Below are positions 1 to 64,000 of a stretch of 64,000 bases of DNA, one piece after another. The stretch is taken from assembly GCA_016218575.1 (NCBI GenBank), contig JACRDN010000017.1, positions 124,001 to 188,000 on the forward strand. The letters are read 5' to 3'. The notes under the pieces were generated by a model. That model made no database searches, was not told the origin of the DNA, and saw nothing but the letters and a program-made list of their open reading frames with translations. Position 1 is the first letter of the stretch; every line of letters begins with the position of its first letter. Position numbers and translations under genes: made by a program. Source of the DNA: Elusimicrobiota bacterium (lineage in GTDB: Bacteria > Elusimicrobiota > Elusimicrobia > UBA1565 > UBA9628).

Positions 1-352
1 TGGAGGGTCCGAAGCGCTGGGCCACGGCCTCGTAGATGGAGGTGACCCGAAGCTTCTGATAGACGGGCAGGAAGACCCCGGCCACTAAAAAGGCCGCGGC
101 GATGTCTCCCACGTTGCTGAAAAGGTAGCGGAAGTCCGCCGCGAAACCCTCGGCCGGGGTGCCCACGAAGGTGAGGGCCGAGATGGTGGTGGCCAGGAAG
201 CTCGCGGTGGTGACGAGCCAGGGGATGGAGCGGCTGGCGAGGAAATAGTCCTCGGTCGTCTTCTTGCCGCGCCGGGCCGCCCACCAGCCGATCGACCCCA
301 AGGCCAGGACGTAGGCCAGCAGGATGGACCCGTCAAGAAGGCCTAGGCTCAC
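1..352 (-). CDS. Sodium:solute symporter family transporter, N-terminal part (runs off window)
   Basis: Minus-strand frame opening at a GTG at 352 and continuing past position 1, so only about 117 N-terminal residues are present. The translation begins VSLGLLDGSILLAYVLALG and continues with KKTTEDYFLASRSIPW and FLATTISALTFVGTPAEGF, the order and spacing typical of the first three membrane segments of the SSS family (PutP/SGLT type), which import a solute with Na+. The GTG lies 3 nt after the stop of the upstream permease gene, so the two are probably cotranscribed. The substrate cannot be judged from this part. The start is inferred from this spacing and from where family similarity begins. 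Confidence 0.75.
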   Translation of the reverse strand, partial: MSLGLLDGSILLAYVLALGSIGWWAARRGKKTTEDYFLASRSIPWLVTTASFLATTISALTFVGTPAEGFAADFRYLFSNVGDIAAAFLVAGVFLPVYQKLRVTSIYEAVAQRFGPS

Positions 353-355
353 TGG

Positions 356-1897
356 CTAGGCTTGGGTCTCGCACACGGGGGCTTGCCCCGTATTCTCCGA
401 GGAGCCGCAGGAGCGCTCCTTGGCCAGCACGCTGTGGTGCCGGCCGTAGGCGAAGTATATCCCGAAGCCGAGCAGGAGCCAGACCACGAGGCGGATCCAG
501 TTCTCCGCCGGCAAGGAGAACATGAGGAGAAGGCAAAGCAGTATCCCCATCACGGGCAGGAGGGGAACCATGGGGCAGCGGAAGGGCCGGGGGGCGTCTG
601 GCTGGCTTTTGCGCATGATGAGCACGGCCGCGCAGACGATGACAAAAGCCAGCAAAGTCCCGATGTTGACCAGCTCCGCGAGTATTCTGAGCGGCACGAA
701 GGCTCCCAGGAGGGCCACCACGATTCCCGTCAAGATGGTGGATTTCCAGGGGGTCTTGAAGCGCGGGTGCACGGCGCCGAAAATGCTCTCGGGCACGAGG
801 CCATCCCGGGCCATGGCGAGGAAGACCCTAGGCTGGCTCAGCATCAGGACGAGAAGCACCGAGGTGATGCCCGCGATGGCCCCCAGGGAGATCAAGAACT
901 GGGCCCAAGGCAGGCCGACCTGGCGGAAGGCGTCGGAGACCGGAGCGTCTATGTTGATCTTGTTGTAAGGCACCATGCCGGTCAGAACCGCGGCCACGGC
1001 GATGTAGAGCACGGTGCAGAGCACCAGGGAGACGATGATGCCGATGGGCACGTCTCTTTGGGGGTTCTTGGCCTCCTCGGCGTGGGTGGACACCGAGTCA
1101 AATCCGATGTAGGCGAAGAAAATCATGGCCGAGCCCGCGAGCATGCCCAGGGGCTCGCCTCCGGCCCCGGTCTGGCCCATGAGGGTTTTTCCGAACAAGC
1201 TCACCCCGGTGTAGCCGAAGGGGGCGAAGGGAAACCAATTCTTGGGATCCACGTAGAAGGCGCCGACCGCGATCACGAAGAAGACGATGATCACCTTGGT
1301 GATCACCATCGCGGTGTTGATGGTGGCGCTCTCCTGGATGCCGATGACGAGGATCGCGGTGATGATTCCCGCGATCACGATGGCGGGAAAGTCGAACCAA
1401 GTGCCCGTGGCCACCAAGTGCCCGCTCGCGGGATTGAAGTCGAAGGGGGCGTTGGCGAGAATGTGCGGGATCTTGAGGCCGAATATCCCAATGAAATCCT
1501 GGAAGTAATGAGACCAGCCGTGGGCCACGGTGGCCGAGGCCACGGTGTACTCGAGGACCAGGTCCCAGCCGATGATCCAGGCGAAAATCTCGCCCAAGGT
1601 CGCGTAGGCGTAGGTGTAGGCCGATCCCGCCACGGGGACCATGGAGGCGAACTCCGCGTAGCAGAGGGCCGCCAGCACGCAGGCCAGCCCCGCCACCATG
1701 AAGGAAAGAACCAAAGCGGGCCCGGCCTTGTCGTGGGCCGCCACCCCGGTCAAGACGAAAATGCCCGTGCCGATGATGCAGCCGACCCCCAAGCTCGTGA
1801 GCTGAACGGGACCCAGGACCCGGCGCAGGCGGTTGTCCTGCTTCATTTCCTCGTAAAGCATGGCGAGGGGCTTTCTCGCGAATAAATTCTTAAACAT
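356..1897 (-). CDS. APC-superfamily amino acid permease (cationic amino acid transporter type)
   Basis: 513 residues. After a short cytoplasmic N-terminus (MFKNLFARKPL) comes LTSLGVGCIIGTGIFVLTG, the classic APC TM1 motif, then CYAEFASMVPVAGSAYTYAYATLGE (TM3 region) and FFAYIGFDSVSTHAEEAKNPQRDVP (TM6-7 loop), all typical of CAT/YfnA-like permeases with 12 or more membrane helices. It probably imports or exchanges an amino acid across the inner membrane. A good ribosome site (GGGAGG) lies 5 nt before the ATG, and an AT-rich stretch with TACAAT near 1928 may be its -10 box. It is followed after 3 nt by a symporter gene, suggesting a two-gene uptake operon. Exact substrate unknown. Confidence 0.88.
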   Translation of the reverse strand: MFKNLFARKPLAMLYEEMKQDNRLRRVLGPVQLTSLGVGCIIGTGIFVLTGVAAHDKAGPALVLSFMVAGLACVLAALCYAEFASMVPVAGSAYTYAYATLGEIFAWIIGWDLVLEYTVASATVAHGWSHYFQDFIGIFGLKIPHILANAPFDFNPASGHLVATGTWFDFPAIVIAGIITAILVIGIQESATINTAMVITKVIIVFFVIAVGAFYVDPKNWFPFAPFGYTGVSLFGKTLMGQTGAGGEPLGMLAGSAMIFFAYIGFDSVSTHAEEAKNPQRDVPIGIIVSLVLCTVLYIAVAAVLTGMVPYNKINIDAPVSDAFRQVGLPWAQFLISLGAIAGITSVLLVLMLSQPRVFLAMARDGLVPESIFGAVHPRFKTPWKSTILTGIVVALLGAFVPLRILAELVNIGTLLAFVIVCAAVLIMRKSQPDAPRPFRCPMVPLLPVMGILLCLLLMFSLPAENWIRLVVWLLLGFGIYFAYGRHHSVLAKERSCGSSENTGQAPVCETQA

Positions 1898-2086
1898 GAA
1901 TTCCTCCCGGATCGGTCACGCCTCGAATTGTAGCTCATTTTATACGTGTCAGAAACAACTTTTCGCTCCCGCAGGATCCGGATCAGCCATGGGCCTTACG
2001 GCCCTCGCGGGTCTGGGCCATTTGCTTTCGGAGGCTTAGGTCGAAAGGCCATCGGAGGCTCCGCCCCAAGTTGATAAAGTCCGAGC

Positions 2087-3070
2087 ATGGTGCGCAAAGC
2101 CTTGCTCTGCGTTTTGGTCCTGGCGGGCCCGGCTTGCGCCCAGGAGAGGGTCAGCACCCTGTTCGGCGCGGACGGCCGCGTGGAGGCCCATCAAAGCCAA
2201 GATGCGCGCCTGCGGGAGATGTCGCGTTCGGTCGCGGCCGTGTTCTCTGCCAGGCAGGTGAGCATGGACCTGCATTCGGGCTGGGCGCACCTCCGGACTA
2301 GTCCGTTCGTACGGGTTCAGCTCGAGGATTTTAGAATTCCGCCCTTGCCCCTATCCCCGCGTGAGAGATTCTACGGCCAGCCCTCCGGGGGGCGCTGCAC
2401 GGCCTTCCTGGTGGGCCCCGACCTCGTGGCCACGGCGGGGCATTGCTTCCTCAGCCCGGGGCAGTGCCGGTTCACGAAATTCGTGTTCGGCTTCGCCGTC
2501 AAAAAATCCGGTTCGGCTCCAAGCCGGATTCCGCTCCAGGATGTGTACTCCTGCAAGACTCTCCTGGAGTGGCGTGGTGATCTGGACTTCGCCTTGGCGA
2601 GGCTCGATCGGCCCGTTGTGGGAAGAAGGTCCTTGATGTTGAGCCGCAGGGGGGAAATCTCCGAAGGGACTCCCTTGGCCATGATCGGTCATCCCATGGG
2701 CCTGCCCCTGAAAATAGAGCCTTCCGGCGTCGTGTCCGAGAATAGCTTTTCTGGAAGTTGTTTCGAGGCGCATCTGGATTCCTTTCCAGGCAATTCCGGC
2801 AGCCCCGTGATCAATTTGGCCTCGTACGAGGTCGAGGGACTTGCGGTCGCGGTTCCCGGCCCGCATTTCGCGGCCGGTCCGGCTGGCGCGGCCCAGGCGG
2901 TCAAGCTCCCGGAGAGCTCCCTGAAAACCGTCAAGATCGTTAAAATGTCGAGGCTGCTTCCTGTTATAGACAAGGCGGCGCTCAAGGACCGCTTGAAGTC
3001 CCGCGCGCCCGGGAAATCGCTTTTGAACCAACCGCCGCGCGACCCCTGGGAGATGAAAAATGCAAGTTAG
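2087..3070 (+). CDS. Secreted trypsin-like (V8/S1-type) serine protease, copy 1
   Basis: 327 residues with a signal peptide (MVRKALLCVLVLAGPACA, cleavage near residue 18). The catalytic triad is visible: His119 in VATAGHC, Asp167 in GDLDFALARLD and Ser237 in PGNSGSPV, the pattern of glutamyl-endopeptidase/V8-like proteases. Paired cysteines suggest periplasmic or extracellular disulfides. The next gene, starting 11 nt before this one stops, is a paralogue sharing the mature N-terminus (QRVS-x-FGADSRVE type) and all three active-site motifs, so the pair is a tandem duplication. No Shine-Dalgarno sequence precedes the ATG; instead GATAAA ends 8 nt upstream, so the message may be leaderless. Substrate unknown. 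Confidence 0.85.
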   Translation: MVRKALLCVLVLAGPACAQERVSTLFGADGRVEAHQSQDARLREMSRSVAAVFSARQVSMDLHSGWAHLRTSPFVRVQLEDFRIPPLPLSPRERFYGQPSGGRCTAFLVGPDLVATAGHCFLSPGQCRFTKFVFGFAVKKSGSAPSRIPLQDVYSCKTLLEWRGDLDFALARLDRPVVGRRSLMLSRRGEISEGTPLAMIGHPMGLPLKIEPSGVVSENSFSGSCFEAHLDSFPGNSGSPVINLASYEVEGLAVAVPGPHFAAGPAGAAQAVKLPESSLKTVKIVKMSRLLPVIDKAALKDRLKSRAPGKSLLNQPPRDPWEMKNAS

Positions 3071-4184
3071 ACCGTGGAGAGCGTTGACCGCCGTCTTAGC
3101 CATGTCGTGCCCCGCCGTTGCTCAACAGCGCGTGAGCGCCGTGTTCGGGGCGGACAGCCGGGTCGAGGTATACCAGGCCAAGGATCCCAAGCTTCGTGAT
3201 CTGGCCGGCTCCACGTTGGTGATCGTTCCCGGCTCCTCCGTCGCGGAAATCGCCGGGCGCGGCGAGGCGAGGATAGAGACCATGCCGTTCGAGTCTGTCG
3301 AGGACGACGAGCGCCGAGGTTGGCCGCTTTGTCCGGGCGAGAAATTCCGGGGAGAGCCCAAAGTCGAGCTCAACTGCACCGCCTTTCTGGTTGAGCCGGA
3401 TCTCATCGTCACGGCCGGGCATTGCGTGGAAGGCGTCAAGGCCTGCAAGAAGAATAAATACGTGTTCGGCTTCCATTTGGACCGGCCCGGCCAGAACCCG
3501 GCCGCGGTCCCCCTGGGCGAGGTATACGGCTGCAGGGATCTCGAGCGCCACAACCTGGACGACGACGGGGCCGACTACGCCTTGATCCGCCTCGACCGGC
3601 CGGTCAAGAATCATGCTCCGCTGCGCATCAGCGCCGGAGGGCTGGCGGCGCCCGGGACTCCCTTGGCCGTGATCGGGCACCCCATGGGCCTGCCGGCCAA
3701 GATATCCTCCTGGGGCAAGGTCAGGAAGAATAAGGAAGATGACGAGTTCTTTGGGGCCTACGTGGACATTTTCATGGGCAACTCCGGAAGCCCGGTGTTC
3801 AACTTGAATACCTATGAGGTGGAGGGAATCCTCGTCCGAGGCCCCGCTCAGGACTTCGTCATTGTCTCCCAGGAAGACTTTCTATGCGCCAAGGCGGCGG
3901 TCTATTCCGAGCGTGGAACCAAGGACGCCCAGGTCACTAAGATAGCGCGGGTGGCTCCTTACATTAAGAGGAGAGCAGCACCCCTGGCCTTATCCTTGCG
4001 CAAGTCAGGCGGCGGTCGGGTAGGACAAATCCCGGTAGTAGTCCTGGATCGGCTTGACGCCCAAGGTGGACTCTTTGAGCACCGCGATGGCGTGGACCGC
4101 CGCGTGCCCGCTGTGGATATTGGTGATGCAGGGCACGTTGAGCTCGAGGGCGGTGCGCCGGATGGCGTAGCCGTCGGCCCGTGA
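3060..4184 (+). CDS. Secreted trypsin-like serine protease, copy 2; C-terminus runs antisense into carB
   Basis: 374 residues. Signal peptide ([21 protein letters not shown]), then a mature part resembling copy 1: His in VTAGHCV, Asp in [12 protein letters not shown], Ser in [10 protein letters not shown]. The homologous region ends near APYIKRRA (about residue 310, position 3980). After that no stop codon occurs until 4184, so the last about 60 codons are the reverse complement of the carB 3' end and have low-complexity, shadow-like composition. The natural stop was probably lost by a small deletion or frameshift, or the junction moved. The start overlaps copy 1 by 11 nt (translational coupling). 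The protease domain call is firm; the C-terminal end is uncertain. Confidence 0.75.
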
Positions 4185-7100
4185 GCGCTTCCCGGAAGGG
4201 GTGTTGATCACCAGGCTCACCGTCCTCTGCTTTATGAGGTCCACCACGTCGGGCTTGCCTTCCCCGATCTTTGCGATGCGCGTCACGCTAAGGCCGTGGC
4301 GCGAGAGAAAGTCGTAGGTTTTGCGGGTCGCCACCAAGGTGAATCCCATCTGCCACAGGGAGCGCGCGATGGGGAGCATCTCCGGCTTGTCCTCGTCGCG
4401 CACGCTGATGAAGACCGAGCCGGAGACGGGCAAAGACAGGCCGCTGGCCTCCTGGCTCTTGGCGAAGGAGCGCGGGAAATCCGAGTCTATGCCCATGACC
4501 TCTCCGGTGGACTTCATCTCGGGACCGAGCTTGGGGTCTATCCCGGGGAATTTGATGAAGGGCAGCACCGCCTCCTTGGTCGCGGTGTAAGGGATAGGCG
4601 GCGGCGATTCCTTGAAAATTTTGGCGGGCAGAAGTTTTTTCAGCTTCTTTCCCATCATCACGCTGGTGGCCAGCCTCGCGATGGGAAGCCCGGTGGCCTT
4701 GCTCACGAAGGGCACGGTGCGCGAGGCCCGGGGATTGGCCTCCAGGATGTAGACAGCACCGTCCTTGACGGCATACTGGATATTGATGAGGCCCTTCACC
4801 TTGAGGTGCAGGGCGAGTTTTCGCGTGTTGGCCTTGACGGTTGCCAGCGCCGACGGGGTTAGGGAATGGGGAGGCAAGGTGCAGGCCGAATCCCCGGAGT
4901 GGATCCCGGCCTCCTCGATGTGCTCCATGATCCCGGCGATGAAGACCTCCTCCCCGTCGCAGAGGGCGTCCACATCGATCTCGGTGGCGTCCGAGAGGAA
5001 GCGATCGATGAGAAGCGAGGGGTGGTCCGAGGCCTTTATGGCCCGCTCCATGTAGCTCGATAACGCCTCGTCGTCGTAGAGGATTTCCATGGCCCGCCCG
5101 CCCAGGACGTAGCTCGGGCGGATCATGATGGGGTAGCCCAGTCTGCGGGCCAGGCTTAAGGCCTGGCCCGCGTTCCTGGCGATGCCGTTTTCCGGGGAGA
5201 GGATTTTGAGCTTCTTGAGCGCCTTGCTGAACAGTCTCCGGTCCTCGGCGATGTCTATAGAGCCCGGCTGGGTGCCGAGGATCGCCACCTTGGTCTTGGC
5301 CAAGGGCAAGGTGAGGTTCAAGGGGGTTTGCCCCCCGAACTGCACGATCACGCCCAGGGGCTTCTCGATGGCCAGGATCTCGAGGACGTCCTCCAAGGTG
5401 AGGGGCTCGAAGTAAAGGCGGTCCGAGGTGTCGTAGTCCGTGGACACGGTCTCGGGATTGCAGTTGACCATGATGGATTCGTATCCCATCTTGCGCAGGG
5501 CCATAGAGGCCTGGACGCAGCAGTAGTCGAACTCGATGCCCTGTCCGATGCGGTTGGGCCCGGAGCCGAGTATAACCACCTTTTTTTTGCTTTTGGAGGG
5601 GCGGAAATCCCCGCTGCTCTCGTAAGTGGAGTAAAAATAAGGGGTCTTGGAGGCGAACTCGCCCGCGCAGGTGTCCACGAGCTTGTAGGAGGGGGATATT
5701 TTCCAGCGCCGGCGCTGTGCTTGTATCGCCGAAGCCTTCTTGTTAGAGGCTTTGGCGATCTGGACGTCCGAGAATCCCAGGCGTTTTGCCTCCAGTAGCA
5801 GTTCTGGAGAGAGTTTTTGTTCTTTTAAGTTTTTTTCAAACTCCACGATTTCCTTCATCTCATGGATGAACCAGGGGTCTATGCCGGAAATCTCGGCGAT
5901 CTCCTCCGGGGAGAGTCCCTCCTGCAGGGCCGCCTTTATGTAGTGTATGCGGCCCGAGGCCGGGATGGCGAGCTTCTTAATCAAGGTTTCCCGGTCGATT
6001 TCCCCGTCGAACACGAGCCCGGCCTTGCCGCTCTCGAGGCCTCTCAGGGCCTTCTGGAGAGACTCTTTGAAGGTTCTCCCGATGGCCATGGCCTCTCCCA
6101 CCGACTTCATGGCCGTGTCCAAGGCGAACTCCCCGAACTTCTCGAAGGCGAAGCGGGGAGCCTTGACCACCACGTAATCTATGGAAGGCTCGAAGGAGGC
6201 CGGGGTGGCCTTGGTGATGTCGTTGGGGATCTCGTCCAAGGTATAGCCCACCGCGAGCTTGGCCGCGATCTTGGCGATGGGAAATCCCGTGGCCTTCGAG
6301 GCTAGAGCCGAACTGCGGGAGACTCGAGGATTGATCTCGATGACGACCCGCCTGCCGGTCTTGGGATGGACCGCGAACTGGATGTTGCAGCCCCCGGTCT
6401 CGACGCCGATCGCGGAGACGATCTTCCGGGCCTCGTCCCGCATCTCCTGGTATTGGCGGTCGGTGAGGGTTTGGGCCGGGGCCACCGTGATGGAGTCTCC
6501 GGTGTGGATGCCCATGGGGTCGAGGTTTTCAATGGAGCAGACCACCACGAAGTTGTCCTTGCGGTCGCGCATCACCTCGAGCTCGTATTCCTTCCAGCCG
6601 AGGACTGACTCCTCTAGGAGGACCTTCTTCACCGGGCTGGCTTCGAGTGCCGTGTGCACCTTGGCGCGGAGCTCGTCCAAGTGGTAGGCGATGCCGCCCC
6701 CGGTGCCGCCCAAAGTGAAGGAGGCGCGCACGATCATGGGAAACCCCAGCTCGCGGCTGGCCTGCTTGGCCTCGGAGAGGTCCGTCACGACGAGGCTTTT
6801 GGGAAGATCCAGGCCGATAGATTGGATGGTTTGCTTGAAAAGCTGGCGGTCCTCCGCCTTGCGGATGGTGTCGAGGCGCGCTCCCAGGAGTTCGACGCCG
6901 TATTTCTTCAAAATCCCGCGCTCTGCCGCGGCCACGGTGAGATTCAAGGCCGTCTGCCCGCCCAAGGTCGGCAGGATGGCCTGGGGTCTTTCTTTCTCCA
7001 GGATTTGCTCGAGGTACTCCGGGGTCAGAGGCTCGATGTAGGTCCGGTCGGCCAGATCGGGGTCGGTCATGATGGTGGCCGGGTTGGAGTTCACCAGGAC

Positions 7101-7232
7101 GATCTTGTAGCCTTCCTGGCGCAGGGCCACGATCCCTTGCGTGCCCGAGTAGTCGAACTCGCAGCCCTGCCCGATCACGATCGAGCCAGAGCCGATGATG
7201 AGAATTTTCTCTATGTCCGTTCTCTTAGGCAT
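4005..7232 (-). CDS. carB: Carbamoyl-phosphate synthase large subunit
   Basis: 1075 residues, normal length. Makes carbamoyl phosphate from bicarbonate, ammonia (delivered from CarA) and two ATP for pyrimidines and arginine. Two homologous ATP-grasp halves are visible: the N-terminal half starts [20 protein letters not shown] with [11 protein letters not shown] and [12 protein letters not shown], the second with [26 protein letters not shown] and [13 protein letters not shown]. The MGS-like regulatory domain occupies roughly the last 135 residues ([16 protein letters not shown]). The gene overlaps the carA stop by 8 nt and is last in the operon. Its 3' end is overlapped for 180 nt by the convergent protease gene. 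Confidence 0.97.
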
Positions 7233-8349
7233 TTTTCACCGTTCTGCGGGAGATCATCAGGTCCTTGAACCTGGCGAAGAGGTAGCGGCTGTCGTGCGGG
7301 CCGGCCGAGGCCTCGGGGTGGTATTGCACCGAGAAGGCGGGAAGCTGGGAATGGGCCATGCCCTCCGAGGTTCGGTCGTTCAAGTTGATGTGGGTGGTGC
7401 GCACTTCCTTGGGCAGGCAATCCAAGTCCACGCAGAAGCCGTGGTTCTGGGTCGTGATCTCGACTTTTTCCGTGTCCACATCGAGCACGGGATGGTTGGC
7501 GCCGTGGTGCCCGAATTTAAGCTTGAAGGTTTTTCCGCCGAGAGCCAGACCCAAGAGTTGATGCCCCAGGCAGATACCGAAAATCGGCATTTGCTTTTCG
7601 AGGAGCCGTTGAATGGTCTCGATCGCGTAAGTCACGGGCTCGGGGTCGCCGGGGCCGTTCGACAGCAGTATGCCGTCGGGCTTGAGCGCGAGGGCCTCCT
7701 CGGCCGTGGTCCGGGCCGGGACCACGGTGACCTGGCAGCCGATTTGCGCCAAACACCTCAGGATGCCGTACTTCACGCCGAAATCGAAGACGACGACATG
7801 GAGGGGCTTGGTTCCGTTGCCGGGAGGGACGTAGCCTTCCACCCAGAGATATTTCTCTGGGCAGGATACGTCTTTCACCAGGTCCAATCCCAGCATGGAT
7901 TGGACATTTCTAGCCTTGGCCAACAGCCTTTTTGGGTCGAGATCCGTGGTGGAAAGGACGGCTCGGAGCGCCCCTTTCTCGCGCAGGCGCAAGGTGAGAG
8001 CCCGGGTGTCCACGCCCTCGATCGCCGCGATCCCGTGTTTTTTGAGGAAGAATTGGGCGGACTCCACCGACTGCCAGTTGGAGGGATGCCTGCACAGCTC
8101 GCGCACCACCAAGCCGCTCAAGAACGCCTTGCGCGATTCGTTGTCCTCGGCCGTGATCCCGTAGTTGCCGATCTGGGGATAGGTCATGGCCACGATCTGT
8201 CCCTGATAGGACGGGTCGGTCAGGACCTCCTGGTAGCCCGTCATGGAGGTGTTGAACACCATCTCTCCCGAGGCCTCTCCCTCCGCCCCGCAGGCTTGTC
8301 CGGTGAGAATGGTGCCGTCTTCCAGAACTAACAACGCGGTTGTTTTCAT
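7225..8349 (-). CDS. carA: Carbamoyl-phosphate synthase small (glutaminase) subunit
   Basis: 374 residues. Hydrolyses glutamine and channels ammonia to CarB. The N-terminal CPSase small domain ([39 protein letters not shown]) is followed by a class I glutamine amidotransferase domain with nucleophile Cys in [15 protein letters not shown] and His-Glu in [11 protein letters not shown]. The start overlaps the stop of the upstream small gene by 4 nt (ATGA) and the end overlaps carB by 8 nt, so translation is probably coupled along the chain. Confidence 0.97.
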
Positions 8350-8600
8350 TTCGCCCTCGAGGCCGACAAAGTTTTTAAAAAACCCGCTTGTTCCTCGGCG
8401 GTCGAAACCCGGACGCGGAGCCAGGCCTCTTGAGGCCGAAAATCCGCGTAGAGGCCGGAGAGGTCCTCATGAAAATGGAGGAAAGCCCTGGGCCCGCAGT
8501 AAAAGATCCCGCTCTTCTTTTCCTTAAAGGCCGCGATTCTCCGCACTTGGGTCAGGAGCGAGCCCAGCGAGCGCAGGGACTTGGAGCCGGCGTGCTTCAT
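8346..8600 (-). CDS. Small conserved-looking protein of unknown function, coupled to carA
   Basis: 84 residues beginning MKHAGSKSLRSLGSLL. I chose the ATG at 8600 because a strong ribosome site (GGGAGGT) lies about 7 nt upstream; a longer reading frame with an upstream ATG lacks one. The sequence has a core KSGIFYCGPRAFLHFHED with LYADFRP and LRVRVSTAEEQAGFL, which looks like a compact alpha/beta protein. I have a vague memory of similar small proteins but cannot name the family. It overlaps the stop of the upstream DinB-like remnant (ATGA) and the start of carA (ATGA), so it is translated within the nucleotide operon. No function is proposed. Confidence 0.65.
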   Translation of the reverse strand: MKHAGSKSLRSLGSLLTQVRRIAAFKEKKSGIFYCGPRAFLHFHEDLSGLYADFRPQEAWLRVRVSTAEEQAGFLKTLSASRAK

Positions 8601-8758
8601 AAGTGCCAGACCTCCCGCCACAGCTTTGGCGCCGAAAACCCGGCCAAGGCGGGGTAGCGGCTCCACTGCCCGTGATGGATGGACTCATGCTGGATGAGGG
8701 CATGGCAGTATTCGTTTTGACTGTCTATGGCCGCGCCCGCTCCCCGGAAGTTATCCAC
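8597..8758 (-). pseudogene. C-terminal remnant of a DinB-like protein
   Basis: An open frame of 53 codons read from a possible GTG at 8758. The translation includes NEYCHALIQHESIHHGQW, then SRYPALAGFSAPKLW, which resembles the C-terminal end of DinB/DUF664-type four-helix proteins (the metal-ligand helix with HESIHHGQW). The N-terminal two thirds are absent: upstream lie a palindromic element (8750-8788) and then the GNAT gene. The boundary of the remnant falls exactly on the palindrome, which supplies the GTG and a weak ribosome site (GGGAAA). It is either a decayed gene or a short expressed relic; its stop overlaps the next start (ATGA). Family assignment is from memory of the motif. Confidence 0.55.
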
Positions 8759-8788
8759 AAAAATTTCCCGCGAAGTTTTGTGGATAAC
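8750..8788. repeat. Palindromic element copy 1 with two facing DnaA-box-like sequences
   Basis: Perfect 13-bp inverted arms (GTTATCCACAAAA at 8750-8762 and its complement at 8776-8788) around a 13-nt centre containing TTTCCCGCGAAG. Each arm contains TTATCCACA, identical to the strong DnaA box consensus, at 8751-8759 and inverted at 8779-8787. A second copy with nearly the same arms and centre lies at 17793-17830. It sits 12 nt after the stop of the GNAT gene, so a terminator-like or REP-like role is also possible. Confidence 0.8.
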
Positions 8789-8800
8789 TGGAGCCTATTC

Positions 8801-9358
8801 TCATAGTTCTTTGCTCATTATCAAGTCGATATCGGAGAAACGGCTGCCCGTGATCGGGAAGTTCTCCCTCCCCAGGGCCTTGTAGCCATTCGCCTCGTAA
8901 AAGCGAATGGCCCTCCCGTTACCGTCCCAAGTTCCCAGCCAAATGGAGCGGCATTTCCTGGCGCTTGCTTGGAGATGCGCCTGGGCCAGTATTCGACTGC
9001 CGAGGCCTTTGCCTTGATGGCTTCGGTCCACGTAAATCTGAGCCAGGCAAGCGGTGGGCAGGGCCACGACCGCCTCTTGAGGTCGAGCATCGAATACCAG
9101 CTTGAAAAAGCCCACGGCCGAGTCTTGCGTTTCCGCGATGGAATAGGCCACGGCTTTATCTTTGAGTGCTTGGAGCAGCTTCTCCTGGCTGAAGGTCGTA
9201 TTAAGATAAATCTCCAGGGCTTGGAGCGAGAAGTCTCTATCGAAATGATCGTAGTAAGTGTCGTAAAAAGTCGCCCGCCCCAGGTCCGCGAGGATTCTCG
9301 CGTCCTTAGGCCCTGCCGGCCTGATCCTTGACTGCGAGGTTCCCCTATCGGCGCTCAT
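8801..9358 (-). CDS. GNAT-family N-acetyltransferase
   Basis: 185 residues. Typical GNAT order: N-terminal IRPAGPKDARILADLGRATFYDTY, central beta strand and acetyl-CoA pyrophosphate loop ACLAQIYVDRSHQGKGLGSRILAQA (motif A, Q/RxxGxG/A as HQGKGLG) around residues 105-127, and C-terminal GRAIRFYEANGYKALGRENF. It transfers an acetyl group from acetyl-CoA to an amine; the substrate cannot be read. The gene begins 2 nt after the end of the purN/purH fusion in the same orientation, so it is part of the nucleotide operon by position but not obviously by function. Confidence 0.85.
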   Translation of the reverse strand: MSADRGTSQSRIRPAGPKDARILADLGRATFYDTYYDHFDRDFSLQALEIYLNTTFSQEKLLQALKDKAVAYSIAETQDSAVGFFKLVFDARPQEAVVALPTACLAQIYVDRSHQGKGLGSRILAQAHLQASARKCRSIWLGTWDGNGRAIRFYEANGYKALGRENFPITGSRFSDIDLIMSKEL

Positions 9359-9359
9359 A

Positions 9360-11549
9360 TTAATGCCTGAAATGCCTCATCCCGGTCAGCACCATGGCGA
9401 GGTTATGCTCATCTGCCGCGGCGATCACTTCTTGGTCCTTGACCGAGCCTCCCGGCTGGATGATGGCTGAGATTCCCAAGGTGGAGGCCGCGTCCACTCC
9501 GTCCCGGAAGGGGAAAAACGCGTCCGAGGCCAGTACCAAAGCCGCAGGCGGGGGATTGTCCCGCAAATATATTTTATATTTAACGCCGGCCATGTGCACG
9601 GAGTCCACCCTCGACATCTGCCCGGCCCCGATCCCGACCGTGGCCTCGGGCCCGGCCAGGACTATGGCGTTGGATTTCACGTGCTTGGCGGCTAGCCAGG
9701 CGAAGCGCAGGGCTTCCTCCTCGGCCTTGGTCGGCGCGCGCTTTGTCGCGACCTTCCAGTCCGGGCCGAAGGCGGCGCGGTCGGGGTCGCTCACCAGGAC
9801 CTCGGAGCCGATGGAGCGAAGTATGAGCGCGCCGGATGGGGGAGCCTGGCGGAGTAGGAGACGCAAGTTCTTCTTTTGGGCGAAGAGCGCTAGGGCTTCC
9901 GGCGAGAAGCCGGGGGCCACGATCACCTCGACGAAGCGCTGGGCAAGCTCCTGGGCGACGTCCGCGCCCACTTCCCGGTTGAAGGAGATCACGCCCCCGA
10001 AGGCCGAGAGGGGATCGCAGGCCCAGGCCTGCCGCAGGGCCTCCAAAAGCGTCGCGCCGCGGCCGATGCCGGAGGGTGTTACGTGCTTGAAGATGACGGC
10101 GGCGGGCCCGTCGAACTCGTTGACCGCGTCCCAGGTCCCGTAGGCATCGAGGAAGTTGTTGTAGGAGAGCCCCTTTCCCTGCAGCTGCCTGGCCGCGGGC
10201 GCCGTCTGGTCTTGCCAAGCGTAGAGCGCAGCCTTCTGGTGGGGGTTCTCCCCGTAGCGCAGGTCCTGGATCTTGGAGAGCCGCACGGTTAAAACAGCAG
10301 GGAATTTCTCTCCGGCCCGGACGGCGGAGCCCGCCCAGGAAGCGGAGATCATGGCGTCGTACTCCGCGGTGTGCTGGAAGGCCGTAAGCGCCAAGCGCTT
10401 CCTCGTTTCGAGACCGAGCTGGCCTTGGCGGCTCTCGAGCTCATGGAGCACGGGCCCGTAGTCCGAGGGCGAGACGAGCACCGCTACGTCCTCGAAATTC
10501 TTGGCCGCCGCCCGGATGAGAGCCACGCCTCCTATGTCTATCTGCTCGATCACGTCCTGCTGGAAGGGCGAGGAGGCCTTGGCCGCGGTCAGGGCGAAGG
10601 GGTAGAGGTTGACGACCACAAGATCTATGGGCTCGATCCCGAACAACTCTGCCTCGCGCGCCTGGGAGGGGTCCTTGCGCCGAAGAAGGATCGCCCCGTG
10701 GATGTTGGGGTGCAAAGTCTTGACCCGCCCGGCCAGAATCTCGGGGAACCCCGTGACAGTGTCGAGGGGCCGGATTTCGATGCCCGCCTCCTGCAGGGCC
10801 TTGGCCGTACCCGAGGTGGAAACGATCTCGATTCCCATGTCTTCAAGGCCGCGGGCGAACTCGGCCAAACCCGTCTTGTCCGAGACCGAGATCAAGGCGC
10901 GCTTGACGCGGGAGGATTTGTCGTTGTGCGAAGGGAGCGTCCTCACGCCGGATTCGGTGGCCTCCAGGCGCCCCTCGCAGAACAGCCTCACGACCTTTGG
11001 GTAGAGCCAATGCTCCTGGGTCCGCACCCGCGCCGAGAGGGTTTCGGCGGTGTCGGAGGGCAGGACCGGGGCCGTGGCCTGGGCCGCGATCCAGCCGTGG
11101 TCGTAAAACTCGTCCACGAAATGCACGGTGCAGCCGCTCACCCGGACCCCGGCCTTGAGCACGGCCTCGTGCACACGGGCTCCGTACATGCCGGGGCCCC
11201 CGAAGGCGGGCAGGAGGGCCGGGTGGATGTTCAAGATGCGCCAGGCGTAGGCCTTGAGGAGGGGGGCTTTCAGTTGGAGCATGAAGCCCGCCAGGCACAG
11301 GAGCTCGACGCCGCGCTCCCGGCAGAGCTGGGCCAGATTCGCGTTGTACTCCTCGGGAGTGGAGAAGTCTTTCGGGGAGGATACCACGGCTTCTATGCCC
11401 GCGCGCTTGGCGCGGCGCAGGGCCCCGGCCTCGGCTTTGTTCGACACGACCAGGACGATTTGCCCCGGGATGCGCCGCGCGGCACAGGCGTTGATCAAGG
11501 CCTGGAGGTTGGTTCCCTCCCCGGAGGCGAATACCGCGATTTTGGTCAC
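9360..11549 (-). CDS. purNH: PurN-PurH fusion: GAR transformylase + AICAR transformylase/IMP cyclohydrolase
   Basis: 729 residues in one uninterrupted frame starting at GTG 11549 (the GTGA overlaps the purM stop). Residues about 1-200 are PurN: KIAVFASGEGTNLQALI, then catalytic Asn and His in ILNIHPALLPAF, HFVDEFYDHG (Asp/His region). After a linker near SHNDKSSR follows PurH: VKRALISVSDKTGL, GTAKALQEAG, GRVKTLHPNIHGAIL (cyclohydrolase/MGS domain), then LRYGENPHQKAALY, FKHVTPSGIG (Lys-His pair of the transformylase) and the complete C-terminus GMRHFRH. The protein would carry out purine steps 3, 9 and 10, both formyl transfers using 10-formyl-THF. PurN and PurH are normally separate proteins; the fusion is unusual. 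No frameshift or stop interrupts the linker. Confidence 0.93.
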   Translation of the reverse strand: MTKIAVFASGEGTNLQALINACAARRIPGQIVLVVSNKAEAGALRRAKRAGIEAVVSSPKDFSTPEEYNANLAQLCRERGVELLCLAGFMLQLKAPLLKAYAWRILNIHPALLPAFGGPGMYGARVHEAVLKAGVRVSGCTVHFVDEFYDHGWIAAQATAPVLPSDTAETLSARVRTQEHWLYPKVVRLFCEGRLEATESGVRTLPSHNDKSSRVKRALISVSDKTGLAEFARGLEDMGIEIVSTSGTAKALQEAGIEIRPLDTVTGFPEILAGRVKTLHPNIHGAILLRRKDPSQAREAELFGIEPIDLVVVNLYPFALTAAKASSPFQQDVIEQIDIGGVALIRAAAKNFEDVAVLVSPSDYGPVLHELESRQGQLGLETRKRLALTAFQHTAEYDAMISASWAGSAVRAGEKFPAVLTVRLSKIQDLRYGENPHQKAALYAWQDQTAPAARQLQGKGLSYNNFLDAYGTWDAVNEFDGPAAVIFKHVTPSGIGRGATLLEALRQAWACDPLSAFGGVISFNREVGADVAQELAQRFVEVIVAPGFSPEALALFAQKKNLRLLLRQAPPSGALILRSIGSEVLVSDPDRAAFGPDWKVATKRAPTKAEEEALRFAWLAAKHVKSNAIVLAGPEATVGIGAGQMSRVDSVHMAGVKYKIYLRDNPPPAALVLASDAFFPFRDGVDAASTLGISAIIQPGGSVKDQEVIAAADEHNLAMVLTGMRHFRH

Positions 11550-12514
11550 TTGATCTGGACCTCGGCCTTGCCCTTGACGATCTCGCCGATGAGCTTGGCT
11601 TCCGGCAGGAACTTGCGGGCCAGGGGCAGGCAGCCGGGGCGGATGACCGCGACCATCCCGATTCCCATGTTGAAGGTGCGCCACATCTCGCTTTCCGGCA
11701 CTTGCCCGATTTCCTGAAGCTCTCGGAAGATCGGCGGCACTTTCCACGCGCTTTGATGGAACACGGCCTTGCAGCCCTTGGGCAGGAAGCGCGGGACGTT
11801 CTCCACGAGCCCTCCGCCGGTGATGTGGGAGAGCCCCAGGATGATGTCGCCGCTTTGGGCCAGGCCCTTGGACAGTCGCTGGATGTCATCCACGTAAATT
11901 CGGGTGGGGACGATGAGCTCAGCGCCCCTCTTCTTAAGAAGAGGGCCTTTAAAAATTTTTCTTACCAAAGAAAATCCGTTGGAATGGAATCCGGAGGACG
12001 GCAGCCCGAGGAGGAGGTCCCCGGGGAATATCTTGTGGCCGTCTATGATCTCTGACTTTTTCACGATGCCGACGGAGAACCCGGCCAAATCATACTCCCC
12101 GGAAGGATAAAAACCAGGCATCTCCGCGGTCTCTCCCCCCAGGAGCAAGGAATGCCCCTGGCGGCAGCCCTCGAGGATTCCGGACATGACGGCCTTGGAG
12201 CGCTTGAGGTCGAGCTTGCCCGTGGCGTAGTAGTCCAGGAAAATCAGGGGCTTGGCCCCGCAGGTGACGAGGTCATTGACGCACATGGCCACGAGATCTA
12301 TGCCCACGGTTTCGTGGCGGCCGAGCTCGAAGGCGATCTTGAGCTTGGTCCCGACCCCGTCGGTGCAGGCCACGAGGTAGTGGGGCTCCTCGGCCTTGAT
12401 GGGGAGTGGAAACAGCCCAGCGAAGCCCCCGATGGCCGGGGCTTTCTTTTGTATGAAATCCACGAGCTTGTCCGCCAGGTCAATATCCACCCCGGCTTTT
12501 TTATAAGTCAGCAT
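11546..12514 (-). CDS. purM: Phosphoribosylformylglycinamidine cyclo-ligase (AIR synthetase)
   Basis: 322 residues. Forms AIR from FGAM with ATP (purine step 5). Motifs: YKKAGVDIDLADKLVDFI, AGLFPLP, CTDGVGTKLKIAFELGRHETVGIDLVAMCVNDL (ATP/substrate site), LLLGGETAEMPGFY, and LSHITGGGLVENVPRFLP near the C-terminus. The stop overlaps the GTG of the purNH fusion by 4 nt. It starts 25 nt after pyrF, making the point where pyrimidine genes change to purine genes in one transcript. Confidence 0.96.
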   Translation of the reverse strand: MLTYKKAGVDIDLADKLVDFIQKKAPAIGGFAGLFPLPIKAEEPHYLVACTDGVGTKLKIAFELGRHETVGIDLVAMCVNDLVTCGAKPLIFLDYYATGKLDLKRSKAVMSGILEGCRQGHSLLLGGETAEMPGFYPSGEYDLAGFSVGIVKKSEIIDGHKIFPGDLLLGLPSSGFHSNGFSLVRKIFKGPLLKKRGAELIVPTRIYVDDIQRLSKGLAQSGDIILGLSHITGGGLVENVPRFLPKGCKAVFHQSAWKVPPIFRELQEIGQVPESEMWRTFNMGIGMVAVIRPGCLPLARKFLPEAKLIGEIVKGKAEVQIK

Positions 12515-12539
12515 AAAGCGGCCCCTAAAGCGCGCGGCC

Positions 12540-13229
12540 TCACTTGCGCGCCGCGGCGATTTCCTCCAGGATATCCCGCGCAGCCTTCGCGGGATCGGAT
12601 GCTCCCGTGATCGGGCGTCCCACCACGATGCGCCCGATCCCGAGCCGGGCGGCCCGCCCCGGGGTCATGACCCGCTTCTGGTCCTGGAGGTCCGTTCCGG
12701 CCGGGCGGATGCCGGGCGTAATGAAGTTTGGGGAGAGGTTCTTCAGACTTCTCCTCAAGTACGGAACTTCGAGAGCCGAGCAAATGATCCCGTCGGCCCC
12801 GTGATTCAAGCCCACCCGCGCGAGCTTATTGACCAAGGCGGGAAGGGAGGTCCTCAGCCCCAGGCGCCGGAAATCCCCGGCACGAAGGCTCGTGAGCGCG
12901 GTCACGCCCCAGAGCTCCGGGCGGGGCTTGACCTTGGCCGCGGCCGCGACCATGTCCGAGCCGCCCAGAAGATGCAAAGAGACCGACTCCACGCCGAGCT
13001 TCTGCGCCTCCTCCACGGCGTGGGCCACGGTCTGGGGGATGTCCATGAGCTTTAAGTCCAGGAAGACCTTCCCGCCGTGGCGCTGGACGAGCTCCACCGC
13101 GCGGCGGCCGTGGGCGGTGAAAAGTTGCAAACCCACTTTATAGAAGGATATCTCTCCCTTGAGGCGTTTTAACAGCTCTTCCGCTCTTTTCAGGGTGTCC
13201 ACGTCGAGCGCCACAATGACTTCGGTCAT
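12540..13229 (-). CDS. pyrF: Orotidine 5'-phosphate decarboxylase
   Basis: 229 residues. Converts OMP to UMP, the last pyrimidine step. Shows VIVALDVDTLKRAEEL, the catalytic Asp-Lys-x-x-Asp box as DLKLMDIPQTV, TPGIRPAG and VVGRPITGASDPAKAA at the phosphate-binding end, all of the bacterial class I type. It overlaps the pyrD stop by 4 nt. Confidence 0.96.
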   Translation of the reverse strand: MTEVIVALDVDTLKRAEELLKRLKGEISFYKVGLQLFTAHGRRAVELVQRHGGKVFLDLKLMDIPQTVAHAVEEAQKLGVESVSLHLLGGSDMVAAAAKVKPRPELWGVTALTSLRAGDFRRLGLRTSLPALVNKLARVGLNHGADGIICSALEVPYLRRSLKNLSPNFITPGIRPAGTDLQDQKRVMTPGRAARLGIGRIVVGRPITGASDPAKAARDILEEIAAARK

Positions 13230-14239
13230 GTCCTTAAGTCCCCAAGCTCTCTGAGAATTTTCGCGACGGCTCCCGGACCGCGGTAGATGAGCCCGGTGTA
13301 AAGCTGAACCAGGCAGGCTCCTGCGGCGATCTTCTCCAATACGTCTTTGCCGCTCGAGATCCCGCCCACGCCGATGATGGGGAGCCTCCCGCCCGCGAGC
13401 CTCGAAATATCGGCGATGAGTTCCGTGGCCCTCCTGCGAAGCGGCGCGCCGCTGAGGCCCCCCTGGAGACCCTCTGCGCCCGGAACGCCCTCGCGGGAGA
13501 GGGTCGTGTTCGTGGCGATGACCCCCGCGGCCATTTTTTGGATGAGAGTCACCACGTCCTTGAGTTGACCATCGGAGAGGTCGGGAGAAATCTTGACGAG
13601 GATAGGCTTTCCCTTTTTATTCGCGGCCTGCAGCGCGCCCAGGATTTTTTCCAGCCGCTCGACCTGCTGGAGGTCCCTCAGCCCCGCGGTGTTGGGTGAG
13701 CTCACGTTCACGGCGAAGTAATCCCCATGGGGCTCGAGGATTTTGAAGGTCGCGGCATACTCCTCGGCCGCTCGCTCTCTGGGGCAGTCGGCGTTGAGTC
13801 CCAGGTTCACGCCGATGGGCACGGGCCGGGCCCTGAGCGAGGCGAGATTGCCGGCCGCGGCCGCGGCACCCGAGCTGTTGAAGCCGAGGCGGTTGACCAC
13901 GGCCTCGGCCTCCGGAATCCGGAACACCCGGGGCCGAGAATTTCCGGGCTGGGGCCTCAAGGTGACCGAGCCCAACTCCAAGAAGCCGAAGCCGAGGCTC
14001 GGCAGGACCCCGGCCAAGCGGCAGTCCTTGTCGAAGCCCGCGGCCAGTCCCACGGGATTGGGAAATTCCAGGCCAAAGGCCTTGACCTGTAGACCGCCGG
14101 GGGCGCTAAAGCATGAGCGCAGCGCTCCCGGCGCGCCGGGAATTTTTTGGCAGAGATCGAGGAGGGAGACAGTCATCTCATGGGCCCTTTCCGGGTCCAT
14201 GCGAAAAAGGAGCGGGCGCAGGAGCTTCTCATAAAGCAT
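13226..14239 (-). CDS. pyrD: Dihydroorotate dehydrogenase, quinone-linked class 2
   Basis: 337 residues. Oxidises dihydroorotate and passes electrons to quinone at the inner membrane. The N-terminal membrane-associating helices of class 2 (LLRPLLFRMDPERAHEMTVSLL) are present, then PNPVGLAAGFDKD, the catalytic-Ser loop NVSSPNTAGLRDLQ, VKISPDLSD, NTTLSREG, and the FMN phosphate motif IIGVGGISSGKDV. The class 2 type implies that pyrimidine synthesis is coupled to the respiratory chain, consistent with the terminal oxidase further along. It overlaps pyrC by 11 nt and pyrF by 4 nt. Confidence 0.96.
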   Translation of the reverse strand: MLYEKLLRPLLFRMDPERAHEMTVSLLDLCQKIPGAPGALRSCFSAPGGLQVKAFGLEFPNPVGLAAGFDKDCRLAGVLPSLGFGFLELGSVTLRPQPGNSRPRVFRIPEAEAVVNRLGFNSSGAAAAAGNLASLRARPVPIGVNLGLNADCPRERAAEEYAATFKILEPHGDYFAVNVSSPNTAGLRDLQQVERLEKILGALQAANKKGKPILVKISPDLSDGQLKDVVTLIQKMAAGVIATNTTLSREGVPGAEGLQGGLSGAPLRRRATELIADISRLAGGRLPIIGVGGISSGKDVLEKIAAGACLVQLYTGLIYRGPGAVAKILRELGDLRT

Positions 14240-15533
14240 GATCGTGCCGGAACGCCGCGCGGCCCCCGACCAAGGTGGCGCGCACCTGGCCCTTGAGCTT
14301 CATCCCGATGAAGGGGCTGTTGCGGCTCTTGGACTCGAAGCGCGCCTCCACGGTCCAGGACTCCCCGGGATGCACCAAAGCGATGTCCGCCAGCATGCCT
14401 TTCTTGAGGCTTCCCCTGTCCTTGAGCCCCAAAAGCCGGGCCGGGGCCGCGCTCATGCGCTCCAGTAATTTTTTAGGAGAGAGTATTTTTTTACCCACCA
14501 AATGAGTGATCCCCAGCGCCAGCGATGTCTCTAGCCCGATCACCCCGAAGGGGGCCAAGGGCAGGCCCAGGGCCTTCTTGCCCGGACCATGGGGGGCGTG
14601 GTCGGTGGCGACGGCGTCTATCGTTCCGTCGGCCAGGCCCTCGAGGACCGCCTCCCGGTCGCGGGCGGATCTCAGTGGCGGATTCATCTTGAAATTGGCG
14701 TCGTAGCCCGGCGCGTCCTCCTCGCAGAGCGTGAAATGGTGGGGAGTGGCCTCGGCGGTGACGTTGAGTCCCCGCTTCTTGGCCAGGCGCACGGCCGTGA
14801 CACTTTGCGCCGCGCTGATGTGGGCGATGTGCACGTGGGCTCCGGTGAGCTCCGAAAGCGCGATGTCGCGCGAGACCATCACGGTCTCCCCGGCCCAGGG
14901 CATCCCGCGCAGGCCCTTGGCGGTGGCGGCCCGGCCCTCGTTGACGCAGGCCCCCGCGCTCAAATGCTCGTCCTCGCAATGGTCGATGAAGGGAATGCCG
15001 CAGTCCTTGCAGCATTCCAGGGCCCGGCGCATGAGCTCGGAATTCATCATGGGCCGGCCATCGTCGGTTACGGCCGAGATCCCGGCCCGGACCATGCCCA
15101 CGATCTCGGTCAACCTCTCGCCCTTCTGCCCCACGGTGGCCGCTCCTGCCACGAGCACGCGCACAGCGCCCTCGGCGACGGCCTTCGATTTGACAAAGCT
15201 CACGGCCGAGGGCGTGTCCACGGGCGGCTCGGTGTTGGGCATGGCGAGCACGGTCGTCACTCCGCCGCGCGCCGCGGCCCGGGTGCCGGTCAAAATCGTT
15301 TCGTCGCCTTCCCGCCCGGGCTCGCGCAGGTGGACATGCATGTCGATAAGCCCCGGAATGACCCATAGCCCCTGGGCGTCTAGAACGGGAGCGTCCTTCA
15401 GGCCAGGCTGCTTGGAGAGTCCTGCCCGCACCTCGGCGATTTTTCCATCCTCGATCAGGACGTCGCGGACGGACTCGATGTTCTGGGACGGGTCTATCAC
15501 GAGTCCGCCCTTTACAAGAAGCCGCTCAGCCAT
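14229..15533 (-). CDS. pyrC: Dihydroorotase (type I)
   Basis: 434 residues from the ATG at 15533, chosen because MAERLLVKGGLVIDPSQN aligns with family N-termini; a longer upstream frame is the antisense of pyrB. Cyclises carbamoyl aspartate to dihydroorotate. Metal ligands: DMHVHLREPG, DHCEDEHLSAG, IAHISAAQSV, and the catalytic Asp in ATDHAPHGPG. The 8-nt overlap with pyrB and 11-nt overlap with pyrD indicate one transcript. Family members of this kind often assemble with PyrB. Confidence 0.95.
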   Translation of the reverse strand: MAERLLVKGGLVIDPSQNIESVRDVLIEDGKIAEVRAGLSKQPGLKDAPVLDAQGLWVIPGLIDMHVHLREPGREGDETILTGTRAAARGGVTTVLAMPNTEPPVDTPSAVSFVKSKAVAEGAVRVLVAGAATVGQKGERLTEIVGMVRAGISAVTDDGRPMMNSELMRRALECCKDCGIPFIDHCEDEHLSAGACVNEGRAATAKGLRGMPWAGETVMVSRDIALSELTGAHVHIAHISAAQSVTAVRLAKKRGLNVTAEATPHHFTLCEEDAPGYDANFKMNPPLRSARDREAVLEGLADGTIDAVATDHAPHGPGKKALGLPLAPFGVIGLETSLALGITHLVGKKILSPKKLLERMSAAPARLLGLKDRGSLKKGMLADIALVHPGESWTVEARFESKSRNSPFIGMKLKGQVRATLVGGRAAFRHDHAL

Positions 15534-16458
15534 GGCGGGCCCTCCAGCCTTCGATGAGGGAGAGGACAGCCATGCGCACCGCCACCCCGTTCTTGACCTG
15601 CTCCAAAATGGCGGATTGCGGGCCATCGGCCGCCTGAGAGGAGATTTCGACCCCGCGGTTCATGGGCCCCGGGTGGAGGACCATACAGTCGGGGTTTTTT
15701 GCCAGGCGCTCGGCCGTGAGGCCGTAGGCCTGGTAGTAGTCGTTGAGGGAAGTGACGAGGTTCTCCTTCTGGCGCTCGAGCTGCAGACGCAGCACGTTCA
15801 CGGCGTCGGCGTCCTTGAGAGCATGGTCCAGGTCCTGGCTCACCGAGACCCCGAGCGACGCGATGTCATGGGGGATGAGGGCCGTGGGCCCGCAGACCGT
15901 GACGGCGGCCTTGAACTTGAGAAGGGCGAATATGTTGGAGCGCGCCACTCTGCTGTGGGCAACGTCTCCCACGATGACGACCTTGAGTTTCTTGAGGGTT
16001 CCTTTCTTCTCGCGCAAGGTGAAGAGGTCGAGGAGGGCCTGGGTCGGGTGCTCATGGGCCCCGTCGCCTGCGTTGATGAGGGAGGCCTTGGTCTTGGGGG
16101 CGAGCGGCATCAACACTCCAGAGAGCTCGTGGCGGACCACGAAGTAGTCCACTCCCATGGCCTCCAGGTTCCTCACGGTGTCGAGCAGGCTCTCGCCCTT
16201 GAGGAGGCTCGATGAGGCGGCGGAGAACCCCAGGACCTCGGCCCCGAGCCTTCTGGCCGCGACCTCGAAGGAGGAGCGCGTGCGCGTGGAGGGCTCGGAG
16301 AAAAGGAAGGCCAAAGTGCGGTTTGAGAGCTTGCTGTGGTTTTTGGGAGCTTCGGAGGATTTAAAAGAAACGGCGGCGTCTAAAATGCTCTCGATCTCCG
16401 CGGCGCTCAAGTCTTCAAGGCCCAAGAGATCCTTGCGGTCCCAGCTTCTCTGCGTCAC
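15526..16458 (-). CDS. pyrB: Aspartate carbamoyltransferase catalytic subunit
   Basis: 310 residues from GTG 16458, with GGAGG about 5 nt upstream. Condenses carbamoyl phosphate and aspartate. Carbamoyl-phosphate loop SEPSTRTRSSFEVAARRLGA, HPTQALLDLFTLRE, and the aspartate loop HPGPMNRGVEIS are all intact. First gene of the pyr/pur superoperon. No pyrI follows. The leader contains an AT-rich TTTATATAC patch (16479-16487), whose complement has a TATAAA -10-like box; I see no clear PyrR-type attenuator hairpin. Confidence 0.96.
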   Translation of the reverse strand: MTQRSWDRKDLLGLEDLSAAEIESILDAAVSFKSSEAPKNHSKLSNRTLAFLFSEPSTRTRSSFEVAARRLGAEVLGFSAASSSLLKGESLLDTVRNLEAMGVDYFVVRHELSGVLMPLAPKTKASLINAGDGAHEHPTQALLDLFTLREKKGTLKKLKVVIVGDVAHSRVARSNIFALLKFKAAVTVCGPTALIPHDIASLGVSVSQDLDHALKDADAVNVLRLQLERQKENLVTSLNDYYQAYGLTAERLAKNPDCMVLHPGPMNRGVEISSQAADGPQSAILEQVKNGVAVRMAVLSLIEGWRARHG

Positions 16459-16611
16459 CAGCCTCCGGTCCGTGGGGATTTATATACATTAAATCAATTT
16501 TTGAGCCTGCGGTTCAACCGGATTTCACGTTTGGGGAGGAGATGTGAATAGTTTGAAGCCGTATAATGACGCGCTACTTCTCCCGCTTTTCGTAGGAGAC
16601 AAGACTGGCCC

Positions 16612-16640
16612 TTGACAGGGGCAGGGTTGAAGGCTACCCT
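16612..16640 (+). promoter_or_regulatory. Sigma70-like promoter of the HtrA-like gene, leaderless arrangement
   Basis: TTGACA at 16612-16617, a 17-nt spacer, then TACCCT at 16635-16640. The ATG of the next gene is only 6 nt further on, about where transcription would begin, and there is no Shine-Dalgarno sequence. The identical box pair with the same spacer is found at 22786-22814. Confidence 0.65.
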
Positions 16641-16646
16641 TGGGTC

Positions 16647-17750
16647 ATGAAAATTCTCCTTCTAGTTCTGCTTTCTTGGCGCCCCGCCGCCGCCTCGCTA
16701 TCGAAGGAAGATTTGATAGAAAAGTCCGAGAAGGCCGTTGTCAAACTGGAGGGCTGGCCCTCGGGCCATGGCACCGGCTTCATCATAGACGCCGACGGGT
16801 TGATCGTCACCAACGCCCATGTGGCCGAGGAGGCCAAACCGGATTTCTTGGACGCGAAAGTCGGCGACATCAGGGAGCGCACTCGGCCCTCTTCGTATGA
16901 AATGACCGTTTCATATGAAATGACCGTGGTTTTCGCGGACGGCCGCAAGGGGCTGGCGGCTTTGGTGCTCGCCAAGGGCCATGGGGACAGGCGGGATTTG
17001 GCTCTTCTCCGGCTCAAGGGGGAGAAAAAAAATTGGCCCGCCTTCGAGCCCCTGGAGCTCGACAAAAGGCCGGCTCCGCGCAAGGGGGAAGACGTCATCG
17101 CTCTCGGAAACCCCAAGAGATTCGATTTTTCGGCGAGCCTGGGCATCGTCAGCGGGATTCTGCGCAAATGCGGGGTCAAAGAGCGGTATCACACCTGCGT
17201 TCAGATCACGGCGGTCGTCAATTCGGGCAACTCCGGAGGGCCCCTGATTTCCGCGTCGGAAAATCAAGAAGCCAGGGGCAAGGTCATCGGCGTGAACACC
17301 TGGATGGCTTATCCAGAAACGACCCAGGGGCTGTTTTTGGCGATCGGGGCTCCCGACGTTTGGCTGGCCCTGGACCAATATAGGAAGGTGCGGAACTTGG
17401 ACAACGCCAAGATCGGGGCCTTCGTGCGTCCGGTTGCAAAAGACCCAAGCAAGAAGGACTCGCCCTCGGGGTTGGCCGTTTGGCAAGTGGAACCCGGAGG
17501 GCCGGCGGACGACAAGCTCAAGCCGGGGGACTTCATTCTGAAGGTTAACGGGAAGGCCTTGCCCGAGGATCCCAAGGAGGCCCAGCTGTATTTCATCAGG
17601 GCCATACGGAATCTGGCTCCCGGCGACGAGGTGAGACTCGTCATCTCCCGGGGCGGGAAAATGCTGGAGGTAAATCTCCAGGCCGGCAAGGACGAGCCCC
17701 TGCCCAAGGACATCGAATTCACCTCCGAGGCTTTGCCTCGGGGAGTATAA
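16647..17750 (+). CDS. HtrA/DegP-like secreted serine protease with one PDZ domain
   Basis: 367 residues: signal peptide (MKILLLVLLSWRPAAA), trypsin-like domain with HGTGFIIDADGLIVTNAHV (His), RDLALLRL (Asp) and VNSGNSGGPLIS (Ser), and a C-terminal PDZ domain (VWQVEPGGPADDKLKPGDFILKVNGKAL, about residues 275-340). A periplasmic quality-control role is likely from the family. The insertion loop after the His strand holds a tandem duplication SYEMTV-SYEMTV (codons 83-94) from an 18-bp repeat. Preceded by a very good promoter but no ribosome site. Palindromic element copy 2 follows 42 nt after the stop. Confidence 0.88.
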   Translation: MKILLLVLLSWRPAAASLSKEDLIEKSEKAVVKLEGWPSGHGTGFIIDADGLIVTNAHVAEEAKPDFLDAKVGDIRERTRPSSYEMTVSYEMTVVFADGRKGLAALVLAKGHGDRRDLALLRLKGEKKNWPAFEPLELDKRPAPRKGEDVIALGNPKRFDFSASLGIVSGILRKCGVKERYHTCVQITAVVNSGNSGGPLISASENQEARGKVIGVNTWMAYPETTQGLFLAIGAPDVWLALDQYRKVRNLDNAKIGAFVRPVAKDPSKKDSPSGLAVWQVEPGGPADDKLKPGDFILKVNGKALPEDPKEAQLYFIRAIRNLAPGDEVRLVISRGGKMLEVNLQAGKDEPLPKDIEFTSEALPRGV

Positions 17751-17792
17751 ATAATGGCAAGCTCGGCGGCCGGACGGCTCCCGCCGCCGGGG

Positions 17793-17830
17793 TTATCCAC
17801 AAAAATTTCCCGGGAAGTTTTTGTGGATAA
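17793..17830. repeat. Palindromic element copy 2 with two facing DnaA-box-like sequences
   Basis: Perfect 13-bp arms (TTATCCACAAAAA at 17793-17805, complement at 17818-17830) and a 12-nt, itself nearly palindromic centre TTTCCCGGGAAG. The DnaA-box sequence TTATCCACA occurs at 17793-17801 and inverted at 17822-17830. Same family as 8750-8788. The right half also provides GGGAAG and a GTG that could serve as ribosome site and start codon for the following gene. Confidence 0.8.
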
Positions 17831-18752
17831 GTTTTACCTTTGCGCGCTTGCCCTGCTCTTGTCGCTGGCCGCCGTTCCTGTGTTCTCCACTGGTGAGGCT
17901 CCGCTCAACCTGAAATTTGCCGCTCCCATGCCAGCGCCCTCGGTGAGCGTGGAGGAGCTGGGCCTTGAGGCCGTGTACAACAGCCCCGTGCTGATATACC
18001 ACGACGCGAAAACCGACAGGCTTTCGAGGCAGGCGGCGAGTGTCCTAGAGCTCATGTACCGCAAGGCCCAAGGCATCGTCGGGATTCCGCTCTCGGTGTA
18101 CGGCTTGGTCCTGGTCTCGGACCGGAAAATCCTGCCGCCCAAGGCCCGGGAGGCCCATTGGCTCAACGTCGGCGGCGTTCCTTGCCTTGTCCGGGCTCCC
18201 AAGGAGGCGGCCTTGCCGTTCAAGGACGAGTTCGACGCCTACCTGGTATTTCCTTTCATGGTGCACGAGAGCGTGGACGGCGGGCTCAAAAGCGCCTTGT
18301 TCAAGGGGAGCCTCACGAGCGCCACCGTCACGAGTCGCTGGTGGATCGAAGGGATAGCGGACTACTGCGCGACCCAGGCCTGCGCGCTATTCCAGAAAGG
18401 GGCTTGCGCCTACACGAGGAAGGGCTATTTGCGGGCTTTGGGTCAACTGGGAGGCGCCGCGGCCGTGGACCTAGAAAGCGAGAAAACCTGGTGGCCTTTT
18501 TCCGGGGCCTTGCCCCACGACGTCCAGCACGCCTATGCCTCGGCCAACTATGTCATATCGGCCGCGGCCGAGAAATCGGGCGCAAGCTGGATCCGCCAAA
18601 CCGTGGAGCGGCTGCGCGCCGAGGGCGCCGGCAAGGCCACTAGCGCGGACTTCTGCCGTGTTGCGGGCGAGGTCATCAGCCAGGACCTACGAAGTGCTGT
18701 GCGCCGCGTGGACGTAAAGGCCGTCGAGCAGTTCTCGCGCGTGATTCAATAA
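17823..18752 (+). CDS. Secreted gluzincin-like (peptidase MA-type) protein with a degenerate zinc motif
   Basis: 309 residues if started at GTG 17823, which puts a clean signal peptide (KFYLCALALLLSLAAVPVFS) at the N-terminus; an ATG at 17754 would add 23 residues encoded partly by the palindrome. The C-terminal half shows FPFMVHESVDGGL followed about 30 residues later by SRWWIEGIADYCA. This pair has the layout of gluzincins (HExxH ... WWxEGxAxY), but the second histidine is Asp (HESVD), so zinc binding and catalysis are doubtful. Four or more cysteines suggest disulfides. No assigned function; a pseudo-enzyme is my inference. Confidence 0.68.
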   Translation: MDKFYLCALALLLSLAAVPVFSTGEAPLNLKFAAPMPAPSVSVEELGLEAVYNSPVLIYHDAKTDRLSRQAASVLELMYRKAQGIVGIPLSVYGLVLVSDRKILPPKAREAHWLNVGGVPCLVRAPKEAALPFKDEFDAYLVFPFMVHESVDGGLKSALFKGSLTSATVTSRWWIEGIADYCATQACALFQKGACAYTRKGYLRALGQLGGAAAVDLESEKTWWPFSGALPHDVQHAYASANYVISAAAEKSGASWIRQTVERLRAEGAGKATSADFCRVAGEVISQDLRSAVRRVDVKAVEQFSRVIQ

Positions 18753-18766
18753 CGGCGCGCTCCCTG

Positions 18767-19081
18767 TTAGTCCGCTATTCTTTTGAAGTAATAGCAATTA
18801 TACGGGACTTGCCCGGGTTTATACCCTTCCTTCCAATTCACGATCACGAGTTGACCAATGAGATAAGGGCCGGCTTTGCGGACCCGCATATCATAAGAAG
18901 TGTGGTCGGTCCATTCCCGCCTAGAAACATATGAGCCGTCTTTGATCTTGGCGGTTGTCGTTTGTTGATACCAGTCTCTGGTTATCTCCTGGAAATAACG
19001 ATAGTTGCTGGTTCTCCTATTGGAGGTGTCGTTCTGATCGGGATTGCCCGATGATAGGGCCCATGCGCGAGATGGGCCCTT
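18767..19081 (-). pseudogene. Start-less 3' remnant of an unrecognised protein gene
   Basis: This 368-nt gap between genes holds an open minus-strand frame of 104 codons with no ATG, GTG or TTG until codon 64, bounded upstream by TGA. The translation is protein-like and rich in Tyr, Trp, Arg and Asn (SNYRYFQEITRDWYQQ, then SYVSRREWTDHTSYDMRVRK and GQLVIVNWKEGYKPGQ, ending YYFKRIAD). The DNA is clearly more AT-rich than the flanks. I do not recognise the family. It looks like the C-terminal end of a secreted or surface protein brought in by transfer and then truncated. Confidence 0.5.
19056..19080. repeat. Perfect 9-bp hairpin (terminator-like)
   Basis: AGGGCCCAT and its exact complement ATGGGCCCT separated by 7 nt. 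On the plus strand it is followed by TTCAGTTT, a weak U-rich run. It lies between the start-less remnant and the TATAAT (19088-19093) of the rhodanese gene, so it could end plus-strand read-through from upstream. Confidence 0.5.
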
Positions 19082-19120
19082 TCAGTTTATAATGTATTGA
19101 GAGAAGCACGGAGGTGCTAT

Positions 19121-19495
19121 ATGCCTGCCACGATGACGGAGCAGACCGCCGCGGAGTACTTCAAGAGCAAGCTTCGGTTCGAGACCACGCCGCATCAGTT
19201 GAAGGCCGACCTTGAAAAAGGAGGGGTGCATGTCATCGACGTGCGCGACCGGGAGTCCTACCAAGAGGAGCATATCCCCGGGGCCCAGAACATCCCGCTC
19301 GAGGAGTTGAGCGGAAACCTGAGGAATCTCCCCAAGGACAAGACCATGGTGACTTACTGCTGGAACCTCACCTGCGCCTTGGCCACCAAGGCCGCCCTGC
19401 AATTGGCCGAGAAAGGCTACAAGGTCCAGGAGCTCGTGGGCGGGATCGAGGAATGGAAGAAGAAGGACTTTCCCGTGGAGCGCAAGGCGTCTTAA
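19121..19495 (+). CDS. Rhodanese-like domain protein
   Basis: 124 residues. ATG 19121 is preceded by GGAGGTG with 4-nt spacing, and TATAAT at 19088-19093 is a plausible -10. Single rhodanese domain: HVIDVRDRESYQEEHIPGAQNIPLEEL, then the active-site region VTYCWNLTCALATKAALQLAEKGYKVQELVGGIEEW. The catalytic Cys is the one in TYCWNLTC; the loop is one or two residues longer than the usual CxxGxR loop, so sulfur transfer specificity is unclear. Cytoplasmic (no signal peptide). Converges with the phosphatase gene, overlapping it by 4 nt. Confidence 0.85.
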   Translation: MPATMTEQTAAEYFKSKLRFETTPHQLKADLEKGGVHVIDVRDRESYQEEHIPGAQNIPLEELSGNLRNLPKDKTMVTYCWNLTCALATKAALQLAEKGYKVQELVGGIEEWKKKDFPVERKAS

Positions 19496-20082
19496 GGGCT
19501 CGGCCCCTGGGAGCGGTGCTCGAGGTATTGCTTGAGATAGGCCGCCAAGTCCCCGAAGGGGAAAAAGCAGCACCCGTGGGACTTGGCCTCGAGCACCGCT
19601 TTCTCTATGTCCCAGCCCTGCGCCGTCACCCTTTGGGCGGCCACCACAAAGCCGGTGCGGTCCCGCCCCAAGGAGCAATGTACAAGAAGGGGCCGCTTCA
19701 GGGGGTCGGCGGCGATGTCCAAGGCGTGGTCCATCTCCTGGAAGGAGGGGGCTCGCGCCGGCGACATGGGGATATTCTCGACGGCGAAGCCAAGCCCCAA
19801 AGCGTCCCGACGCTCCGGCTCGACCTGGGGCTTTAGGATTAGGATGGTCTTGATGCCAAGGTCCTTGGCTTTTTCAAGGCCCTCTCGGCTCGGCTGGCCC
19901 GAGCGGTAGAGCCCCTCCGAGACGGCGTGAAAATTGGGAAGGGGCTCGCGGGCCTTGCGCGCCAATTGCCCGGCCTGTTCCGAGGCCCGCGCCAAGGGCG
20001 CCTCGCCGTCCAGCGCGGCCCGGGACGGAGCGGGATAAGCCAGGCAGATCAATGCCAAGGCCAAAGTGGGAAAGTTCTTCAT
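19492..20082 (-). CDS. Exported dual-specificity/tyrosine-phosphatase-like protein
   Basis: 196 residues from ATG 20082, chosen for the AAGGAGG site 5 nt upstream. Signal peptide MKNFPTLALALICLAYPAPSRA, then FHAVSEGLYRSGQPSREGLEKAKDLGIKTIL and the P-loop LLVHCSLGRDRTGFVVAA (Cys-x5-Arg, with HCxxGRDRTG), as in the bacterial DSP-like/YgiT-neighbouring secreted phosphatases. Acts in the periplasm or outside; substrate unknown. The start overlaps the stop of the upstream metallopeptidase tail by 4 nt. Confidence 0.82.
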   Translation of the reverse strand: MKNFPTLALALICLAYPAPSRAALDGEAPLARASEQAGQLARKAREPLPNFHAVSEGLYRSGQPSREGLEKAKDLGIKTILILKPQVEPERRDALGLGFAVENIPMSPARAPSFQEMDHALDIAADPLKRPLLVHCSLGRDRTGFVVAAQRVTAQGWDIEKAVLEAKSHGCCFFPFGDLAAYLKQYLEHRSQGPSP

Positions 20083-20720
20083 CGAGCCTCCTTGCGCCAT
20101 TTCGCGGCCTCGATCATTTCGAGCAAGGCCCTTTTCTCGGGCCCATCGGTCATCAATTCGGCGTAATTCTCAGCCGTGTCGAGGAAGCGAAATATCTTGG
20201 TTGGGTTTCTTACGCTCAAGGCTTGCTTCAAAAACAGCTTGGAGAGGGCGGGGTAGCTCCTGCGCCTCATTTCCGGGTATTCGTCCCTCAAGAACTTCTC
20301 GAGGAATCTGCCTTGCTCGCTCTTGACCCGGGCAAGCTCCCCAGAGCCCAGGTTGAGCCGAGAGAGAAGCTCTCGCCAGTACGCCTCGCCGCGGCGGCCC
20401 GCATCCTCTCCCATGAGGAGCTTCAAGACCTGGGCCCGGCCCCGTTGGATGGCTTCGGCGTCGGGAAGGGTCGCCGCCCATTGCGGCCAGCTCCACAGGT
20501 AGAGCTGGGAAATCCGGTCTCTCCAGCGGTCGAAATCCGCGAGCATCCGCCGGTAATCCTCGAGCCAGGGACTGTCCTTGACCGCGTCCGGGTTGGAGAG
20601 AAGCATCTGGTAGATGTAGCGGTTTCGCTCGATGGAGGCCTCGTGCTCGTACTCGAGGTAGATGGCGAGCGGCGTTGCCGCGCGGCTCAAGTGCTCCACG
20701 AGCTTGTCGCGCAGGTGCTG
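20079..20720 (-). pseudogene. C-terminal part of a zinc metallopeptidase, downstream of an in-frame amber codon
   Basis: 213 codons directly in frame with the TAG at 20721-20723. Reading through gives HELTHA-stop-QHLRDKL, then VEHLSRAATPLAIYLEYEHEASIERNRYIYQ, where the glutamates probably include the third zinc ligand of a gluzincin. The part is well formed (ends KWRKEAR) and has no other stop. A GTG at 20699 could restart translation, but no ribosome site is visible. I treat it as the tail of the gene at 20721-21860. Confidence 0.6.
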
Positions 20721-21860
20721 CTAGGCGTGGGTCAGCTCATGCATGATCTGGGCGTCGTAGCGCTTGAAGAAGGCCTGACGGGCCTCGGGGTGTTCCAGGA
20801 GATGCCGGGCAAGCTTAGCCGGGGTATCGAGCTCCCGGCGCAGCCTCTGGCGTTCTTCATCGGGAAGGCCGGCCGTGATTCCGTTGAGGACGTACTCCAT
20901 GTTGAAGATCATGGACTTGTTGGCGTAATTGTAGGTGGCGCCGGCCAGGGGGTCTATTTTCAAGATCAGGAAGGGGGGAAGCTGGATTTTTCCGCCGGCG
21001 CCCTTGAATCGGGATAAAAGCGCCAGCCCTTCCTTGTTTTGACTCAAGTGAGCGATGGCGGCCTCTCCCAGCGCGGCGCTGAGAGCCCGCTCCAGGTCGT
21101 CGTAGAATACGGGGGGAGCCGGGCGGGGAGCCCCCTCCGGCATCACCGGCATGGAGTAAGGAAGGTTTCTGAGCTTGTCCTGGGCCCCGTCCCAGTAGCG
21201 CGTGGAGGCGAGATACGCCTCGAAGGCCGCCGCGCGCAGGGGCCCGGCGATGGGCTGGGCCCCTGCCAAGGCTTGCTCCAAAGCCGGGGGCAGCGCGCCC
21301 TTTTGGGCGCGGGCCAGGGCCCGAGCCTGGTCGAGGGCGGCAAAAGGGAGAGGCTTGTTCGGGTCGTATTGCGCCAGGAAATTCTGCAGGCGCTCCAGGA
21401 TGAGCTGCCTGTTGAGGAGAAAAATATAGCGCCGGAACTCCTCCAGGGCCAGCCGGGTGAGGTGCTGGTTTTGCCTCGGGGCAGGCAGGGAGATCTGCCC
21501 GTTTTCCTCATCGAAGCGGTAGCCGTAGGCGATGAGGTCGGAGCGCTCGCTTGCCTTGATCAACCCCTTCTTGAAATTGAAGGGTTGTTGGAAGGCCTCG
21601 TATTGGCCGACGGAGAGGGGCGCCCCTTCCGGGCCCAAAATCAGGCCCGACTTTTCATCAAAGCGATGGCCCAACAGCTCCAAGGCCGAGCGCACCTCGG
21701 CCGGGACCGGTCTTTTCTTGAAATTATACGGAGGATCCGGGAGCTCTCGACCGGAGCGGCCGGGGAAGGCCTCGGCCTTGACTGGAACGGGCCCCCGTGG
21801 GACGGCCGAGGCCGTGGCCCAGGAGGGGCTCGATAAAAAAAGCAGGAGGAGAACCGGCAT
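20721..21860 (-). CDS. Exported zinc metallopeptidase, N-terminal part ending at an amber codon right after HExxH
   Basis: 379 residues from ATG 21860: signal peptide MPVLLLLFLSSPSWATA, two imperfect repeats (PYNFKKRPVPAEVRSALELLGHRFDEKSG and FNFKKGLIKASERSDLIAYGYRFDEENG, about residues 40-115), a helical middle, then NKSMIFNMEYVLNG and IMHELTHA at the very C-terminus. The frame stops at TAG one residue after the zinc-binding HELTH, which would leave a useless enzyme, yet the in-frame sequence continues for 213 codons. TGG to TAG is one transition away. TAG is used as a normal stop elsewhere here (purK, purQ), so recoding is unlikely. Confidence 0.7.
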   Translation of the reverse strand: MPVLLLLFLSSPSWATASAVPRGPVPVKAEAFPGRSGRELPDPPYNFKKRPVPAEVRSALELLGHRFDEKSGLILGPEGAPLSVGQYEAFQQPFNFKKGLIKASERSDLIAYGYRFDEENGQISLPAPRQNQHLTRLALEEFRRYIFLLNRQLILERLQNFLAQYDPNKPLPFAALDQARALARAQKGALPPALEQALAGAQPIAGPLRAAAFEAYLASTRYWDGAQDKLRNLPYSMPVMPEGAPRPAPPVFYDDLERALSAALGEAAIAHLSQNKEGLALLSRFKGAGGKIQLPPFLILKIDPLAGATYNYANKSMIFNMEYVLNGITAGLPDEERQRLRRELDTPAKLARHLLEHPEARQAFFKRYDAQIMHELTHA

Positions 21861-21907
21861 TCCTGTCAGACTACCAATACGCGAGCGGCGGCGCAACTGG
21901 CAGACTT

Positions 21908-22660
21908 TTAAGGCAGATAGATGGTCTCGGGATAGGCGACCACGAGGACCCGCACCTCGCCCGCCCGGCCTGGGACTGAGACGATGCCGTTCAAGGCGTC
22001 CACGGTGTCGGGATCGGCCGAGCTCAGGACCGTCACGGCCAGGCGCTGGCCCTGGGCCGGGCGGATCTCCTTGACCTTGAGGCCCGGCTCCTCCACGACG
22101 CAGCGGCCGTAATAGCGCACGAAGTCTGCTCCGGAGTCGATGTCGCGCAGGACCATGGGCTGCACGCAGCGGTCGATGGCCTGCTGCAGGTGGCTTGCGG
22201 CAAGCGCGGAGTCGTCTCTCAAGAGCACTTGGGCTTGGTAACCCAAGAGGGAGCCGCTCCTGAGGCTCAGGGAATAGCCGAGGCTCCGGGCCAGCGCCCT
22301 CTGCTCGAGGCTCGCGTCGGGCAGGAGGAGGATGATTCCCGCGGTGGGATCGGCCTCGGTCTTGACGAGTCCGCTCCGCACCGAGATCGGAACACGGTAA
22401 TCCGCGGAAATTTTCTGGAAGCAGGGCTCCAGGGCCTCCACGGCCTCGGTTAGGTCTGGCAGGCGCAGCATCTTGGCGTCCACGATCCCGCACTCGTCCT
22501 GAAATTCTCGAAAGATATCCCGGGCTTGAAGAGGGGCCAGGGCCTCTCCGGCGGCCTTGGCCAAGGCTCCGCCGGCCGAGACGGAGAGCCTTTCCAGGGA
22601 TTGGGCTCCGGCGGTTGAGATGGCAAGGGCGAGAATAGCGGCTAGTAGAGGGATGTTCAT
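21908..22660 (-). CDS. Secreted protein of unknown function, divergent from the RRE operon
   Basis: 250 residues with signal peptide MNIPLLAAILALAISTAGA. Contains cysteines at several places (DECGIVD, LEPCFQKI, DRCVQPM, YGRCVVEE) that could pair in the periplasm, and a central segment PTAGIILLLPDASLEQRALARSLGYSL. I do not recognise a family. A TATAAT on the minus strand at 22724-22729 is a likely -10, and the 27-bp palindrome at 22751-22777 overlaps its -35 region, so it is probably controlled together with the divergent operon. The metallopeptidase follows 47 nt downstream. Confidence 0.75.
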   Translation of the reverse strand: MNIPLLAAILALAISTAGAQSLERLSVSAGGALAKAAGEALAPLQARDIFREFQDECGIVDAKMLRLPDLTEAVEALEPCFQKISADYRVPISVRSGLVKTEADPTAGIILLLPDASLEQRALARSLGYSLSLRSGSLLGYQAQVLLRDDSALAASHLQQAIDRCVQPMVLRDIDSGADFVRYYGRCVVEEPGLKVKEIRPAQGQRLAVTVLSSADPDTVDALNGIVSVPGRAGEVRVLVVAYPETIYLP

Positions 22661-22750
22661 GGATAATCCTCGAAAAATTGAATTGGGCAGCTTGAGGTCA
22701 ATTTACCCAAAAGGCCTAGGTTAATTATAGGACTTCCATCAATTTCCCGC

Positions 22751-22777
22751 ATTGATCTGGATCAATTCCAGATCAAT
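22751..22777. promoter_or_regulatory. Perfect 27-bp palindrome between divergent promoters (operator candidate)
   Basis: Arms ATTGATCTGGA (22751-22761) and TCCAGATCAAT (22767-22777) are exact complements around TCAAT. It ends 8 nt before the -35 box of the RRE gene promoter and overlaps the expected -35 position of the minus-strand promoter. This is the classic position for a dimeric repressor or activator. No regulator gene lies next to it. Confidence 0.65.
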
Positions 22778-22785
22778 TTCAGGTA

Positions 22786-22814
22786 TTGACAAACATAATT
22801 AGCCGCTGTACCCT
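22786..22814 (+). promoter_or_regulatory. Sigma70-like promoter of the RRE/ATP-grasp operon
   Basis: TTGACA at 22786-22791, 17-nt spacer, TACCCT at 22809-22814, then 8 nt to the ATG at 22823. No ribosome site fits in that leader. Box sequences and spacing are identical to 16612-16640. Confidence 0.65.
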
Positions 22815-22822
22815 GGTGGCTC

Positions 22823-23062
22823 ATGGCCCAGGATTTCATCGCGCGGCTGCAGGTGAGCGACAATGGCTTTGCTTTCGACCCAAAGACCGGCTCGACCTTC
22901 TCGCTCAATCACACCGCCTGCCGGCTGATTTGCCTGCTCCGGGAGGGAAGAAGTCCCGAACAGATGGTTGACGACGTCATCCGGGAATACGGCATCGATT
23001 CCGCCGAGGCTCACCGCGGGGTCGAGGACTTCCTGCATTCGATCCAGGAGCTGGCTGCTTGA
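22823..23062 (+). CDS. PqqD-like RRE (RiPP recognition element) protein
   Basis: 79 residues, the normal size of a stand-alone PqqD-type domain. FIARLQVSDNGFAFDPKTGSTFSLNHTACRLICLLREG, then EQMVDDVIREYGI and a C-terminal helix (VEDFLHSIQEL) match the winged-helix PqqD fold: three strands, then helices, with the conserved hydrophobic LN.ta..i...l..g pattern. Such domains bind leader peptides and present them to modifying enzymes in PQQ, lasso and other RiPP pathways. First gene of the operon; its TGA overlaps the TTG start of the ATP-grasp gene. The domain call is from pattern recognition; which peptide it binds is inference. Confidence 0.82.
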   Translation: MAQDFIARLQVSDNGFAFDPKTGSTFSLNHTACRLICLLREGRSPEQMVDDVIREYGIDSAEAHRGVEDFLHSIQELAA

Positions 23063-24132
23063 GCCACCGGGCGCCGGAGCGGGTGGTGGGGGTTTCTGGC
23101 ATGATCGCCAACGAGAGCCCCGCCCCGGGAACGGCCGTGATCCGGTCGCTTAGGGCCTCCCCGAGCTTCAACGGGAAAGTGGTGGGGCTTGCCTACGACG
23201 CCATGGAGGCCGGCAATTTCATCGAGGGCGTGGCCGACGAGGTTTTTCTAGTCCCCTATCCGTCCCAGGGCCACGAGGACTATTTCAAGCGCCTCCTTTA
23301 TATCAAGCAGCGCACGGGCTTGAACGCCCTGATCCCGACTTTGGACGCCGAGCTTTTGCCCATCATTCAAATGTCCGACTGGCTCAAGGCCAAGGGCATC
23401 GCGACCTTCCTGCCCACGCAGGAGCAATTCCGCCTGCGTGCCAAGGACCAGCTTTTCCAGATGGCGGCCCGGCACGCCCTGCCTGTGCCGCGGTCCTTGA
23501 GCCTTTTCGATCCCGCCATGCTTTGGAGCCTGGACCGTGAGGTGCGCTACCCCCTTTTGATCAAGGGTATTTTCTACGAGGCGTATCTCGCGCGCGATCC
23601 CCAGGAGGCCGCGGCCCATTTCGAGAAGATCCGCCAGAAGTGGGGCCTGCCGGTGGTCGTCCAGGAGTTCGTCCCCGGCGATGAATACGATGTGGCGGCC
23701 GTAGGCGACGGCCGGGGCGGCGTGGTGGGTGCTGTTCCCATGCGCAAGATGCAGCTCTCCGACAAGGGCAAGGCCTGGGCGGGCGTCACGGTTTCCGATG
23801 ATAAATTGATGGAGCTGGCGCGCAAGACGATCAAGGCCCTCAAGTGGCGAGGCCCCCTTGAGCTTGAGGTCATGAAGAGCCGCGGCGCCTACTATATCAT
23901 CGAGATCAATCCCCGCTTTCCAGCCTGGATTTACCTGGCCCAGGGAGCGGGTCAGAACCTGCCTCTGGCCTGTCTTGAGCTGGCCCTGGGACGGACGCCG
24001 GCGCCTTTCGCTCCCCACAAGCCGGGCGTGGTTTTCATGCGCAGCGCGATGGATTTTATCATGCCGATGTCTAAGCTCCAGGCCCTTACCGCGGACGGAG
24101 AATGCCATGAATATGGAAGCCAGAAAGTATGA
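23059..24132 (+). CDS. ATP-grasp ligase, operon gene 2
   Basis: 357 residues from TTG 23059 (TTGA overlap with the RRE gene). N-terminal Rossmann-like part (VIRSLRASPSFNGKVVGLAYDAMEAGNFIEG), then DAELLPIIQM and the ATP-grasp core: RLRAKDQLFQMAARHALPVPRSL, PLLIKGIFYEAYLA, VVVQEFVPGDEYDVAAVGDGRG, and the Mg2+-binding WRGPLELEVMKSRGAYYIIEINPRFPAWIY. It resembles CarB/PylC-like single-chain ligases that join a carboxylate and an amine through an acyl phosphate. The product is unknown; in this setting it may ligate an amino acid or amine. Overlaps the decarboxylase gene by 26 nt. Confidence 0.85.
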   Translation: MSHRAPERVVGVSGMIANESPAPGTAVIRSLRASPSFNGKVVGLAYDAMEAGNFIEGVADEVFLVPYPSQGHEDYFKRLLYIKQRTGLNALIPTLDAELLPIIQMSDWLKAKGIATFLPTQEQFRLRAKDQLFQMAARHALPVPRSLSLFDPAMLWSLDREVRYPLLIKGIFYEAYLARDPQEAAAHFEKIRQKWGLPVVVQEFVPGDEYDVAAVGDGRGGVVGAVPMRKMQLSDKGKAWAGVTVSDDKLMELARKTIKALKWRGPLELEVMKSRGAYYIIEINPRFPAWIYLAQGAGQNLPLACLELALGRTPAPFAPHKPGVVFMRSAMDFIMPMSKLQALTADGECHEYGSQKV

Positions 24133-25531
24133 GAAGCCGCAGATCGTCAGGCACCACTCGGGCCATATGAACCATTACGGCCGCGGCAGCTGCCAGCTGC
24201 CGACCCGCGAGATAGACGGGGTCTCCTTGAAGGCCCTAGCCAAGGAGTTCGGGACTCCCCTCTACATCGTTTCGGAGAAGGCCCTCGTGCGCAAGTTCCG
24301 AGCGGCCCAGGAGGCTTTCAGTCACCGCTACCCGCGGGCGATTTTCGGCTGGTCCTACAAGACCAACTACCTCAAGGCCGTCTGCGCCCTTCTTCACCGA
24401 GAGGGAGCCTGGGCCGAGGTCGTGTCTCCCCTCGAGTACCGGATGGCCCGCTCCATGCAAATGCCGGGATCTAAAATCATCTATAACGGACCCTGCAAAA
24501 GCGAGGAGTCCTTGATCCAAGCCGTCCGGGAAGGGGCTCGAGTCCATATCGACCATTTCGACGATTTCCAGCTCCTCGAGAAAGCGGCGGCCGCCACGTA
24601 TAAAGGCCAGGGAGAAGGGGCGTTTGGCGCCTTCAAGAAATTTCCCATGGGACTGCGCATCAATCTTGACGCCGGGATTTACCCGGCCTGGAGCCATTTC
24701 GGCTTCAATCTCGAATCGGGCCAAGCCTGGGAGGCGGCGCGGCGCATCAACGCATCCCCGCTCCTCGCCCTCAAGGGCCTGCATTGCCACATCGGGACCT
24801 TCATTCTGGACCCGGAGGCCTACCGAAGGGCCCTGTTGAAGCTCCTCGACTTCTCCGACGCCTTGCGCAGGGAATTCGGGATTCAAATCGATTGGATAGA
24901 CGCGGGAGGGGGATTCGCCTCGATCAACACCTTGCATTCCTCCTATTTGATGGGCGAGCACGTGACCCCGAGCCTGAGCGAGTACGCAGCCTGCATCACC
25001 GAGCCCATCGTGGCCCGCTACAGGAACTTCGACGACATGCCGACGCTGTTCCTCGAGTCCGGCCGCGCCATGGTGGATGAGGCCGGGTTCATTCTTACCT
25101 CGGTTCTGGCCGCGAAATCCCTTCCCAGCGGCAAAAAGGCCGTCATTGTGGACTCGGGCCTCAACAATCTCTTCACGGCCCTCTGGTATAAGCACGACTT
25201 GGCCTTGACCGAGGAGAGCCAGAGTCTCATGGAGGACACCGCCGTTTACGGGTCCACCTGCATGGCCATCGACGTGATCCGGGAGTCGGTGATGCTGCCC
25301 CCGCTCTCGCGGGGCAACCTCCTCCTCATCAAGAACGCCGGGGCCTACAACATGACGCAGTGGCTGCAGTTTATCAACGAGCGCCCGGCCGTGGTCATGA
25401 TTTCCGAGGACGGAAAGGCGGAGCTCATCCGGGAGAGGGAGGACTTGTCCTACATGACTTGCCTCGAACATCTCCCGGAAAGGCTCGCCGCGCCTTCCCT
25501 ACAAACAGAAGAATGGTCATCAAAGCCATAG
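24107..25531 (+). CDS. LysA/ODC-fold PLP-dependent decarboxylase with a leader-like N-terminal extension
   Basis: 474 residues from ATG 24107 (CGGAG 6 nt upstream). Fold-type III PLP enzyme like diaminopimelate or carboxynorspermidine decarboxylase: Lys85 in FGWSYKTNYLKAVC is the probable Schiff-base lysine, followed by KIIYNGPCKSEESL, LKGLHCHIGTFI, DWIDAGGGFASINT (phosphate-binding Gly loop), FLESGRAMVDEAGFIL and GAYNMTQWLQFI. Before the domain are about 35 residues containing KYEKPQIVRHHSG and MNHYGRG. The YxxPxI part resembles the YxxPxL recognition motif of lasso-peptide leaders bound by RRE proteins. The real substrate (amino acid, or something attached by the ATP-grasp enzyme) is unknown. 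Overlaps its neighbours by 26 and 19 nt. Confidence 0.85.
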   Translation: MNMEARKYEKPQIVRHHSGHMNHYGRGSCQLPTREIDGVSLKALAKEFGTPLYIVSEKALVRKFRAAQEAFSHRYPRAIFGWSYKTNYLKAVCALLHREGAWAEVVSPLEYRMARSMQMPGSKIIYNGPCKSEESLIQAVREGARVHIDHFDDFQLLEKAAAATYKGQGEGAFGAFKKFPMGLRINLDAGIYPAWSHFGFNLESGQAWEAARRINASPLLALKGLHCHIGTFILDPEAYRRALLKLLDFSDALRREFGIQIDWIDAGGGFASINTLHSSYLMGEHVTPSLSEYAACITEPIVARYRNFDDMPTLFLESGRAMVDEAGFILTSVLAAKSLPSGKKAVIVDSGLNNLFTALWYKHDLALTEESQSLMEDTAVYGSTCMAIDVIRESVMLPPLSRGNLLLIKNAGAYNMTQWLQFINERPAVVMISEDGKAELIREREDLSYMTCLEHLPERLAAPSLQTEEWSSKP

Positions 25532-27660
25532 CCGAGGCCCTGGAGCCCGTCCTCCAGGGCTATTCCGGGGTTTACTTCTCCCGTAAAAAGGGGACGGCCC
25601 TCCTTTTCCTGGCCGCGACTTTGATCGAGCCAACGCACGGGTTTTGCGGGCTTCTTTGCGCTTTAGTTTGCGCGCTATTCCTTAGGAAAATAGGCTTTGA
25701 CCAGGCCTCCATCCGCGGCTGGCCCTACAGCGTCAACGCCCTCTTGGTCGGATTGGCTCTGGCTCGGCACTTTTCGCCGTCTTGGCAATTGATCCCGATC
25801 CTTGTCCTGGCCGGGGTGTTGACGGCCCTGTCTATTTCCGCGCTCAGGTCCATTTTCGAGGCGGTTTTCAACCTGCCCCAGATGAGCCTCGCCTTCGTTT
25901 TGATCACGGCTTTTCTCTACGCCGCGGCGGGCCTGCCGGCGCAGGCCGCCCGCCTGCCCTCGATGGCCTGGTTTTCCTCATGCCCTCCCGTCGAGGGCTA
26001 CTTGAGGGCCGTGGCCGCGGTTTTCTTTTGCGGAGGCGCGGGAGCGGGAATCCTTGTTTTTGCGGGGCTTCTGTATTCCTCGCGCATCGCCACGGTCTTG
26101 TCCATCATCGGCTACGCCGCGGGCACGCTCGCCGGCGCTTTTTTGAGCCCGGCCGCGGCTTCGGGCGGGGATTTCCAGGGCTACAATTATGCCGTGGCCG
26201 CGATCGCCATTGGAGGGATTTACTCGGTCCCTTCGCTTTCATCCTACGGCATGGCCGCCATGGCCGCGGCTTTATGCGTGCCTATCGGTCAGGGCGTCAT
26301 CGTGGCCATCGGGCCGCAGATAGGGGTCTTGTCCATGCCGTTTCTGGCTGTCACCTATCTTTTCATCGCCGGCCTTCGGATGCGGCCGGCCAACCGGGAC
26401 CCGGAGCTTCTGCTTTTCCCGGCCGCCTCGCCCGAGGAAAACCTTGCCATCGCCCATTCCCACCGCCTGCGCCAGAAGGGAGCCTCCTCAGCCGGGCTGC
26501 GCCTGCCCTTCATCGGGGCCTGGCGCGTGACCCAGGGGGTGAGCGGAGAGCACACCCATATCGACAAGTGGCGTCACGCTCTTGATTTTTCCCTGCGGCA
26601 CGATGAGTCGGATGAGTCCCGCCCCGGGTGGGGGCGGCTCTCCAGCTTCCCGGCCTACGGCCTGCCGGTGATCTCTCCCCAGTCCGGGTTCGTCTCCAAA
26701 ATCGTGGACGGCATACCCGACAATGAACTCGGCTCCATAGACACCGAGCGCAATTGGGGCAATTACGTCTCGATCCAGCATGATGACGGGACCTTCTCCC
26801 TGATCTGCCACCTCAAGCAAGGCTCGATCAAGGTCAAACCCTGGCAGCGCGTGAGCGGCGGAGAGGCCGTGGCGCTGTGCGGCAATTCCGGGCGCTCTCC
26901 CACTCCCCATATCCATTACCATCTCCAAAAAACGGCGGAGGCTGGGAGCGAAACCTTGCCCTTCGCCTTCTCCGCCTATATCGAGGGCGGGGATAACCCC
27001 TGCCTGCGCGAGCATGCCGTTCCGCAGAAGGGCCAGACAGTGGAAAATCTTGTCATCTGCCAGGCAACCAAGGCCGCCTTCAATTTCGTGACTGGGAGTT
27101 CTTATCCCTTCGAAGTGTCCAGCAGGAAGGGCCGGCATGTCGAGACCTTGACGGCCGCCATGGACCTCTACGGCTGGCGCTACCTCGAGTCGGATAGGGA
27201 CCGCTCCCGCCTCTATTACCACCTGACCCACGACATGTTCTACCTTGACTATTGCTCGGCCAAGCCGGGATCTCTGCTCTTTTCCCTTTTCTTGGCCGCG
27301 TCCAAGGTCCCCCTGGTCGATTCCGAGCGGCTGTTCTGGAAAGACGAACTGCCTCTCAATTCCTTCATGCGCGGGGCGGCCAGGCTCGGCGCGGAGTTTC
27401 TGCTGCCGTTTATCCCCGGCTACGGAGTGGAAGTGTCGCGTCGTTTCGTCGAAACGTCCCGGACGGCCGAGCTCAAGCTGGTGGCGGTCGAATCGAAGGT
27501 GTCCGTTCCCTGGCCGAGCGCTTTAAAGGATTTGACGGCTCAAGCGGTGTTTTGCGAAGGGAGAGGGCCCGTGACGATCACGGTCTCAAGCCTAAGCCTC
27601 GGCGTGGAGTTGAGCGCCATGACGGTGAGACAGGAGGAGAGATGCGGCATGGGAATTTAA
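25513..27660 (+). CDS. Urea-transporter (UT) domain fused to an M23 LytM-type peptidase
   Basis: 715 residues from ATG 25513. Residues about 1-300 form a polytopic membrane domain with UT-family landmarks in two repeated halves: IRGWPYSVNALLVGLALARH and LPQMSLAFVLITAFL, then FQGYNYAVAAIAIGGIYSVPS. Next is an M23 domain (about 330-480) with zinc-ligand motifs HTHIDKWRHALDFSL (HxxxD type) and HIHYHLQK (HxH). The remaining about 230 residues are an unrecognised beta-rich tail (DLYGWRYLESDRDRSRLYYHL). UT proteins are passive channels for urea-like small neutral molecules; M23 enzymes cut peptidoglycan cross-links. The fusion suggests movement of a small product coupled to wall opening. Overlaps neighbours by 19 nt each. 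Confidence 0.85.
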   Translation: MVIKAIAEALEPVLQGYSGVYFSRKKGTALLFLAATLIEPTHGFCGLLCALVCALFLRKIGFDQASIRGWPYSVNALLVGLALARHFSPSWQLIPILVLAGVLTALSISALRSIFEAVFNLPQMSLAFVLITAFLYAAAGLPAQAARLPSMAWFSSCPPVEGYLRAVAAVFFCGGAGAGILVFAGLLYSSRIATVLSIIGYAAGTLAGAFLSPAAASGGDFQGYNYAVAAIAIGGIYSVPSLSSYGMAAMAAALCVPIGQGVIVAIGPQIGVLSMPFLAVTYLFIAGLRMRPANRDPELLLFPAASPEENLAIAHSHRLRQKGASSAGLRLPFIGAWRVTQGVSGEHTHIDKWRHALDFSLRHDESDESRPGWGRLSSFPAYGLPVISPQSGFVSKIVDGIPDNELGSIDTERNWGNYVSIQHDDGTFSLICHLKQGSIKVKPWQRVSGGEAVALCGNSGRSPTPHIHYHLQKTAEAGSETLPFAFSAYIEGGDNPCLREHAVPQKGQTVENLVICQATKAAFNFVTGSSYPFEVSSRKGRHVETLTAAMDLYGWRYLESDRDRSRLYYHLTHDMFYLDYCSAKPGSLLFSLFLAASKVPLVDSERLFWKDELPLNSFMRGAARLGAEFLLPFIPGYGVEVSRRFVETSRTAELKLVAVESKVSVPWPSALKDLTAQAVFCEGRGPVTITVSSLSLGVELSAMTVRQEERCGMGI

Positions 27661-29144
27661 TGAATGCGGCGTTCTTCTTGGTGTTGGCCGTCCCGGCCAC
27701 GGCCCAGCTTCAGCGCCCGCCAGAAAATTCCGAGGCCGTGCCAGCGCCGGAATTTAAAGGCGCCCCCGCGGCTCCGGCCACGGCGCCTGATCCCGGAATG
27801 GCGCCCGCAAGCCGCGACCTGGCGGCGGCCGCGGTTAAGTCCGAGGCTCTGCTGGCCGACGGCGACCTCCAGGGAGCCCGTGGGGCGCTCGACGCCGCGG
27901 TGAAGGCACGCCCGGACATTTATTGGCTGGTTCTGCGCTACGCCTATTTGTCGTATCTTCTAGGGGATTTCAGCACCGCCCAGGCCCATTACCGGCTGGC
28001 CGCCTCTATCGGGCCAAGCGAGGAGGCTCCGGTCGAGGGCCTTTTCTACTCGGCCTTGGGGCGCGGAGATCCCTCGTGGAAGGCCCAGGCCAAGGCCCTC
28101 CTCGGTTTGAACCCGGCCCACCGCGAGGCTAATCTGCGCATGGCTTACGAGGAATTCGCCGCGCGGCGCTATGAGAGCGCCTCCGGGCATTACGCCCGCG
28201 TTTTGAGCCTCACGCCCGAGGACGCGGATGCTCTACTGGGCTGGGGCTGGTCCCAATTCTATTCGGGCAGGTATTGGGCCGCGAAGGGAAATTTCGAGCG
28301 CGTGCTCAGGATGTTCCCGGAGAACGCCTCGGCCAAGCAGGGGCTTGAGTGGTGCCCCAGAACCTTGTCCGTGGCGGCAGGATACTCCTTCGCGGCGCTC
28401 GACTACAAGAACATCGCCTTCAAAAAAGGGGGACACAGCACAGCGGTCCCGGTTACCATGGCCTACAAGAAACTGTCCTTGACCGCCTCCTACACCCGTA
28501 CCGTCATAGATTTCGCCGATCCCACGGCGGATGTGGAGCAAAAGGAAATAAACATAGCGCCCTCCTTCAGCCTCACGCCCAAGCTTTCGCTCATAGGAGC
28601 CTACGACCACATCAACGTCAATGACCCGGTCACCGATCAGGGCAATGTCTACACGGGAGGGCTCAACTACACGACGGCGTTGGGCGCCGGCGGAGGCTTT
28701 CTCTCCGCGGGGGGGTCCTACACCTACTCCGATTACCCGCAGTCCCGAGCGGCCCAGGTCGTGCCTCATATCGGGATCGGAAAGAGCGGCCTGATTTACG
28801 CCGATTTTTCCCTCATGCACATCAACCTCAATTCCAGGAACGAGAAGCTGAACACCGGCGTTGCCTCCTTGGCTCTGGGGCCCTTGCGGAACTTCACTGC
28901 CACGGCCAAGGGCTACGTCGGCAAAAAGCGGCTCGCCGTGGACGACTGGGGGACTTTGATTTCGAATAACCAGGACCTCTACCGCAGCGGCTGGCGTCTG
29001 GGTCTTTCCTGGGCATGGAAGGGGCTCACGGCCTTCGGCGTCTGGGGCCGGGACAGCGTCCGGGCCAATGTGACCGCCGCGACGACGTTGGACTATACGG
29101 CCTCGGTTTTAGTCGGCGGATTTAGCGCGAGATTTGGTTATTAA
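27642..29144 (+). CDS. TPR protein with C-terminal outer-membrane beta-barrel (YaiO-like)
   Basis: 500 residues from ATG 27642 (GGAGGAGAG immediately upstream; another ATG at 27660 has no such site). Signal peptide LMNAAFFLVLAVPATA, a Pro/Ala-rich linker, TPR repeats about residues 65-245 (GDLQGARGALDAAVKARPD, FSTAQAHYRLAASIGPS, RRYESASGHYARVLSLTPED, GRYWAAKGNFERVLRMFPEN), then about 250 residues of alternating strands (LSVAAGYSFAALDY, LSLTASYTRTVIDF, LSLIGAYDHINV) ending GGFSARFGY with the terminal aromatic typical of outer-membrane barrels. The layout matches the YaiO-type OMP family. It would give the operon a surface exit or anchor. Overlaps the UT-M23 gene by 19 nt. Confidence 0.85.
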   Translation: MRHGNLMNAAFFLVLAVPATAQLQRPPENSEAVPAPEFKGAPAAPATAPDPGMAPASRDLAAAAVKSEALLADGDLQGARGALDAAVKARPDIYWLVLRYAYLSYLLGDFSTAQAHYRLAASIGPSEEAPVEGLFYSALGRGDPSWKAQAKALLGLNPAHREANLRMAYEEFAARRYESASGHYARVLSLTPEDADALLGWGWSQFYSGRYWAAKGNFERVLRMFPENASAKQGLEWCPRTLSVAAGYSFAALDYKNIAFKKGGHSTAVPVTMAYKKLSLTASYTRTVIDFADPTADVEQKEINIAPSFSLTPKLSLIGAYDHINVNDPVTDQGNVYTGGLNYTTALGAGGGFLSAGGSYTYSDYPQSRAAQVVPHIGIGKSGLIYADFSLMHINLNSRNEKLNTGVASLALGPLRNFTATAKGYVGKKRLAVDDWGTLISNNQDLYRSGWRLGLSWAWKGLTAFGVWGRDSVRANVTAATTLDYTASVLVGGFSARFGY

Positions 29145-29147
29145 TAG

Positions 29148-29175
29148 TCAACCTCCACAACGTTGTGGAGGTTGA
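29148..29175. repeat. Perfect 28-bp palindrome between the two TPR genes
   Basis: TCAACCTCCACAAC followed directly by its complement GTTGTGGAGGTTGA, no loop. It starts 4 nt after the stop of the barrel gene. There is no U-tract after it, so it is more likely an RNA-stability hairpin or protein-binding site than a terminator. Confidence 0.6.
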
Positions 29176-29209
29176 TGAGAGATTGATGTTCTAATCAAGG
29201 AGGAAGAGA

Positions 29210-29824
29210 ATGAGAAACATCGTACTCGCAGTGATCGCAGCGTTGTCGGCGCCGTCCTGGTCCGCGGCCCAGGGCCGGCTCCAGGACGTCATCGCTTCCT
29301 CTTATGCGGCCGAGGCCGGCCGCGATATCGCGGGAGCGATGAAGGTGATGAGGAGCGTGGAGGAGACGGAGGGCGACAGCTACATTTATAGGCTGAGGAT
29401 GGGGTGGCTGGCTTATCTGGGCGGCATGTGGAACGAGAGCATCGCGCAGTACCAGAACGCGGCCAAGATCGCTCCCGAGGCCATAGAACCTCTCCAAGGG
29501 CTTCTCTTGCCCTTGGCGGCAGCCGGCAAGACCGCCGAGATCTCCCGGGCCCACGAGATGGTGCTGGCCATAGACCCCAACAACTACAAATCCCTTTCCC
29601 AGCTCGCCTGGATCAACTACCAGGCAAAGGATTACAAGAAAGCGGTCAAGTACTACGCTCGAATCATCAAACTCTACCCGACGGACGTGGAAATGCTCTT
29701 GGGCTTGGGCTACAGCCTCAAGCTCGAGGGCGACAGGGGCGGTTCCGAGAGAGTGTTCAAGCAAGTCCTGATGCTGAGCCCGAAGAACGCCCGGGCTTTG
29801 GAAGGGTTGAAAGGAACGGCCTAG
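29210..29824 (+). CDS. Exported tetratricopeptide-repeat protein, last gene of the RRE operon
   Basis: 204 residues with signal peptide MRNIVLAVIAALSAPSWSAA and a good ribosome site (AAGGAGGAAG). At least four TPR units: RDIAGAMKVMRSVEETEGD, GMWNESIAQYQNAAKIAPE, AEISRAHEMVLAIDPNN, KDYKKAVKYYARIIKLYPTD and SERVFKQVLMLSPKN. It resembles the TPR part of the preceding barrel protein, so the two may be duplicates that work as periplasmic partner and barrel. It ends in a 4-nt convergent overlap with purK. Confidence 0.83.
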   Translation: MRNIVLAVIAALSAPSWSAAQGRLQDVIASSYAAEAGRDIAGAMKVMRSVEETEGDSYIYRLRMGWLAYLGGMWNESIAQYQNAAKIAPEAIEPLQGLLLPLAAAGKTAEISRAHEMVLAIDPNNYKSLSQLAWINYQAKDYKKAVKYYARIIKLYPTDVEMLLGLGYSLKLEGDRGGSERVFKQVLMLSPKNARALEGLKGTA

Positions 29825-30948
29825 CCCAGCAGAGCCAGCGAGTCCTCGGTCTGCTTGAGGAGGGCCGCCGGATCCGGCCCCAGGAGCGTCAAATGCCCCA
29901 TCTTGCGCCCCGGAGCCGGCTTGTCCTTGCCGTAGAGGTGGAGCTTGAGGTTAGGGACGCCCAGGATTTTCTCCCAGGCGGGCTCGCCCTTTTCCCAAAG
30001 GTCTCCCAGAAGATTCACCATTACGGCAGGTGAAAAGAGATCCGTCTCCCCCAGGGTAAGGCCGCACACGGCCCTCAAGTGCTGCTCGAATTGCGAGACG
30101 GCGCAGGCGTCCCAGGTGAAATGCCCGCTGTTGTGCACGCGCGGCGCGATCTCGTTGACGAGGAGCTTGCCGCCGGGCAGCAGGAACATCTCGACCGCCA
30201 TCACTCCCACATGCCCCAAGGCCTTGGCGATTGCCAGAGCCAGCTCCTCGGCCGCGCGGCGCGCCGTTTCTGGAATGCCGGCAGGCGCGCGGGTGGTATG
30301 GAGAATGCCCCGGCGGTGGGCGTTCTCGGCCACGGGATAGACCGCGGCCATGCCGTCTTGGCCGCGGGCGAGTATGACCGAAATTTCCTTCTCGAAGGCG
30401 ACTTTAGTCTCCAGTACGCAGGGAGCCTTGAGAAGGTTCCCCGCGGCTGATAAGTCCTGCCAGCTTTCTAAGGAAAGCTGGCCTTTCCCGTCATAGCCGT
30501 GCCTGCGGCCCTTGAGCACGCCGGGCAGCCCCAGCCTCTCGGACGCGGTCGAAAGGCCAGCCATATCGTGCACCGCTTCGAATGGAGTCTGTGGAAATCC
30601 ATGACGGGCCAGGAATTCTTTTTGGACCAGGCGATCTTGGATTATCTCGAGCACGCGGGAGGAAGGGCGCAGGGGTTTGTCTTTTTCCACTTTCCGCAGA
30701 ACCTCGGCGGGAATCAGCTCCCATTCCACGGTGACGACATCGGCCGCCGCGGCGAGCTTCAAGGCGGCCTCGGCGTCGTCCACCGGCGCCCGGATGTGGA
30801 GGTCGGCCGCTTGCGCTGCGGGGCCGCGAGGGGCGGGGTCCAAGACCGCCGTGCGGTAGCCCATGCGCCGGGCTTCGAGGGCTAGCATGCGTCCCAACTG
30901 CCCTCCGCCGAGTATGCCGATGACGGCTCCGGGCAGGACGGGCTTCAC
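29821..30948 (-). CDS. purK: N5-carboxyaminoimidazole ribonucleotide synthase
   Basis: 375 residues. ATP-grasp enzyme that carboxylates AIR with bicarbonate. [75 protein letters not shown] are diagnostic. It ends with TAG, evidence that amber is a working stop in this genome. The start overlaps purE by 4 nt; it is the last gene of the second purine operon. Confidence 0.96.
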
Positions 30949-31445
30949 GGCTTAGGAAGCTTGGCTTGCAGGACCTTGGAAGTTTGGCGCGCGCGGAAGG
31001 CCCGTATTCTGCGGCGCAGGGCCGGGTCCGAGAGAGCCAGGATCTGGGCCGCGAGATGCGCGGCGTTGGCCGCACCCGGTTCCCCGATGGCCAATGTGCC
31101 CACCGGCACGCCCTTGGGCATCTGGGCGATGGAAAGAAGAGAATCCAAGCCCTTCAAGGCCTTGGACTCGACGGGAACCCCGAGAACGGGCAAGGTCGTC
31201 TTGGAGGCGGCCATGCCGGGAAGGTGCGCGGCGCCCCCCGCCCCCGCGATAATGACCTTGATGCCGCGCCTCTCGGCCGAGCCCGCGTACTTGAAAAGGA
31301 GATCCGGGGTTCGGTGGGCCGAGACTACCTTGGCCTCGTGGGGAATGCCGAGGGATGCCAGGACCTCGGCGGCGGCGCGCAGGGTCTGCCAGTCGCTTTG
31401 GCTTCCCATGATGATCCCGACGAGGGGTTTCTTGGCCATGGTCAC
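30945..31445 (-). CDS. purE: N5-carboxyaminoimidazole ribonucleotide mutase
   Basis: 166 residues from GTG 31445 (GTGA overlap with purD; an ATG two codons on is an alternative). Moves the carboxyl group made by PurK to form CAIR. Class I PurE motif [44 protein letters not shown] and the usual [16 protein letters not shown] are complete. Slightly longer at the C-terminus than most. Confidence 0.96.
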
Positions 31446-32710
31446 GCGAGGTCCTTGGCCGCGATGTCACGGCGCAGGTGCAGTCCCTGGAATTTGATGT
31501 GGCCGGCTGCGGCGTAAGCCTTCTCCCGGGCCTGGGAAAGGTTCTGGCCGAGGGCGGCCACGCTCAGGACGCGCCCCCCCGAGGTGTACCAGCCCCCGTC
31601 CTTGCGCGCGGTTCCGGCGTGGAATAGGAGCACGTCCGAGGAAGTCTTGGCCGCGGCCTCGAGGCCAGAGATGAGCCGGCCGGTGATCGGGCGCTGGGGA
31701 TAACCCTCCGAGGTCAGCGTCAGGCAGACGCAGGCCTTAGGGAGGCTTTTGACTTCAAGGCCGTCCAATCTCTGTTCCGCGCAGGCCTGGGCGAGCTCGA
31801 GAAAATCGCAGTCGAGAAGGGGGAGGAGCGCCTGGGTCTCGGGGTCCCCGAGCCTGGCGTTGAATTCCAGAACCTTGGGTCCGTTGGCCGTGAGCATGAC
31901 GCCGACGTAGAGGACCCCGCGGAAATCGAGCTTTTCCACCGCCAGGCCCGCCATCACCGGGTTGAGAATCTGGGCTTCTATGGCTCCCAATATTTGGGGG
32001 GGGAGCGAAGCCGGGGCATAGGCGCCCATGCCGCCGGTATTGGGGCCTTGGTCCATGTCCAGGAGCCGCTTGTGGTCGCGCGCGTGCGGCAGAAGGCGCC
32101 AGGTCTTGCCGTCCACCAAGGCCATTACCGAGACCTCCGGGCCGCTCAAACCCTCTTCGATGAGCACGGTCTCTCCGGCCCGGCCCAGGGCCTTGGCTTC
32201 CATGAAGTCTTTCACGGCCTCGAGGGCTTCTTGGGCCGAGGCGCAGACCCGCACCCCCTTGCCCGCGGCAAGGCCGTCGGCCTTGACCGCGACTGGGAAA
32301 TTCCATTGTTGGAGGGCTTGGCGGGCCTGTCCGCTGTCGCGGAAGGTCTGCCAGCGGGCCGTGGGGACGCAGTGGCGGGACATGAATTCCTTGGCGAAGG
32401 CCTTGGAGGTCTCTAGCCTGGCCGCCTCGCGGCTCGGGCCGAACACGGGAATCCCGGTCTCCCGCAAGGCGTCGCTCACCCCTGCCTCTAGCGGGCCCTC
32501 CGGCCCGATGACAACGAGGTTTACGCCCTCCTTCTTGGCGAAGTTGGCCACGGTTTTGGGCTCCAGGATGTCCATGGGCACGCACTCGGCCAGCTCCGCC
32601 ATGGCCGAGGAGCCGGGAGCGGCGCAGAGCTTCTTGAGCTTGCGGCTTTGGCACAGCTTCCAGGCTATCGCGTGCTCGCGCCCGCCGGATCCCAGCAAAA
32701 GGACTTTCAT
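31442..32710 (-). CDS. purD: Phosphoribosylamine-glycine ligase
   Basis: 422 residues from ATG 32710, where the family N-terminus [17 protein letters not shown] begins; the longer frame upstream is antisense of the purF end. ATP-grasp ligase for purine step 2. Shows [65 protein letters not shown] and [18 protein letters not shown]. Overlaps purF and purE by 4 nt each. Confidence 0.96.
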
Positions 32711-34119
32711 AGGAGTTTTCCCGGCGCCGAGGGTTCGCTTTCCGCGGCCTTGGGGGAGTCTGGAGTCTGGTAATCCGGGATCGGCGTCGGATAAACCTTG
32801 GTGAAGCACGCGGTGCAGAATCCCGATGGATCGCCGCCTCCCGCGGCCCGGAGCATCCCGTCGAGGCTCAGGTAATGTAAGGTGTCCACGTCCAGGAATT
32901 TCCGGATCTCCACCAGGCTGTGGCGGTTGGCGATGAGCTCGCTGGCCCGGGGGGTGTCTATGCCGTAGTAGCAGGGGGAGACGATGGGGGGGCTTGAGAT
33001 CGCCATGTGGATCTCGCGGGCTCCGGCTTGGCGCAGGCTTTTGGTGATCTTGCGCGAGGTGGTGCCGCGCACGATCGAGTCGTCGATGAGGATCACGCGC
33101 TTGCCCTTGAGGGTCTCGGGAACAGGGGCAAGCTTGAGCTCGGCGGCCAGCTCCCGGAGTTCCTGGGTGGGCTTGATGAAGGTGCGGCTGACGTAGTGGC
33201 TGCGCACCAGGGCCATCTCCAGGGGGATTTTAGACTCGTCCGAGAACCCCAGGGCCGCCGCCACTCCCGAGTCGGGCACCGGCACCACGATGTCGGCCGC
33301 AAGGCCCCGCATCTCCCGGGCCAGGGCCCGACCGAACTCTCGCCTGACGGCCTGGACGTTGCGGCCGAAGATGTTGGAGTCGGGTCTGGCGAAATAGACC
33401 TGCTCGAAGACGCAGCGCGCGGGCTGCGTCGGGGCCTTGAAGGGCTTAAGCGCCTTGAGCTTGGCGCCCTCGATGATGAGTATCTCCCCCGGCTCGACCT
33501 CGCGCAGCACCTGGGCTTTGACCAGGTTCAATGCCGAGGTCTCCGAGGCCAGGACATAGGACTCGTCGAGCTGGCCGAGGATCAGCGGCCTGAATCCGTA
33601 CGGGTCGCGCGCCGCGATGATCTTTGTCGGGGTGAGAAACAGGAGCGAGTAGGCGCCCTCCACCTGCCGCAGGCTCTCGATGACGGCGTCCTCCACCGGC
33701 CCCTGGTGCCGGGCCAGGAGATGGACGATCACCTCAGAGTCCGTTGAGGATTGGAAAATCGCCCCGCGTTTTTCGAGCTTGCCGCGCATCTCCATGGCGT
33801 TGGTGAGGTTTCCGTTGTGGGCGATGGCGATGGGGCCGTGGATGTTCTTGAAAACCAGGGGCTGGGCGTTCTTGAGGTGCGAGGCCCCGGTCGTGGAGTA
33901 GCGCACGTGCCCGATGGCCATGCGCCCGGGCAAGTCCGCGGCGGGGCGGTTGGAGAAAACCTCGGAGACCAGCCCCATCCCGATCTGGGCCTGCAGCTCT
34001 CCCTTGTGGGATGTGACTATCCCCGCCGACTCCTGGCCCCGGTGCTGCAGGGCGAAGAGCCCGTAGTAGGAGAGCTTCGCCGCCTCAGGATGATCCGAAA
34101 CCGCGAATATTCCGCACAT
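32707..34119 (-). CDS. purF: Amidophosphoribosyltransferase (Fe-S, B. subtilis type)
   Basis: 470 residues. First committed purine step. The nucleophile Cys2 follows Met directly (MCGIFAVSDHP), so no propeptide is present, unlike the B. subtilis enzyme. PRTase loop VILIDDSIVRGTTS is intact. Cysteines in ARCVFEQVYF, SPCYYGIDTP and FCTAC match the four [4Fe-4S] ligands of the B. subtilis class. Upstream, only 9 nt separate the ATG from a 42-bp inverted repeat, and no Shine-Dalgarno sequence is visible, so initiation may depend on read-through from purQ or be weak. Confidence 0.95.
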   Translation of the reverse strand: MCGIFAVSDHPEAAKLSYYGLFALQHRGQESAGIVTSHKGELQAQIGMGLVSEVFSNRPAADLPGRMAIGHVRYSTTGASHLKNAQPLVFKNIHGPIAIAHNGNLTNAMEMRGKLEKRGAIFQSSTDSEVIVHLLARHQGPVEDAVIESLRQVEGAYSLLFLTPTKIIAARDPYGFRPLILGQLDESYVLASETSALNLVKAQVLREVEPGEILIIEGAKLKALKPFKAPTQPARCVFEQVYFARPDSNIFGRNVQAVRREFGRALAREMRGLAADIVVPVPDSGVAAALGFSDESKIPLEMALVRSHYVSRTFIKPTQELRELAAELKLAPVPETLKGKRVILIDDSIVRGTTSRKITKSLRQAGAREIHMAISSPPIVSPCYYGIDTPRASELIANRHSLVEIRKFLDVDTLHYLSLDGMLRAAGGGDPSGFCTACFTKVYPTPIPDYQTPDSPKAAESEPSAPGKLL

Positions 34120-34128
34120 AAGTTAGCG

Positions 34129-34223
34129 TAAATAGGTGCCAGTCATTTACATTCTTAACTTACTTAACTTATAGGTCGAGGAAGTTAAGTAAGTTAAGAA
34201 TGTAAATGACTGGCACCTATTTA
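34129..34223. repeat. Long perfect inverted repeat (42-bp arms) inserted between purQ and purF
   Basis: Arms at 34129-34170 and 34182-34223 are exact complements around an 11-nt centre. The outer end reads TAAATAGGTGCCAGTCATTT and the inner end TTAACTTACTTAACTT. It is far more AT-rich than its surroundings. One arm supplies the purQ stop codon (TAG) and the other ends 9 nt from the purF ATG. It looks like a small non-autonomous mobile element or REP/BIME-like repeat; transcribed RNA would form a 42-bp stem in the middle of the operon. Confidence 0.85.
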
Positions 34224-34990
34224 ACATATTCTACCGCGTTTTTGAACATTTCGAGGCCGATGCTGGCCTTGCGGAAGGTCTGGCGCGTCCAATTGGGGTG
34301 ATGGTGCACCAAGGTGTAGCGCTCCGGGTGGGGCATGAGGCCGAGGCAGTTGCCCTCGGGGTTGGTCAGGCCCGCGATGTTGAAGATGGAGCCGTTGGGG
34401 TTGGCGGGATATCCCGCAAGCTTGCCGTCGTCGCTCACGTACTGGAGGGCGATGGACTTATTTTTCTTCAAGTCCTCGAGCTGTCGGGGGGATTTCAAGA
34501 CCAGCTTTCCCTCGCCGTGGGCCACGGGGAGCTCGATCATCTCGGGCAGGCCCTTGAAGAAGAGGCAGGAGCTCTGCGTGTTGATGCGCAGGTGCACCCA
34601 GCGCGCCTCGAACCTTCCCGAATCGTTGGCCGTGAACCCCACCGTCTGGTCGCAGGTGTTGGAGGAGGGGAGGATCCCGGCCTTGACCAGGACCTGGAAG
34701 CCGTTGCAGATTCCAATGACGGGCCGGCCCAGGCGCACGAACTGCCTCAAGTCCTTGAGGTAGAGCCGGACCTGGTTGGCGAAAATCTTGCCCGCGCCCA
34801 CGTCGTCGCCGTGGGAAAAACCTCCGGGAATGACCAGGATCGCGTAGTCCATGAGCTTGACTCGGCCTTTCTTCAACTGGTCTATGTGGATCCGCTCCGG
34901 GTTTCCTCCCACGGACTTGAAGGCATTGGCCGTCTCCAGATCGCAGTTGGTGCCGGCGGCTCTCAGGATCAGGACCTTGGGGGATTTCAT
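34217..34990 (-). CDS. purQ: FGAM synthase glutaminase subunit
   Basis: 257 residues. Class I amidotransferase that supplies ammonia to PurL: KVLILRAAGTNCDLETANAF, VIPGGFSHGDDVGAGKIFANQ, nucleophile in VIGICNGFQVLVKAGILP, and LGLMPHPERY with the His-Glu pair. Separate from PurL, as in PurLQS systems. The TAG stop lies within the inverted repeat. Begins 2 nt after purL ends. Confidence 0.96.
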   Translation of the reverse strand: MKSPKVLILRAAGTNCDLETANAFKSVGGNPERIHIDQLKKGRVKLMDYAILVIPGGFSHGDDVGAGKIFANQVRLYLKDLRQFVRLGRPVIGICNGFQVLVKAGILPSSNTCDQTVGFTANDSGRFEARWVHLRINTQSSCLFFKGLPEMIELPVAHGEGKLVLKSPRQLEDLKKNKSIALQYVSDDGKLAGYPANPNGSIFNIAGLTNPEGNCLGLMPHPERYTLVHHHPNWTRQTFRKASIGLEMFKNAVEYVK

Positions 34991-34992
34991 GG

Positions 34993-37437
34993 CTATTTCA
35001 CCGCCTCGGTGAGCGGGCTCTGCCAGGTGGCCTTGAGCATGCGCAGGGGTTCCTCCAGGATCACTTGCCCGTCCAGGCCCACGATCTTGAGGATCGGGTT
35101 GGCGATGGTCTCGCCCACGCGCTCGGCCGGGGTTGCCTTGAGGAGTTTGGTCAGAGCCGCCTCTTTCTCCGGGGGAACCTCGAGCAGGATGCGGCTTGGG
35201 CTTTCCGAGAAAAGCAGGACCTCGTTGGAGTAGATGGGGCTAGAGCGCGGGATCTGGTCGAGGTCGAGGCAGGCCCCGAACTCGCCCGAGAAGCACATCT
35301 CCGCGGCGGCCACGGCCAGGCCCCCTTCGGAGAGATCATGGGCGGAAAGCACCAGGCCCTTCTCGATGGCGGCCTGCACCGCCTTGAAGCCGTCCCGGGC
35401 CGCGCCGAGTTCGACCTCCGGCACCGCGCCCCCGAGGGAGCCGCAGATCTCGTTGTAAAGAGAGCCCCCGAGCTCCTCGGAGGTGCTCCCCACCAGGTAC
35501 AGGGCGTTTCCCGGCCCCTTGATGTCCATGGTGAGGGCCTTGCGCACGTCCGTCACCGGGGCCACGGCCGAGATCAGCAATGTCCCCGGAATGGCGAGAT
35601 CCTTGCCGTTGACGTCCCTGGACTGGTTGTAGAAGCTGTCTTTCCCGGAGATGAAAGGAACCCCGAAGCCCTTGGCCGCATCGTAGCAGCCCAAGGCCGC
35701 GCGCACCAGCCCCCCCAGGAGCTGGGGGTTCTCGGGGTTGCCCCAGCAGAAATTGTCGAGGAAGGCCGCGCGCGAGATGTCGGCCCCGGCGCAAAGAAGG
35801 TTTCTCAAGGCTTCGTCGGCGCAGGCCAATGCCATGGCGTGGGGGTCGAGCTTTCCGTAGGCCGGGTTGAGGCCGTGGCTTACGGCGAAACCCGAAAAAT
35901 TCTCGACGTCTCCCGTGGCGGCCTGGGGCCAGATGACGCAGGCGTCTCCCGGGCCGTCATGGCCCTGGCCTTGGAGGGGCTTGATCACGGTGCCACCCTG
36001 GACCTCGTGGTCGTATTGGCGGATCACCCACTCGCGGCTGCAGACGTTCCAGTGGGCGAGAGCCTTCTTCAATATCTCGGCCGGCTTTTTCTGGGCCGTG
36101 GTGATTCTGGCCATGGCCGCGGGCTTGGGCGGGTCCCAGACCGCGGCCCTCTCCGGAAGGGGCACTCCCTTGTGCAGGAACTTGAGGTCCATGTCCACGA
36201 CCGTCCGGCCCTGGTGGGAGACGAGGAGCTTCCCGGTCTTGGCGAACTCTCCCAACACGGATGTTTCGCAGCCTTCGGCCGCGAAGGCCTCCTCAAAGGC
36301 CTTCAAATTCTTGGGGGGAACCGCGAAAACCATCCGTTCCTGGGATTCCGAGACCCATATCTCCCAGGGCTCGAGATCCGCGGCCTTGAGCCTGGCATTC
36401 TCTAGGCGCACCTTGGCGCCGCCGCAAAGCTGGGCCATCTCGCCCACGGCCGAGGAGAACCCTCCGGCACCGCAGTCGGTGACCGCGCGGTAGAGCCTTT
36501 GGTCGCGGGCGCTAAGCAGGGCGTCCAACAGCTTCTTCTCGTTGATGGCGTGGCCTATCTGCACGGCCGACACTGGGGACTCCTCGTTGAGGCTGGCCGA
36601 GGAGAAGGTGGCGCCGTGAAGCCCGTCCCGGCCGGTGCGGCCGCCTGCGGCCACGATGACGTCACCGGGCTTGATCTCCTTTTTGACGGCCCAGGCAGGG
36701 AGAATCCCCACCGTGCCCACGAAAACCAAGGGGTTCAAGCGGTAGTCCTTGTCGAAGCAAATCGCGCCCGCGGCCGTGGGGATGCCCATGCGGTTGCCGT
36801 AGTCTCGCACCCCGGCCACCACGCTGCGCAAGGTCCTCTTGGGGTGGAGAGTCGTCTCGGGAAGCGGCCCCTCGTGGTCGGGCGGGGCGAAGCAGAAAAC
36901 GTCGGTGTTCAAGACCGGCTTGGCCCCGAGGCCCACGCCCAAAATGTCGCGGATCACGCCCCCCACCCCGGTCTGGGCTCCGCCGTAGGGCTCGATGGCG
37001 CAGGGGTGGTTGTGGGTTTCGACCTTGAAGGCCAGGGCCCATTGCTTGCCCGCGAAGCTCACCACCCCGGCGTTGTCCGAGAAAACGGATAGGCACCAGG
37101 ATTTGGCCAGCTCCTTGGTGGCCTTGGCGATGGTCTCGTCGAAAAGGCTCTTGATGAGCCGGGTCTTTTTCCCCTCGACATAGCGGATGGGGCCCCGGAA
37201 GGTTTTGTGCTTGCAGTGCTCGGACCAGGTCTGGGCGAGGGTTTCTATCTCGGCCACAGTCGGCTCGCGCCGCAGGGACTTGAAATGGCCTTGGATGGCG
37301 GCAAGCTCGGCCTCGCTGAAGGACCATAGGCGCTGGGCGTTCAGGGCGAAGAGTTCCTTTTGGGAGAGGGTCGTGAACTTGTTCATGAGATTTTCCGCGG
37401 CCGGCGCCGGGCTTTGCGGGCTCAAGGTGGTTTCCAT
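34993..37437 (-). CDS. purL: FGAM synthase large (synthetase) subunit, small-type PurL
   Basis: 814 residues from ATG 37437 (TAATG overlap with purS). ATP-dependent amination of FGAR. TWSEHCKHKTF, FKVETHNHPCAIEPYGGAQTGVGGVIRDILG, GGRTGRDGLHGATFSS, AVTDCGAGGFSSAVGEM, QYDHEVQGGTVIKPLQG and LSAHDLSEGGLAVAAAEM are typical of PurL that works with separate PurS and PurQ. It has a 30-residue N-terminal extension before the usual start (METTLSPQSPAPAAEN), with a possible internal start at MNKFTTLSQ. Confidence 0.95.
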   Translation of the reverse strand: METTLSPQSPAPAAENLMNKFTTLSQKELFALNAQRLWSFSEAELAAIQGHFKSLRREPTVAEIETLAQTWSEHCKHKTFRGPIRYVEGKKTRLIKSLFDETIAKATKELAKSWCLSVFSDNAGVVSFAGKQWALAFKVETHNHPCAIEPYGGAQTGVGGVIRDILGVGLGAKPVLNTDVFCFAPPDHEGPLPETTLHPKRTLRSVVAGVRDYGNRMGIPTAAGAICFDKDYRLNPLVFVGTVGILPAWAVKKEIKPGDVIVAAGGRTGRDGLHGATFSSASLNEESPVSAVQIGHAINEKKLLDALLSARDQRLYRAVTDCGAGGFSSAVGEMAQLCGGAKVRLENARLKAADLEPWEIWVSESQERMVFAVPPKNLKAFEEAFAAEGCETSVLGEFAKTGKLLVSHQGRTVVDMDLKFLHKGVPLPERAAVWDPPKPAAMARITTAQKKPAEILKKALAHWNVCSREWVIRQYDHEVQGGTVIKPLQGQGHDGPGDACVIWPQAATGDVENFSGFAVSHGLNPAYGKLDPHAMALACADEALRNLLCAGADISRAAFLDNFCWGNPENPQLLGGLVRAALGCYDAAKGFGVPFISGKDSFYNQSRDVNGKDLAIPGTLLISAVAPVTDVRKALTMDIKGPGNALYLVGSTSEELGGSLYNEICGSLGGAVPEVELGAARDGFKAVQAAIEKGLVLSAHDLSEGGLAVAAAEMCFSGEFGACLDLDQIPRSSPIYSNEVLLFSESPSRILLEVPPEKEAALTKLLKATPAERVGETIANPILKIVGLDGQVILEEPLRMLKATWQSPLTEAVK

Positions 37438-37934
37438 TACGCCGCCTCCGATACGGAAAAACGATGGACGACCGGGTTGGCCAGGCACCGGGGGACGGCC
37501 TTCTCGAGCTGGTGGCGTCCGCATTTACCGGTGATGTAGTAGGCTGTCCCCACGCGCACGGACTCCGGCTCGGCCAGTCCCATCTCTGCCAAGGTCTGGC
37601 GCACGGTCTCGCCCACGGGATCGGTCACGGAGTCCTTGAGCCAGACCTCGACTCGCCAGAGGCTGGCCCCATTGGAGCCGGGGGCCGAGGGGGCGAGCAT
37701 GCGGAACTCCTGGGTCACGCTGTCGGCCAGGAGCTCGCGGGCCGCCTGCTGGATATGGGAAAGGCTGAAGGGCCCCTTGATCTTGTATATCTGGCTCGTC
37801 CTCACCTCGTGCGCGGTGTTGACGCCCAGGCTGTGCAAAAGGGAGAGCGCTGCCTGGCCCTCCGAATCCGAGTAGTCGGATTTCAGCCGGACCTCGGCCA
37901 GGTAGACGTGAGACTGAGGGGCTTTGGCGCTCAT
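37437..37934 (-). CDS. purS: Tandem double PurS, FGAM synthase structural subunit
   Basis: 165 residues from ATG 37934 (ATGA overlap with purC). Two PurS-like domains in one chain: residues about 8-80 (YLAEVRLKSDYSDSEGQAA, then SLGVNTAHEVRTSQIYKI) and about 90-162 (LWRVEVWLKDSVTDPVGET, then MGLAEPESVRVGTAYYITG). PurS is normally about 80 residues and acts as a dimer bridging PurL and PurQ, so one fused chain could replace the dimer. The two halves are quite diverged. The start is supported by the overlap with purC. Confidence 0.88.
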   Translation of the reverse strand: MSAKAPQSHVYLAEVRLKSDYSDSEGQAALSLLHSLGVNTAHEVRTSQIYKIKGPFSLSHIQQAARELLADSVTQEFRMLAPSAPGSNGASLWRVEVWLKDSVTDPVGETVRQTLAEMGLAEPESVRVGTAYYITGKCGRHQLEKAVPRCLANPVVHRFSVSEAA

Positions 37935-38842
37935 GACTGCAGTATCCTCAAGAATTCGCGGTAGCGGCCGGCCGTGCCCTCGACGATCTCGGAGGGGAGG
38001 CTCGGGATCGGGGGGGTCTTGTCCCAGCCGATCTTTTCCAAATGGTCGCGCACGTGCTGCTTGTCGAAGCTCGCGGGAGACGAGCCCGGCTTGTAGCTCG
38101 CGGCCGGCCAAATCCTCGAGGAGTCCGGGGTCAGCATCTCGTCTATGACGATGAGCCGCCCCTCCGAGCGCCCGAACTCGAATTTGGTGTCGGCCAGTAT
38201 GAGGCCGCGCTCCTTTAAGAGCGCGGCCGCGTAGTCGTATATGTTGAGGGAGAGTGTTTCCAGTTCCTTCGCGGTCTCCTGGCCCACCATGCGGGAGAGC
38301 TCTTCCCGGCTGATGTTTTCATCGTGCCCTTCATCGGCCTTGGTCGCCGGGGTGAAGATGGGCTGGGGAAGCTGAGAGGCCTCGGAGAGGCCGATAGGGA
38401 GCTTGTGCCCGCAGACCATTCCGGTCTTTTTGTATTCCTTGAATCCCGATCCCGCCAAATAGCCCCGCACCACGCACTCGGCGTCAATGCGCTCTGCGCG
38501 CTTGGCCAAAGTGACTTTGCCCTCGTACAGGGCAGGGGAGAGCGTGATCCCCGATGGTAGTTCTCCTTGGATTTCCTTCAAATCCGCGCTCAGGAAATGA
38601 TTGGGCGCGAGGCTTTTCGTTTTCTTGAACCAGAAAGCCGAGACTTGCGTGAGTATGCGGCCTTTTTCGGGGATCGGGGTGGGAAGAACGTGGTCGAAAG
38701 CCGAGAGCCGGTCCGTGGCCACGATGAGGAGCCTGTCCTCTCCCAGCGCATAGACGTCGCGGACCTTGCCGCGGCGCACCAGGGGCAGCCCCGGGATTTC
38801 GGAGCGGACGAGGATGCCTTCCATTTTTCCCTTGAGCGTCAT
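37931..38842 (-). CDS. purC: SAICAR synthetase
   Basis: 303 residues from ATG 38842, chosen for GGGAG 5 nt upstream; an ATG 12 nt earlier is possible. Joins aspartate to CAIR. LVRRGKVRDVYALGEDRLLIVATDRLSAFD, then ECVVRGYLAGSGFKEY, GLILADTKFEFG and IDEMLTPDSSRIWPA. It is the long form (about 300 residues, with SFDKQHVRDHLEKIGWDK at the end) rather than the about 240-residue B. subtilis form. Confidence 0.96.
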   Translation of the reverse strand: MTLKGKMEGILVRSEIPGLPLVRRGKVRDVYALGEDRLLIVATDRLSAFDHVLPTPIPEKGRILTQVSAFWFKKTKSLAPNHFLSADLKEIQGELPSGITLSPALYEGKVTLAKRAERIDAECVVRGYLAGSGFKEYKKTGMVCGHKLPIGLSEASQLPQPIFTPATKADEGHDENISREELSRMVGQETAKELETLSLNIYDYAAALLKERGLILADTKFEFGRSEGRLIVIDEMLTPDSSRIWPAASYKPGSSPASFDKQHVRDHLEKIGWDKTPPIPSLPSEIVEGTAGRYREFLRILQS

Positions 38843-38844
38843 TT

Positions 38845-40386
38845 TTACTCCCATTCGATGGTGGCCGGGGGCTTGGAGCTGATGTCGTAGGCCACGCGGT
38901 TGACCCCTTTGACTTCCGAGACGATGCGGCTGGAGACTTTTTGGAGGAAATCCTGGGGGAGCCTCGACCAGTCCGCGGTCATGCCGTCTCGGCTGTCCAC
39001 GGAGCGCAGGACCACGGTGTTCTCGTAGGTTCGCTCGTCGCCCATGACGCCCACGGACTTGATGGGGAGGATCACCGCGAAGGCCTGCCAGACCTTGCCG
39101 TACCAGCCCGAGGCGGAGAGTTCCTCCCGGAAAATGGCGTCGGCCCGGCGCAGGATGCTCAGGAGCTCCGGGGTGACGGCCCCCAGGATGCGGATGGCGA
39201 GGCCCGGGCCCGGGAAGGGATGCGCCATCAGGAGCTCCTCGGAGAGTCCGAGCTCGCGGCCGAGCCGACGCGCCTCGTCCTTGAAGAGGAAGCGCAGAGG
39301 CTCAACCAAGGCCAGCCTCATTCTCTTGGGAAGCCCGCCCACGTTGTGGTGGCTCTTGATCACGGCCGAGGGGCCGTGCACGGAGACCGACTCGATCACG
39401 TCGGGATAAAGGGTGCCTTGGGCGAGGAATCGCGCGCCCTTGATTTTCTTGGCCTCGCCCTCGAAGACCTCGATGAAGGTCTTGCCGATGATTTTTCTCT
39501 TGCGCTCGGGGGCGGCCACGTTCTTCAACCGCCTGAGGAAAAGTTTCGATGCGTCCACCACCTTGATGCTGAGGCCTAAGGAGCGGCCGAGGACCTTCTC
39601 CACTCGCTCGCGGTCGCCCTCGCGCAAAAGCCCGGTGTCCACGAAGATGCAGCGCAGCCTGGCGCCGACGGCGCGGTGGATGAGCGCTGCCGCGACAGCG
39701 CTGTCGACACCTCCGGAAAGGGCGCAGATGACTTGCGAATCTCCCACCTGCTCCCGGACGGCCGCGACCTGGCGCTCCAAAAGCGAGGACATGGTCCAAC
39801 GCTCCTCGTGCCGGCAGATGCGTCGGGCGTAATTCTCGAGGATGCGCGCGCCCTCGGGGGTGTGGGCCACCTCGGGGTGGAACTGCACCCCGTACCAACG
39901 GCGGCCCGCGTCGGCGATGGCCGCGTAGGGGGCCGTGGGGGTGCGGGCCAGGACCTTGAAGCCGTTGTCCAGCCGCTCTGCCCCGTCGCCATGGCTCATC
40001 CAGACCTCGAGGCCCGAGGGCAGGCCCTCGAAGAGGAGGTCGCTCTCCAAAACTTCGATCATGGCGCGGCCGTACTCGCGCTGTCGGGCCGGGGAGACCT
40101 TCCCGCCGTGCAGAGCCACCAGGAGCTGCATCCCGTAGCAAATGCCGAGGATCGGGATTCCCAGCTCGAAAACTTGAGGGTTGGGCCGCGGCGAGCCCCG
40201 CCGGTGCACGGAATCCGGGCCGCCCGAGAAAATTAATCCTCGCGGGTTGCGCGACCGGATCTCCTCGATTGAGGCCGAGTAGGGGAGTATCTCCGCGTAA
40301 ATTTCAAGCTCGCGGAGCCTGCGGGCGATGAGTTGCGTGTACTGGGAGCCGAAGTCAAGTATCAGTATTTGGCTTTGAGCGACCAC
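38845..40386 (-). CDS. guaA: GMP synthase (glutamine-hydrolysing)
   Basis: 513 residues from GTG 40386 (overlaps the guaB stop by one base). N-terminal amidotransferase (ILDFGSQYTQLIARRLRELEIY, Cys in GICYGMQLLVALHGG, His-Glu in GVQFHPEVAHTPEG), then the PP-loop ATP pyrophosphatase (CALSGGVDSAVAAALIH) and the dimerisation domain ending NRVAYDISSKPPATIEWE. Makes GMP from XMP. Confidence 0.97.
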   Translation of the reverse strand: MVAQSQILILDFGSQYTQLIARRLRELEIYAEILPYSASIEEIRSRNPRGLIFSGGPDSVHRRGSPRPNPQVFELGIPILGICYGMQLLVALHGGKVSPARQREYGRAMIEVLESDLLFEGLPSGLEVWMSHGDGAERLDNGFKVLARTPTAPYAAIADAGRRWYGVQFHPEVAHTPEGARILENYARRICRHEERWTMSSLLERQVAAVREQVGDSQVICALSGGVDSAVAAALIHRAVGARLRCIFVDTGLLREGDRERVEKVLGRSLGLSIKVVDASKLFLRRLKNVAAPERKRKIIGKTFIEVFEGEAKKIKGARFLAQGTLYPDVIESVSVHGPSAVIKSHHNVGGLPKRMRLALVEPLRFLFKDEARRLGRELGLSEELLMAHPFPGPGLAIRILGAVTPELLSILRRADAIFREELSASGWYGKVWQAFAVILPIKSVGVMGDERTYENTVVLRSVDSRDGMTADWSRLPQDFLQKVSSRIVSEVKGVNRVAYDISSKPPATIEWE

Positions 40387-41546
40387 TATTTCCCCATGCC
40401 GATGCGTTGGGCCTTCTGGAAAAGCTTGCCTTCCGTTTGGATGGAGGGGGCGATAATGATCTCCGCTGTCTGCATCTCGCGGACCGTGGAGGCGCCAACG
40501 GAGCCCATGCAGGTGCGCAAGGCGCCCACCAAATTCTGGGTGCCGTCATCCGTGCGCGATGGGCCGTAGAGAATCTCCTCCAAGGATCCGGTGATGCCGA
40601 CATGGATGCGGGTGCCGCGCGGTAAATTCTGGTGCGGGGTGGCCATGCCCCAATGATAGCCCCTCCCCGGCGCCTCCTTGGTGCGGGCGAAGGCCGAGCC
40701 CACCATGACGCCGTCGGCGCCGCAGGCCACGGCCTTGCAGATGTCCCCGCCGGTGGACATGCCACCGTCGGCGATGATGGGGACGTAGCGGCCGCTTCTC
40801 TTGTAATGAAAATCCCGCGCCGCGGCGCAGTCCACGGTTCCCGTCACCTGGGGAACCCCCAGGCCCAGCACGCCCCGGGTGGTGCAGGCAGCTCCCGGCC
40901 CCACCCCGACCAAGAGGCCGGAAATGCCGGTTTCCATGAGCTCGACGGCCACCGCGTAGGTTACGCAGTTGCCGGCCAGGACCGGGATATTCATGTGCTT
41001 GCAGAACTTGGCGATGTCGAAGGGCTTGTAGCGGGTGGCCTTGTGGCGCACCGTGGTGACAGTGGACTGCACGACGAAGATATCGCAGCCCGCTTCCTGA
41101 GCCACGGCTCCGTATTTCTCGGCGTTTTGGGGGATGGTCGAGACCGCGCAGGGGACCTTGGCCGCCTTGATCTCCTTGACGCGCTCGGCGATCAGCTCCT
41201 CCTTGACCGGCTTGCGGTACAATTCCTGGACGAGCTTGGTGGCTTCCTCGGGCCCCGCTCCCGCGATCTGGGCCACGATTTCTCGGGGCTTCTCGTATCG
41301 GGTGTTGATCCCGTCGAGATTAAGCACGCCCAGGCCGCCCATCTTTCCCATGGCCACGGCGAAAGCAACGTCCACGACGCCGTCCATGGCCGAGGCCAGG
41401 AAGGGGATGCCGAGCTTGATCTGGCCGATCGCAAGGCTGGTGTCCACTTCATCTGGATTGACGGTGATCTCCCCAGGAACCAAAGCTATCTCGTCGAATC
41501 CATACGCTCTGCGGGCTTCCCGATCTCGGCCAATGAAGAACGCCAT
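40386..41546 (-). CDS. guaB: IMP dehydrogenase family protein, GuaB3 type without CBS domains
   Basis: 386 residues. N-terminus GRDREARRAYGFDEIALVPGEITVNPDEVD and ASAMDGVVDVAFAVAMGKMGGLGVLNLDG are characteristic of the GuaB3 branch found in actinobacteria and cyanobacteria. The catalytic loop VGVGPGAACTTRGVLGLGVPQ has the Cys-Thr-Thr active site, and IIADGGMSTGGDICKAVACGADGVMVGSAFA the phosphate site. The CBS pair of ordinary IMPDH is missing. Its place directly before guaA and the pur genes implies it makes XMP here, although the branch is less studied. First gene of the operon. Confidence 0.85.
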   Translation of the reverse strand: MAFFIGRDREARRAYGFDEIALVPGEITVNPDEVDTSLAIGQIKLGIPFLASAMDGVVDVAFAVAMGKMGGLGVLNLDGINTRYEKPREIVAQIAGAGPEEATKLVQELYRKPVKEELIAERVKEIKAAKVPCAVSTIPQNAEKYGAVAQEAGCDIFVVQSTVTTVRHKATRYKPFDIAKFCKHMNIPVLAGNCVTYAVAVELMETGISGLLVGVGPGAACTTRGVLGLGVPQVTGTVDCAAARDFHYKRSGRYVPIIADGGMSTGGDICKAVACGADGVMVGSAFARTKEAPGRGYHWGMATPHQNLPRGTRIHVGITGSLEEILYGPSRTDDGTQNLVGALRTCMGSVGASTVREMQTAEIIIAPSIQTEGKLFQKAQRIGMGK

Positions 41547-41572
41547 TCGCTCCCTCCTCCTCGACGGAAATG

Positions 41573-41597
41573 TTTGGTAGATACTTATTTTACCAAA
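41573..41597. promoter_or_regulatory. Inverted repeat upstream of the gua/pur operon
   Basis: TTTGGTA (41573-41579) and TACCAAA (41591-41597) with an 11-nt AT-rich spacer, 26 nt before the guaB start. On the minus strand the segment includes TAAAAT, a possible -10. It is the only conspicuous operator-like sequence ahead of the second purine operon; a purine-responsive repressor site is conceivable. Confidence 0.35.
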
Positions 41598-41641
41598 TAT
41601 TCAGGGGTAGGAGCAAACCGGGCTTTCGGGGGCCCCGCGGG

Positions 41642-42019
41642 CTACTTCAGGGTGAGTTTGATGTTGATGCGCAGTCCTCCCCATTGCGCCGCGTCCACCC
41701 GGCCCATGAACATGCCGGCCAGGTGCGCGAAGCGCGTGAGGGGAGCCTTTTCCTGGCCGCGCTCGGCGGACAGGAGGACTCCCAAGGCCGAGGGCCAGCG
41801 GATGTCCGAGGAGGTCGGCAGGCAGAGCTCGAGCCCGTACGGCCCGCTCGCGCAATCGGCCAAGGCTGATGCGTGCGGAACGAACTCCTGGGAGATCGGG
41901 CGCAGGGCCCGGTATAGGATGCTGAAATTAAGGCCTTGGGCCACGGCCCGGCCCGCTGGAATCGCGACGATCGAGAGCATTAGGAGCAGGGCTTTCGCGG
42001 CGGCCCTCGGCGGGATCAT
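41642..42019 (-). CDS. Small secreted protein of unknown function
   Basis: 125 residues, with an N-terminal signal sequence ALLLMLSIVAIPAGRAVA. The mature part (QGLNFSILYRALRPISQEF, two cysteines in LADCASGPYGLELCLP, and the end WGGLRINIKLTLK) has an amphipathic, beta-rich look, perhaps an outer-membrane-associated or small barrel-like protein. I do not recognise it. It lies upstream of guaB on the same strand with 95 nt between, probably a separate unit. Confidence 0.6.
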   Translation of the reverse strand: MIPPRAAAKALLLMLSIVAIPAGRAVAQGLNFSILYRALRPISQEFVPHASALADCASGPYGLELCLPTSSDIRWPSALGVLLSAERGQEKAPLTRFAHLAGMFMGRVDAAQWGGLRINIKLTLK

Positions 42020-42129
42020 AGGAGCGAGGGTAGCAGGAGCCTGTTACCCCGAGTTTGCCGATTTGTTAAATAATTGTTGCATTCCCGTCGAAAGCAAGCC
42101 CCGGGCTTTTTATGCTATAAAAACGCCCT

Positions 42130-42510
42130 ATGGAAAATATTCCTCTATCGCCAAAGCCCCTGCCGCGCGAATTCTACCTCCATCCCGCCGCCGGGATACT
42201 GTTCTCGGTTCTCACTTGCGGGCTTTACAATATCTATTGGAATTACCGGCAGTTCCAGGCCATGAACCTCCTCCTCGGCCGGGAGGAATATAAATTCCTC
42301 AATTGGCTGCTTCTATCCATAGTCACCTGCGGGCTCTATCACATCTATTACGAATACCGCATGGGCGTGGATCTTAACTGCTATCTCAAGGACAACGGCC
42401 GTCCCGTGGGCGACAATTTGGCCCTGATCGGGCTGGTTCTCTCATGCTTCGGCCTTACCGTCTTGACCGACGCTGTGTACCAACATGAGCTCAACAAGCT
42501 CTGCGAGTAA
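42130..42510 (+). CDS. DUF4234-like small membrane protein
   Basis: 126 residues. Three hydrophobic segments with the repeated TCGLYNIYWNYRQF and TCGLYHIYYEYRMG motif, typical of DUF4234. Inner-membrane protein of unknown function. TATAAA at 42116-42121 ends 8 nt before the ATG and no ribosome site is visible, another leaderless candidate. The next gene begins 26 nt before this one stops. Confidence 0.75.
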   Translation: MENIPLSPKPLPREFYLHPAAGILFSVLTCGLYNIYWNYRQFQAMNLLLGREEYKFLNWLLLSIVTCGLYHIYYEYRMGVDLNCYLKDNGRPVGDNLALIGLVLSCFGLTVLTDAVYQHELNKLCE

Positions 42511-42919
42511 GGCCCGGCTTTTTACCCTCTTCGACGGTTTGGCCATAGGGGCGTGGCTTCTGCTTGCAGCCGCAGCCGGGGTCATTAAAAGCGGGACTCT
42601 TTCTCCCGTCGCGGCGGAGGCGCGGCTCCCTTTTTGCCTGTTCAAGCTCTGGACCGGCCTGCCCTGCCCCGGCTGCGGCATGGGCCATGCCATCCTCTCC
42701 GCCTTCGCAGGAGACTGGGCTTTTTCCTATTATTACCATCCCCTCGGCCTGCCCGTCCTCGGCCTCTGGACCTGGTGGCTCTGGCGCGGTGCGCGCAACC
42801 TCGCGCGCGGCAAGCCCTTCTCCAATAATTTTCCCCCGGCCGGCCGCCCCGCCCTGCAGTGGTCCTTCCTCGCCCTGCTTCTGGCCGTTTACCTCCGCAA
42901 TTTGTTAAAATATGTTTGA
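42485..42919 (+). CDS. DUF2752-like membrane protein
   Basis: 144 residues. CLFKLWTGLPCPGCGMGHAILSAFAGDW is the signature of DUF2752 (TGxPCPGCGxTRA), followed by FSYYYHPLGLPVLGLWTWWLW and a C-terminal helix. Three membrane segments; function unknown. Translationally coupled to the DUF4234 gene by overlap. It ends 2 nt before the tRNA gene. Confidence 0.8.
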   Translation: MSSTSSASKARLFTLFDGLAIGAWLLLAAAAGVIKSGTLSPVAAEARLPFCLFKLWTGLPCPGCGMGHAILSAFAGDWAFSYYYHPLGLPVLGLWTWWLWRGARNLARGKPFSNNFPPAGRPALQWSFLALLLAVYLRNLLKYV

Positions 42920-42921
42920 AT

Positions 42922-42992
42922 TGCGGGATGGTGAAACGGTATCACGGCAGACTCTGAATCTGCTTTTCTAGGTTCGAATCCTAGTCCCGCAG
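42922..42992 (+). tRNA. tRNA-Gln (anticodon CUG)
   Basis: 71 nt. Acceptor TGCGGGA pairs perfectly with TCCCGCA; D arm GTGA/TCAC; anticodon stem GCAGA/TCTGC with loop CTCTGAA (anticodon CTG); T arm CTAGG-TTCGAAT-CCTAG; discriminator G. The CCA end is not encoded. Followed by a strong terminator, then by the accessory island, a usual position for integrated DNA. Confidence 0.93.
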
Positions 42993-43016
42993 AATTTGGA
43001 CGTGGGCGGAACGAGG

Positions 43017-43044
43017 GCCTTCCTTCGGGAGGGCTTTTCGTTTT
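43017..43044 (+). terminator. Rho-independent terminator after tRNA-Gln
   Basis: Stem GCCTTCC / GGAGGGC (one G-U pair) with loop TTCG, followed by TTTTCGTTTT. Confidence 0.8.
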
Positions 43045-43089
43045 GTTATACTCGCAGTCGAGTCGCACCACAGCAGCGTCCCGGCAACC

Positions 43090-44115
43090 TTGTTCCAAAA
43101 GCTACTGGCCGTCATTTTTCTGAGCATCACGACCACCGCGGCTTCGGCGCCAGCCGGCGGGGTCGTCGATGTGCCGTTCGCACCATCCCATCATCAAGCG
43201 CCCCCCGCCGTGCTGCGAATCAGCAAAAGCGTTGGCTTATGGAACTTCATGTGCGCGCTTACGAATCGCGAGAAAGGCAATCACAGCGACCTCGGCGAAC
43301 TCTTCGACCGCAGCCACTTCAACACCGAGGAACTTCGCGGCCAATTCCGCCGTTATCGCGGGATCTGCGATAGTCCCCCTATGCGGCAGGAATTGACGAT
43401 CATTGCGGCTCAAGCAAAGGATCTGGCGGGCTTCCTTCGGGAGCTGCCCGGGCATTTGCCCAACGCGCGCGACGGCGAAATCCTGCAGGACGTTTTCACG
43501 CGCTTCGAGCCGGTCTACGATGATCTGGTCTGGAGACCGTCCGTGGAGCGAATCGGGCGATTCCAGGCCAAGCTCGCGAAGCTCTCGCGCCAAACGGATT
43601 TCGCCTCGCTGCAAGCGCATGCCGCTGCGTTCTATGGGGCCTCGAATGACGCGAGGCTCCTGATCGTTTTGATCCCCGTGCCAGGGGGCCATGGCGGAGC
43701 GCAGCCCTTGTTCGGCGACTTATTCCCGCTGGAAATACCGATCGATGAGCGTACTTTGACCAACGAGCAGGTGGCAAGTTCGTACGGCGTGATCTTTCAC
43801 GAGATGTGCCACAAGTTTTACGACCGCAAGGCGGCGGCGCTTGCGCGCCGGATCGGCGAGATCATGGGGAATCAGCCGGGCGACGACCGCCCGTTCAACG
43901 AGGCCCTGGCCATCAACGCGGGCATTTGGGCCGAGCGCAAGGTTGGCGGAAGGGACAAGGACCGGCAAACGGATTGCAGCTATGACCATCGCACCTGCGC
44001 AGTAGCCAAGACCTTGCAGCCCATGATCGAAGACTACCTCGAAGCCTCCAAGCCGATTGACGAGGCTTTTCTGTCATCGCTGCAAGAGAGCGTCGCTCTC
44101 CTGCCGCGGCAGTAG
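43090..44115 (+). CDS. Secreted zinc metallopeptidase-like protein (HExxH)
   Basis: 341 residues from TTG 43090: signal peptide FQKLLAVIFLSITTTAASA. The zinc motif HEMCH occurs in SSYGVIFHEMCHKFYDRKAAALARR (about residue 240), and a glutamate in DRPFNEALAINAGIWAERK about 30-40 residues later could be the third ligand. The N-terminal 200 residues are helical and unrecognised. TATACT at 43048-43053 may be the -10. Codon use is more mixed and GC lower than in the biosynthetic genes, in line with acquired DNA. Substrate unknown. Confidence 0.7.
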   Translation: MFQKLLAVIFLSITTTAASAPAGGVVDVPFAPSHHQAPPAVLRISKSVGLWNFMCALTNREKGNHSDLGELFDRSHFNTEELRGQFRRYRGICDSPPMRQELTIIAAQAKDLAGFLRELPGHLPNARDGEILQDVFTRFEPVYDDLVWRPSVERIGRFQAKLAKLSRQTDFASLQAHAAAFYGASNDARLLIVLIPVPGGHGGAQPLFGDLFPLEIPIDERTLTNEQVASSYGVIFHEMCHKFYDRKAAALARRIGEIMGNQPGDDRPFNEALAINAGIWAERKVGGRDKDRQTDCSYDHRTCAVAKTLQPMIEDYLEASKPIDEAFLSSLQESVALLPRQ

Positions 44116-44227
44116 ATGCAACGCTGCTAACGGCGTTCGTCTTGCCCGGCAAGCGTTGCGGGCTCCGTCACCCGGCGAGACCGCCCGCTTCTTTGGATCA
44201 TAGGTAATTAGTTCGAACGGGGCCAAA

Positions 44228-44260
44228 AAGGTTCTTTCTATCGGATGACTCGGGCAGCCA
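44228..44260 (+). repeat. 33-bp direct repeat, left copy (upstream of the arsenic genes)
   Basis: This 33-bp sequence begins AAGGTTCTTTCTATCG and ends ATGACTCGGGCAGCCA; it recurs at 49492-49524 in the same orientation with a single mismatch. Both copies are followed within 13 nt by an intrinsic-terminator hairpin, so each could be the 5' part of a short RNA. The 319-nt gap 44116-44434 otherwise holds this repeat, its terminator, a small CTTGC/GCAAG hairpin near 44146 and the arsR promoter/operator. Confidence 0.7.
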
Positions 44261-44272
44261 ATTTCAGCAAGA

Positions 44273-44305
44273 AGCCTCTCGCCTCAAAAGGCGGGGGGCT
44301 TTCTG
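44273..44305 (+). terminator. Intrinsic terminator after the left repeat
   Basis: Stem AGCCTCTCGCC with GGCGGGGGGCT (two T-G pairs), loop TCAAAA, then TTCTG. It would stop transcripts from the metallopeptidase gene or a short RNA beginning near 44215. Confidence 0.6.
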
Positions 44306-44416
44306 TATGTAGATGTTGAGGCAATCGGATAGCCGAGGAGTTCGATTTCTCTGCGACAAGAGTCTCGAAAATGGGACCACCCCGACTAGGACATCGAACT
44401 CGGGGTAGATATGATA

Positions 44417-44436
44417 ATATCTGCTTAGGCGAATAT
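44417..44436. promoter_or_regulatory. ArsR operator 1, overlapping the arsR start codon
   Basis: 20-bp imperfect palindrome ATATCTGC-TTAG-GCGAATAT. It matches the operator ahead of arsC at 18 of 20 positions and reaches the first two bases of the arsR ATG. A TATGAT/GATAAT -10-like run lies at its 5' edge, so binding would block the promoter: autorepression. Confidence 0.72.
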
Positions 44437-44779
44437 GTCAGAGAACCGCTCCATCGACCGGATGTTCAAGGCCTTTGCGGATGAGACGCGCTTGCGCATC
44501 CTTCATCTGCTCTTAAAGGGAGAACTCTGCGTTTGCGATATCATGGCCGTGCTCGAAGCGCCACAGCCTAAGATCTCGCGCCATCTCTCTTACCTGAAAC
44601 GCGCGGGGCTGGTGAGCGACCGCAAGCAAGGGCCGTGGCGGCATTATTCGCTTGCGCATTCGAAGAATTCGTTTCAGAAGAGGCTGATTGGTTGCCTGGA
44701 TGCATGTTTGGATGAGGCCCCGATTCTGCGATGGGACGCCTCGAAGCTTACCTCGGTCAAAAGGACGGCCTGCCGGTGA
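44435..44779 (+). CDS. arsR: Arsenical resistance repressor ArsR
   Basis: 114 residues. Winged-helix ArsR/SmtB protein: MFKAFADETRLRILHLLLKGELCVCDIMAVLEAPQPKISRHLSYLKRAGLV. The ELCVCD motif at the start of the DNA-binding helix carries the As(III)-binding cysteines of classical ArsR. Cysteines near the C-terminus (GCLDACLDE) are extra. Releases its operators when As(III) binds. It heads an arsR-C-D-A operon. Confidence 0.94.
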   Translation: MSENRSIDRMFKAFADETRLRILHLLLKGELCVCDIMAVLEAPQPKISRHLSYLKRAGLVSDRKQGPWRHYSLAHSKNSFQKRLIGCLDACLDEAPILRWDASKLTSVKRTACR

Positions 44780-44794
44780 TTTTTTTAGCGTGAT

Positions 44795-44814
44795 ATATCT
44801 GCGTATGCGAATAT
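44795..44814. promoter_or_regulatory. ArsR operator 2, upstream of arsC
   Basis: ATATCTGC-GTAT-GCGAATAT, nearly identical to operator 1. It lies in the 48-nt gap between arsR and arsC, just before the ribosome site AGGGAGGG. It suggests a second regulated promoter for arsCDA, or cooperative repression. Confidence 0.72.
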
Positions 44815-44827
44815 AAAGGGAGGGTAT

Positions 44828-45274
44828 TTGAACAAACAGAAAGTTCTCTTCGTGTGCATCCACAACTCGGGCCGCAGCCAAATCGCCGAGGCACTTCTTA
44901 GGCGTTTGGGCGGGGAGCATTTTGAGGCCGAGAGCGCGGGCTTCGAGCCCGGGGAACTCAATCCCATCGTGGTCGAGTCCTTGAAGGAGATTGGGATCGA
45001 TATCTCCCAGGCCAAGACCAAGAGCGTCTTCGACCTCTTCAAGCAGGGGCGTATGTACCAATATGTCGTTACGGTTTGCGATGAATCTAAAGCCGAGGCC
45101 TGCCCCATCTTCCCGGGACTCGTCCGAGAACGAATGCATTGGAGCTTCGAAGACCCGTCGAGCTTTCAGGGGTCGCACGAGGAGCGTCTCGCCAAGACCC
45201 GTATCGTCCGCGACCAAATTAAGACGAAGATCGAGGGGTTCGTAAAGGCCAGTCTCTCTCAGGCGAAGCGGTAG
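44828..45274 (+). CDS. arsC: Arsenate reductase, thioredoxin-coupled LMW-phosphatase type
   Basis: 148 residues from TTG 44828 (AGGGAGGG 4 nt upstream). P-loop VLFVCIHNSGRSQIAEALL (CxxNxxRS), then VTVCDESKAEACPIFPG with the two further redox cysteines, and WSFEDPSSFQGSHEERLA. Reduces As(V) to As(III) with thioredoxin. Homologous to low-molecular-weight tyrosine phosphatases. Confidence 0.94.
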   Translation: MNKQKVLFVCIHNSGRSQIAEALLRRLGGEHFEAESAGFEPGELNPIVVESLKEIGIDISQAKTKSVFDLFKQGRMYQYVVTVCDESKAEACPIFPGLVRERMHWSFEDPSSFQGSHEERLAKTRIVRDQIKTKIEGFVKASLSQAKR

Positions 45275-45296
45275 GAAATATTTCTAAGGGGATCTT

Positions 45297-45689
45297 ATGA
45301 AGAAAATTGAAGTCTTTGATCCGGCGATGTGCTGCTCGAGCGGCGTCTGCGGTCCGAGTGTCGATCCGCTGCTCTCGCGATTCAGCGCCGATCTTGACTG
45401 GCTCTCCGGCCGGAGGGTCCGCGTCACTCGGTACAATCTCTCCCAGGAGCCGAAGGCGTTTGCGGCAAACGCCTTGGTGAGCGTCGTTCTCAAGAAAGAA
45501 GGGCCGAAGAGCCTCCCGATCATCGTGGCCGACGGGAATATCGTCAGCAAGAAGAAATACCCTTCGCGCAGCCAACTGGCCGCGTGGGCGGGAGTCACTC
45601 TGGCGGGTTCGAAGCCTATGGTGTCCGCAGCGTCGTGCTGCTCCCCGAAGAAGACCCCTAAAGGACGAGTTGTCAAAGGTTGCTGCTGA
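45297..45689 (+). CDS. arsD: Arsenic metallochaperone ArsD
   Basis: 130 residues. KIEVFDPAMCCSSGVCGPSVDP has the essential Cys12-Cys13-Cys18 set, and two more vicinal pairs follow (AASCCSPKK and VKGCC at the C-terminus). Delivers As(III) to ArsA. Its stop overlaps the arsA ATG by one base (TGATG). Confidence 0.95.
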   Translation: MKKIEVFDPAMCCSSGVCGPSVDPLLSRFSADLDWLSGRRVRVTRYNLSQEPKAFAANALVSVVLKKEGPKSLPIIVADGNIVSKKKYPSRSQLAAWAGVTLAGSKPMVSAASCCSPKKTPKGRVVKGCC

Positions 45690-47461
45690 TGGAATCCTCA
45701 GCGGTCTTCCTTAAGAGGGCCACGAGGCACATGTTCTTCACCGGCAAGGGAGGAGTCGGCAAGACCTCCCTTTCCTGCGCCGTCGCCGTTGCCTTGGCCG
45801 ACAGAGGCAAACGGGTGTTGCTCGTCAGCACGGACCCAGCCTCGAACCTGGACGAGGTCCTGGGCACCGCTCTCTCTTCTCATCCGAAAGCGATCAAAGG
45901 AGTTCCGCGTTTATCAGCCTTGAACATCGACCCTGAGCGCGCTGCGCGCGGATACCGTGAACGGGTGGTGGGGCCGTATAGGAAAGTGCTGCCCAAGGCG
46001 GCCGTGGCCAGCATCGAGGAGCAGTTATCGGGGGCCTGCACCACCGAGATCGCATCCTTCGACGAATTCTCGAAACTGCTGGGGGATCCTGCCGAGACCA
46101 AGGAATTTGATCATGTTCTCTTCGACACGGCGCCGACCGGGCACACGTTGAGACTGCTCGAGTTGCCAGCGGCATGGAGCGGGTTCATCGAATCCAATGC
46201 GGGAGGTACTTCTTGTCTCGGGCCTCTATCCGGCTTGAAGACGCAGCAAGCCCTCTACGCGGCGGCGCGTCAAGCGCTGGCGGACTCGGCCAGGACTACC
46301 GTCGTTCTGGTCTCGTGGCCGGAACGGACCTCCCTTGAGGAGGCGGAGCGCGCGCGCGGGGAGTTGGCTTCGCTTTCGGTCAAACATCTGAAGCTTGTCA
46401 TCAATGGGGTCTTCAAGGCAGCGGACTCCGCCGACCCGATAGGCCGCGCGCTTCAGGAGCGTGGGCGCGAGGCTCTGGGACATATCCCAAAACCGTTGTC
46501 CCTTTTGCCTAGGATGGACCTGCCTCTGCTTTCGTTCGCGCTCGTTGGGGTGGAATCTCTGCGCGGGATGTTGCTGCTTGATGCGGCGCGGCTGCAAGCG
46601 CCTGCCGTTCTCGTGAAAAGCTCCTTGTCCCGCAGGCGGACATGGACGTTCCCCGATTTGGTCTCGGCTCTCGAAGGCCTAGGCCGCGGTGTCATCATGA
46701 CCATGGGCAAGGGGGGCGTCGGTAAGACCAGCGTCGCCGTCTCTATTGCATTGGACTTGGCTAAAAGGGGCCGTCCAGTCCGACTTACAACTACCGACCC
46801 CGCGGCGCATGTGGAAACGGTGCTTCATGGCGAGACGGTGCGGGGCCTTAAGGTCAGCTGCATCGATCCCGAAGCGGAGACCCGCGCGTATACGAGGGAG
46901 GTTTTAGAAAGCTCCGGACGCGGGCTCGATAAGAAGGGGCGCGCCCTCCTGGAAGAGGAACTGCGCTCTCCTTGCACCGCAGAGATAGCCGTCTTCCAGG
47001 CGTTCGCGCGGGCGGTCCACGAAGGGCAGGACGGCTTTGTGGTGATAGATACCGCGCCGACCGGCCACACTTTGCTTCTGCTCGATGCCGCCGAGGCTTA
47101 TCACCGGGAGGTTTCCCGCTCCATGGGAGATATTCCCGAGGCCGTGCGCCGGCTTCTGCCGCGGCTGCGCGATCCGTGGTTTACTCACATGTTGCTTGTC
47201 ACGCTTCCCGCGGCGACGCCGGTGCACGAAGCTGCCGCTCTTCAGAAGGATCTCAAGCGGGCGGGCATCGCGCCTTATGCCTGGGTGATCAACCAAAGCT
47301 TGACCCCAGTCGAGACTCGTGATCCAGTGCTCGTAACGAGAAAGGCCAACGAGGGACGTTATATCGATGAGGCTTGCAGGTTTTCCTCCCGAGTCGCCGT
47401 CGTGCCGTGGCTGGCGCAAGACGCGGGGGCCAACCGCCTCAATCTCGTCTATCCGGGGTAG
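45689..47461 (+). CDS. arsA: Arsenite-transporting ATPase ArsA (two-domain)
   Basis: 590 residues from ATG 45689. Two tandem ATPase halves, each with a deviant Walker A loop GKGGVGKTS (residues about 19-26 and 341-348) and the DTAPTGHTLRLLELP signal motif. Powers As(III) export through ArsB. The presence of ArsD and a two-domain ArsA indicates the ATP-driven form of the pump. Confidence 0.95.
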   Translation: MESSAVFLKRATRHMFFTGKGGVGKTSLSCAVAVALADRGKRVLLVSTDPASNLDEVLGTALSSHPKAIKGVPRLSALNIDPERAARGYRERVVGPYRKVLPKAAVASIEEQLSGACTTEIASFDEFSKLLGDPAETKEFDHVLFDTAPTGHTLRLLELPAAWSGFIESNAGGTSCLGPLSGLKTQQALYAAARQALADSARTTVVLVSWPERTSLEEAERARGELASLSVKHLKLVINGVFKAADSADPIGRALQERGREALGHIPKPLSLLPRMDLPLLSFALVGVESLRGMLLLDAARLQAPAVLVKSSLSRRRTWTFPDLVSALEGLGRGVIMTMGKGGVGKTSVAVSIALDLAKRGRPVRLTTTDPAAHVETVLHGETVRGLKVSCIDPEAETRAYTREVLESSGRGLDKKGRALLEEELRSPCTAEIAVFQAFARAVHEGQDGFVVIDTAPTGHTLLLLDAAEAYHREVSRSMGDIPEAVRRLLPRLRDPWFTHMLLVTLPAATPVHEAAALQKDLKRAGIAPYAWVINQSLTPVETRDPVLVTRKANEGRYIDEACRFSSRVAVVPWLAQDAGANRLNLVYPG

Positions 47462-47646
47462 TTCGTCCCTCGCTAGAAACTCGCCGTTTTGGGGCTGGCC
47501 GGAGGTGCGGCAGCAGTCGTAAAAGATTCCATTGCTTTTAGCTCCACAATCCCGCGTTGAACTTCGAGGGCGTCCCGGAGCCAGTTGCGAAGTTCGTCCA
47601 ATCCGGCCCAGCCACATTCCCAGTTTCTGAGCGACAGACAGAACCG

Positions 47647-47670
47647 GGTTCTCCGAAAGGAGGGCCTTTT
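47647..47670 (+). terminator. Intrinsic terminator downstream of arsA
   Basis: GGTTCTCC and GGAGGGCC form a stem (two G-U pairs) with a GAAA loop, followed by TTTT. The preceding 47462-47646 contains no gene I can support. Confidence 0.55.
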
Positions 47671-47701
47671 GTCTTGGCACCCACCTCCACGCGGCGAAAT
47701 A

Positions 47702-47729
47702 CAGATTAGTAGGATAACCTACTAATCTG
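47702..47729. repeat. Perfect 12-bp hairpin at the edge of a gene remnant
   Basis: CAGATTAGTAGG and its complement CCTACTAATCTG with a 4-nt loop ATAA. No U-tract. The open frame of the DUF4143 remnant starts inside its right arm, so it marks the truncation point. Confidence 0.6.
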
Positions 47730-48143
47730 CTGGCTCCGGCCCTGGTTGCTGCGCTTCAGGACAAGACTCCGTCCGAGGTTCACTCGGAGCCCGAGAGTTA
47801 CGGGCGCTGGGCCGAGAACGCCGTGGGCGCGCAGCTGCTCCGTGCCGGCCTTGAAGTCTTTTATTGGAGGGATCGAGATCTCGAGTTGGACTTCATAGCC
47901 AAGAAGGGATCCAGGGTGATCGCGTTCGAGGTTTCCATTTCCGATAGGAAGAGCGGAGGCGAGAATTTGGATAGGCTGGCCCGCAAGTGCGGCGCCTCCA
48001 AGGCGGTGCTGGTCGGTCCCAACGGCATCGCCATGGATGACTTTCTCCGCGCCGATCCCATGGTCTGGTTCGCGGAGGGCCGGCGGCAGGGCGAACCTGA
48101 TAAAAAAAGTTCTGCTCGCCAGAGGGCCCGGGCGGAATTTTGA
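47718..48143 (+). pseudogene. C-terminal remnant of a DUF4143-type AAA ATPase
   Basis: Open frame with no ATG or GTG until 47823. Before that GTG the same frame reads ALVAALQDKTPSEVH and ESYGRWAENAVGAQLL, then VFYWRDRDLELDFIAKKG and RVIAFEVSIS. This is the C-terminal DUF4143 nuclease-like region of the common ATPase (AAA+DUF4143) family; the N-terminal ATPase (about 300 residues) is absent. The part from 47823 could be translated as a 106-residue protein, but it is most simply a relic between arsA and the ArsB-like gene. Confidence 0.7.
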
Positions 48144-48202
48144 AGGAGCGCGGCCCTCCGCTTTTCCGGCAGGGGGCCTCGCTTTTGTATGATTTCCCCG
48201 TC

Positions 48203-49435
48203 ATGTTCGCCGCAGTGACGATATTTCTGGGGACCTATGTTCTGCTCTCGTTCGAGCAGAACATCCCGGGGCTCCACATCAGCCGCTCCGCCGCCGCGCT
48301 CCTTGGAGCGGTGGCCATGGTGGCTTTGGGCGTGCTGCGCCTCGATCAGGCCTACCGCCTCGTCGACCTTAACACGATTGTCTTCCTGCTGGGAATGATG
48401 ATCGTGGTCGGCTATCTCGAGATCACGGGTTTCTTCGCGGAGGTTGAAATCCTCCTGCTAAAGCGCGCCAGAACGACCCGGGAATTTCTAGGGCTGGTGG
48501 TATTCTCCTCGGGGGTTCTGTCAGCTCTCTTCATGAACGATACCATATGCATCATGCTCACACCCGTGCTGATGCGCTTGGTCTTACGGGCCCGTCTCAA
48601 CCCTAACCCGTACCTCGTAGCGCTGGCCATCTCCTCAAACATCGGTTCGGTCATGACGCCTATGGGTAACCCGCAGAACATGATCGTGGCGATCCATGCC
48701 GCGATCCCCTTCTCGCAATTCATCCTTGTCTTAGCGCCCATAGCGGCCCTCGGACTCATCCTGAACTACTTCGTGCTCTGCCGGCTCTACCCGGAGGAAT
48801 TCGCGCCCGGGCGCGGCCTAAACCTTCATGAGCCCCATCCCCCGCATGTCCGCGTCCGGCTTCTCTACGTCTGCCTTGCCGGAGTTGGATTGATGCTGAT
48901 CCTCTTCGCTATGGATGTTTCTCCGCCTCTGGCCGCGATCTCGGTGGCGGCTCTGTTGATCCTGGCCGGGGCCACGCAGCCGCGCGACGCCTTTCGATAC
49001 GTGAACTGGGAGCTCCTCCTGATGTTCTCGGGCCTCTTCGTCGTCATGGGGGGCCTGCGGCAGGCGGGAGTCATAGAGGTACTGTTCGACTTGACCCACC
49101 CAGTCGTCTCGGCGTCCCTGGCGGCGCGCATTGGCGCGGTCTCCGCCGCCAGCGCAGCTGTCTCGAACCTCGTCAGCAACGTGCCCTGCGTCATCTTCTT
49201 CAGCAACCTCCTGCCTCGCATTGGCGAACATCCGGCTCTCTGGCTAGCGCTGGCGATGTCTTCTACGATCGCCGGGAACCTCACGATCATCGGCTCGGTC
49301 GCCAATCTCATCGTCTTCGAGTCGGCCAAGGGCTCGGCGCGGGTCGGCTTCTGGGAATACTTCCGGGCCGGGGCGCCTATGACGATCCTCTTGATCATTA
49401 TCGGGACGATCTATCTCGCCGCAATCTTCCATTAG
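48203..49435 (+). CDS. arsB: ArsB/SLC13-type (ion transporter superfamily) exporter
   Basis: 410 residues from ATG 48203. About 11-12 membrane helices; motifs TIVFLLGMMIVVGYLEITGFF, SALFMNDTICIMLTPVLM and AISSNIGSVMTPMGNPQNM in the first half and AVSNLVSNVPCVIFF with STIAGNLTIIGSVANLIVFE in the second half fit the ArsB/NhaD/SLC13 IT superfamily. Position after arsRCDA makes it the likely As(III) channel for ArsA. TATGAT at 48188-48193 ends 9 nt before the ATG and no ribosome site is seen, so it may have its own leaderless promoter. The symbol is by context. Confidence 0.8.
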   Translation: MFAAVTIFLGTYVLLSFEQNIPGLHISRSAAALLGAVAMVALGVLRLDQAYRLVDLNTIVFLLGMMIVVGYLEITGFFAEVEILLLKRARTTREFLGLVVFSSGVLSALFMNDTICIMLTPVLMRLVLRARLNPNPYLVALAISSNIGSVMTPMGNPQNMIVAIHAAIPFSQFILVLAPIAALGLILNYFVLCRLYPEEFAPGRGLNLHEPHPPHVRVRLLYVCLAGVGLMLILFAMDVSPPLAAISVAALLILAGATQPRDAFRYVNWELLLMFSGLFVVMGGLRQAGVIEVLFDLTHPVVSASLAARIGAVSAASAAVSNLVSNVPCVIFFSNLLPRIGEHPALWLALAMSSTIAGNLTIIGSVANLIVFESAKGSARVGFWEYFRAGAPMTILLIIIGTIYLAAIFH

Positions 49436-49491
49436 CAGATGGGCGCACGGATCGATCGCCTCCGTATACTTGGAGCGCAAAGCGCGTCGTG

Positions 49492-49524
49492 AAGGTTCTT
49501 TCTATCGCATGACTCGGGCAGCCA
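49492..49524 (+). repeat. 33-bp direct repeat, right copy (downstream of the arsenic genes)
   Basis: Same sequence and orientation as 44228-44260 with one change (CGC for CGG in the middle). TATACT at 49465-49470 lies about 12 nt before a possible start of a short RNA that would end at the following terminator. Confidence 0.7.
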
Positions 49525-49530
49525 GGTTTG

Positions 49531-49561
49531 AGCGTCCGCCCAAAGGCGGGCGCTATTCTTT
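49531..49561 (+). terminator. Intrinsic terminator after the right repeat
   Basis: Stem AGCGTCCGCC / GGCGGGCGCT, loop CAAA, then ATTCTTTG. It overlaps the stop codon of the convergent esterase gene and could serve both strands. Confidence 0.65.
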
Positions 49562-50494
49562 GTCCGAGATCATTCCGATCGTCCGGAGCCAGGTTTCGAC
49601 GAGTTCAGGCCACCGGGTGATCGGATGCTCGGTTCGCCGCAGGCCGAAAGCGTGTCCGCCGGTCGCGTACAAGTGCATTTCGATGGGAACCTTGGCCTTC
49701 TTGAGCGCCCCATAGTAAATGAGAGCTTGCTCGACATAGTCTACGTGATCATCCTCCGCCATCAGGAGGAACGTGGGCGGGACCTGAGGCGTGATATGGA
49801 TCCTGGAGTTCAGCCTGAATTCGGGCGATTTGCCGCGTGGCTTCCATAGGTGCCCGGGATAGATGGGCACGGAGAAGTCTGGGCGGCAGCTCGCCTGGTC
49901 GGCGGCATCGACGGGCTGGTAGCCGCGCCGCTTGAACTCTGTGCTTGTTTTTGCGGCCAGGTATCCGCCCGCTGAGAAGCCCAACACGCCGATCCTGTTC
50001 GGATCGATGCTCCATTGCGCGGCACGGGAGCGCACGAGGCTGATCGTCCTCTGGGCGTCCTGAAACGCAGCGAGGACTTTCGGTTCCACGTGGCGATGCA
50101 GATCCATATCGTAGTAGTCTTCCGAGCGCGGCACGCGATACTTCAGCAGCACGCACGAGATACCCTTGGACGTCAGCCAGTCGCAGACCTCGGTGCCTTC
50201 AAGGTCTATCGCCAATCCCATGAAGCCGCCACCGGGAAATACGATTACAGCGGCGCCCGTATTCTTGCCTTTCGCCGGGAACACCGTTATCGTGGGCGTT
50301 GAGACGTTGGTGACCCACCACCATGGCTTACCCGCGACCAAGTTGTCCGCCTTCGAAAATGACTCCGGCTCAGTGATAGGCGCCGCATCTGGCGCGGCCC
50401 CCGGCCAGATTGACAGCTGTGCTACCCCTGGCGGCTGCCATATCGTCGCCTGCGCGCTGACGCAAACTCCGAACGCAAGCAGAATTGCCACCAT
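49553..50494 (-). CDS. Secreted alpha/beta-hydrolase (acetyl-esterase/BD-FAE-like)
   Basis: 313 residues from ATG 50494: signal peptide MVAILLAFGVCVSAQA. Oxyanion-hole stretch AAVIVFPGGGFMGLAIDLEG, nucleophile Ser in GVLGFSAGGYLAAKT, Asp in LMAEDDHVDYVEQALIYY and His in ATGGHAFGLRR. The order fits the family of carbohydrate acetyl-xylan-type esterases and endo-xylanase-associated hydrolases. Acts outside the inner membrane. A longer upstream frame lacks a signal peptide at its start and overlaps the terminator at 50567, so I prefer this start. Confidence 0.85.
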   Translation of the reverse strand: MVAILLAFGVCVSAQATIWQPPGVAQLSIWPGAAPDAAPITEPESFSKADNLVAGKPWWWVTNVSTPTITVFPAKGKNTGAAVIVFPGGGFMGLAIDLEGTEVCDWLTSKGISCVLLKYRVPRSEDYYDMDLHRHVEPKVLAAFQDAQRTISLVRSRAAQWSIDPNRIGVLGFSAGGYLAAKTSTEFKRRGYQPVDAADQASCRPDFSVPIYPGHLWKPRGKSPEFRLNSRIHITPQVPPTFLLMAEDDHVDYVEQALIYYGALKKAKVPIEMHLYATGGHAFGLRRTEHPITRWPELVETWLRTIGMISDKE

Positions 50495-50566
50495 GATCCG
50501 ATTAGACCATTTCCGGAGAGCATGAAACCGGCTGGCCCGTCCGACTTTGACTCCCAGCGAACACCG

Positions 50567-50594
50567 GCCCTCCCAAAAGGAGGGCTTTTTCTTT
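50567..50594 (+). terminator. Intrinsic terminator hairpin
   Basis: GCCCTCC / GGAGGGC with loop CAAAA and then TTTTTCTTT. It lies between the esterase start and the aldo-keto reductase fragment; no plus-strand gene immediately precedes it. Confidence 0.7.
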
Positions 50595-50611
50595 GCGATA
50601 ATGGGATCGGC

Positions 50612-50995
50612 ATGAGGTATATCCAGGTTGGCCAGGACCAGGTCTCCGTCATCGGGCTGGGGGCTTGGCAGTTCGGCGCGAAGGAGTGGGGCTGGCGCGA
50701 ATCGAATCACGACGAGGCCGTTCGTATCATTGAAAGAGCTCTCGAGCTGGGCATCAATCTGATCGACACGGCGGAACTGTATGGGCGCGGACGATCCGAA
50801 GAGTTAATCGGAGAAGCTCTACAGGGCAAGCGGGAGAAGGCGTGGCTGGCTTCCAAGAACTTCCCCATCCTTACTGCGCCGGGACGGCTGCGGCGCGCGG
50901 CTCCTGGAATGGGCCGACGGTTTCATTGCGAGCCCTTAATACGTGTCGTCGGGATGGAACCTGAAAATGAAACTACTTGGGGCGCTGGTTTCTAG
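50612..50995 (+). pseudogene. Truncated aldo-keto reductase (N-terminal fragment)
   Basis: From ATG 50612 the translation is a good aldo-keto reductase start: MRYIQVGQDQVSVIGLGAWQ, then AVRIIERALELGINLIDTAELYGRGRSEELIGEAL with the catalytic Asp and Tyr (DTAELYG). After about residue 95 (WLASKNFPILTAPGRL) similarity ends abruptly and the frame runs out with unrelated residues. About 220 residues, including the catalytic His and NADPH site, are missing. GATAAT at 50597-50602 is 9 nt before the ATG. The tail overlaps the DUF3047 gene. Confidence 0.75.
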
Positions 50996-51650
50996 CCTTG
51001 CTCTCCTGCCGTCGGCTCCTGTCATGGGGCCGGGAAGCCTTCCCGAAGGCTGGGAGCCGTTGACCTTCAAGAGGATCAAGAGCCACACGCGTTACGAATG
51101 GTCGCCCAAGGAGCATGCGATCCATGCGCTTAGTTCCGCGGCGGCATCCGGCCTCATGTATCGGCTGGATCAGGACGCGGTTGAGCTCCCGATCCTTCGC
51201 TGGCGCTGGCGCGTCTCCCATTCGATCCCAAAAGGAGATGAGCAAAGAGGATCGGGCGACGACTATGCCGCGCGGATCTACGTCACCTTCCGCTACGACC
51301 CCTCGAAGGTTGGCGCGGGCACGAGGATCAAGTATGGGCTGGCCAAAGCGCTCTACGGCGAATACCCGCCGCATGCGGGGATCAACTATATCTGGGCCAA
51401 CCGGCTTCCCAAAGGGGAATCAACGCCGAACGCCTACACGAACCGGGTGATGATGATCGCCGTCCGTTCCGGCGACGGAGAAGCCGGGAAATGGAACGCC
51501 GAGGAGCGCAACATCTTGGAAGATTACCGCAGGTTTTTTAAAGAAGACCCGCCTCCTCTGGCCGGCATCGCGATCATGACAGACACAGATAGTACGAGCT
51601 CGCGGGCAGAAGCCTGGTACGCCGATGTCGAGTTGAGGCCATCGCCGTGA
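50967..51650 (+). CDS. DUF3047 family exported protein
   Basis: 227 residues from ATG 50967 with signal peptide MKLLGALVSSLALLPSAPVM. The pattern LPILRWRWRVSHSIPKGDE, DDYAARIYVTFRYDP, INYIWANRLPKGES, PNAYTNRVMMIAVRSGDGEAGKW and GIAIMTDTDSTSSRAEAWYADVEL is diagnostic for DUF3047, a beta-sandwich family of unknown function often exported. It seems complete. Directly after it comes an attC-like site, so gene plus site has the shape of an integron cassette. Confidence 0.85.
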   Translation: MKLLGALVSSLALLPSAPVMGPGSLPEGWEPLTFKRIKSHTRYEWSPKEHAIHALSSAAASGLMYRLDQDAVELPILRWRWRVSHSIPKGDEQRGSGDDYAARIYVTFRYDPSKVGAGTRIKYGLAKALYGEYPPHAGINYIWANRLPKGESTPNAYTNRVMMIAVRSGDGEAGKWNAEERNILEDYRRFFKEDPPPLAGIAIMTDTDSTSSRAEAWYADVELRPSP

Positions 51651-51670
51651 AGAACCGCTGGCCATGACGC

Positions 51671-51728
51671 GCCTGACGCCGTTCGTCAAATCCGCGCTTG
51701 CGCGGTGGCTGAGTTGGCGCCGTTAGGC
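51671..51728 (+). repeat. attC-like (59-base-element-type) recombination site
   Basis: 58 bp bounded by GCCTGAC (51671-51677, R''-like) and GTTAGGC (51722-51728, perfect GTTRRRY core site). Between them are GTTCGTC and a perfect central stem CCGCGC-TT-GCGCGG (51692-51705), and the halves pair imperfectly as in short attC sites. It begins about 20 nt after the stop of the DUF3047 gene, the usual position. The last three bases of the core site (GGC) are shared with the start of the MITE-like element. No integron integrase is in the window. Confidence 0.55.
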
Positions 51729-51993
51729 CCTGTCAAGTAATAATATGATCAATTTGGAGGCCCGAGCTTGAGACGAGTTCGAGGCGCGACGAGGGAGCAT
51801 AGCAGTAGCTATGTGACCAAGGAGCAACGAAGAAATCGGCCAAGCTCGGGCCTCCCCGAAGGGGCCAAGCGCTTTTGGGCTGCGACCGCGTCGCTCGTCG
51901 CTCACATACCGCTGTGGGTATGCTCGCTCCTTGCTCCTTGTCTCGCTCCAAAATCGCTTGGCCAAATTGATCATATTATTACTTGACAGGGCC
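51726..51993. mobile_element. 268-bp MITE-like element with 32-bp perfect terminal inverted repeats
   Basis: Ends GGCCCTGTCAAGTAATAATA at 51726 and its complement ending at 51993; perfect for 32 bp (51726-51757 and 51962-51993). TTA occurs directly on both sides (51723-51725 and 51994-51996), consistent with a 3-bp target duplication. The interior is also partly self-complementary (AGCATAGC-AGTA-GCTATGT and a GCATACC...GGTATG partner). It encodes no convincing protein, so it would need a transposase in trans. With the attC-like site this accounts for most of the 392-nt gap 51651-52042. Confidence 0.78.
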
Positions 51994-52042
51994 TTAGTGC
52001 CTGAAGAACTTTAACCCAAGTTCGGCGGTTTGATAGAGGCTC

Positions 52043-53077
52043 TTAGAAAACCGGAATTAGACCCTCTTCGAGGCTTCCTTCCGGCACTTCGTCGCCGCTC
52101 AAGCCGACCTCGGGCATGGCGGGAAACTGGATGCCGAACTTCTCGATTGTCGCCTTGACCTTCAGCATGGCGCGGCGCCAGGCCTGCTCGCGAGCATTTT
52201 CGGATATGATGCCGAGACCTCCGGATGCTGCGGCGTCCTGCAGGATGCGGTGGTTGTCCAGGAAGCCCGCGGGCAGGTCCCAGAACTTTCCGGGGAATGG
52301 CTTGAACAGGATCATGGACAGGAAGATGAAGCCCGCGCGCAGTTGGCGCGTGACGAAGGCCTTGTGCTCAGGCGGCATGGTTGGGAAGGTGCGCCGGCAT
52401 AGGTGCAAAGCCATGCGCGCGTGGCGCGCTTCATCCTTCGAGACGCTCCTGAAGAGCTGTTGAAAAACCGGGAGCTTGGCCTCTTTCGACATCTCGAAGA
52501 ACAAAGTCGTGGCCGCAACCTCGCCCATTAGAAACGATGTAAACAGGACCTGGAGCGGATACTTTTTGTGCGCCTCGACATAGCCATCCCAGTAGCGTCC
52601 TCCGTTGTAGTAGCCCCACTGGATGTTGGAGTACGCGGCCTTCTCGAGGGGGGTCTTGGGCGTCCACTGGAGGGGGCCGGCTGGCGCGCCGGGAAGGGCG
52701 CCCTGGGTGGCGAGGTGACACACCTCCTCGTGGTTAAGTTCATCGCGCAGGATGCTTGAGAAGCATTGACGCATGCCGTGTTCCTCATGATGCTTGTACA
52801 TTTCGATCAATGCGTGAGCAAAGACTGGGGGCGCGGCCGCGTCGAAAATGCCCAGGATCGAGAACCAGTATCCGATGCCTAGGCGCTCCTCGGCCGAGAT
52901 AGAGGCTTCTTTTAAATTGTGCCAGGGCAGGTTCGCCGGATCCCACGCTTCGCGTTTGGAGAGCTTGAATAACTCGTGGGTGATATGGTCGCCCTCCGGC
53001 CAATCGAGGGGGAATACGTTCGGCTGCTTCGTGCTGGGCGGCGACGGCGCGACAGTAAGCTTTGACGGGTCGAACAT
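52043..53077 (-). CDS. Ferritin-like diiron carboxylate protein (oxygenase-type)
   Basis: 344 residues. Two ExxH motifs in a mostly helical protein: FSSILRDELNHEEVCHLAT (about residue 115) and SVSKDEARHARMALHLC (about residue 225), with extra acidic residues in MGEVAATTLFFEM between them, the arrangement of AurF-like and other ferritin-superfamily diiron oxygenases. No signal peptide. Which substrate it oxidises is unknown. It ends the cox operon strand after the RibF-like gene (18-nt gap), so it may be cotranscribed with a flavin/haem-related set. Confidence 0.65.
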   Translation of the reverse strand: MFDPSKLTVAPSPPSTKQPNVFPLDWPEGDHITHELFKLSKREAWDPANLPWHNLKEASISAEERLGIGYWFSILGIFDAAAPPVFAHALIEMYKHHEEHGMRQCFSSILRDELNHEEVCHLATQGALPGAPAGPLQWTPKTPLEKAAYSNIQWGYYNGGRYWDGYVEAHKKYPLQVLFTSFLMGEVAATTLFFEMSKEAKLPVFQQLFRSVSKDEARHARMALHLCRRTFPTMPPEHKAFVTRQLRAGFIFLSMILFKPFPGKFWDLPAGFLDNHRILQDAAASGGLGIISENAREQAWRRAMLKVKATIEKFGIQFPAMPEVGLSGDEVPEGSLEEGLIPVF

Positions 53078-53095
53078 GTTTCCTCCTGCCGGCGA

Positions 53096-53671
53096 TTATG
53101 CATGCTCCTCGAGCTTTCGCCCCAGGAGTTTTTCCGCTTGCCTTTCGCGCCCTTCTTCGATGAGTCGGCGGATCCTTGAAGCGCTAATCTTCTCTCCGTC
53201 GACGCGGATCAAAGACACTGGATGCACCTTGAACCCCATCTTCGGGGCAAGCTCCTCCAGCGTCTCCACGTCGCCGGCGCGATTCCTGCCGAAACAGAAA
53301 TCCTCCCCAACGTAAACGTCGCTGACTTTTAGTTGCGTGACCAGGACCATGTTGGTGAAGGACTCTGGAGAGAGGCAGGCGAGTTCGTTGGTGAACGGCA
53401 AAAGCACCATGGCGTCCACGCCCATTTTCCTGAGGATGGCTATTCTTCGGGCGGGCGATAAGATGGGTTTGTAAGAATACAGCCGGAGGAATTGCTCGGG
53501 AGCAGGATCAAAGGTTACCACCAGGCAGCGCGTTTTTAGAGCTGCGGCCTTCGCAAGGGCCCGACGGATGACTTCTTGGTGGCCGAGATGTATTCCATCG
53601 AATTTGCCGATAGCGGCGACGGACCGCGGAGCCCATTGCCCCGCTTCAAAGGCGTTTCGGAATATTTTCAT
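53096..53671 (-). CDS. RibF-like FMN adenylyltransferase without riboflavin kinase domain
   Basis: 191 residues. VAAIGKFDGIHLGHQEVIRRAL is the nucleotidyltransferase GxFDGxHxGH motif, followed by VVTFDPAPEQFL, MLLPFTNELACLSPESF, VYVGEDFCFGRNRAGD and ISASRIRRLIEEGR (ISSTxIR-type motif). Ordinary bacterial RibF is about 300 residues with a C-terminal kinase; here the chain stops after the adenylyltransferase, so it would make FAD from FMN but not FMN from riboflavin. A second, full ribF elsewhere in the genome is likely. Confidence 0.82.
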   Translation of the reverse strand: MKIFRNAFEAGQWAPRSVAAIGKFDGIHLGHQEVIRRALAKAAALKTRCLVVTFDPAPEQFLRLYSYKPILSPARRIAILRKMGVDAMVLLPFTNELACLSPESFTNMVLVTQLKVSDVYVGEDFCFGRNRAGDVETLEELAPKMGFKVHPVSLIRVDGEKISASRIRRLIEEGRERQAEKLLGRKLEEHA

Positions 53672-53722
53672 AATGCTTTCACTCTCCGGCGCGCGTCGTC
53701 ATTGGGGCAGCGCTCATCGTGG

Positions 53723-54568
53723 CTATTTCGCGGCTGCCAAGAGCAGGGAATAGATGGACGGCAGATAGACCAGGGACGCGAGGAATACTTGCCTGGCGCT
53801 TTTTTCGGAAATACCCCACAAAGGCCTAAGTCCCACCGCCATGGAGATAGCCCCCAGGGCCAAGGCCCCCGCGAGATAACCCGCCCCGACAAGGCCGAGG
53901 GCATAAGGGAGGAGGCTTATAAGGACCAGGACGGAGGAAGTCGCGCCCATCTGCCAGGCTATGGAGAAACCGCTCGAATCGGCTAGGCTCGGCACGCGAA
54001 ATCCGGCCCGCGCGTAGTCCTCCTTGTATATCCAGGACAGAGCCAGGAAGTGGGGAATCTGCCACAAAAACTGGATGGCATAGAGCACCCAGGCCGTCGG
54101 GCCCAGTGTCCCTCGCGCAGCTGCCCAGCCGATCAGAGGGGGTATCGCGCCGGGGACCGCGCCTATCCATGTGGCCAGGGAGGTCTTGCGTTTGAGCGGC
54201 GTGTAAATCAGGAGATAGCTCAGCAAGGTAAAAGCGGTCAAAAGGCAGGAGATACCGTTCACCCGCCATATTAGGACCAGGCCGCCCAGAGTGGCGCAAA
54301 CCAACCCAAAGGCGCTGGCCGGCCCGGACTCCACGTTGCCTTGAGGCAGGGGCCTTCCCCGGGTCCGCCGCATCAGGGAGTCCTCTTTGATCTCCATCAC
54401 CTGATTAAGGCATCCCGTGGCGGCCGAGGCCAAGGCGACACCGAGGGACGTCCACAAAAGGCGCGACCAGTCCACGGGCCTTTCCGAGGCGAGCAGGAAT
54501 CCCACCAGGGTGGTGACGACGACCAGGCCCGTGATTCGCGGCTTTGTCAGCGCCAAATAATTATTCAT
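53723..54568 (-). CDS. ctaB: Protohaem IX farnesyltransferase (haem O synthase)
   Basis: 281 residues from ATG 54568 (GGAG 8 nt upstream); the longer upstream frame is non-coding leader. UbiA-type prenyltransferase with about nine helices: YLALTKPRITGLVVVTTLVGF, GCLNQVMEIKEDSLMRRTRGRPLP (NxxxDxxxDxxMxRTxxRP-like), then YTPLKRKTSLATWIGAVPGAIPPLIGW. Makes haem O for the oxidase encoded upstream. No ctaA (haem A synthase) is visible in the window. Confidence 0.94.
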   Translation of the reverse strand: MNNYLALTKPRITGLVVVTTLVGFLLASERPVDWSRLLWTSLGVALASAATGCLNQVMEIKEDSLMRRTRGRPLPQGNVESGPASAFGLVCATLGGLVLIWRVNGISCLLTAFTLLSYLLIYTPLKRKTSLATWIGAVPGAIPPLIGWAAARGTLGPTAWVLYAIQFLWQIPHFLALSWIYKEDYARAGFRVPSLADSSGFSIAWQMGATSSVLVLISLLPYALGLVGAGYLAGALALGAISMAVGLRPLWGISEKSARQVFLASLVYLPSIYSLLLAAAK

Positions 54569-54629
54569 TGGGTCTCCATCAGGTGAAGCGCGGATATGCC
54601 GATCATGCCCGGCTTGGCCCGCGCTGGTT

Positions 54630-56390
54630 TCAGGCGGGGACGCCGAAATCATAGGGGGCCTCATTTGACACGGGTACCGCCTGGAAGTTGCCATGAGGTG
54701 GCGGAGAGGATGTTCGCCATTCGAGGGTCTTGGCCTCCCATGGATTGTCCCCAGCCGCTTCGCCATCCCTAAGCGAGCGAATGAGGTTATAGAGGAAGAT
54801 AATCGCCGAGGCCGCGATCAAGAGCGCCGCCGCGCTGACGAAAGCCTGAACGGAGTTCATCCACTCTGGAAAGTCCGAGACCCGGCGGCGCATGCCCAAG
54901 GTCCCCAGCCAGAACATCGGGATGAAAGTGGCGTTGAAGCCCACGAACATGAGACCAGCCTGGAGCTTGGCCAGGGTCTCGTTTAGTTTGCGGCCGGTCA
55001 TTTTTGGGTACCAGTATGTAAAAGCCGCGAAGAACCCGAACACCGCTCCTCCCATGATCGTGAAGTGGAAGTGCGCGACCACGAACCAGGTGTCGTGCAG
55101 ATGGAAGTCGGTCGGCGCGTCGGCGAGCGGAATGCCGGTGAGGCCTCCGATCAGGAAGTTTAAAATCATGGCCAGCGCCCACAGCATGGGCGCGTCGAAA
55201 CGTATCTTGGCGCGCCACAGCGTCCCCAGAGCAGCGAGGAACACCACGCCCGTCGGGATGGAGATCAATTCCGTGTTGATCATGAAAGGCAGCTTCAGGA
55301 GCGCCCACATGCCGGAGGTGAACATGTGGTGAGCCCAAACGACGAAGCTCAAGGCCACGATGGCCAGTAACGCCGCAACGACCAGTCGATAGGCGAAGAG
55401 CGGCTTGCGGCAGAATACCGGCAGGATCTCCAAGATCGCGCCGAAGGCCGGCAGGATCATGATGTAAACGGCGGGGTGCGAATAGAACCAGAATAGATGC
55501 TGATAGAGGAGTGCTGTTCCCCCCAGGCTCGGGTTAAAGAAGGTCGTGTGCAGGACCCGGTCGAAGGTCACCATTATGAGGGAAGCGGCGACCACCGATG
55601 TGCCTAGGAGTTGGATGATGGCGGTGGAGAGAATGGCCCATGAGAAGATGGGCACGCGCGACCAGACCAGGCCCCTGGCGCGCAAGGCGACCACGGTGGC
55701 CACGAAGTTCACGCCGCTGAAAATGGAGGAAAAGCCCACGGTTATGAATGCGAGCAGGAAGAGCTGCTTGCCGATGGTTGATCCCATGGTTGACAGCGGG
55801 GCATAGGCCGCCCAGCCGAAATCCAGGCCACCGAAGAACGGGGTTGCCAGCAAGAGTGCTACCGCCGGCGGTAAAAGCCAAAAGCTGAGAGCGTTCATGC
55901 GCGGGAAAGCCATGTCTGGCGCGCCCAGCTGCAGCGGCACGACGAAATTGCCGATGCCGCCCGCTGTCGCGATCAAAGCCACCACGACCATACCGATGCC
56001 GTGAAGGGTCATGATGGTCGTGTAGCGCTCGTTGCTCATGAACTGCAGGCCGCTGCGGGTCAGTTCCGCGCGCATCAGCAAAGCCATGACACCCGAGAAG
56101 AGGAAGACGACGAGCGCTGCGGCCGTGTATTGGACGCCCACGGCTTTGTGGTCCGTGTCGAAAGTCAGGTAGCGCAGCGCGCCGTGGCGCTGGGGGGGCT
56201 CGGCCCCCGCCGCCCATGAGCGCAGGGCCGTTCCGCCGCCGACCAGGCCGAGAAAAGTCGGAAGTCCCGCCAGATAGCCCAGCACGATCGCGCCCTGGTT
56301 TCCAAGCGTGCCGGAAAGCAGCCATCCTCCCAGGCCGCAGACGGCGGCTCCGGCGAGCAGGGCCGCAAGAAAGTTGATGATCGGATTCAT
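54630..56390 (-). CDS. ctaD: Cytochrome c oxidase subunit I, A2 (caa3-like) type
   Basis: 586 residues. Low-spin haem ligand in TIMTLHGIGMVV, CuB His and cross-linked Tyr in FWFYSHPAVYIMILPAFG, CuB His pair in WAHHMFTSGMW, high- and low-spin haem ligands in HDTWFVVAHFHFTIMGG. The YSHPxV motif in place of GHPEV marks the A2 subfamily (no helix VI glutamate), as in Thermus and Rhodothermus caa3 oxidases. The first about 60 residues form two extra membrane helices ahead of the core. Terminal electron acceptor pump in the inner membrane. Confidence 0.95.
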   Translation of the reverse strand: MNPIINFLAALLAGAAVCGLGGWLLSGTLGNQGAIVLGYLAGLPTFLGLVGGGTALRSWAAGAEPPQRHGALRYLTFDTDHKAVGVQYTAAALVVFLFSGVMALLMRAELTRSGLQFMSNERYTTIMTLHGIGMVVVALIATAGGIGNFVVPLQLGAPDMAFPRMNALSFWLLPPAVALLLATPFFGGLDFGWAAYAPLSTMGSTIGKQLFLLAFITVGFSSIFSGVNFVATVVALRARGLVWSRVPIFSWAILSTAIIQLLGTSVVAASLIMVTFDRVLHTTFFNPSLGGTALLYQHLFWFYSHPAVYIMILPAFGAILEILPVFCRKPLFAYRLVVAALLAIVALSFVVWAHHMFTSGMWALLKLPFMINTELISIPTGVVFLAALGTLWRAKIRFDAPMLWALAMILNFLIGGLTGIPLADAPTDFHLHDTWFVVAHFHFTIMGGAVFGFFAAFTYWYPKMTGRKLNETLAKLQAGLMFVGFNATFIPMFWLGTLGMRRRVSDFPEWMNSVQAFVSAAALLIAASAIIFLYNLIRSLRDGEAAGDNPWEAKTLEWRTSSPPPHGNFQAVPVSNEAPYDFGVPA

Positions 56391-56401
56391 GGTTTTTCTC
56401 C

Positions 56402-57112
56402 CTAGAAAGAATCGCCTTCCAGACTTTTCTCGAAGCCTTCATGGTCGACAACCTGTACGATCGAGATCATGTCGGTGTGGTCGATCCCGCAGAGCTGGTT
56501 GCACAAAAGAGTGTATTGGCCGATTTTCGTCGGAGTGAGGATGAGGGGGATGACCTTGCCGGGCACTGCGTCCTGTTTGACGCGGAATTCCGGCACCCAG
56601 AAGGAGTGCACGACGTCCTTGGAGGTGAGGATGATTCGGTGCCGCTTGCCGCGCTCCATGACGAGCGCAGAGCCGTAGGTTTTGTACTGAGGGTAATAAA
56701 ACTCCCAGCTGAACCTTTCGGCGCGGACCTCTATGTCGATGTCTGCTTCTGGATTGCCGATGAGCGCGCGCAACTCTTTTGCGCCCAAAGCTGCCAGACC
56801 CAAGGTCAGGGCGACGCTGACGAGAATCCAGGCGGCTTCGACCAAATGCCCGCGGCTGCTCTCAAACCGCGCTCCCTGCTCCTCGCGCCGGTTCGCGCGA
56901 AAGGCCCATAGACAGTAAAGGATGAAGGCGACGATGAGAGCGTAGATCGCGCCTTCGACGATCAAAAGCCCGTTCCATATCGAATCCACATAGGCCGCCT
57001 GCGCCGAGGCTGCCTCGGGCATCATGGGAAATCGAGTGAACAAGGCGTAGAGCCCCCATGAGATGAGGGCTCCGGTTGCGGCAATGACTGGGACGGCTGA
57101 TTTTCTTTTCAT
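56402..57112 (-). CDS. ctaC: Cytochrome c oxidase subunit II (CuA subunit)
   Basis: 236 residues. Two N-terminal membrane helices, then a cupredoxin domain with the CuA site: His in VVHSFWVPEFRVKQDAVPG and Cys-x3-Cys-x3-His-x2-Met in LLCNQLCGIDHTDM. No fused cytochrome c domain follows, so the caa3 label rests on subunit I type only. Overlaps the SCO stop by 4 nt. Confidence 0.95.
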   Translation of the reverse strand: MKRKSAVPVIAATGALISWGLYALFTRFPMMPEAASAQAAYVDSIWNGLLIVEGAIYALIVAFILYCLWAFRANRREEQGARFESSRGHLVEAAWILVSVALTLGLAALGAKELRALIGNPEADIDIEVRAERFSWEFYYPQYKTYGSALVMERGKRHRIILTSKDVVHSFWVPEFRVKQDAVPGKVIPLILTPTKIGQYTLLCNQLCGIDHTDMISIVQVVDHEGFEKSLEGDSF

Positions 57113-57690
57113 GCACCTGCCTCCAGGAGCCGCAGAGCGTCGCGCGCCAAGGCGGCGTTGTCTAAAGCGCTCAAGCCGTCGTAAAAGCCGCGAATGGCCC
57201 CTTTGCGGTCAACGAGCACGAAACGAGTGCTGTGCGTGACGCGATTCTCCGGAGGGGCTTGGGGATCGACCGACATGTGTTGACGAAAGCCCGCGAAGAG
57301 AAGGCGGTAAGTCTCCGTAGTCGTGCCGCGCAGAAACAGCCAGCGGGGAGTTCTCGCGCCGAAGGCCGCAGCGTACTGGCGCAGACGCGAAGGCGTATCG
57401 CCTTCAGGATCCACGGTGATGGTTAAGAGGCGCACCTGGGGCGGAAGTTTCCTTGAAAGCTCCGCCATGCGCTGGGAGAGCAGCGGGCAGGGGCCGCCGC
57501 AGCGGGTGAAGATGAAATCCACGACCCACACGCTACCGAGCATGTCGGCGCGGCTAAACGGCGTTTCAGTCCTGGGGCCGACCGCCGTCATCGTAAAATC
57601 GGGCAGGACGGCCAAGACCTCCGGCAGGCGAAGGCCCCTGCCGCAGGCCGCCGCCAGCATCAATGCCGCTAGAGGCAATATTTTTTTCAA
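57109..57690 (-). CDS. SCO1/SenC-like copper chaperone lipoprotein
   Basis: 193 residues from TTG 57690 (GGAGG 11 nt upstream). Lipobox LMLAAAC at residue about 17. SCO fold: DFTMTAVGPRTETPF, copper-binding Cys-x3-Cys in IFTRCGGPCPLLS, ITVDPEGDTPSRL, and the third ligand His in RVTHSTRFVLVDRKG. Loads CuA of subunit II. An ATG-started longer frame would precede the signal sequence with unlikely residues. Confidence 0.88.
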   Translation of the reverse strand: MKKILPLAALMLAAACGRGLRLPEVLAVLPDFTMTAVGPRTETPFSRADMLGSVWVVDFIFTRCGGPCPLLSQRMAELSRKLPPQVRLLTITVDPEGDTPSRLRQYAAAFGARTPRWLFLRGTTTETYRLLFAGFRQHMSVDPQAPPENRVTHSTRFVLVDRKGAIRGFYDGLSALDNAALARDALRLLEAGA

Positions 57691-57695
57691 AGCGC

Positions 57696-57995
57696 TCAGA
57701 GCCTCCGGAAGGTCAGGTCTGGGAATATCCCAACCAGCAGGATCATCACCGCGAGCACTCCCGCGCCCAGAATGACCCAAGTCAGAGCCCGTTCGCGGCG
57801 GAGTCCCATGTAGTAGAAACCAATCAGGCTCGCCTTGAGAGAGGCGATGATGACGGCGATGGAGATGGCCATCAATCGGCCGTTGCGCCCCAGCATGCCG
57901 GCCGCGAGCGTGGCGGCCGTCAGGGCGAGGAGAGCGACATATACGGCGAGGCTGATGCCGTCTTCCGACTCCGTTTCGTTGATAGGCTGGTTCAT
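57696..57995 (-). CDS. ctaF: Cytochrome c oxidase subunit IV (CtaF/CyoD-like)
   Basis: 99 residues with three membrane helices: ISLAVYVALLALTAATLAAG, LMAISIAVIIASLKASLIGFYYMGL and WVILGAGVLAVMILLVGIF. The KASLIGFYYMGLR segment is typical of bacterial subunit IV. It helps assembly of the oxidase. It starts 13 nt after ctaE ends. Confidence 0.88.
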   Translation of the reverse strand: MNQPINETESEDGISLAVYVALLALTAATLAAGMLGRNGRLMAISIAVIIASLKASLIGFYYMGLRRERALTWVILGAGVLAVMILLVGIFPDLTFRRL

Positions 57996-58008
57996 GAAAT
58001 GTTCCCTC

Positions 58009-58638
58009 TTATATCAGGTAGAACAGCGGAAAAAGAAAAACCCAGACGACATCGACAAAATGCCAGTAGATTCCCGCGTATTCGGCCTTGCGCGCCAGAA
58101 CTTCGGCGGGGGCGTTATCTGGCACCGAGAGCACAACGGAGTTCCAGACCAGACCGACCACGACGTGCAGGGCGTGCAGGCTCGTCATGAGATAGTAATA
58201 GGAAAGGAATATCGAAAGCCCGGGGTTGGCCTTGGCGAGTTCGGAACCAGGGTAGTACCCATGAGATATCTTGAGGGAGTATTCGCAAGCTTTGACCGCA
58301 AGAAAGCCGGCGCCGAGCAGGATCGTCGCTATGAGATTGGCGCGGAATCGCGCGCGGTTGCCGCGCTGCGCGCCCAAGATGGCCCGCACCATGGTGTAAG
58401 AACTTGTCAGGAGGAGAACGGTGTTGAGCGCGGCCAGCGTCAACCCCGGCAGGTGTCCGGCCTCGGGCCAAGCGCTCACACCCAGCGCGCAGTCGGCGTT
58501 GCCCAGCCGCGTGCTGACGTAGGAAGCGAAGAATGCTCCAAACAGCATGATCTCCGAAAGAATAAAAAGCCAAAGCCCCAGCCTGCCGGCATCTGCCTCG
58601 CTCCATGATGACTCTTCAGTGGCGGCCGCGATCTCCAT
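58009..58638 (-). CDS. ctaE: Cytochrome c oxidase subunit III
   Basis: 209 residues, five helices, the short form of bacterial quinol/caa3 oxidases: RLGLWLFILSEIMLFGAFFASYV, AALNTVLLLTSSYTMVRAI, GAGFLAVKACEYSLKISHG (conserved Glu in KxxEY), YYLMTSLHALHVVVGL and YWHFVDVVWVFLFPLFYL. Second gene of the operon, 11 nt after the Rrf2 regulator. Confidence 0.94.
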   Translation of the reverse strand: MEIAAATEESSWSEADAGRLGLWLFILSEIMLFGAFFASYVSTRLGNADCALGVSAWPEAGHLPGLTLAALNTVLLLTSSYTMVRAILGAQRGNRARFRANLIATILLGAGFLAVKACEYSLKISHGYYPGSELAKANPGLSIFLSYYYLMTSLHALHVVVGLVWNSVVLSVPDNAPAEVLARKAEYAGIYWHFVDVVWVFLFPLFYLI

Positions 58639-58649
58639 GGAATTCCTCC

Positions 58650-59108
58650 CTAGATGTGTTCCATATTGGGATAAGGGTGTTTTTGCAAGGCTTTAGCCAT
58701 GTCGGCCAACGTCGTTTGCCCCAGCTCGTTGCGCACCCTTTCTTCTTTCTCCCGTAGCGGGCAATAAACCTCGCAACGGGGCCCGTCGCAGCGGCGCGCC
58801 GGATAAAAAACGCAAAGCTCCCTCCAGTAACTTCCCTCGCAGGCCTCGATAATGGCTAAGAGGGATATTTCTTCGGGAGGTCGAGCCAAGACGACTCCTC
58901 CGTCGGGTCCCTTCTTGGATCGAGCGATGCCGGCTTTGACGCACTGCGCCAGGATCTTGGAGAGAAAGCTCTTCGGGATTTCCTGTTCCTGCGCCAAGGT
59001 TCGCACCGATGTAGGCGCCGAATCCGAGGCGTTCAATGACAGGGCCAGCCGGGCCAAGGCGGCTATGGCGTACTCGCCCGTTCGCGTTAAATTAAGGCAT
59101 CTTGCCAT
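58650..59108 (-). CDS. Rrf2-family transcriptional regulator heading the cox operon
   Basis: 152 residues from ATG 59108. Rrf2 winged helix: CLNLTRTGEYAIAALARLAL, SVRTLAQEQEIPKSFLSKILAQCVKAGIARSKKGPDGGVVLARPPEEISLLAIIEACEG. Four or more cysteines follow (ELCVFYPARRCDGPRCEVYCPL), more than the three usual Fe-S ligands, so an iron-sulfur sensor of O2, NO or redox state is likely. Its place as first gene implies autoregulation and control of the oxidase. Confidence 0.9.
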   Translation of the reverse strand: MARCLNLTRTGEYAIAALARLALSLNASDSAPTSVRTLAQEQEIPKSFLSKILAQCVKAGIARSKKGPDGGVVLARPPEEISLLAIIEACEGSYWRELCVFYPARRCDGPRCEVYCPLREKEERVRNELGQTTLADMAKALQKHPYPNMEHI

Positions 59109-59278
59109 TAGTGGATATTGGCGGTCCTTTAAGTCCGCCACTGACTTTGTCGCAACGATTCCGCCAGCAGGGCGCCTTACCCGGCGAGCCGCGGACCTTC
59201 CTGGGAGCGGTGGCATTATCAGCGTCTTATATTGGTAGAATCGATGTCGAATTCAGGCAAGAAATCGGAGGTGCTATC

Positions 59279-59725
59279 GTGGCGAACTTGAACAAGGTCA
59301 TGCTGATCGGGCGTCTTACCCGCGATCCAGAGGTGAAGTCGTTTGCCAACGGCGGTAAGGTCGCCAATATCGGCTTTGCCGTCAACAATCGGAGGAAGAG
59401 CCCGGAGACCGGCCAATGGGAGGATGTTCCCGTCTGGGTGGACCTGAAGGCCTTTAACCGCGAATCGGGGCGCAAGTTGGCCGACCTCGCGCAACAGCAT
59501 CTTCGCAAGGGCCAGCAAGTCTATATAGAGGGGCATCTGGTGCTCGAGGAGTGGACGGGCAAGGAAGACGGAAAGAAGCAGTCGAAGATGCGGATTGTCG
59601 TCGATGACATGCAGTTCTTGGAGAGACGCGAGGACAGCGGAGGCCGCGGCGCGCCGTCTTCGCAGGAGGCTCTGGCGAAGGGTCCGGACTCCGGCGACGG
59701 GGGCATTGAAGAGGTTCCTTTCTAA
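59279..59725 (+). CDS. ssb: Single-stranded DNA-binding protein
   Basis: 148 residues from GTG 59279, chosen for GGAGGTG 5 nt upstream and the family N-terminus ANLNKVMLIGRLTRDPEVKS. OB fold: IGFAVNNRRKSPETGQWED, VPVWVDLKAFNRESGRKLAD, GQQVYIEGHLVLEEW, and a Gly/Ser-rich tail ending in the acidic tip EEVPF that recruits partner proteins. TAGAAT at 59236-59241 may be the -10. Confidence 0.94.
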   Translation: MANLNKVMLIGRLTRDPEVKSFANGGKVANIGFAVNNRRKSPETGQWEDVPVWVDLKAFNRESGRKLADLAQQHLRKGQQVYIEGHLVLEEWTGKEDGKKQSKMRIVVDDMQFLERREDSGGRGAPSSQEALAKGPDSGDGGIEEVPF

Positions 59726-60001
59726 TCCATTCCACCCGCGTGGCCATCTCAACGATAGAATTCTCGAAAAGAGACGCGAAGAGCTTGTCCTCGAGGATAT
59801 CGCGCAAGGCCCGCTCCGGGATGGAGCGCGACGGGGCGGTCGCGTTCGGCAACCTGTTCCCGCTGCGCCTGCTCGAGAGGCATCGGCACTTGTTCATGCT
59901 TGCTCCGGCCGCCCGCCGCCGTCTGTGGCTGGCTCCATGAAGCCTTTTATTTTTGGATGGGAGGGGGACGGCGGGCTCGGCGAAAGGCTGATTCAAGACA
60001 T
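59726..60001. other. Region between ssb and the RlmM-like gene with no convincing gene
   Basis: The two flanking genes converge here. Short frames exist on both strands (for example minus-strand RALRDILEDKLFASLFENS and plus-strand AISTIEFSKRDAKSLSSR over the same bases), but none has a ribosome site plus family resemblance. No clear terminator hairpin with a T-run was found. Confidence 0.4.
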
Positions 60002-60958
60002 TCATGCGGCTTCCGCGGCCAAAGTAAGCTCCTCGCGATCATGGTAGAGATGCCGCAGCCGGGAGAGTCTGCAGCGCGCGCGGACTTCGCCGCAGCGCCG
60101 CGCCAGGGTCAATGGATCGAGCCGCCCGAACTTAAGGTTGACCACCAGCCGGCGGCACCAGCGGTGCTTGAGCCAGCGCCCCACCAGACCCAGGACGCGA
60201 TCGGGGTCCTCGACCATGTCGCAGAAAAGCCAGTCGACAGAGCACTCCGGTTCGAAAGAGAAAGCGTCGGACTCGAGATGGCGGATTTCCGGGTGCAGCG
60301 CCCCGCCCTTGAGCGGGCCGTTGTCCACCGCGCAGACCCGCGCGCCGCGCTTGGCGGCGCTGTAACTCCAGCCGCCGGGGGCCGCGCCGAGGTCCACCAC
60401 GGTCTCTCCGGGAGCGGGCTCTTGGGCGAGCAAGCCGTAGGCTTCCTCGATCTTTAGGTATGAGCGCGAGGGCGCGCGGGGGTCGTCGGCCATGCGCCGC
60501 TGGCCGCCGCAGACTGCCTCGCGCGCGATAAAGGCCGCGTCGAATGCTGTCAGATAGATGAAGAGGCCCCTCGCTGGGCCGATGCGAGGGCGCCCCGGGA
60601 CCGCGAGCTTGGCCACTCGTGACATGCGCGCCCTGATCCTTGCCAGAGCCTCCTCGGCCACTCCCTTTGTCCGGCGCCCAAGCCCCGGCAAGCCGGCGGA
60701 CTCCGCGACGAAGGGCCAGGGGGTCTCGAAACGTTCCCGGCGCACGGAAGCGAGGAAAAAGTCGGCAATGCCTCCGGCCAGGGCGTTCAGCGAGGCGCCG
60801 CCTGCCGCGGCAGGCTCGCGCAGGCAGAGGTGGGTGAAGCATTGTTCTCCAGCCGCCTCAGGCCCCGCGACCCAGCCAGGCCCGCTCCGCTGCGGCTTGG
60901 TGCCGAGTTCTTTGGCCGCGAAGGTCTCATATCCGGCCTGGCAGATGTGCAGCATCAT
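60002..60958 (-). CDS. rlmM: RlmM-like 23S rRNA 2'-O-ribose methyltransferase
   Basis: 318 residues from ATG 60958 (another ATG follows directly; one at 61000 is possible). N-terminus MMLHICQAGYETFAAKELG resembles the RlmM start, a THUMP-like middle region follows, and the C-terminal FtsJ-type domain has VVDLGAAPGGWSYSAAKRGARVCAVDNGPLK (SAM site), HLESDAFSF, DWLFCDMVEDP and RRLVVNLKFGRLDP with the conserved Lys. It would methylate C2498 of 23S rRNA by family. Divergent from the HyfB-like gene with 69 nt between. Confidence 0.82.
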   Translation of the reverse strand: MMLHICQAGYETFAAKELGTKPQRSGPGWVAGPEAAGEQCFTHLCLREPAAAGGASLNALAGGIADFFLASVRRERFETPWPFVAESAGLPGLGRRTKGVAEEALARIRARMSRVAKLAVPGRPRIGPARGLFIYLTAFDAAFIAREAVCGGQRRMADDPRAPSRSYLKIEEAYGLLAQEPAPGETVVDLGAAPGGWSYSAAKRGARVCAVDNGPLKGGALHPEIRHLESDAFSFEPECSVDWLFCDMVEDPDRVLGLVGRWLKHRWCRRLVVNLKFGRLDPLTLARRCGEVRARCRLSRLRHLYHDREELTLAAEAA

Positions 60959-60990
60959 TCCATATATATGAGCATATTCTCCTATAACTA

Positions 60991-61020
60991 TTGATTCCAT
61001 TTTTTTAGAAATGGTACCAT
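60991..61020 (+). promoter_or_regulatory. Promoter of the HyfB-like gene, leaderless arrangement
   Basis: TTGATT (60991-60996), 18-nt spacer, TACCAT (61015-61020), then 7 nt to the ATG. The -10 is inside the 10-bp palindrome ATGGTACCAT (61011-61020), which could also be bound by a regulator. Confidence 0.5.
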
Positions 61021-61027
61021 CAATCGA

Positions 61028-62983
61028 ATGTTGAACGTCTCCCTCTCGCTTCTCCTTGTCGGCGCCCTGATCAGCGCTTTGGCATGGCGGCGACCAGGGA
61101 TTGCGTCCGCGGCATACCTGGCCGCCTTGGTCACCGGCTGTCTGGCCGGCTTGGCGGCCGTCATGGCAAGCGCCTCGCCTGAAACCTCCGTCCCGTGGTC
61201 CCTGCCCTCGGCGCGCCTGGTTTTTTGCCTCGATGGGCTGTCCTCCTTTTTCCTTCTTGCCGTGCTCATCGTCTGCCTGCTATCGGGAATCTACGGCGAG
61301 GCTTATATTCGCCGTTCGCAGACCCTGTCTTCAAGCAGGTCGGCTAGGCCTTTGTTCCTTTTGCTGACCGCGGCCCTGGCCGCGGTCGTCTGCGCGAAAA
61401 ATGCCGTTCTTTTCCTGTTCGCCTGGGAAGTGATGGCCTTGGCCAGCTTCTTTCTCATCGTCATCGAAGACGAGCATGCCGAGGTGCGTCGCGCGGGTTT
61501 CCTCTATTTCGTCTGCACCCACACCGCGACCTTGGCCCTGTTCATTCTTTTCTCGGTGCTGGGGCATGCCGCCGGGACTTTGGATTTTGACGCGATCCGA
61601 GGCGCCATGCCCCCTAGCGCGAGGCAGTCCGGACTGCTGCTGTCGCTCGCCTTTATCGGATTCGGCGTGAAGGCGGGCATTGCTCCTTTTCATGTCTGGC
61701 TGCAGGAGGCCCACCCTGCCGCGCCCAGCCATGTGTCGGCCGTCATGTCGGGAGTGGTCATCAAGGTCGGGATTTACGGTTTCCTCCGGCTGATCTGGAT
61801 GCTGCGCTCCGTGCCGGACTTTTGGGCGGTCGCCTTGATCCTGGCCGGAGTGGCGTCCGGCGTCGGCGGCGTTCTTTTCGCCCTCGCGCAGCACGATTTG
61901 AAGCGCCTCTTGGCCTATCACAGCGTCGAGAACATCGGCATCATCTCTCTGGGGCTCGGCTTGGGCTGCCTGGGTCTTTCGCGCCAGCGGCCGGGGCTCG
62001 CGCTCCTGGGATTTACGGGCGCGATCCTTCACACGCTTAATCACGCTCTCTTTAAATCCCTGCTCTTTCTCGGCAGCGGGGCCTTCTATCAAGCTCTGGG
62101 CACGCGGAACATCGAGGCCGGAGGCGGGCTGCTTAAGGCGATGCCATGGACCTCGACACTGTCCTTGGTCGCGGCGGCGGCGATCTCAGGCATACCGCCC
62201 CTCAACGGTTTCATCAGCGAGTGGCTCGTTTACATGGCGGCGGCCTCGGCCCTGAACATCGGCGGGGCGGGGCTTGCCGCCGCCTCTATCGGGGGGCTGG
62301 CCCTCATCGGCGGCTTGGCGCTGGCGTGCTTTACGAAAGCGTATGGGACCCTGTGTTTGGGAGCGCCCAGGACCGATGCCGCGCGAGCGGCGAAAGAGGC
62401 CGCCCCGGCGATGATCCTTCCCATGGCGGCGCTTGCCGCGCTCTGCGTCTTCATCGGCCTTTATCCGGCTCCCGCTCTCCGGCTGGCCGCAAGGGCGTCC
62501 GCCGTGGTCTGCGGCGTCTCCTTGGAATCGGCCCGCCTCGCGTTGAGCGGCTTTGCCGAAAACGTCCGGCTGATCGGCCTCGTCGGCGCGGGCGTCATCG
62601 CCCTCGGCGCCGTCCTGGCGCTCTGGCGGCTTCTGCTCCTCGGAGACCGGGTGACTTCGGGGACGACGTGGGGCTGCGGCTTCACAGCACCCGCGCCGCG
62701 CATGCAGTACACGGCCTCCTCTTTCGCCCAGCCGCTCACAAGCGCCTTCGCGCGCGTGCTCGGCGCCCACGCGCGCCACCAAGCCCCGGCGGGCTACTGG
62801 CCCGAGCGAGCCGGGTTTTCGACGCACACGGAGGATCGGATTCTGGACGGGCTCTTGACGCCTCTGGGCTCCGCCGCGGTGAGCGCGCTCGCATGGGCCA
62901 AGCGTCGTCAGCGCAGCCGCCTGCAATATTACATGCTGGCCGTGGCGCTGTTTCTGCTGGCGCTGCTGGCATGGAAGCTTTAG
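61028..62983 (+). CDS. NuoL/HyfB-like proton-conducting membrane subunit
   Basis: 651 residues, about 14 or more helices. Core antiporter-like motifs: FLFAWEVMALASFFLIVIEDEHAEVRRAGFLYFVCTHTATLALF (TM5 Glu, with H-T loop), GVKAGIAPFHVWLQEAHPAAPSHVSAVMSGVVIKVGIYGFLR (TM7-8 Lys/Pro-His), LKRLLAYHSVENIGIISLGLG and ILHTLNHALFKSLLFLGSGAFYQ. These are closest in style to HyfB/HycC and Ech/Ehr subunits rather than complex I NuoL (it lacks the long C-terminal lateral helix). It translocates ions together with a group 4 hydrogenase-related complex, whose other genes would lie beyond the window. Confidence 0.87.
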   Translation: MLNVSLSLLLVGALISALAWRRPGIASAAYLAALVTGCLAGLAAVMASASPETSVPWSLPSARLVFCLDGLSSFFLLAVLIVCLLSGIYGEAYIRRSQTLSSSRSARPLFLLLTAALAAVVCAKNAVLFLFAWEVMALASFFLIVIEDEHAEVRRAGFLYFVCTHTATLALFILFSVLGHAAGTLDFDAIRGAMPPSARQSGLLLSLAFIGFGVKAGIAPFHVWLQEAHPAAPSHVSAVMSGVVIKVGIYGFLRLIWMLRSVPDFWAVALILAGVASGVGGVLFALAQHDLKRLLAYHSVENIGIISLGLGLGCLGLSRQRPGLALLGFTGAILHTLNHALFKSLLFLGSGAFYQALGTRNIEAGGGLLKAMPWTSTLSLVAAAAISGIPPLNGFISEWLVYMAAASALNIGGAGLAAASIGGLALIGGLALACFTKAYGTLCLGAPRTDAARAAKEAAPAMILPMAALAALCVFIGLYPAPALRLAARASAVVCGVSLESARLALSGFAENVRLIGLVGAGVIALGAVLALWRLLLLGDRVTSGTTWGCGFTAPAPRMQYTASSFAQPLTSAFARVLGAHARHQAPAGYWPERAGFSTHTEDRILDGLLTPLGSAAVSALAWAKRRQRSRLQYYMLAVALFLLALLAWKL

Positions 62984-62996
62984 CGAAGATAAACCC

Positions 62997-63647
62997 ATGG
63001 ACATAAGCCTGCGCGACGCCGCCAAGATGCTCAACGTCTCCGAGTCCACGCTTTCAAGATGGATCAACGAGGAATGCCTGCCGGCCTTCATGATCAACGG
63101 CCACTACCGGTTCAACCGCGTTGACCTGCTGGAGTGGGCGAATCATCGCAAGATCCCGGCGGCGGCGCTTTACCGCTTGTCCGAATCCGCGGACGCCCCC
63201 TGCCAACTCGCTTCGTTGCTGGAGGGAAACATCCACTACGACGTTCCAGGCGACGACAAGAAGGCCGTGATCGCGGCGGTGGCGGAGCGTCTGCCTCTGG
63301 CGAGTGTCGGCGACAAGGCCCTGGCGGCGCAGGCGCTTTGGGACCGGGAGGCCAAGGGAGCGACGATCATCGATGGCATCGCCATCCCGCATGCGCGCAG
63401 TCCCCTCGTCTTCCGCGTGGACCGGCCCGCCCTGTCTCTTTGTTTTCTAAAGAAGCCGGTGTCGTTCGAATCGCAGGGCGCCGCCCCGGTTCGGGTCGTC
63501 TGGACTCTGGTGAGCCCCACCGTTCGCGCTCATCTCGCCATCCTCGCCAAGGTCGCCTCCGCCCTGCATGACGCCGAATTTAGGCGCCTGCTCGACAAGC
63601 CCGCTCCCGAGACGGAGCTTCTTGCCTGCGCGAGGCGGATGCCATGA
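62997..63647 (+). CDS. Helix-turn-helix protein fused to a PTS EIIA-type-2 domain
   Basis: 216 residues. Residues 1-60 are an excisionase/MerR-like helix-turn-helix (MDISLRDAAKMLNVSESTL, SRWINEECLPAFMINGHYRF). Residues about 75-210 are an EIIA(fructose/mannitol)-like domain with the phosphorylatable His in ATIIDGIAIPHARSPLV, then LCFLKKPVSFE and VWTLVSPTVRAHLAILAKVA. Such a protein would bind DNA or a partner in response to PTS phosphorylation. It lies between two NuoL/HyfB-like genes (13-nt gap before, 4-nt ATGA overlap after), so it is part of the complex operon. Confidence 0.85.
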   Translation: MDISLRDAAKMLNVSESTLSRWINEECLPAFMINGHYRFNRVDLLEWANHRKIPAAALYRLSESADAPCQLASLLEGNIHYDVPGDDKKAVIAAVAERLPLASVGDKALAAQALWDREAKGATIIDGIAIPHARSPLVFRVDRPALSLCFLKKPVSFESQGAAPVRVVWTLVSPTVRAHLAILAKVASALHDAEFRRLLDKPAPETELLACARRMP

Positions 63648-64000
63648 CTTTCCTTTTGGCCGCCGTGCTCTCCGTGAGCCTCGCGGCGGTCCTTTCCGGC
63701 TTGTTTTCCCGCTCCGGTGCTTGGGCGCGAGCCATCGTCATCGCGGGCTTGGGGGCGGGGGGGGCCTTCGGCGGATCGCTTGCCTGGACGGTGCTCCATG
63801 GGCGCAAGGTGCCGGAGCTGGCCTGGGCTTGGCCTATTCCGGGAGCGGTGTTCCACCTCGGCGTCGATTCCCTCTCCGCCTGCTTTCTTTTGCTCGTGCT
63901 GATCGTAGGCTGCTGCGCCGGAATCTACGGCGAGGGCTACATCGCGGCCTCGCGCGGGCACGTCCCGGCGGTGCCCGCCCGCTTTTTCTTTCTCGTCCTG
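63644..64000 (+). CDS. Second NuoL/HyfB-like membrane subunit, N-terminal part (runs off window)
   Basis: 119 residues from ATG 63644, which overlaps the preceding stop (ATGA), to the window end. MTFLLAAVLSVSLAAVLSGLF, then LAWAWPIPGAVFHLGVDSLSACFLLLVLIVGCCAGIYGEGYIAA matches the N-terminal helices of the 61028 gene product (LDGLSSFFLLAVLIVCLLSGIYGEAYI). A second, related antiporter-like subunit of the same module. Confidence 0.85.
   Translation, partial: MTFLLAAVLSVSLAAVLSGLFSRSGAWARAIVIAGLGAGGAFGGSLAWTVLHGRKVPELAWAWPIPGAVFHLGVDSLSACFLLLVLIVGCCAGIYGEGYIAASRGHVPAVPARFFFLVL

Follow-up and report, generated by a model that had tools for sequence, protein, structure and literature searches.

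Recognition of leader peptides by RREs

The closest described relatives of the system presented here are the discrete RREs of lasso-peptide pathways, such as TbiB1, TfuB1/FusB1 and PbaB1, which read leaders of the type [YW]xxPx[L/V/I], together with the LPP system, where a YxxPxV leader on the precursor LppA is read by the PqqD-like RRE LppB (PMC13381572). Structures of LppB and PbaB1 revealed how this reading takes place: in LppB, the leader Tyr is bonded by D70, the Pro has its kink fixed by N33 and F74 packed against it, and the N33A change almost abolishes leader binding (PMC13381572). Contacts with LppB are confined to the first half of the leader, and LppA itself is a precursor of 35-200 aa from which a signal-peptidase-like enzyme cleaves the leader (PMC13381572). 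In these precedents, the polypeptide that bears the leader is the substrate of the pathway (PMC12710340, PMC13381572). Genome mining for RiPPs makes use of RRE genes, many of which are found without a recognisable precursor.

In this regard, a preliminary description of a window of 64,000 nucleotides of DNA (the whole stretch analysed) drew attention to a YxxPxI motif attached to the N-terminus of a PLP decarboxylase, in the same operon as an RRE gene. The follow-up presented below indicates that this tail very probably is a genuine RRE ligand, and points to a system in which the client of the RRE is an enzyme.

The operon and its relatives

Six genes make up the cassette in the window:

22823-23062, + strand: discrete RRE, a PqqD-like winged-helix protein of 79 aa, P0002 (Pfam PqqD, AF2, Foldseek)
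23059-24132, + strand: ATP-grasp enzyme, carbamoyl-phosphate-synthase-like / ATPgrasp_Ter, with a TTG start
24107-25531, + strand: PLP decarboxylase, open reading frame P0001
25513-27660, + strand: fourth gene, urea-transporter-family (UT) membrane domain fused to an M23 peptidase domain (Pfam UT 7.9e-40, Peptidase_M23 3.7e-13)
27642-29144, + strand: fifth gene, TPR protein (TPR matches) with a beta-rich C-terminal part
29210-29824, + strand: sixth gene, TPR protein (TPR_2 1.6e-14)

The apparent TTG start of the ATP-grasp gene overlaps the RRE stop codon (TTGA, 23059-23062), suggesting translational coupling of the two genes, and the first 20-26 bases or so of the decarboxylase gene lie within the end of the ATP-grasp gene. 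The UT-M23 fusion has a further ~230 aa without a Pfam match, and the C-terminal part of the fifth-gene TPR protein may form an outer-membrane barrel.

Relatives were gathered from 62 loci of a genome collection and from further loci of genome samples; one of the loci (L046) belongs to the cultivated Prolixibacter denitrificans. ATP-grasp and RRE genes lie near nearly all the tailed decarboxylases, and 101 of 109 tailed loci yielded an RRE; among the other 8, two (L094 and L133) are limited by their contigs. Two apparently RRE-less loci, L115 and L140, showed an RRE once a wider flank was considered, in one case behind an inserted FG-GAP gene and in the other ahead of two tandem ATP-grasp genes, so that no tailed decarboxylase lacking an RRE partner, which the preliminary description would have taken as refuting its proposal, has been established. 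Of 296 Bacteroidota genomes, 27 matched the tail profile, and the ATP-grasp protein was found in the same 27. The family of the UT-M23 fusion is conserved with the cassette in 56 loci, that of the fifth-gene TPR protein is present in 38 loci and that of the sixth-gene TPR protein in 33.

Some loci carry additional features. A gene family with a type IX secretion C-terminal sorting domain occurs in about 11 Bacteroidota loci, with one member placed between the ATP-grasp and decarboxylase genes (L061:5179-5958), and a family of AraC-type helix-turn-helix genes, which may regulate the cassette, is present in 21 loci, lying upstream of the RRE in L061 (3252-3791). Another locus has two tandem ATP-grasp genes (L142:1392-3920) and an RRE extended at its N-terminus by a Cys/His-rich stretch that resembles a small zinc-binding motif. 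No description of this set of genes (RRE, ATP-grasp, decarboxylase, UT-M23 fusion and two TPR proteins) was found in the open-access papers searched, an earlier one in subscription papers being possible, and the RRE surveys PMC7470986 and PMC12710340 make no mention of a decarboxylase.

A conserved tail at the decarboxylase N-terminus

The decarboxylase can be divided as follows:

24107-24196, + strand: N-terminal tail, residues 1-30, leader-like and predicted to be disordered (pLDDT, conservation)
24128-24145, + strand: YEKPQI, putative RRE-recognition motif [YF]xxPxI (conservation; first residue covaries with the RRE)
24161-24181, + strand: GHMNHYG, second conserved tail element, consensus G-x3-K-F-G (conservation in 108 tails)
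24197-25531, + strand: fold-III PLP decarboxylase body (Pfam, PDB matches, invariant columns)

The open reading frame 24107-25531 (+) begins MNMEARKYEKPQIVRHHSGHMNHYGRG, and the peptide KYEKPQIVRHHSGHMNHYG falls within the first ~30 residues of P0001. This confirms that the YxxPxI peptide sits exactly at the start of the reading frame, with Y8xxP11xI13 as its motif residues. A second ATG, at 24113, appears the likelier start of the protein, since it gives MEARKYEKP, which resembles the MEKxxYERP that opens most homologues.

The tails of 108 relatives, drawn from at least three phyla, follow the consensus [YF]-E-[RK]-P-x-I-x-[RK]-x3-G-x3-K-F-G. The first position is Tyr in 79 tails and Phe in 29, and the Pro at +3 is present in 108 of 108, followed by Ile at +5 (97), Lys/Arg at +7 (102), Gly at +11 (98), Lys at +15 (105), Phe at +16 (91) and Gly at +17 (103). 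The motif first described was thus well conserved in the homologues, and its extent has to be revised: the YxxPxI is there, but the conserved motif is longer. The window tail departs from the consensus at one near-invariant position, with His23 in place of the Lys found in 105 of the 108. Judged from these alignments, the motif is not a chance match, though a lone YxxPxI easily arises by chance.

Full-length matches to the window decarboxylase start at its residues 1-8, so the tail belongs to the family, whereas none of 23 LysA-type decarboxylase paralogues examined has the motif. The same genome encodes a separate LysA-like protein, whose match begins at residue 36 of the window decarboxylase. 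The linker following KFG varies among relatives in both sequence and length. An AF2 prediction on 53 aligned sequences gave a pLDDT of 41-50 for residues 1-30 and of about 94 from residue 31 onwards, and a conserved motif on a tail predicted to be disordered would be the usual picture of a docking motif. A comparison of the tail profile with the PDB returned nothing meaningful.

The RRE and its leader-reading residues

The RRE gene proposed for the operon is borne out by P0002, the 79-aa product of which scores 40.9 bits against PF05402 (cut-off 23.4; E = 2.6e-10) and is thereby a member of this family. A profile built from 43 RRE relatives matches TbiB1 (3.2e-12), TfuB1 (1e-8) and PbaB1 (9x90, 1e-3), while its matches to PqqD (5sxy) and LppB (9x8z) were not significant. 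The AF2 model of the window RRE (pLDDT 89.7) has the fold of TbiB1, TfuB1 and PqqD, and the first six Foldseek ranks are all lasso RRE-leader complexes, with query TM-scores of 0.72-0.79. The predicted protein accordingly shows the winged-helix fold with a peptide cleft formed by the beta-sheet and the third helix.

The residues of LppB that read the leader were mapped onto the window RRE through the alignment with 9x90, in which G42, Q79 and F83 of PbaB1 are the stated or aligned equivalents. N33 corresponds to Asn29, D70 to Gly66 and F74 to Phe70 of the window protein. Within the family, position 29 is Asn in 97 of 98 sequences, position 70 is Phe in 91 of 101 and position 66 is Asp in 56 of 101, so that the leader-reading residues are found across the family, and the window RRE has the Asn and the Phe, with Gly instead of the Asp. 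The window pair is atypical on both sides, having Gly66 at the Tyr-reading position of the RRE and His23 in place of the conserved Lys of the tail.

Covariation between tail and RRE

The variation at the D70-equivalent position made it possible to test the pairing of the leader Tyr with the Asp. The pair tested was named by the published structures and not picked from the data, and the prediction was that Tyr tails would go with Asp and Phe tails would lack it, since Phe has no hydroxyl. With Tyr tails, RRE position 66 is Asp (56), Asn (9), His (4), Ala (2), Gly (1) or Val (1); with Phe tails it is Tyr (24), Ser (3) or His (1). In other words, Asp goes with a Tyr tail in 56 of 56 cases and with none of the 28 Phe tails. 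Of 842 columns taken from the RRE, the ATP-grasp protein and the decarboxylase body, this one by itself accounts for 96% of the entropy of the tail Tyr/Phe choice and the runner-up for 54%. Once sequences are weighted and the background is corrected for, the pair reaches z = 11.4, against 4.7 for the next best of 681 columns from the same three proteins. The Tyr/Phe residue changed about 7 times on the best tree, with one independent pair on well-supported branches and hence no power for a tree-aware sign test; with so few independent changes, the pair owes its significance to standing out from the other columns, all of which have the same ancestry. No outlier covarying partner emerged for the second tail half (G-x3-K-F-G), which is nearly as conserved as the RRE motif.

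These results bear on the idea that the tail serves the decarboxylase itself in a structural or regulatory way, for instance as a dimer contact or an active-site lid, and that the RRE is unrelated to it. The constant presence of the tail in this decarboxylase family is what speaks for it, but a tail predicted to be disordered, solved relatives that nearly all align only from about residue 36, and a first motif residue that covaries with the RRE rather than with the enzyme body (0.96 against 0.54 for the best body column) make this explanation very improbable. Altogether, the conservation and the covariation argue strongly that the RRE binds the decarboxylase tail in the canonical mode of lasso leaders, which we hold to be highly probable.

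No separate precursor peptide seen

A short precursor with a recognised leader, as a RiPP pathway would have, was not found in the loci nor in 34 whole genomes. Besides the decarboxylase, a strict motif scan of 66 loci picked up a small number of chance matches scattered over unrelated frames, which were rejected as candidates. Searched through the 34 genomes with the cassette, the tail profile gave nothing below E = 0.07 besides the decarboxylase (the match in G814 being a decarboxylase copy cut off by the contig end), and in the 296 Bacteroidota genomes the decarboxylase was again the sole bearer; since the profile finds only this enzyme, no separate precursor with such a leader is seen. Moreover, neither a lasso B2 leader peptidase nor an asparagine-synthetase-like C protein is present among the six cassette genes.

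The preliminary description had also considered that the tail could be a relic, descended from the lasso-like leader of a precursor gene fused to the enzyme and now without a role. The likeness of the motif to lasso leaders (PMC13381572) agrees with such a descent, as does a weak, sub-threshold match of the consensus tail to Pfam DUF5972 (E = 0.017). An origin of the tail by a long-ago fusion is possible. A present-day relic is nevertheless extremely improbable: the strong conservation of the tail across phyla and its continuing covariation, at the level of residues, with its partner RRE point to strong present selection on binding, and no living precursor with the same leader was found in the loci, the 34 cassette genomes or the 296 Bacteroidota genomes.

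The enzyme body and its possible chemistry

The body of the decarboxylase belongs to the ornithine/DAP/arginine type (Pfam Orn_Arg_deC_N 1.4e-28, Orn_DAP_Arg_deC 2.5e-14) and keeps the residues of the PLP site. Its closest solved structure is the N-citrylornithine decarboxylase 7kh2 (186 bits), followed by DAP decarboxylases, with BtrK (7ru7) as a more distant structural match. The protein stays far below the curated thresholds of LysA (TIGR01048, 212 against 297.9 bits) and of FslC (NF041039, 199.9 against 500 bits), and the NIS-type synthetase that neighbours FslC-type enzymes is not seen, the cassette ligase being an ATP-grasp enzyme. In DAP decarboxylases, the Glu of the CE-x-x-D motif contacts the substrate. 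The window enzyme has CMaiD at this place and shares CM-x-x-D with 7kh2; since the substrate-contacting Glu is replaced, its sequence makes it likely that the substrate has an acylated or otherwise changed far end. A sequence of ligation followed by decarboxylation is a fair guess, because the ATP-grasp ligase gene adjoins that of the decarboxylase. The UT-M23 and TPR proteins invite the speculation that the product has to do with the cell envelope or with export.

A proposed role for the tail

By analogy with the way discrete RREs work, the RRE would also bind the ATP-grasp protein, and the reading that we favour, as a probable one, is that it serves as an adaptor, gripping the tail of the decarboxylase and recruiting this enzyme to the ATP-grasp enzyme. 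The tail would be a cis-acting leader, held by the RRE encoded two genes upstream. To judge from homologous complexes, it would pair as an extra strand with the RRE beta-sheet, with Tyr8 (Phe in some relatives) filling pocket 1, Ile13 filling pocket 2, and Pro11 kinked by Asn29 and packed on Phe70. In this way the RRE would bring the decarboxylase together with the operon's own ATP-grasp ligase in a putative three-protein complex, where the second half of the tail, with GxxxKFG, may contact the ligase and an acylated amino acid made by the ligase would be handed to the decarboxylase. Of the three readings first offered for the tail, recruitment to the RRE fits best, and the Tyr/Phe covariation supports the binding on which it depends; the RRE precedents in which the leader-bearing polypeptide is the substrate count against it (PMC12710340, PMC13381572).

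Those same precedents favour the reading of the decarboxylase itself as the substrate, with the RRE presenting the tail to the ATP-grasp enzyme for attachment of an amino acid or another acid, for instance on the conserved Lys of KFG, which would result in a self-carried swinging arm or in a modified enzyme as the product. The retention of this Lys in 105 of 108 tails is consistent with it, as are relatives of the decarboxylase such as 7ru7, which acts on carrier-protein-bound glutamate, and 7kh2. However, the window has His in place of this Lys and two other relatives have Glu, so a Lys is not obligatory, the variable linker after KFG leaves no conserved core, and the kept catalytic residues indicate that the enzyme is not a mere carrier, so that we consider this alternative rather unlikely, if a serious one. 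Under the preferred reading of an adaptor, it seems that an entire enzyme is docked or delivered here by means of a type of recognition familiar from peptide antibiotics.

On balance, we think it probable that RREs are not only chaperones of precursor peptides, and that here, in a cassette present in at least three phyla, an RRE docks a full enzyme without any ribosomal peptide being produced. Docking would serve either an assembly of ligase, RRE and decarboxylase that makes a small molecule or the loading of a substrate onto the tail of the enzyme itself. If RREs do dock enzymes, part of the orphan RREs would be explained and searches for their missing peptides would be misdirected. The cassette may make an unknown metabolite, and the swap between Tyr-Asp and Phe-Tyr pairs provides a natural set of matched pairs for tests of specificity.

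Comparison with known systems

Butirosin biosynthesis reportedly uses an ATP-grasp loader, BtrJ, and a fold-III PLP decarboxylase, BtrK, which act on an acyl carrier protein. The pairing of an ATP-grasp ligase with a fold-III decarboxylase is the same in the cassette, but instead of an acyl carrier protein, for which no gene was recognised, an RRE and a tail are found. FslC (7kh2) and LysA are fold-III PLP decarboxylases too, but without the tail. PqqA/PqqD resembles the cassette in the Pfam family PF05402 and in having a discrete RRE encoded alongside enzymes; it differs in its short peptide, PqqA, and its radical SAM partner enzyme, PqqE, neither of which was found among the cassette genes.

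In fold and sequence, the discrete RREs of lasso systems are the closest to the window RRE. The tail is likewise of the YxxPxI type, and the Pro-reading Asn and Phe are conserved, with the Tyr-reading Asp in 56 of 101 loci. The differences lie in the leader, here the tail of a ~50 kDa PLP enzyme and not part of a short precursor, and in the absence of the B2 peptidase and the asparagine-synthetase-like cyclase from the cassette. The LPP system offers the same likeness in the reading of its leader through N33, D70 and F74, and the restriction of contacts to the first half of the leader may hold here as well (PMC13381572); its client is a precursor, whereas here it is an enzyme, and no signal-peptidase-like enzyme is seen in the cassette. 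Without the RiPP-defining features that were tested, the cassette is in all probability an RRE system with an enzyme as its client, in which the leader would be recognised as in the lasso and LPP systems.
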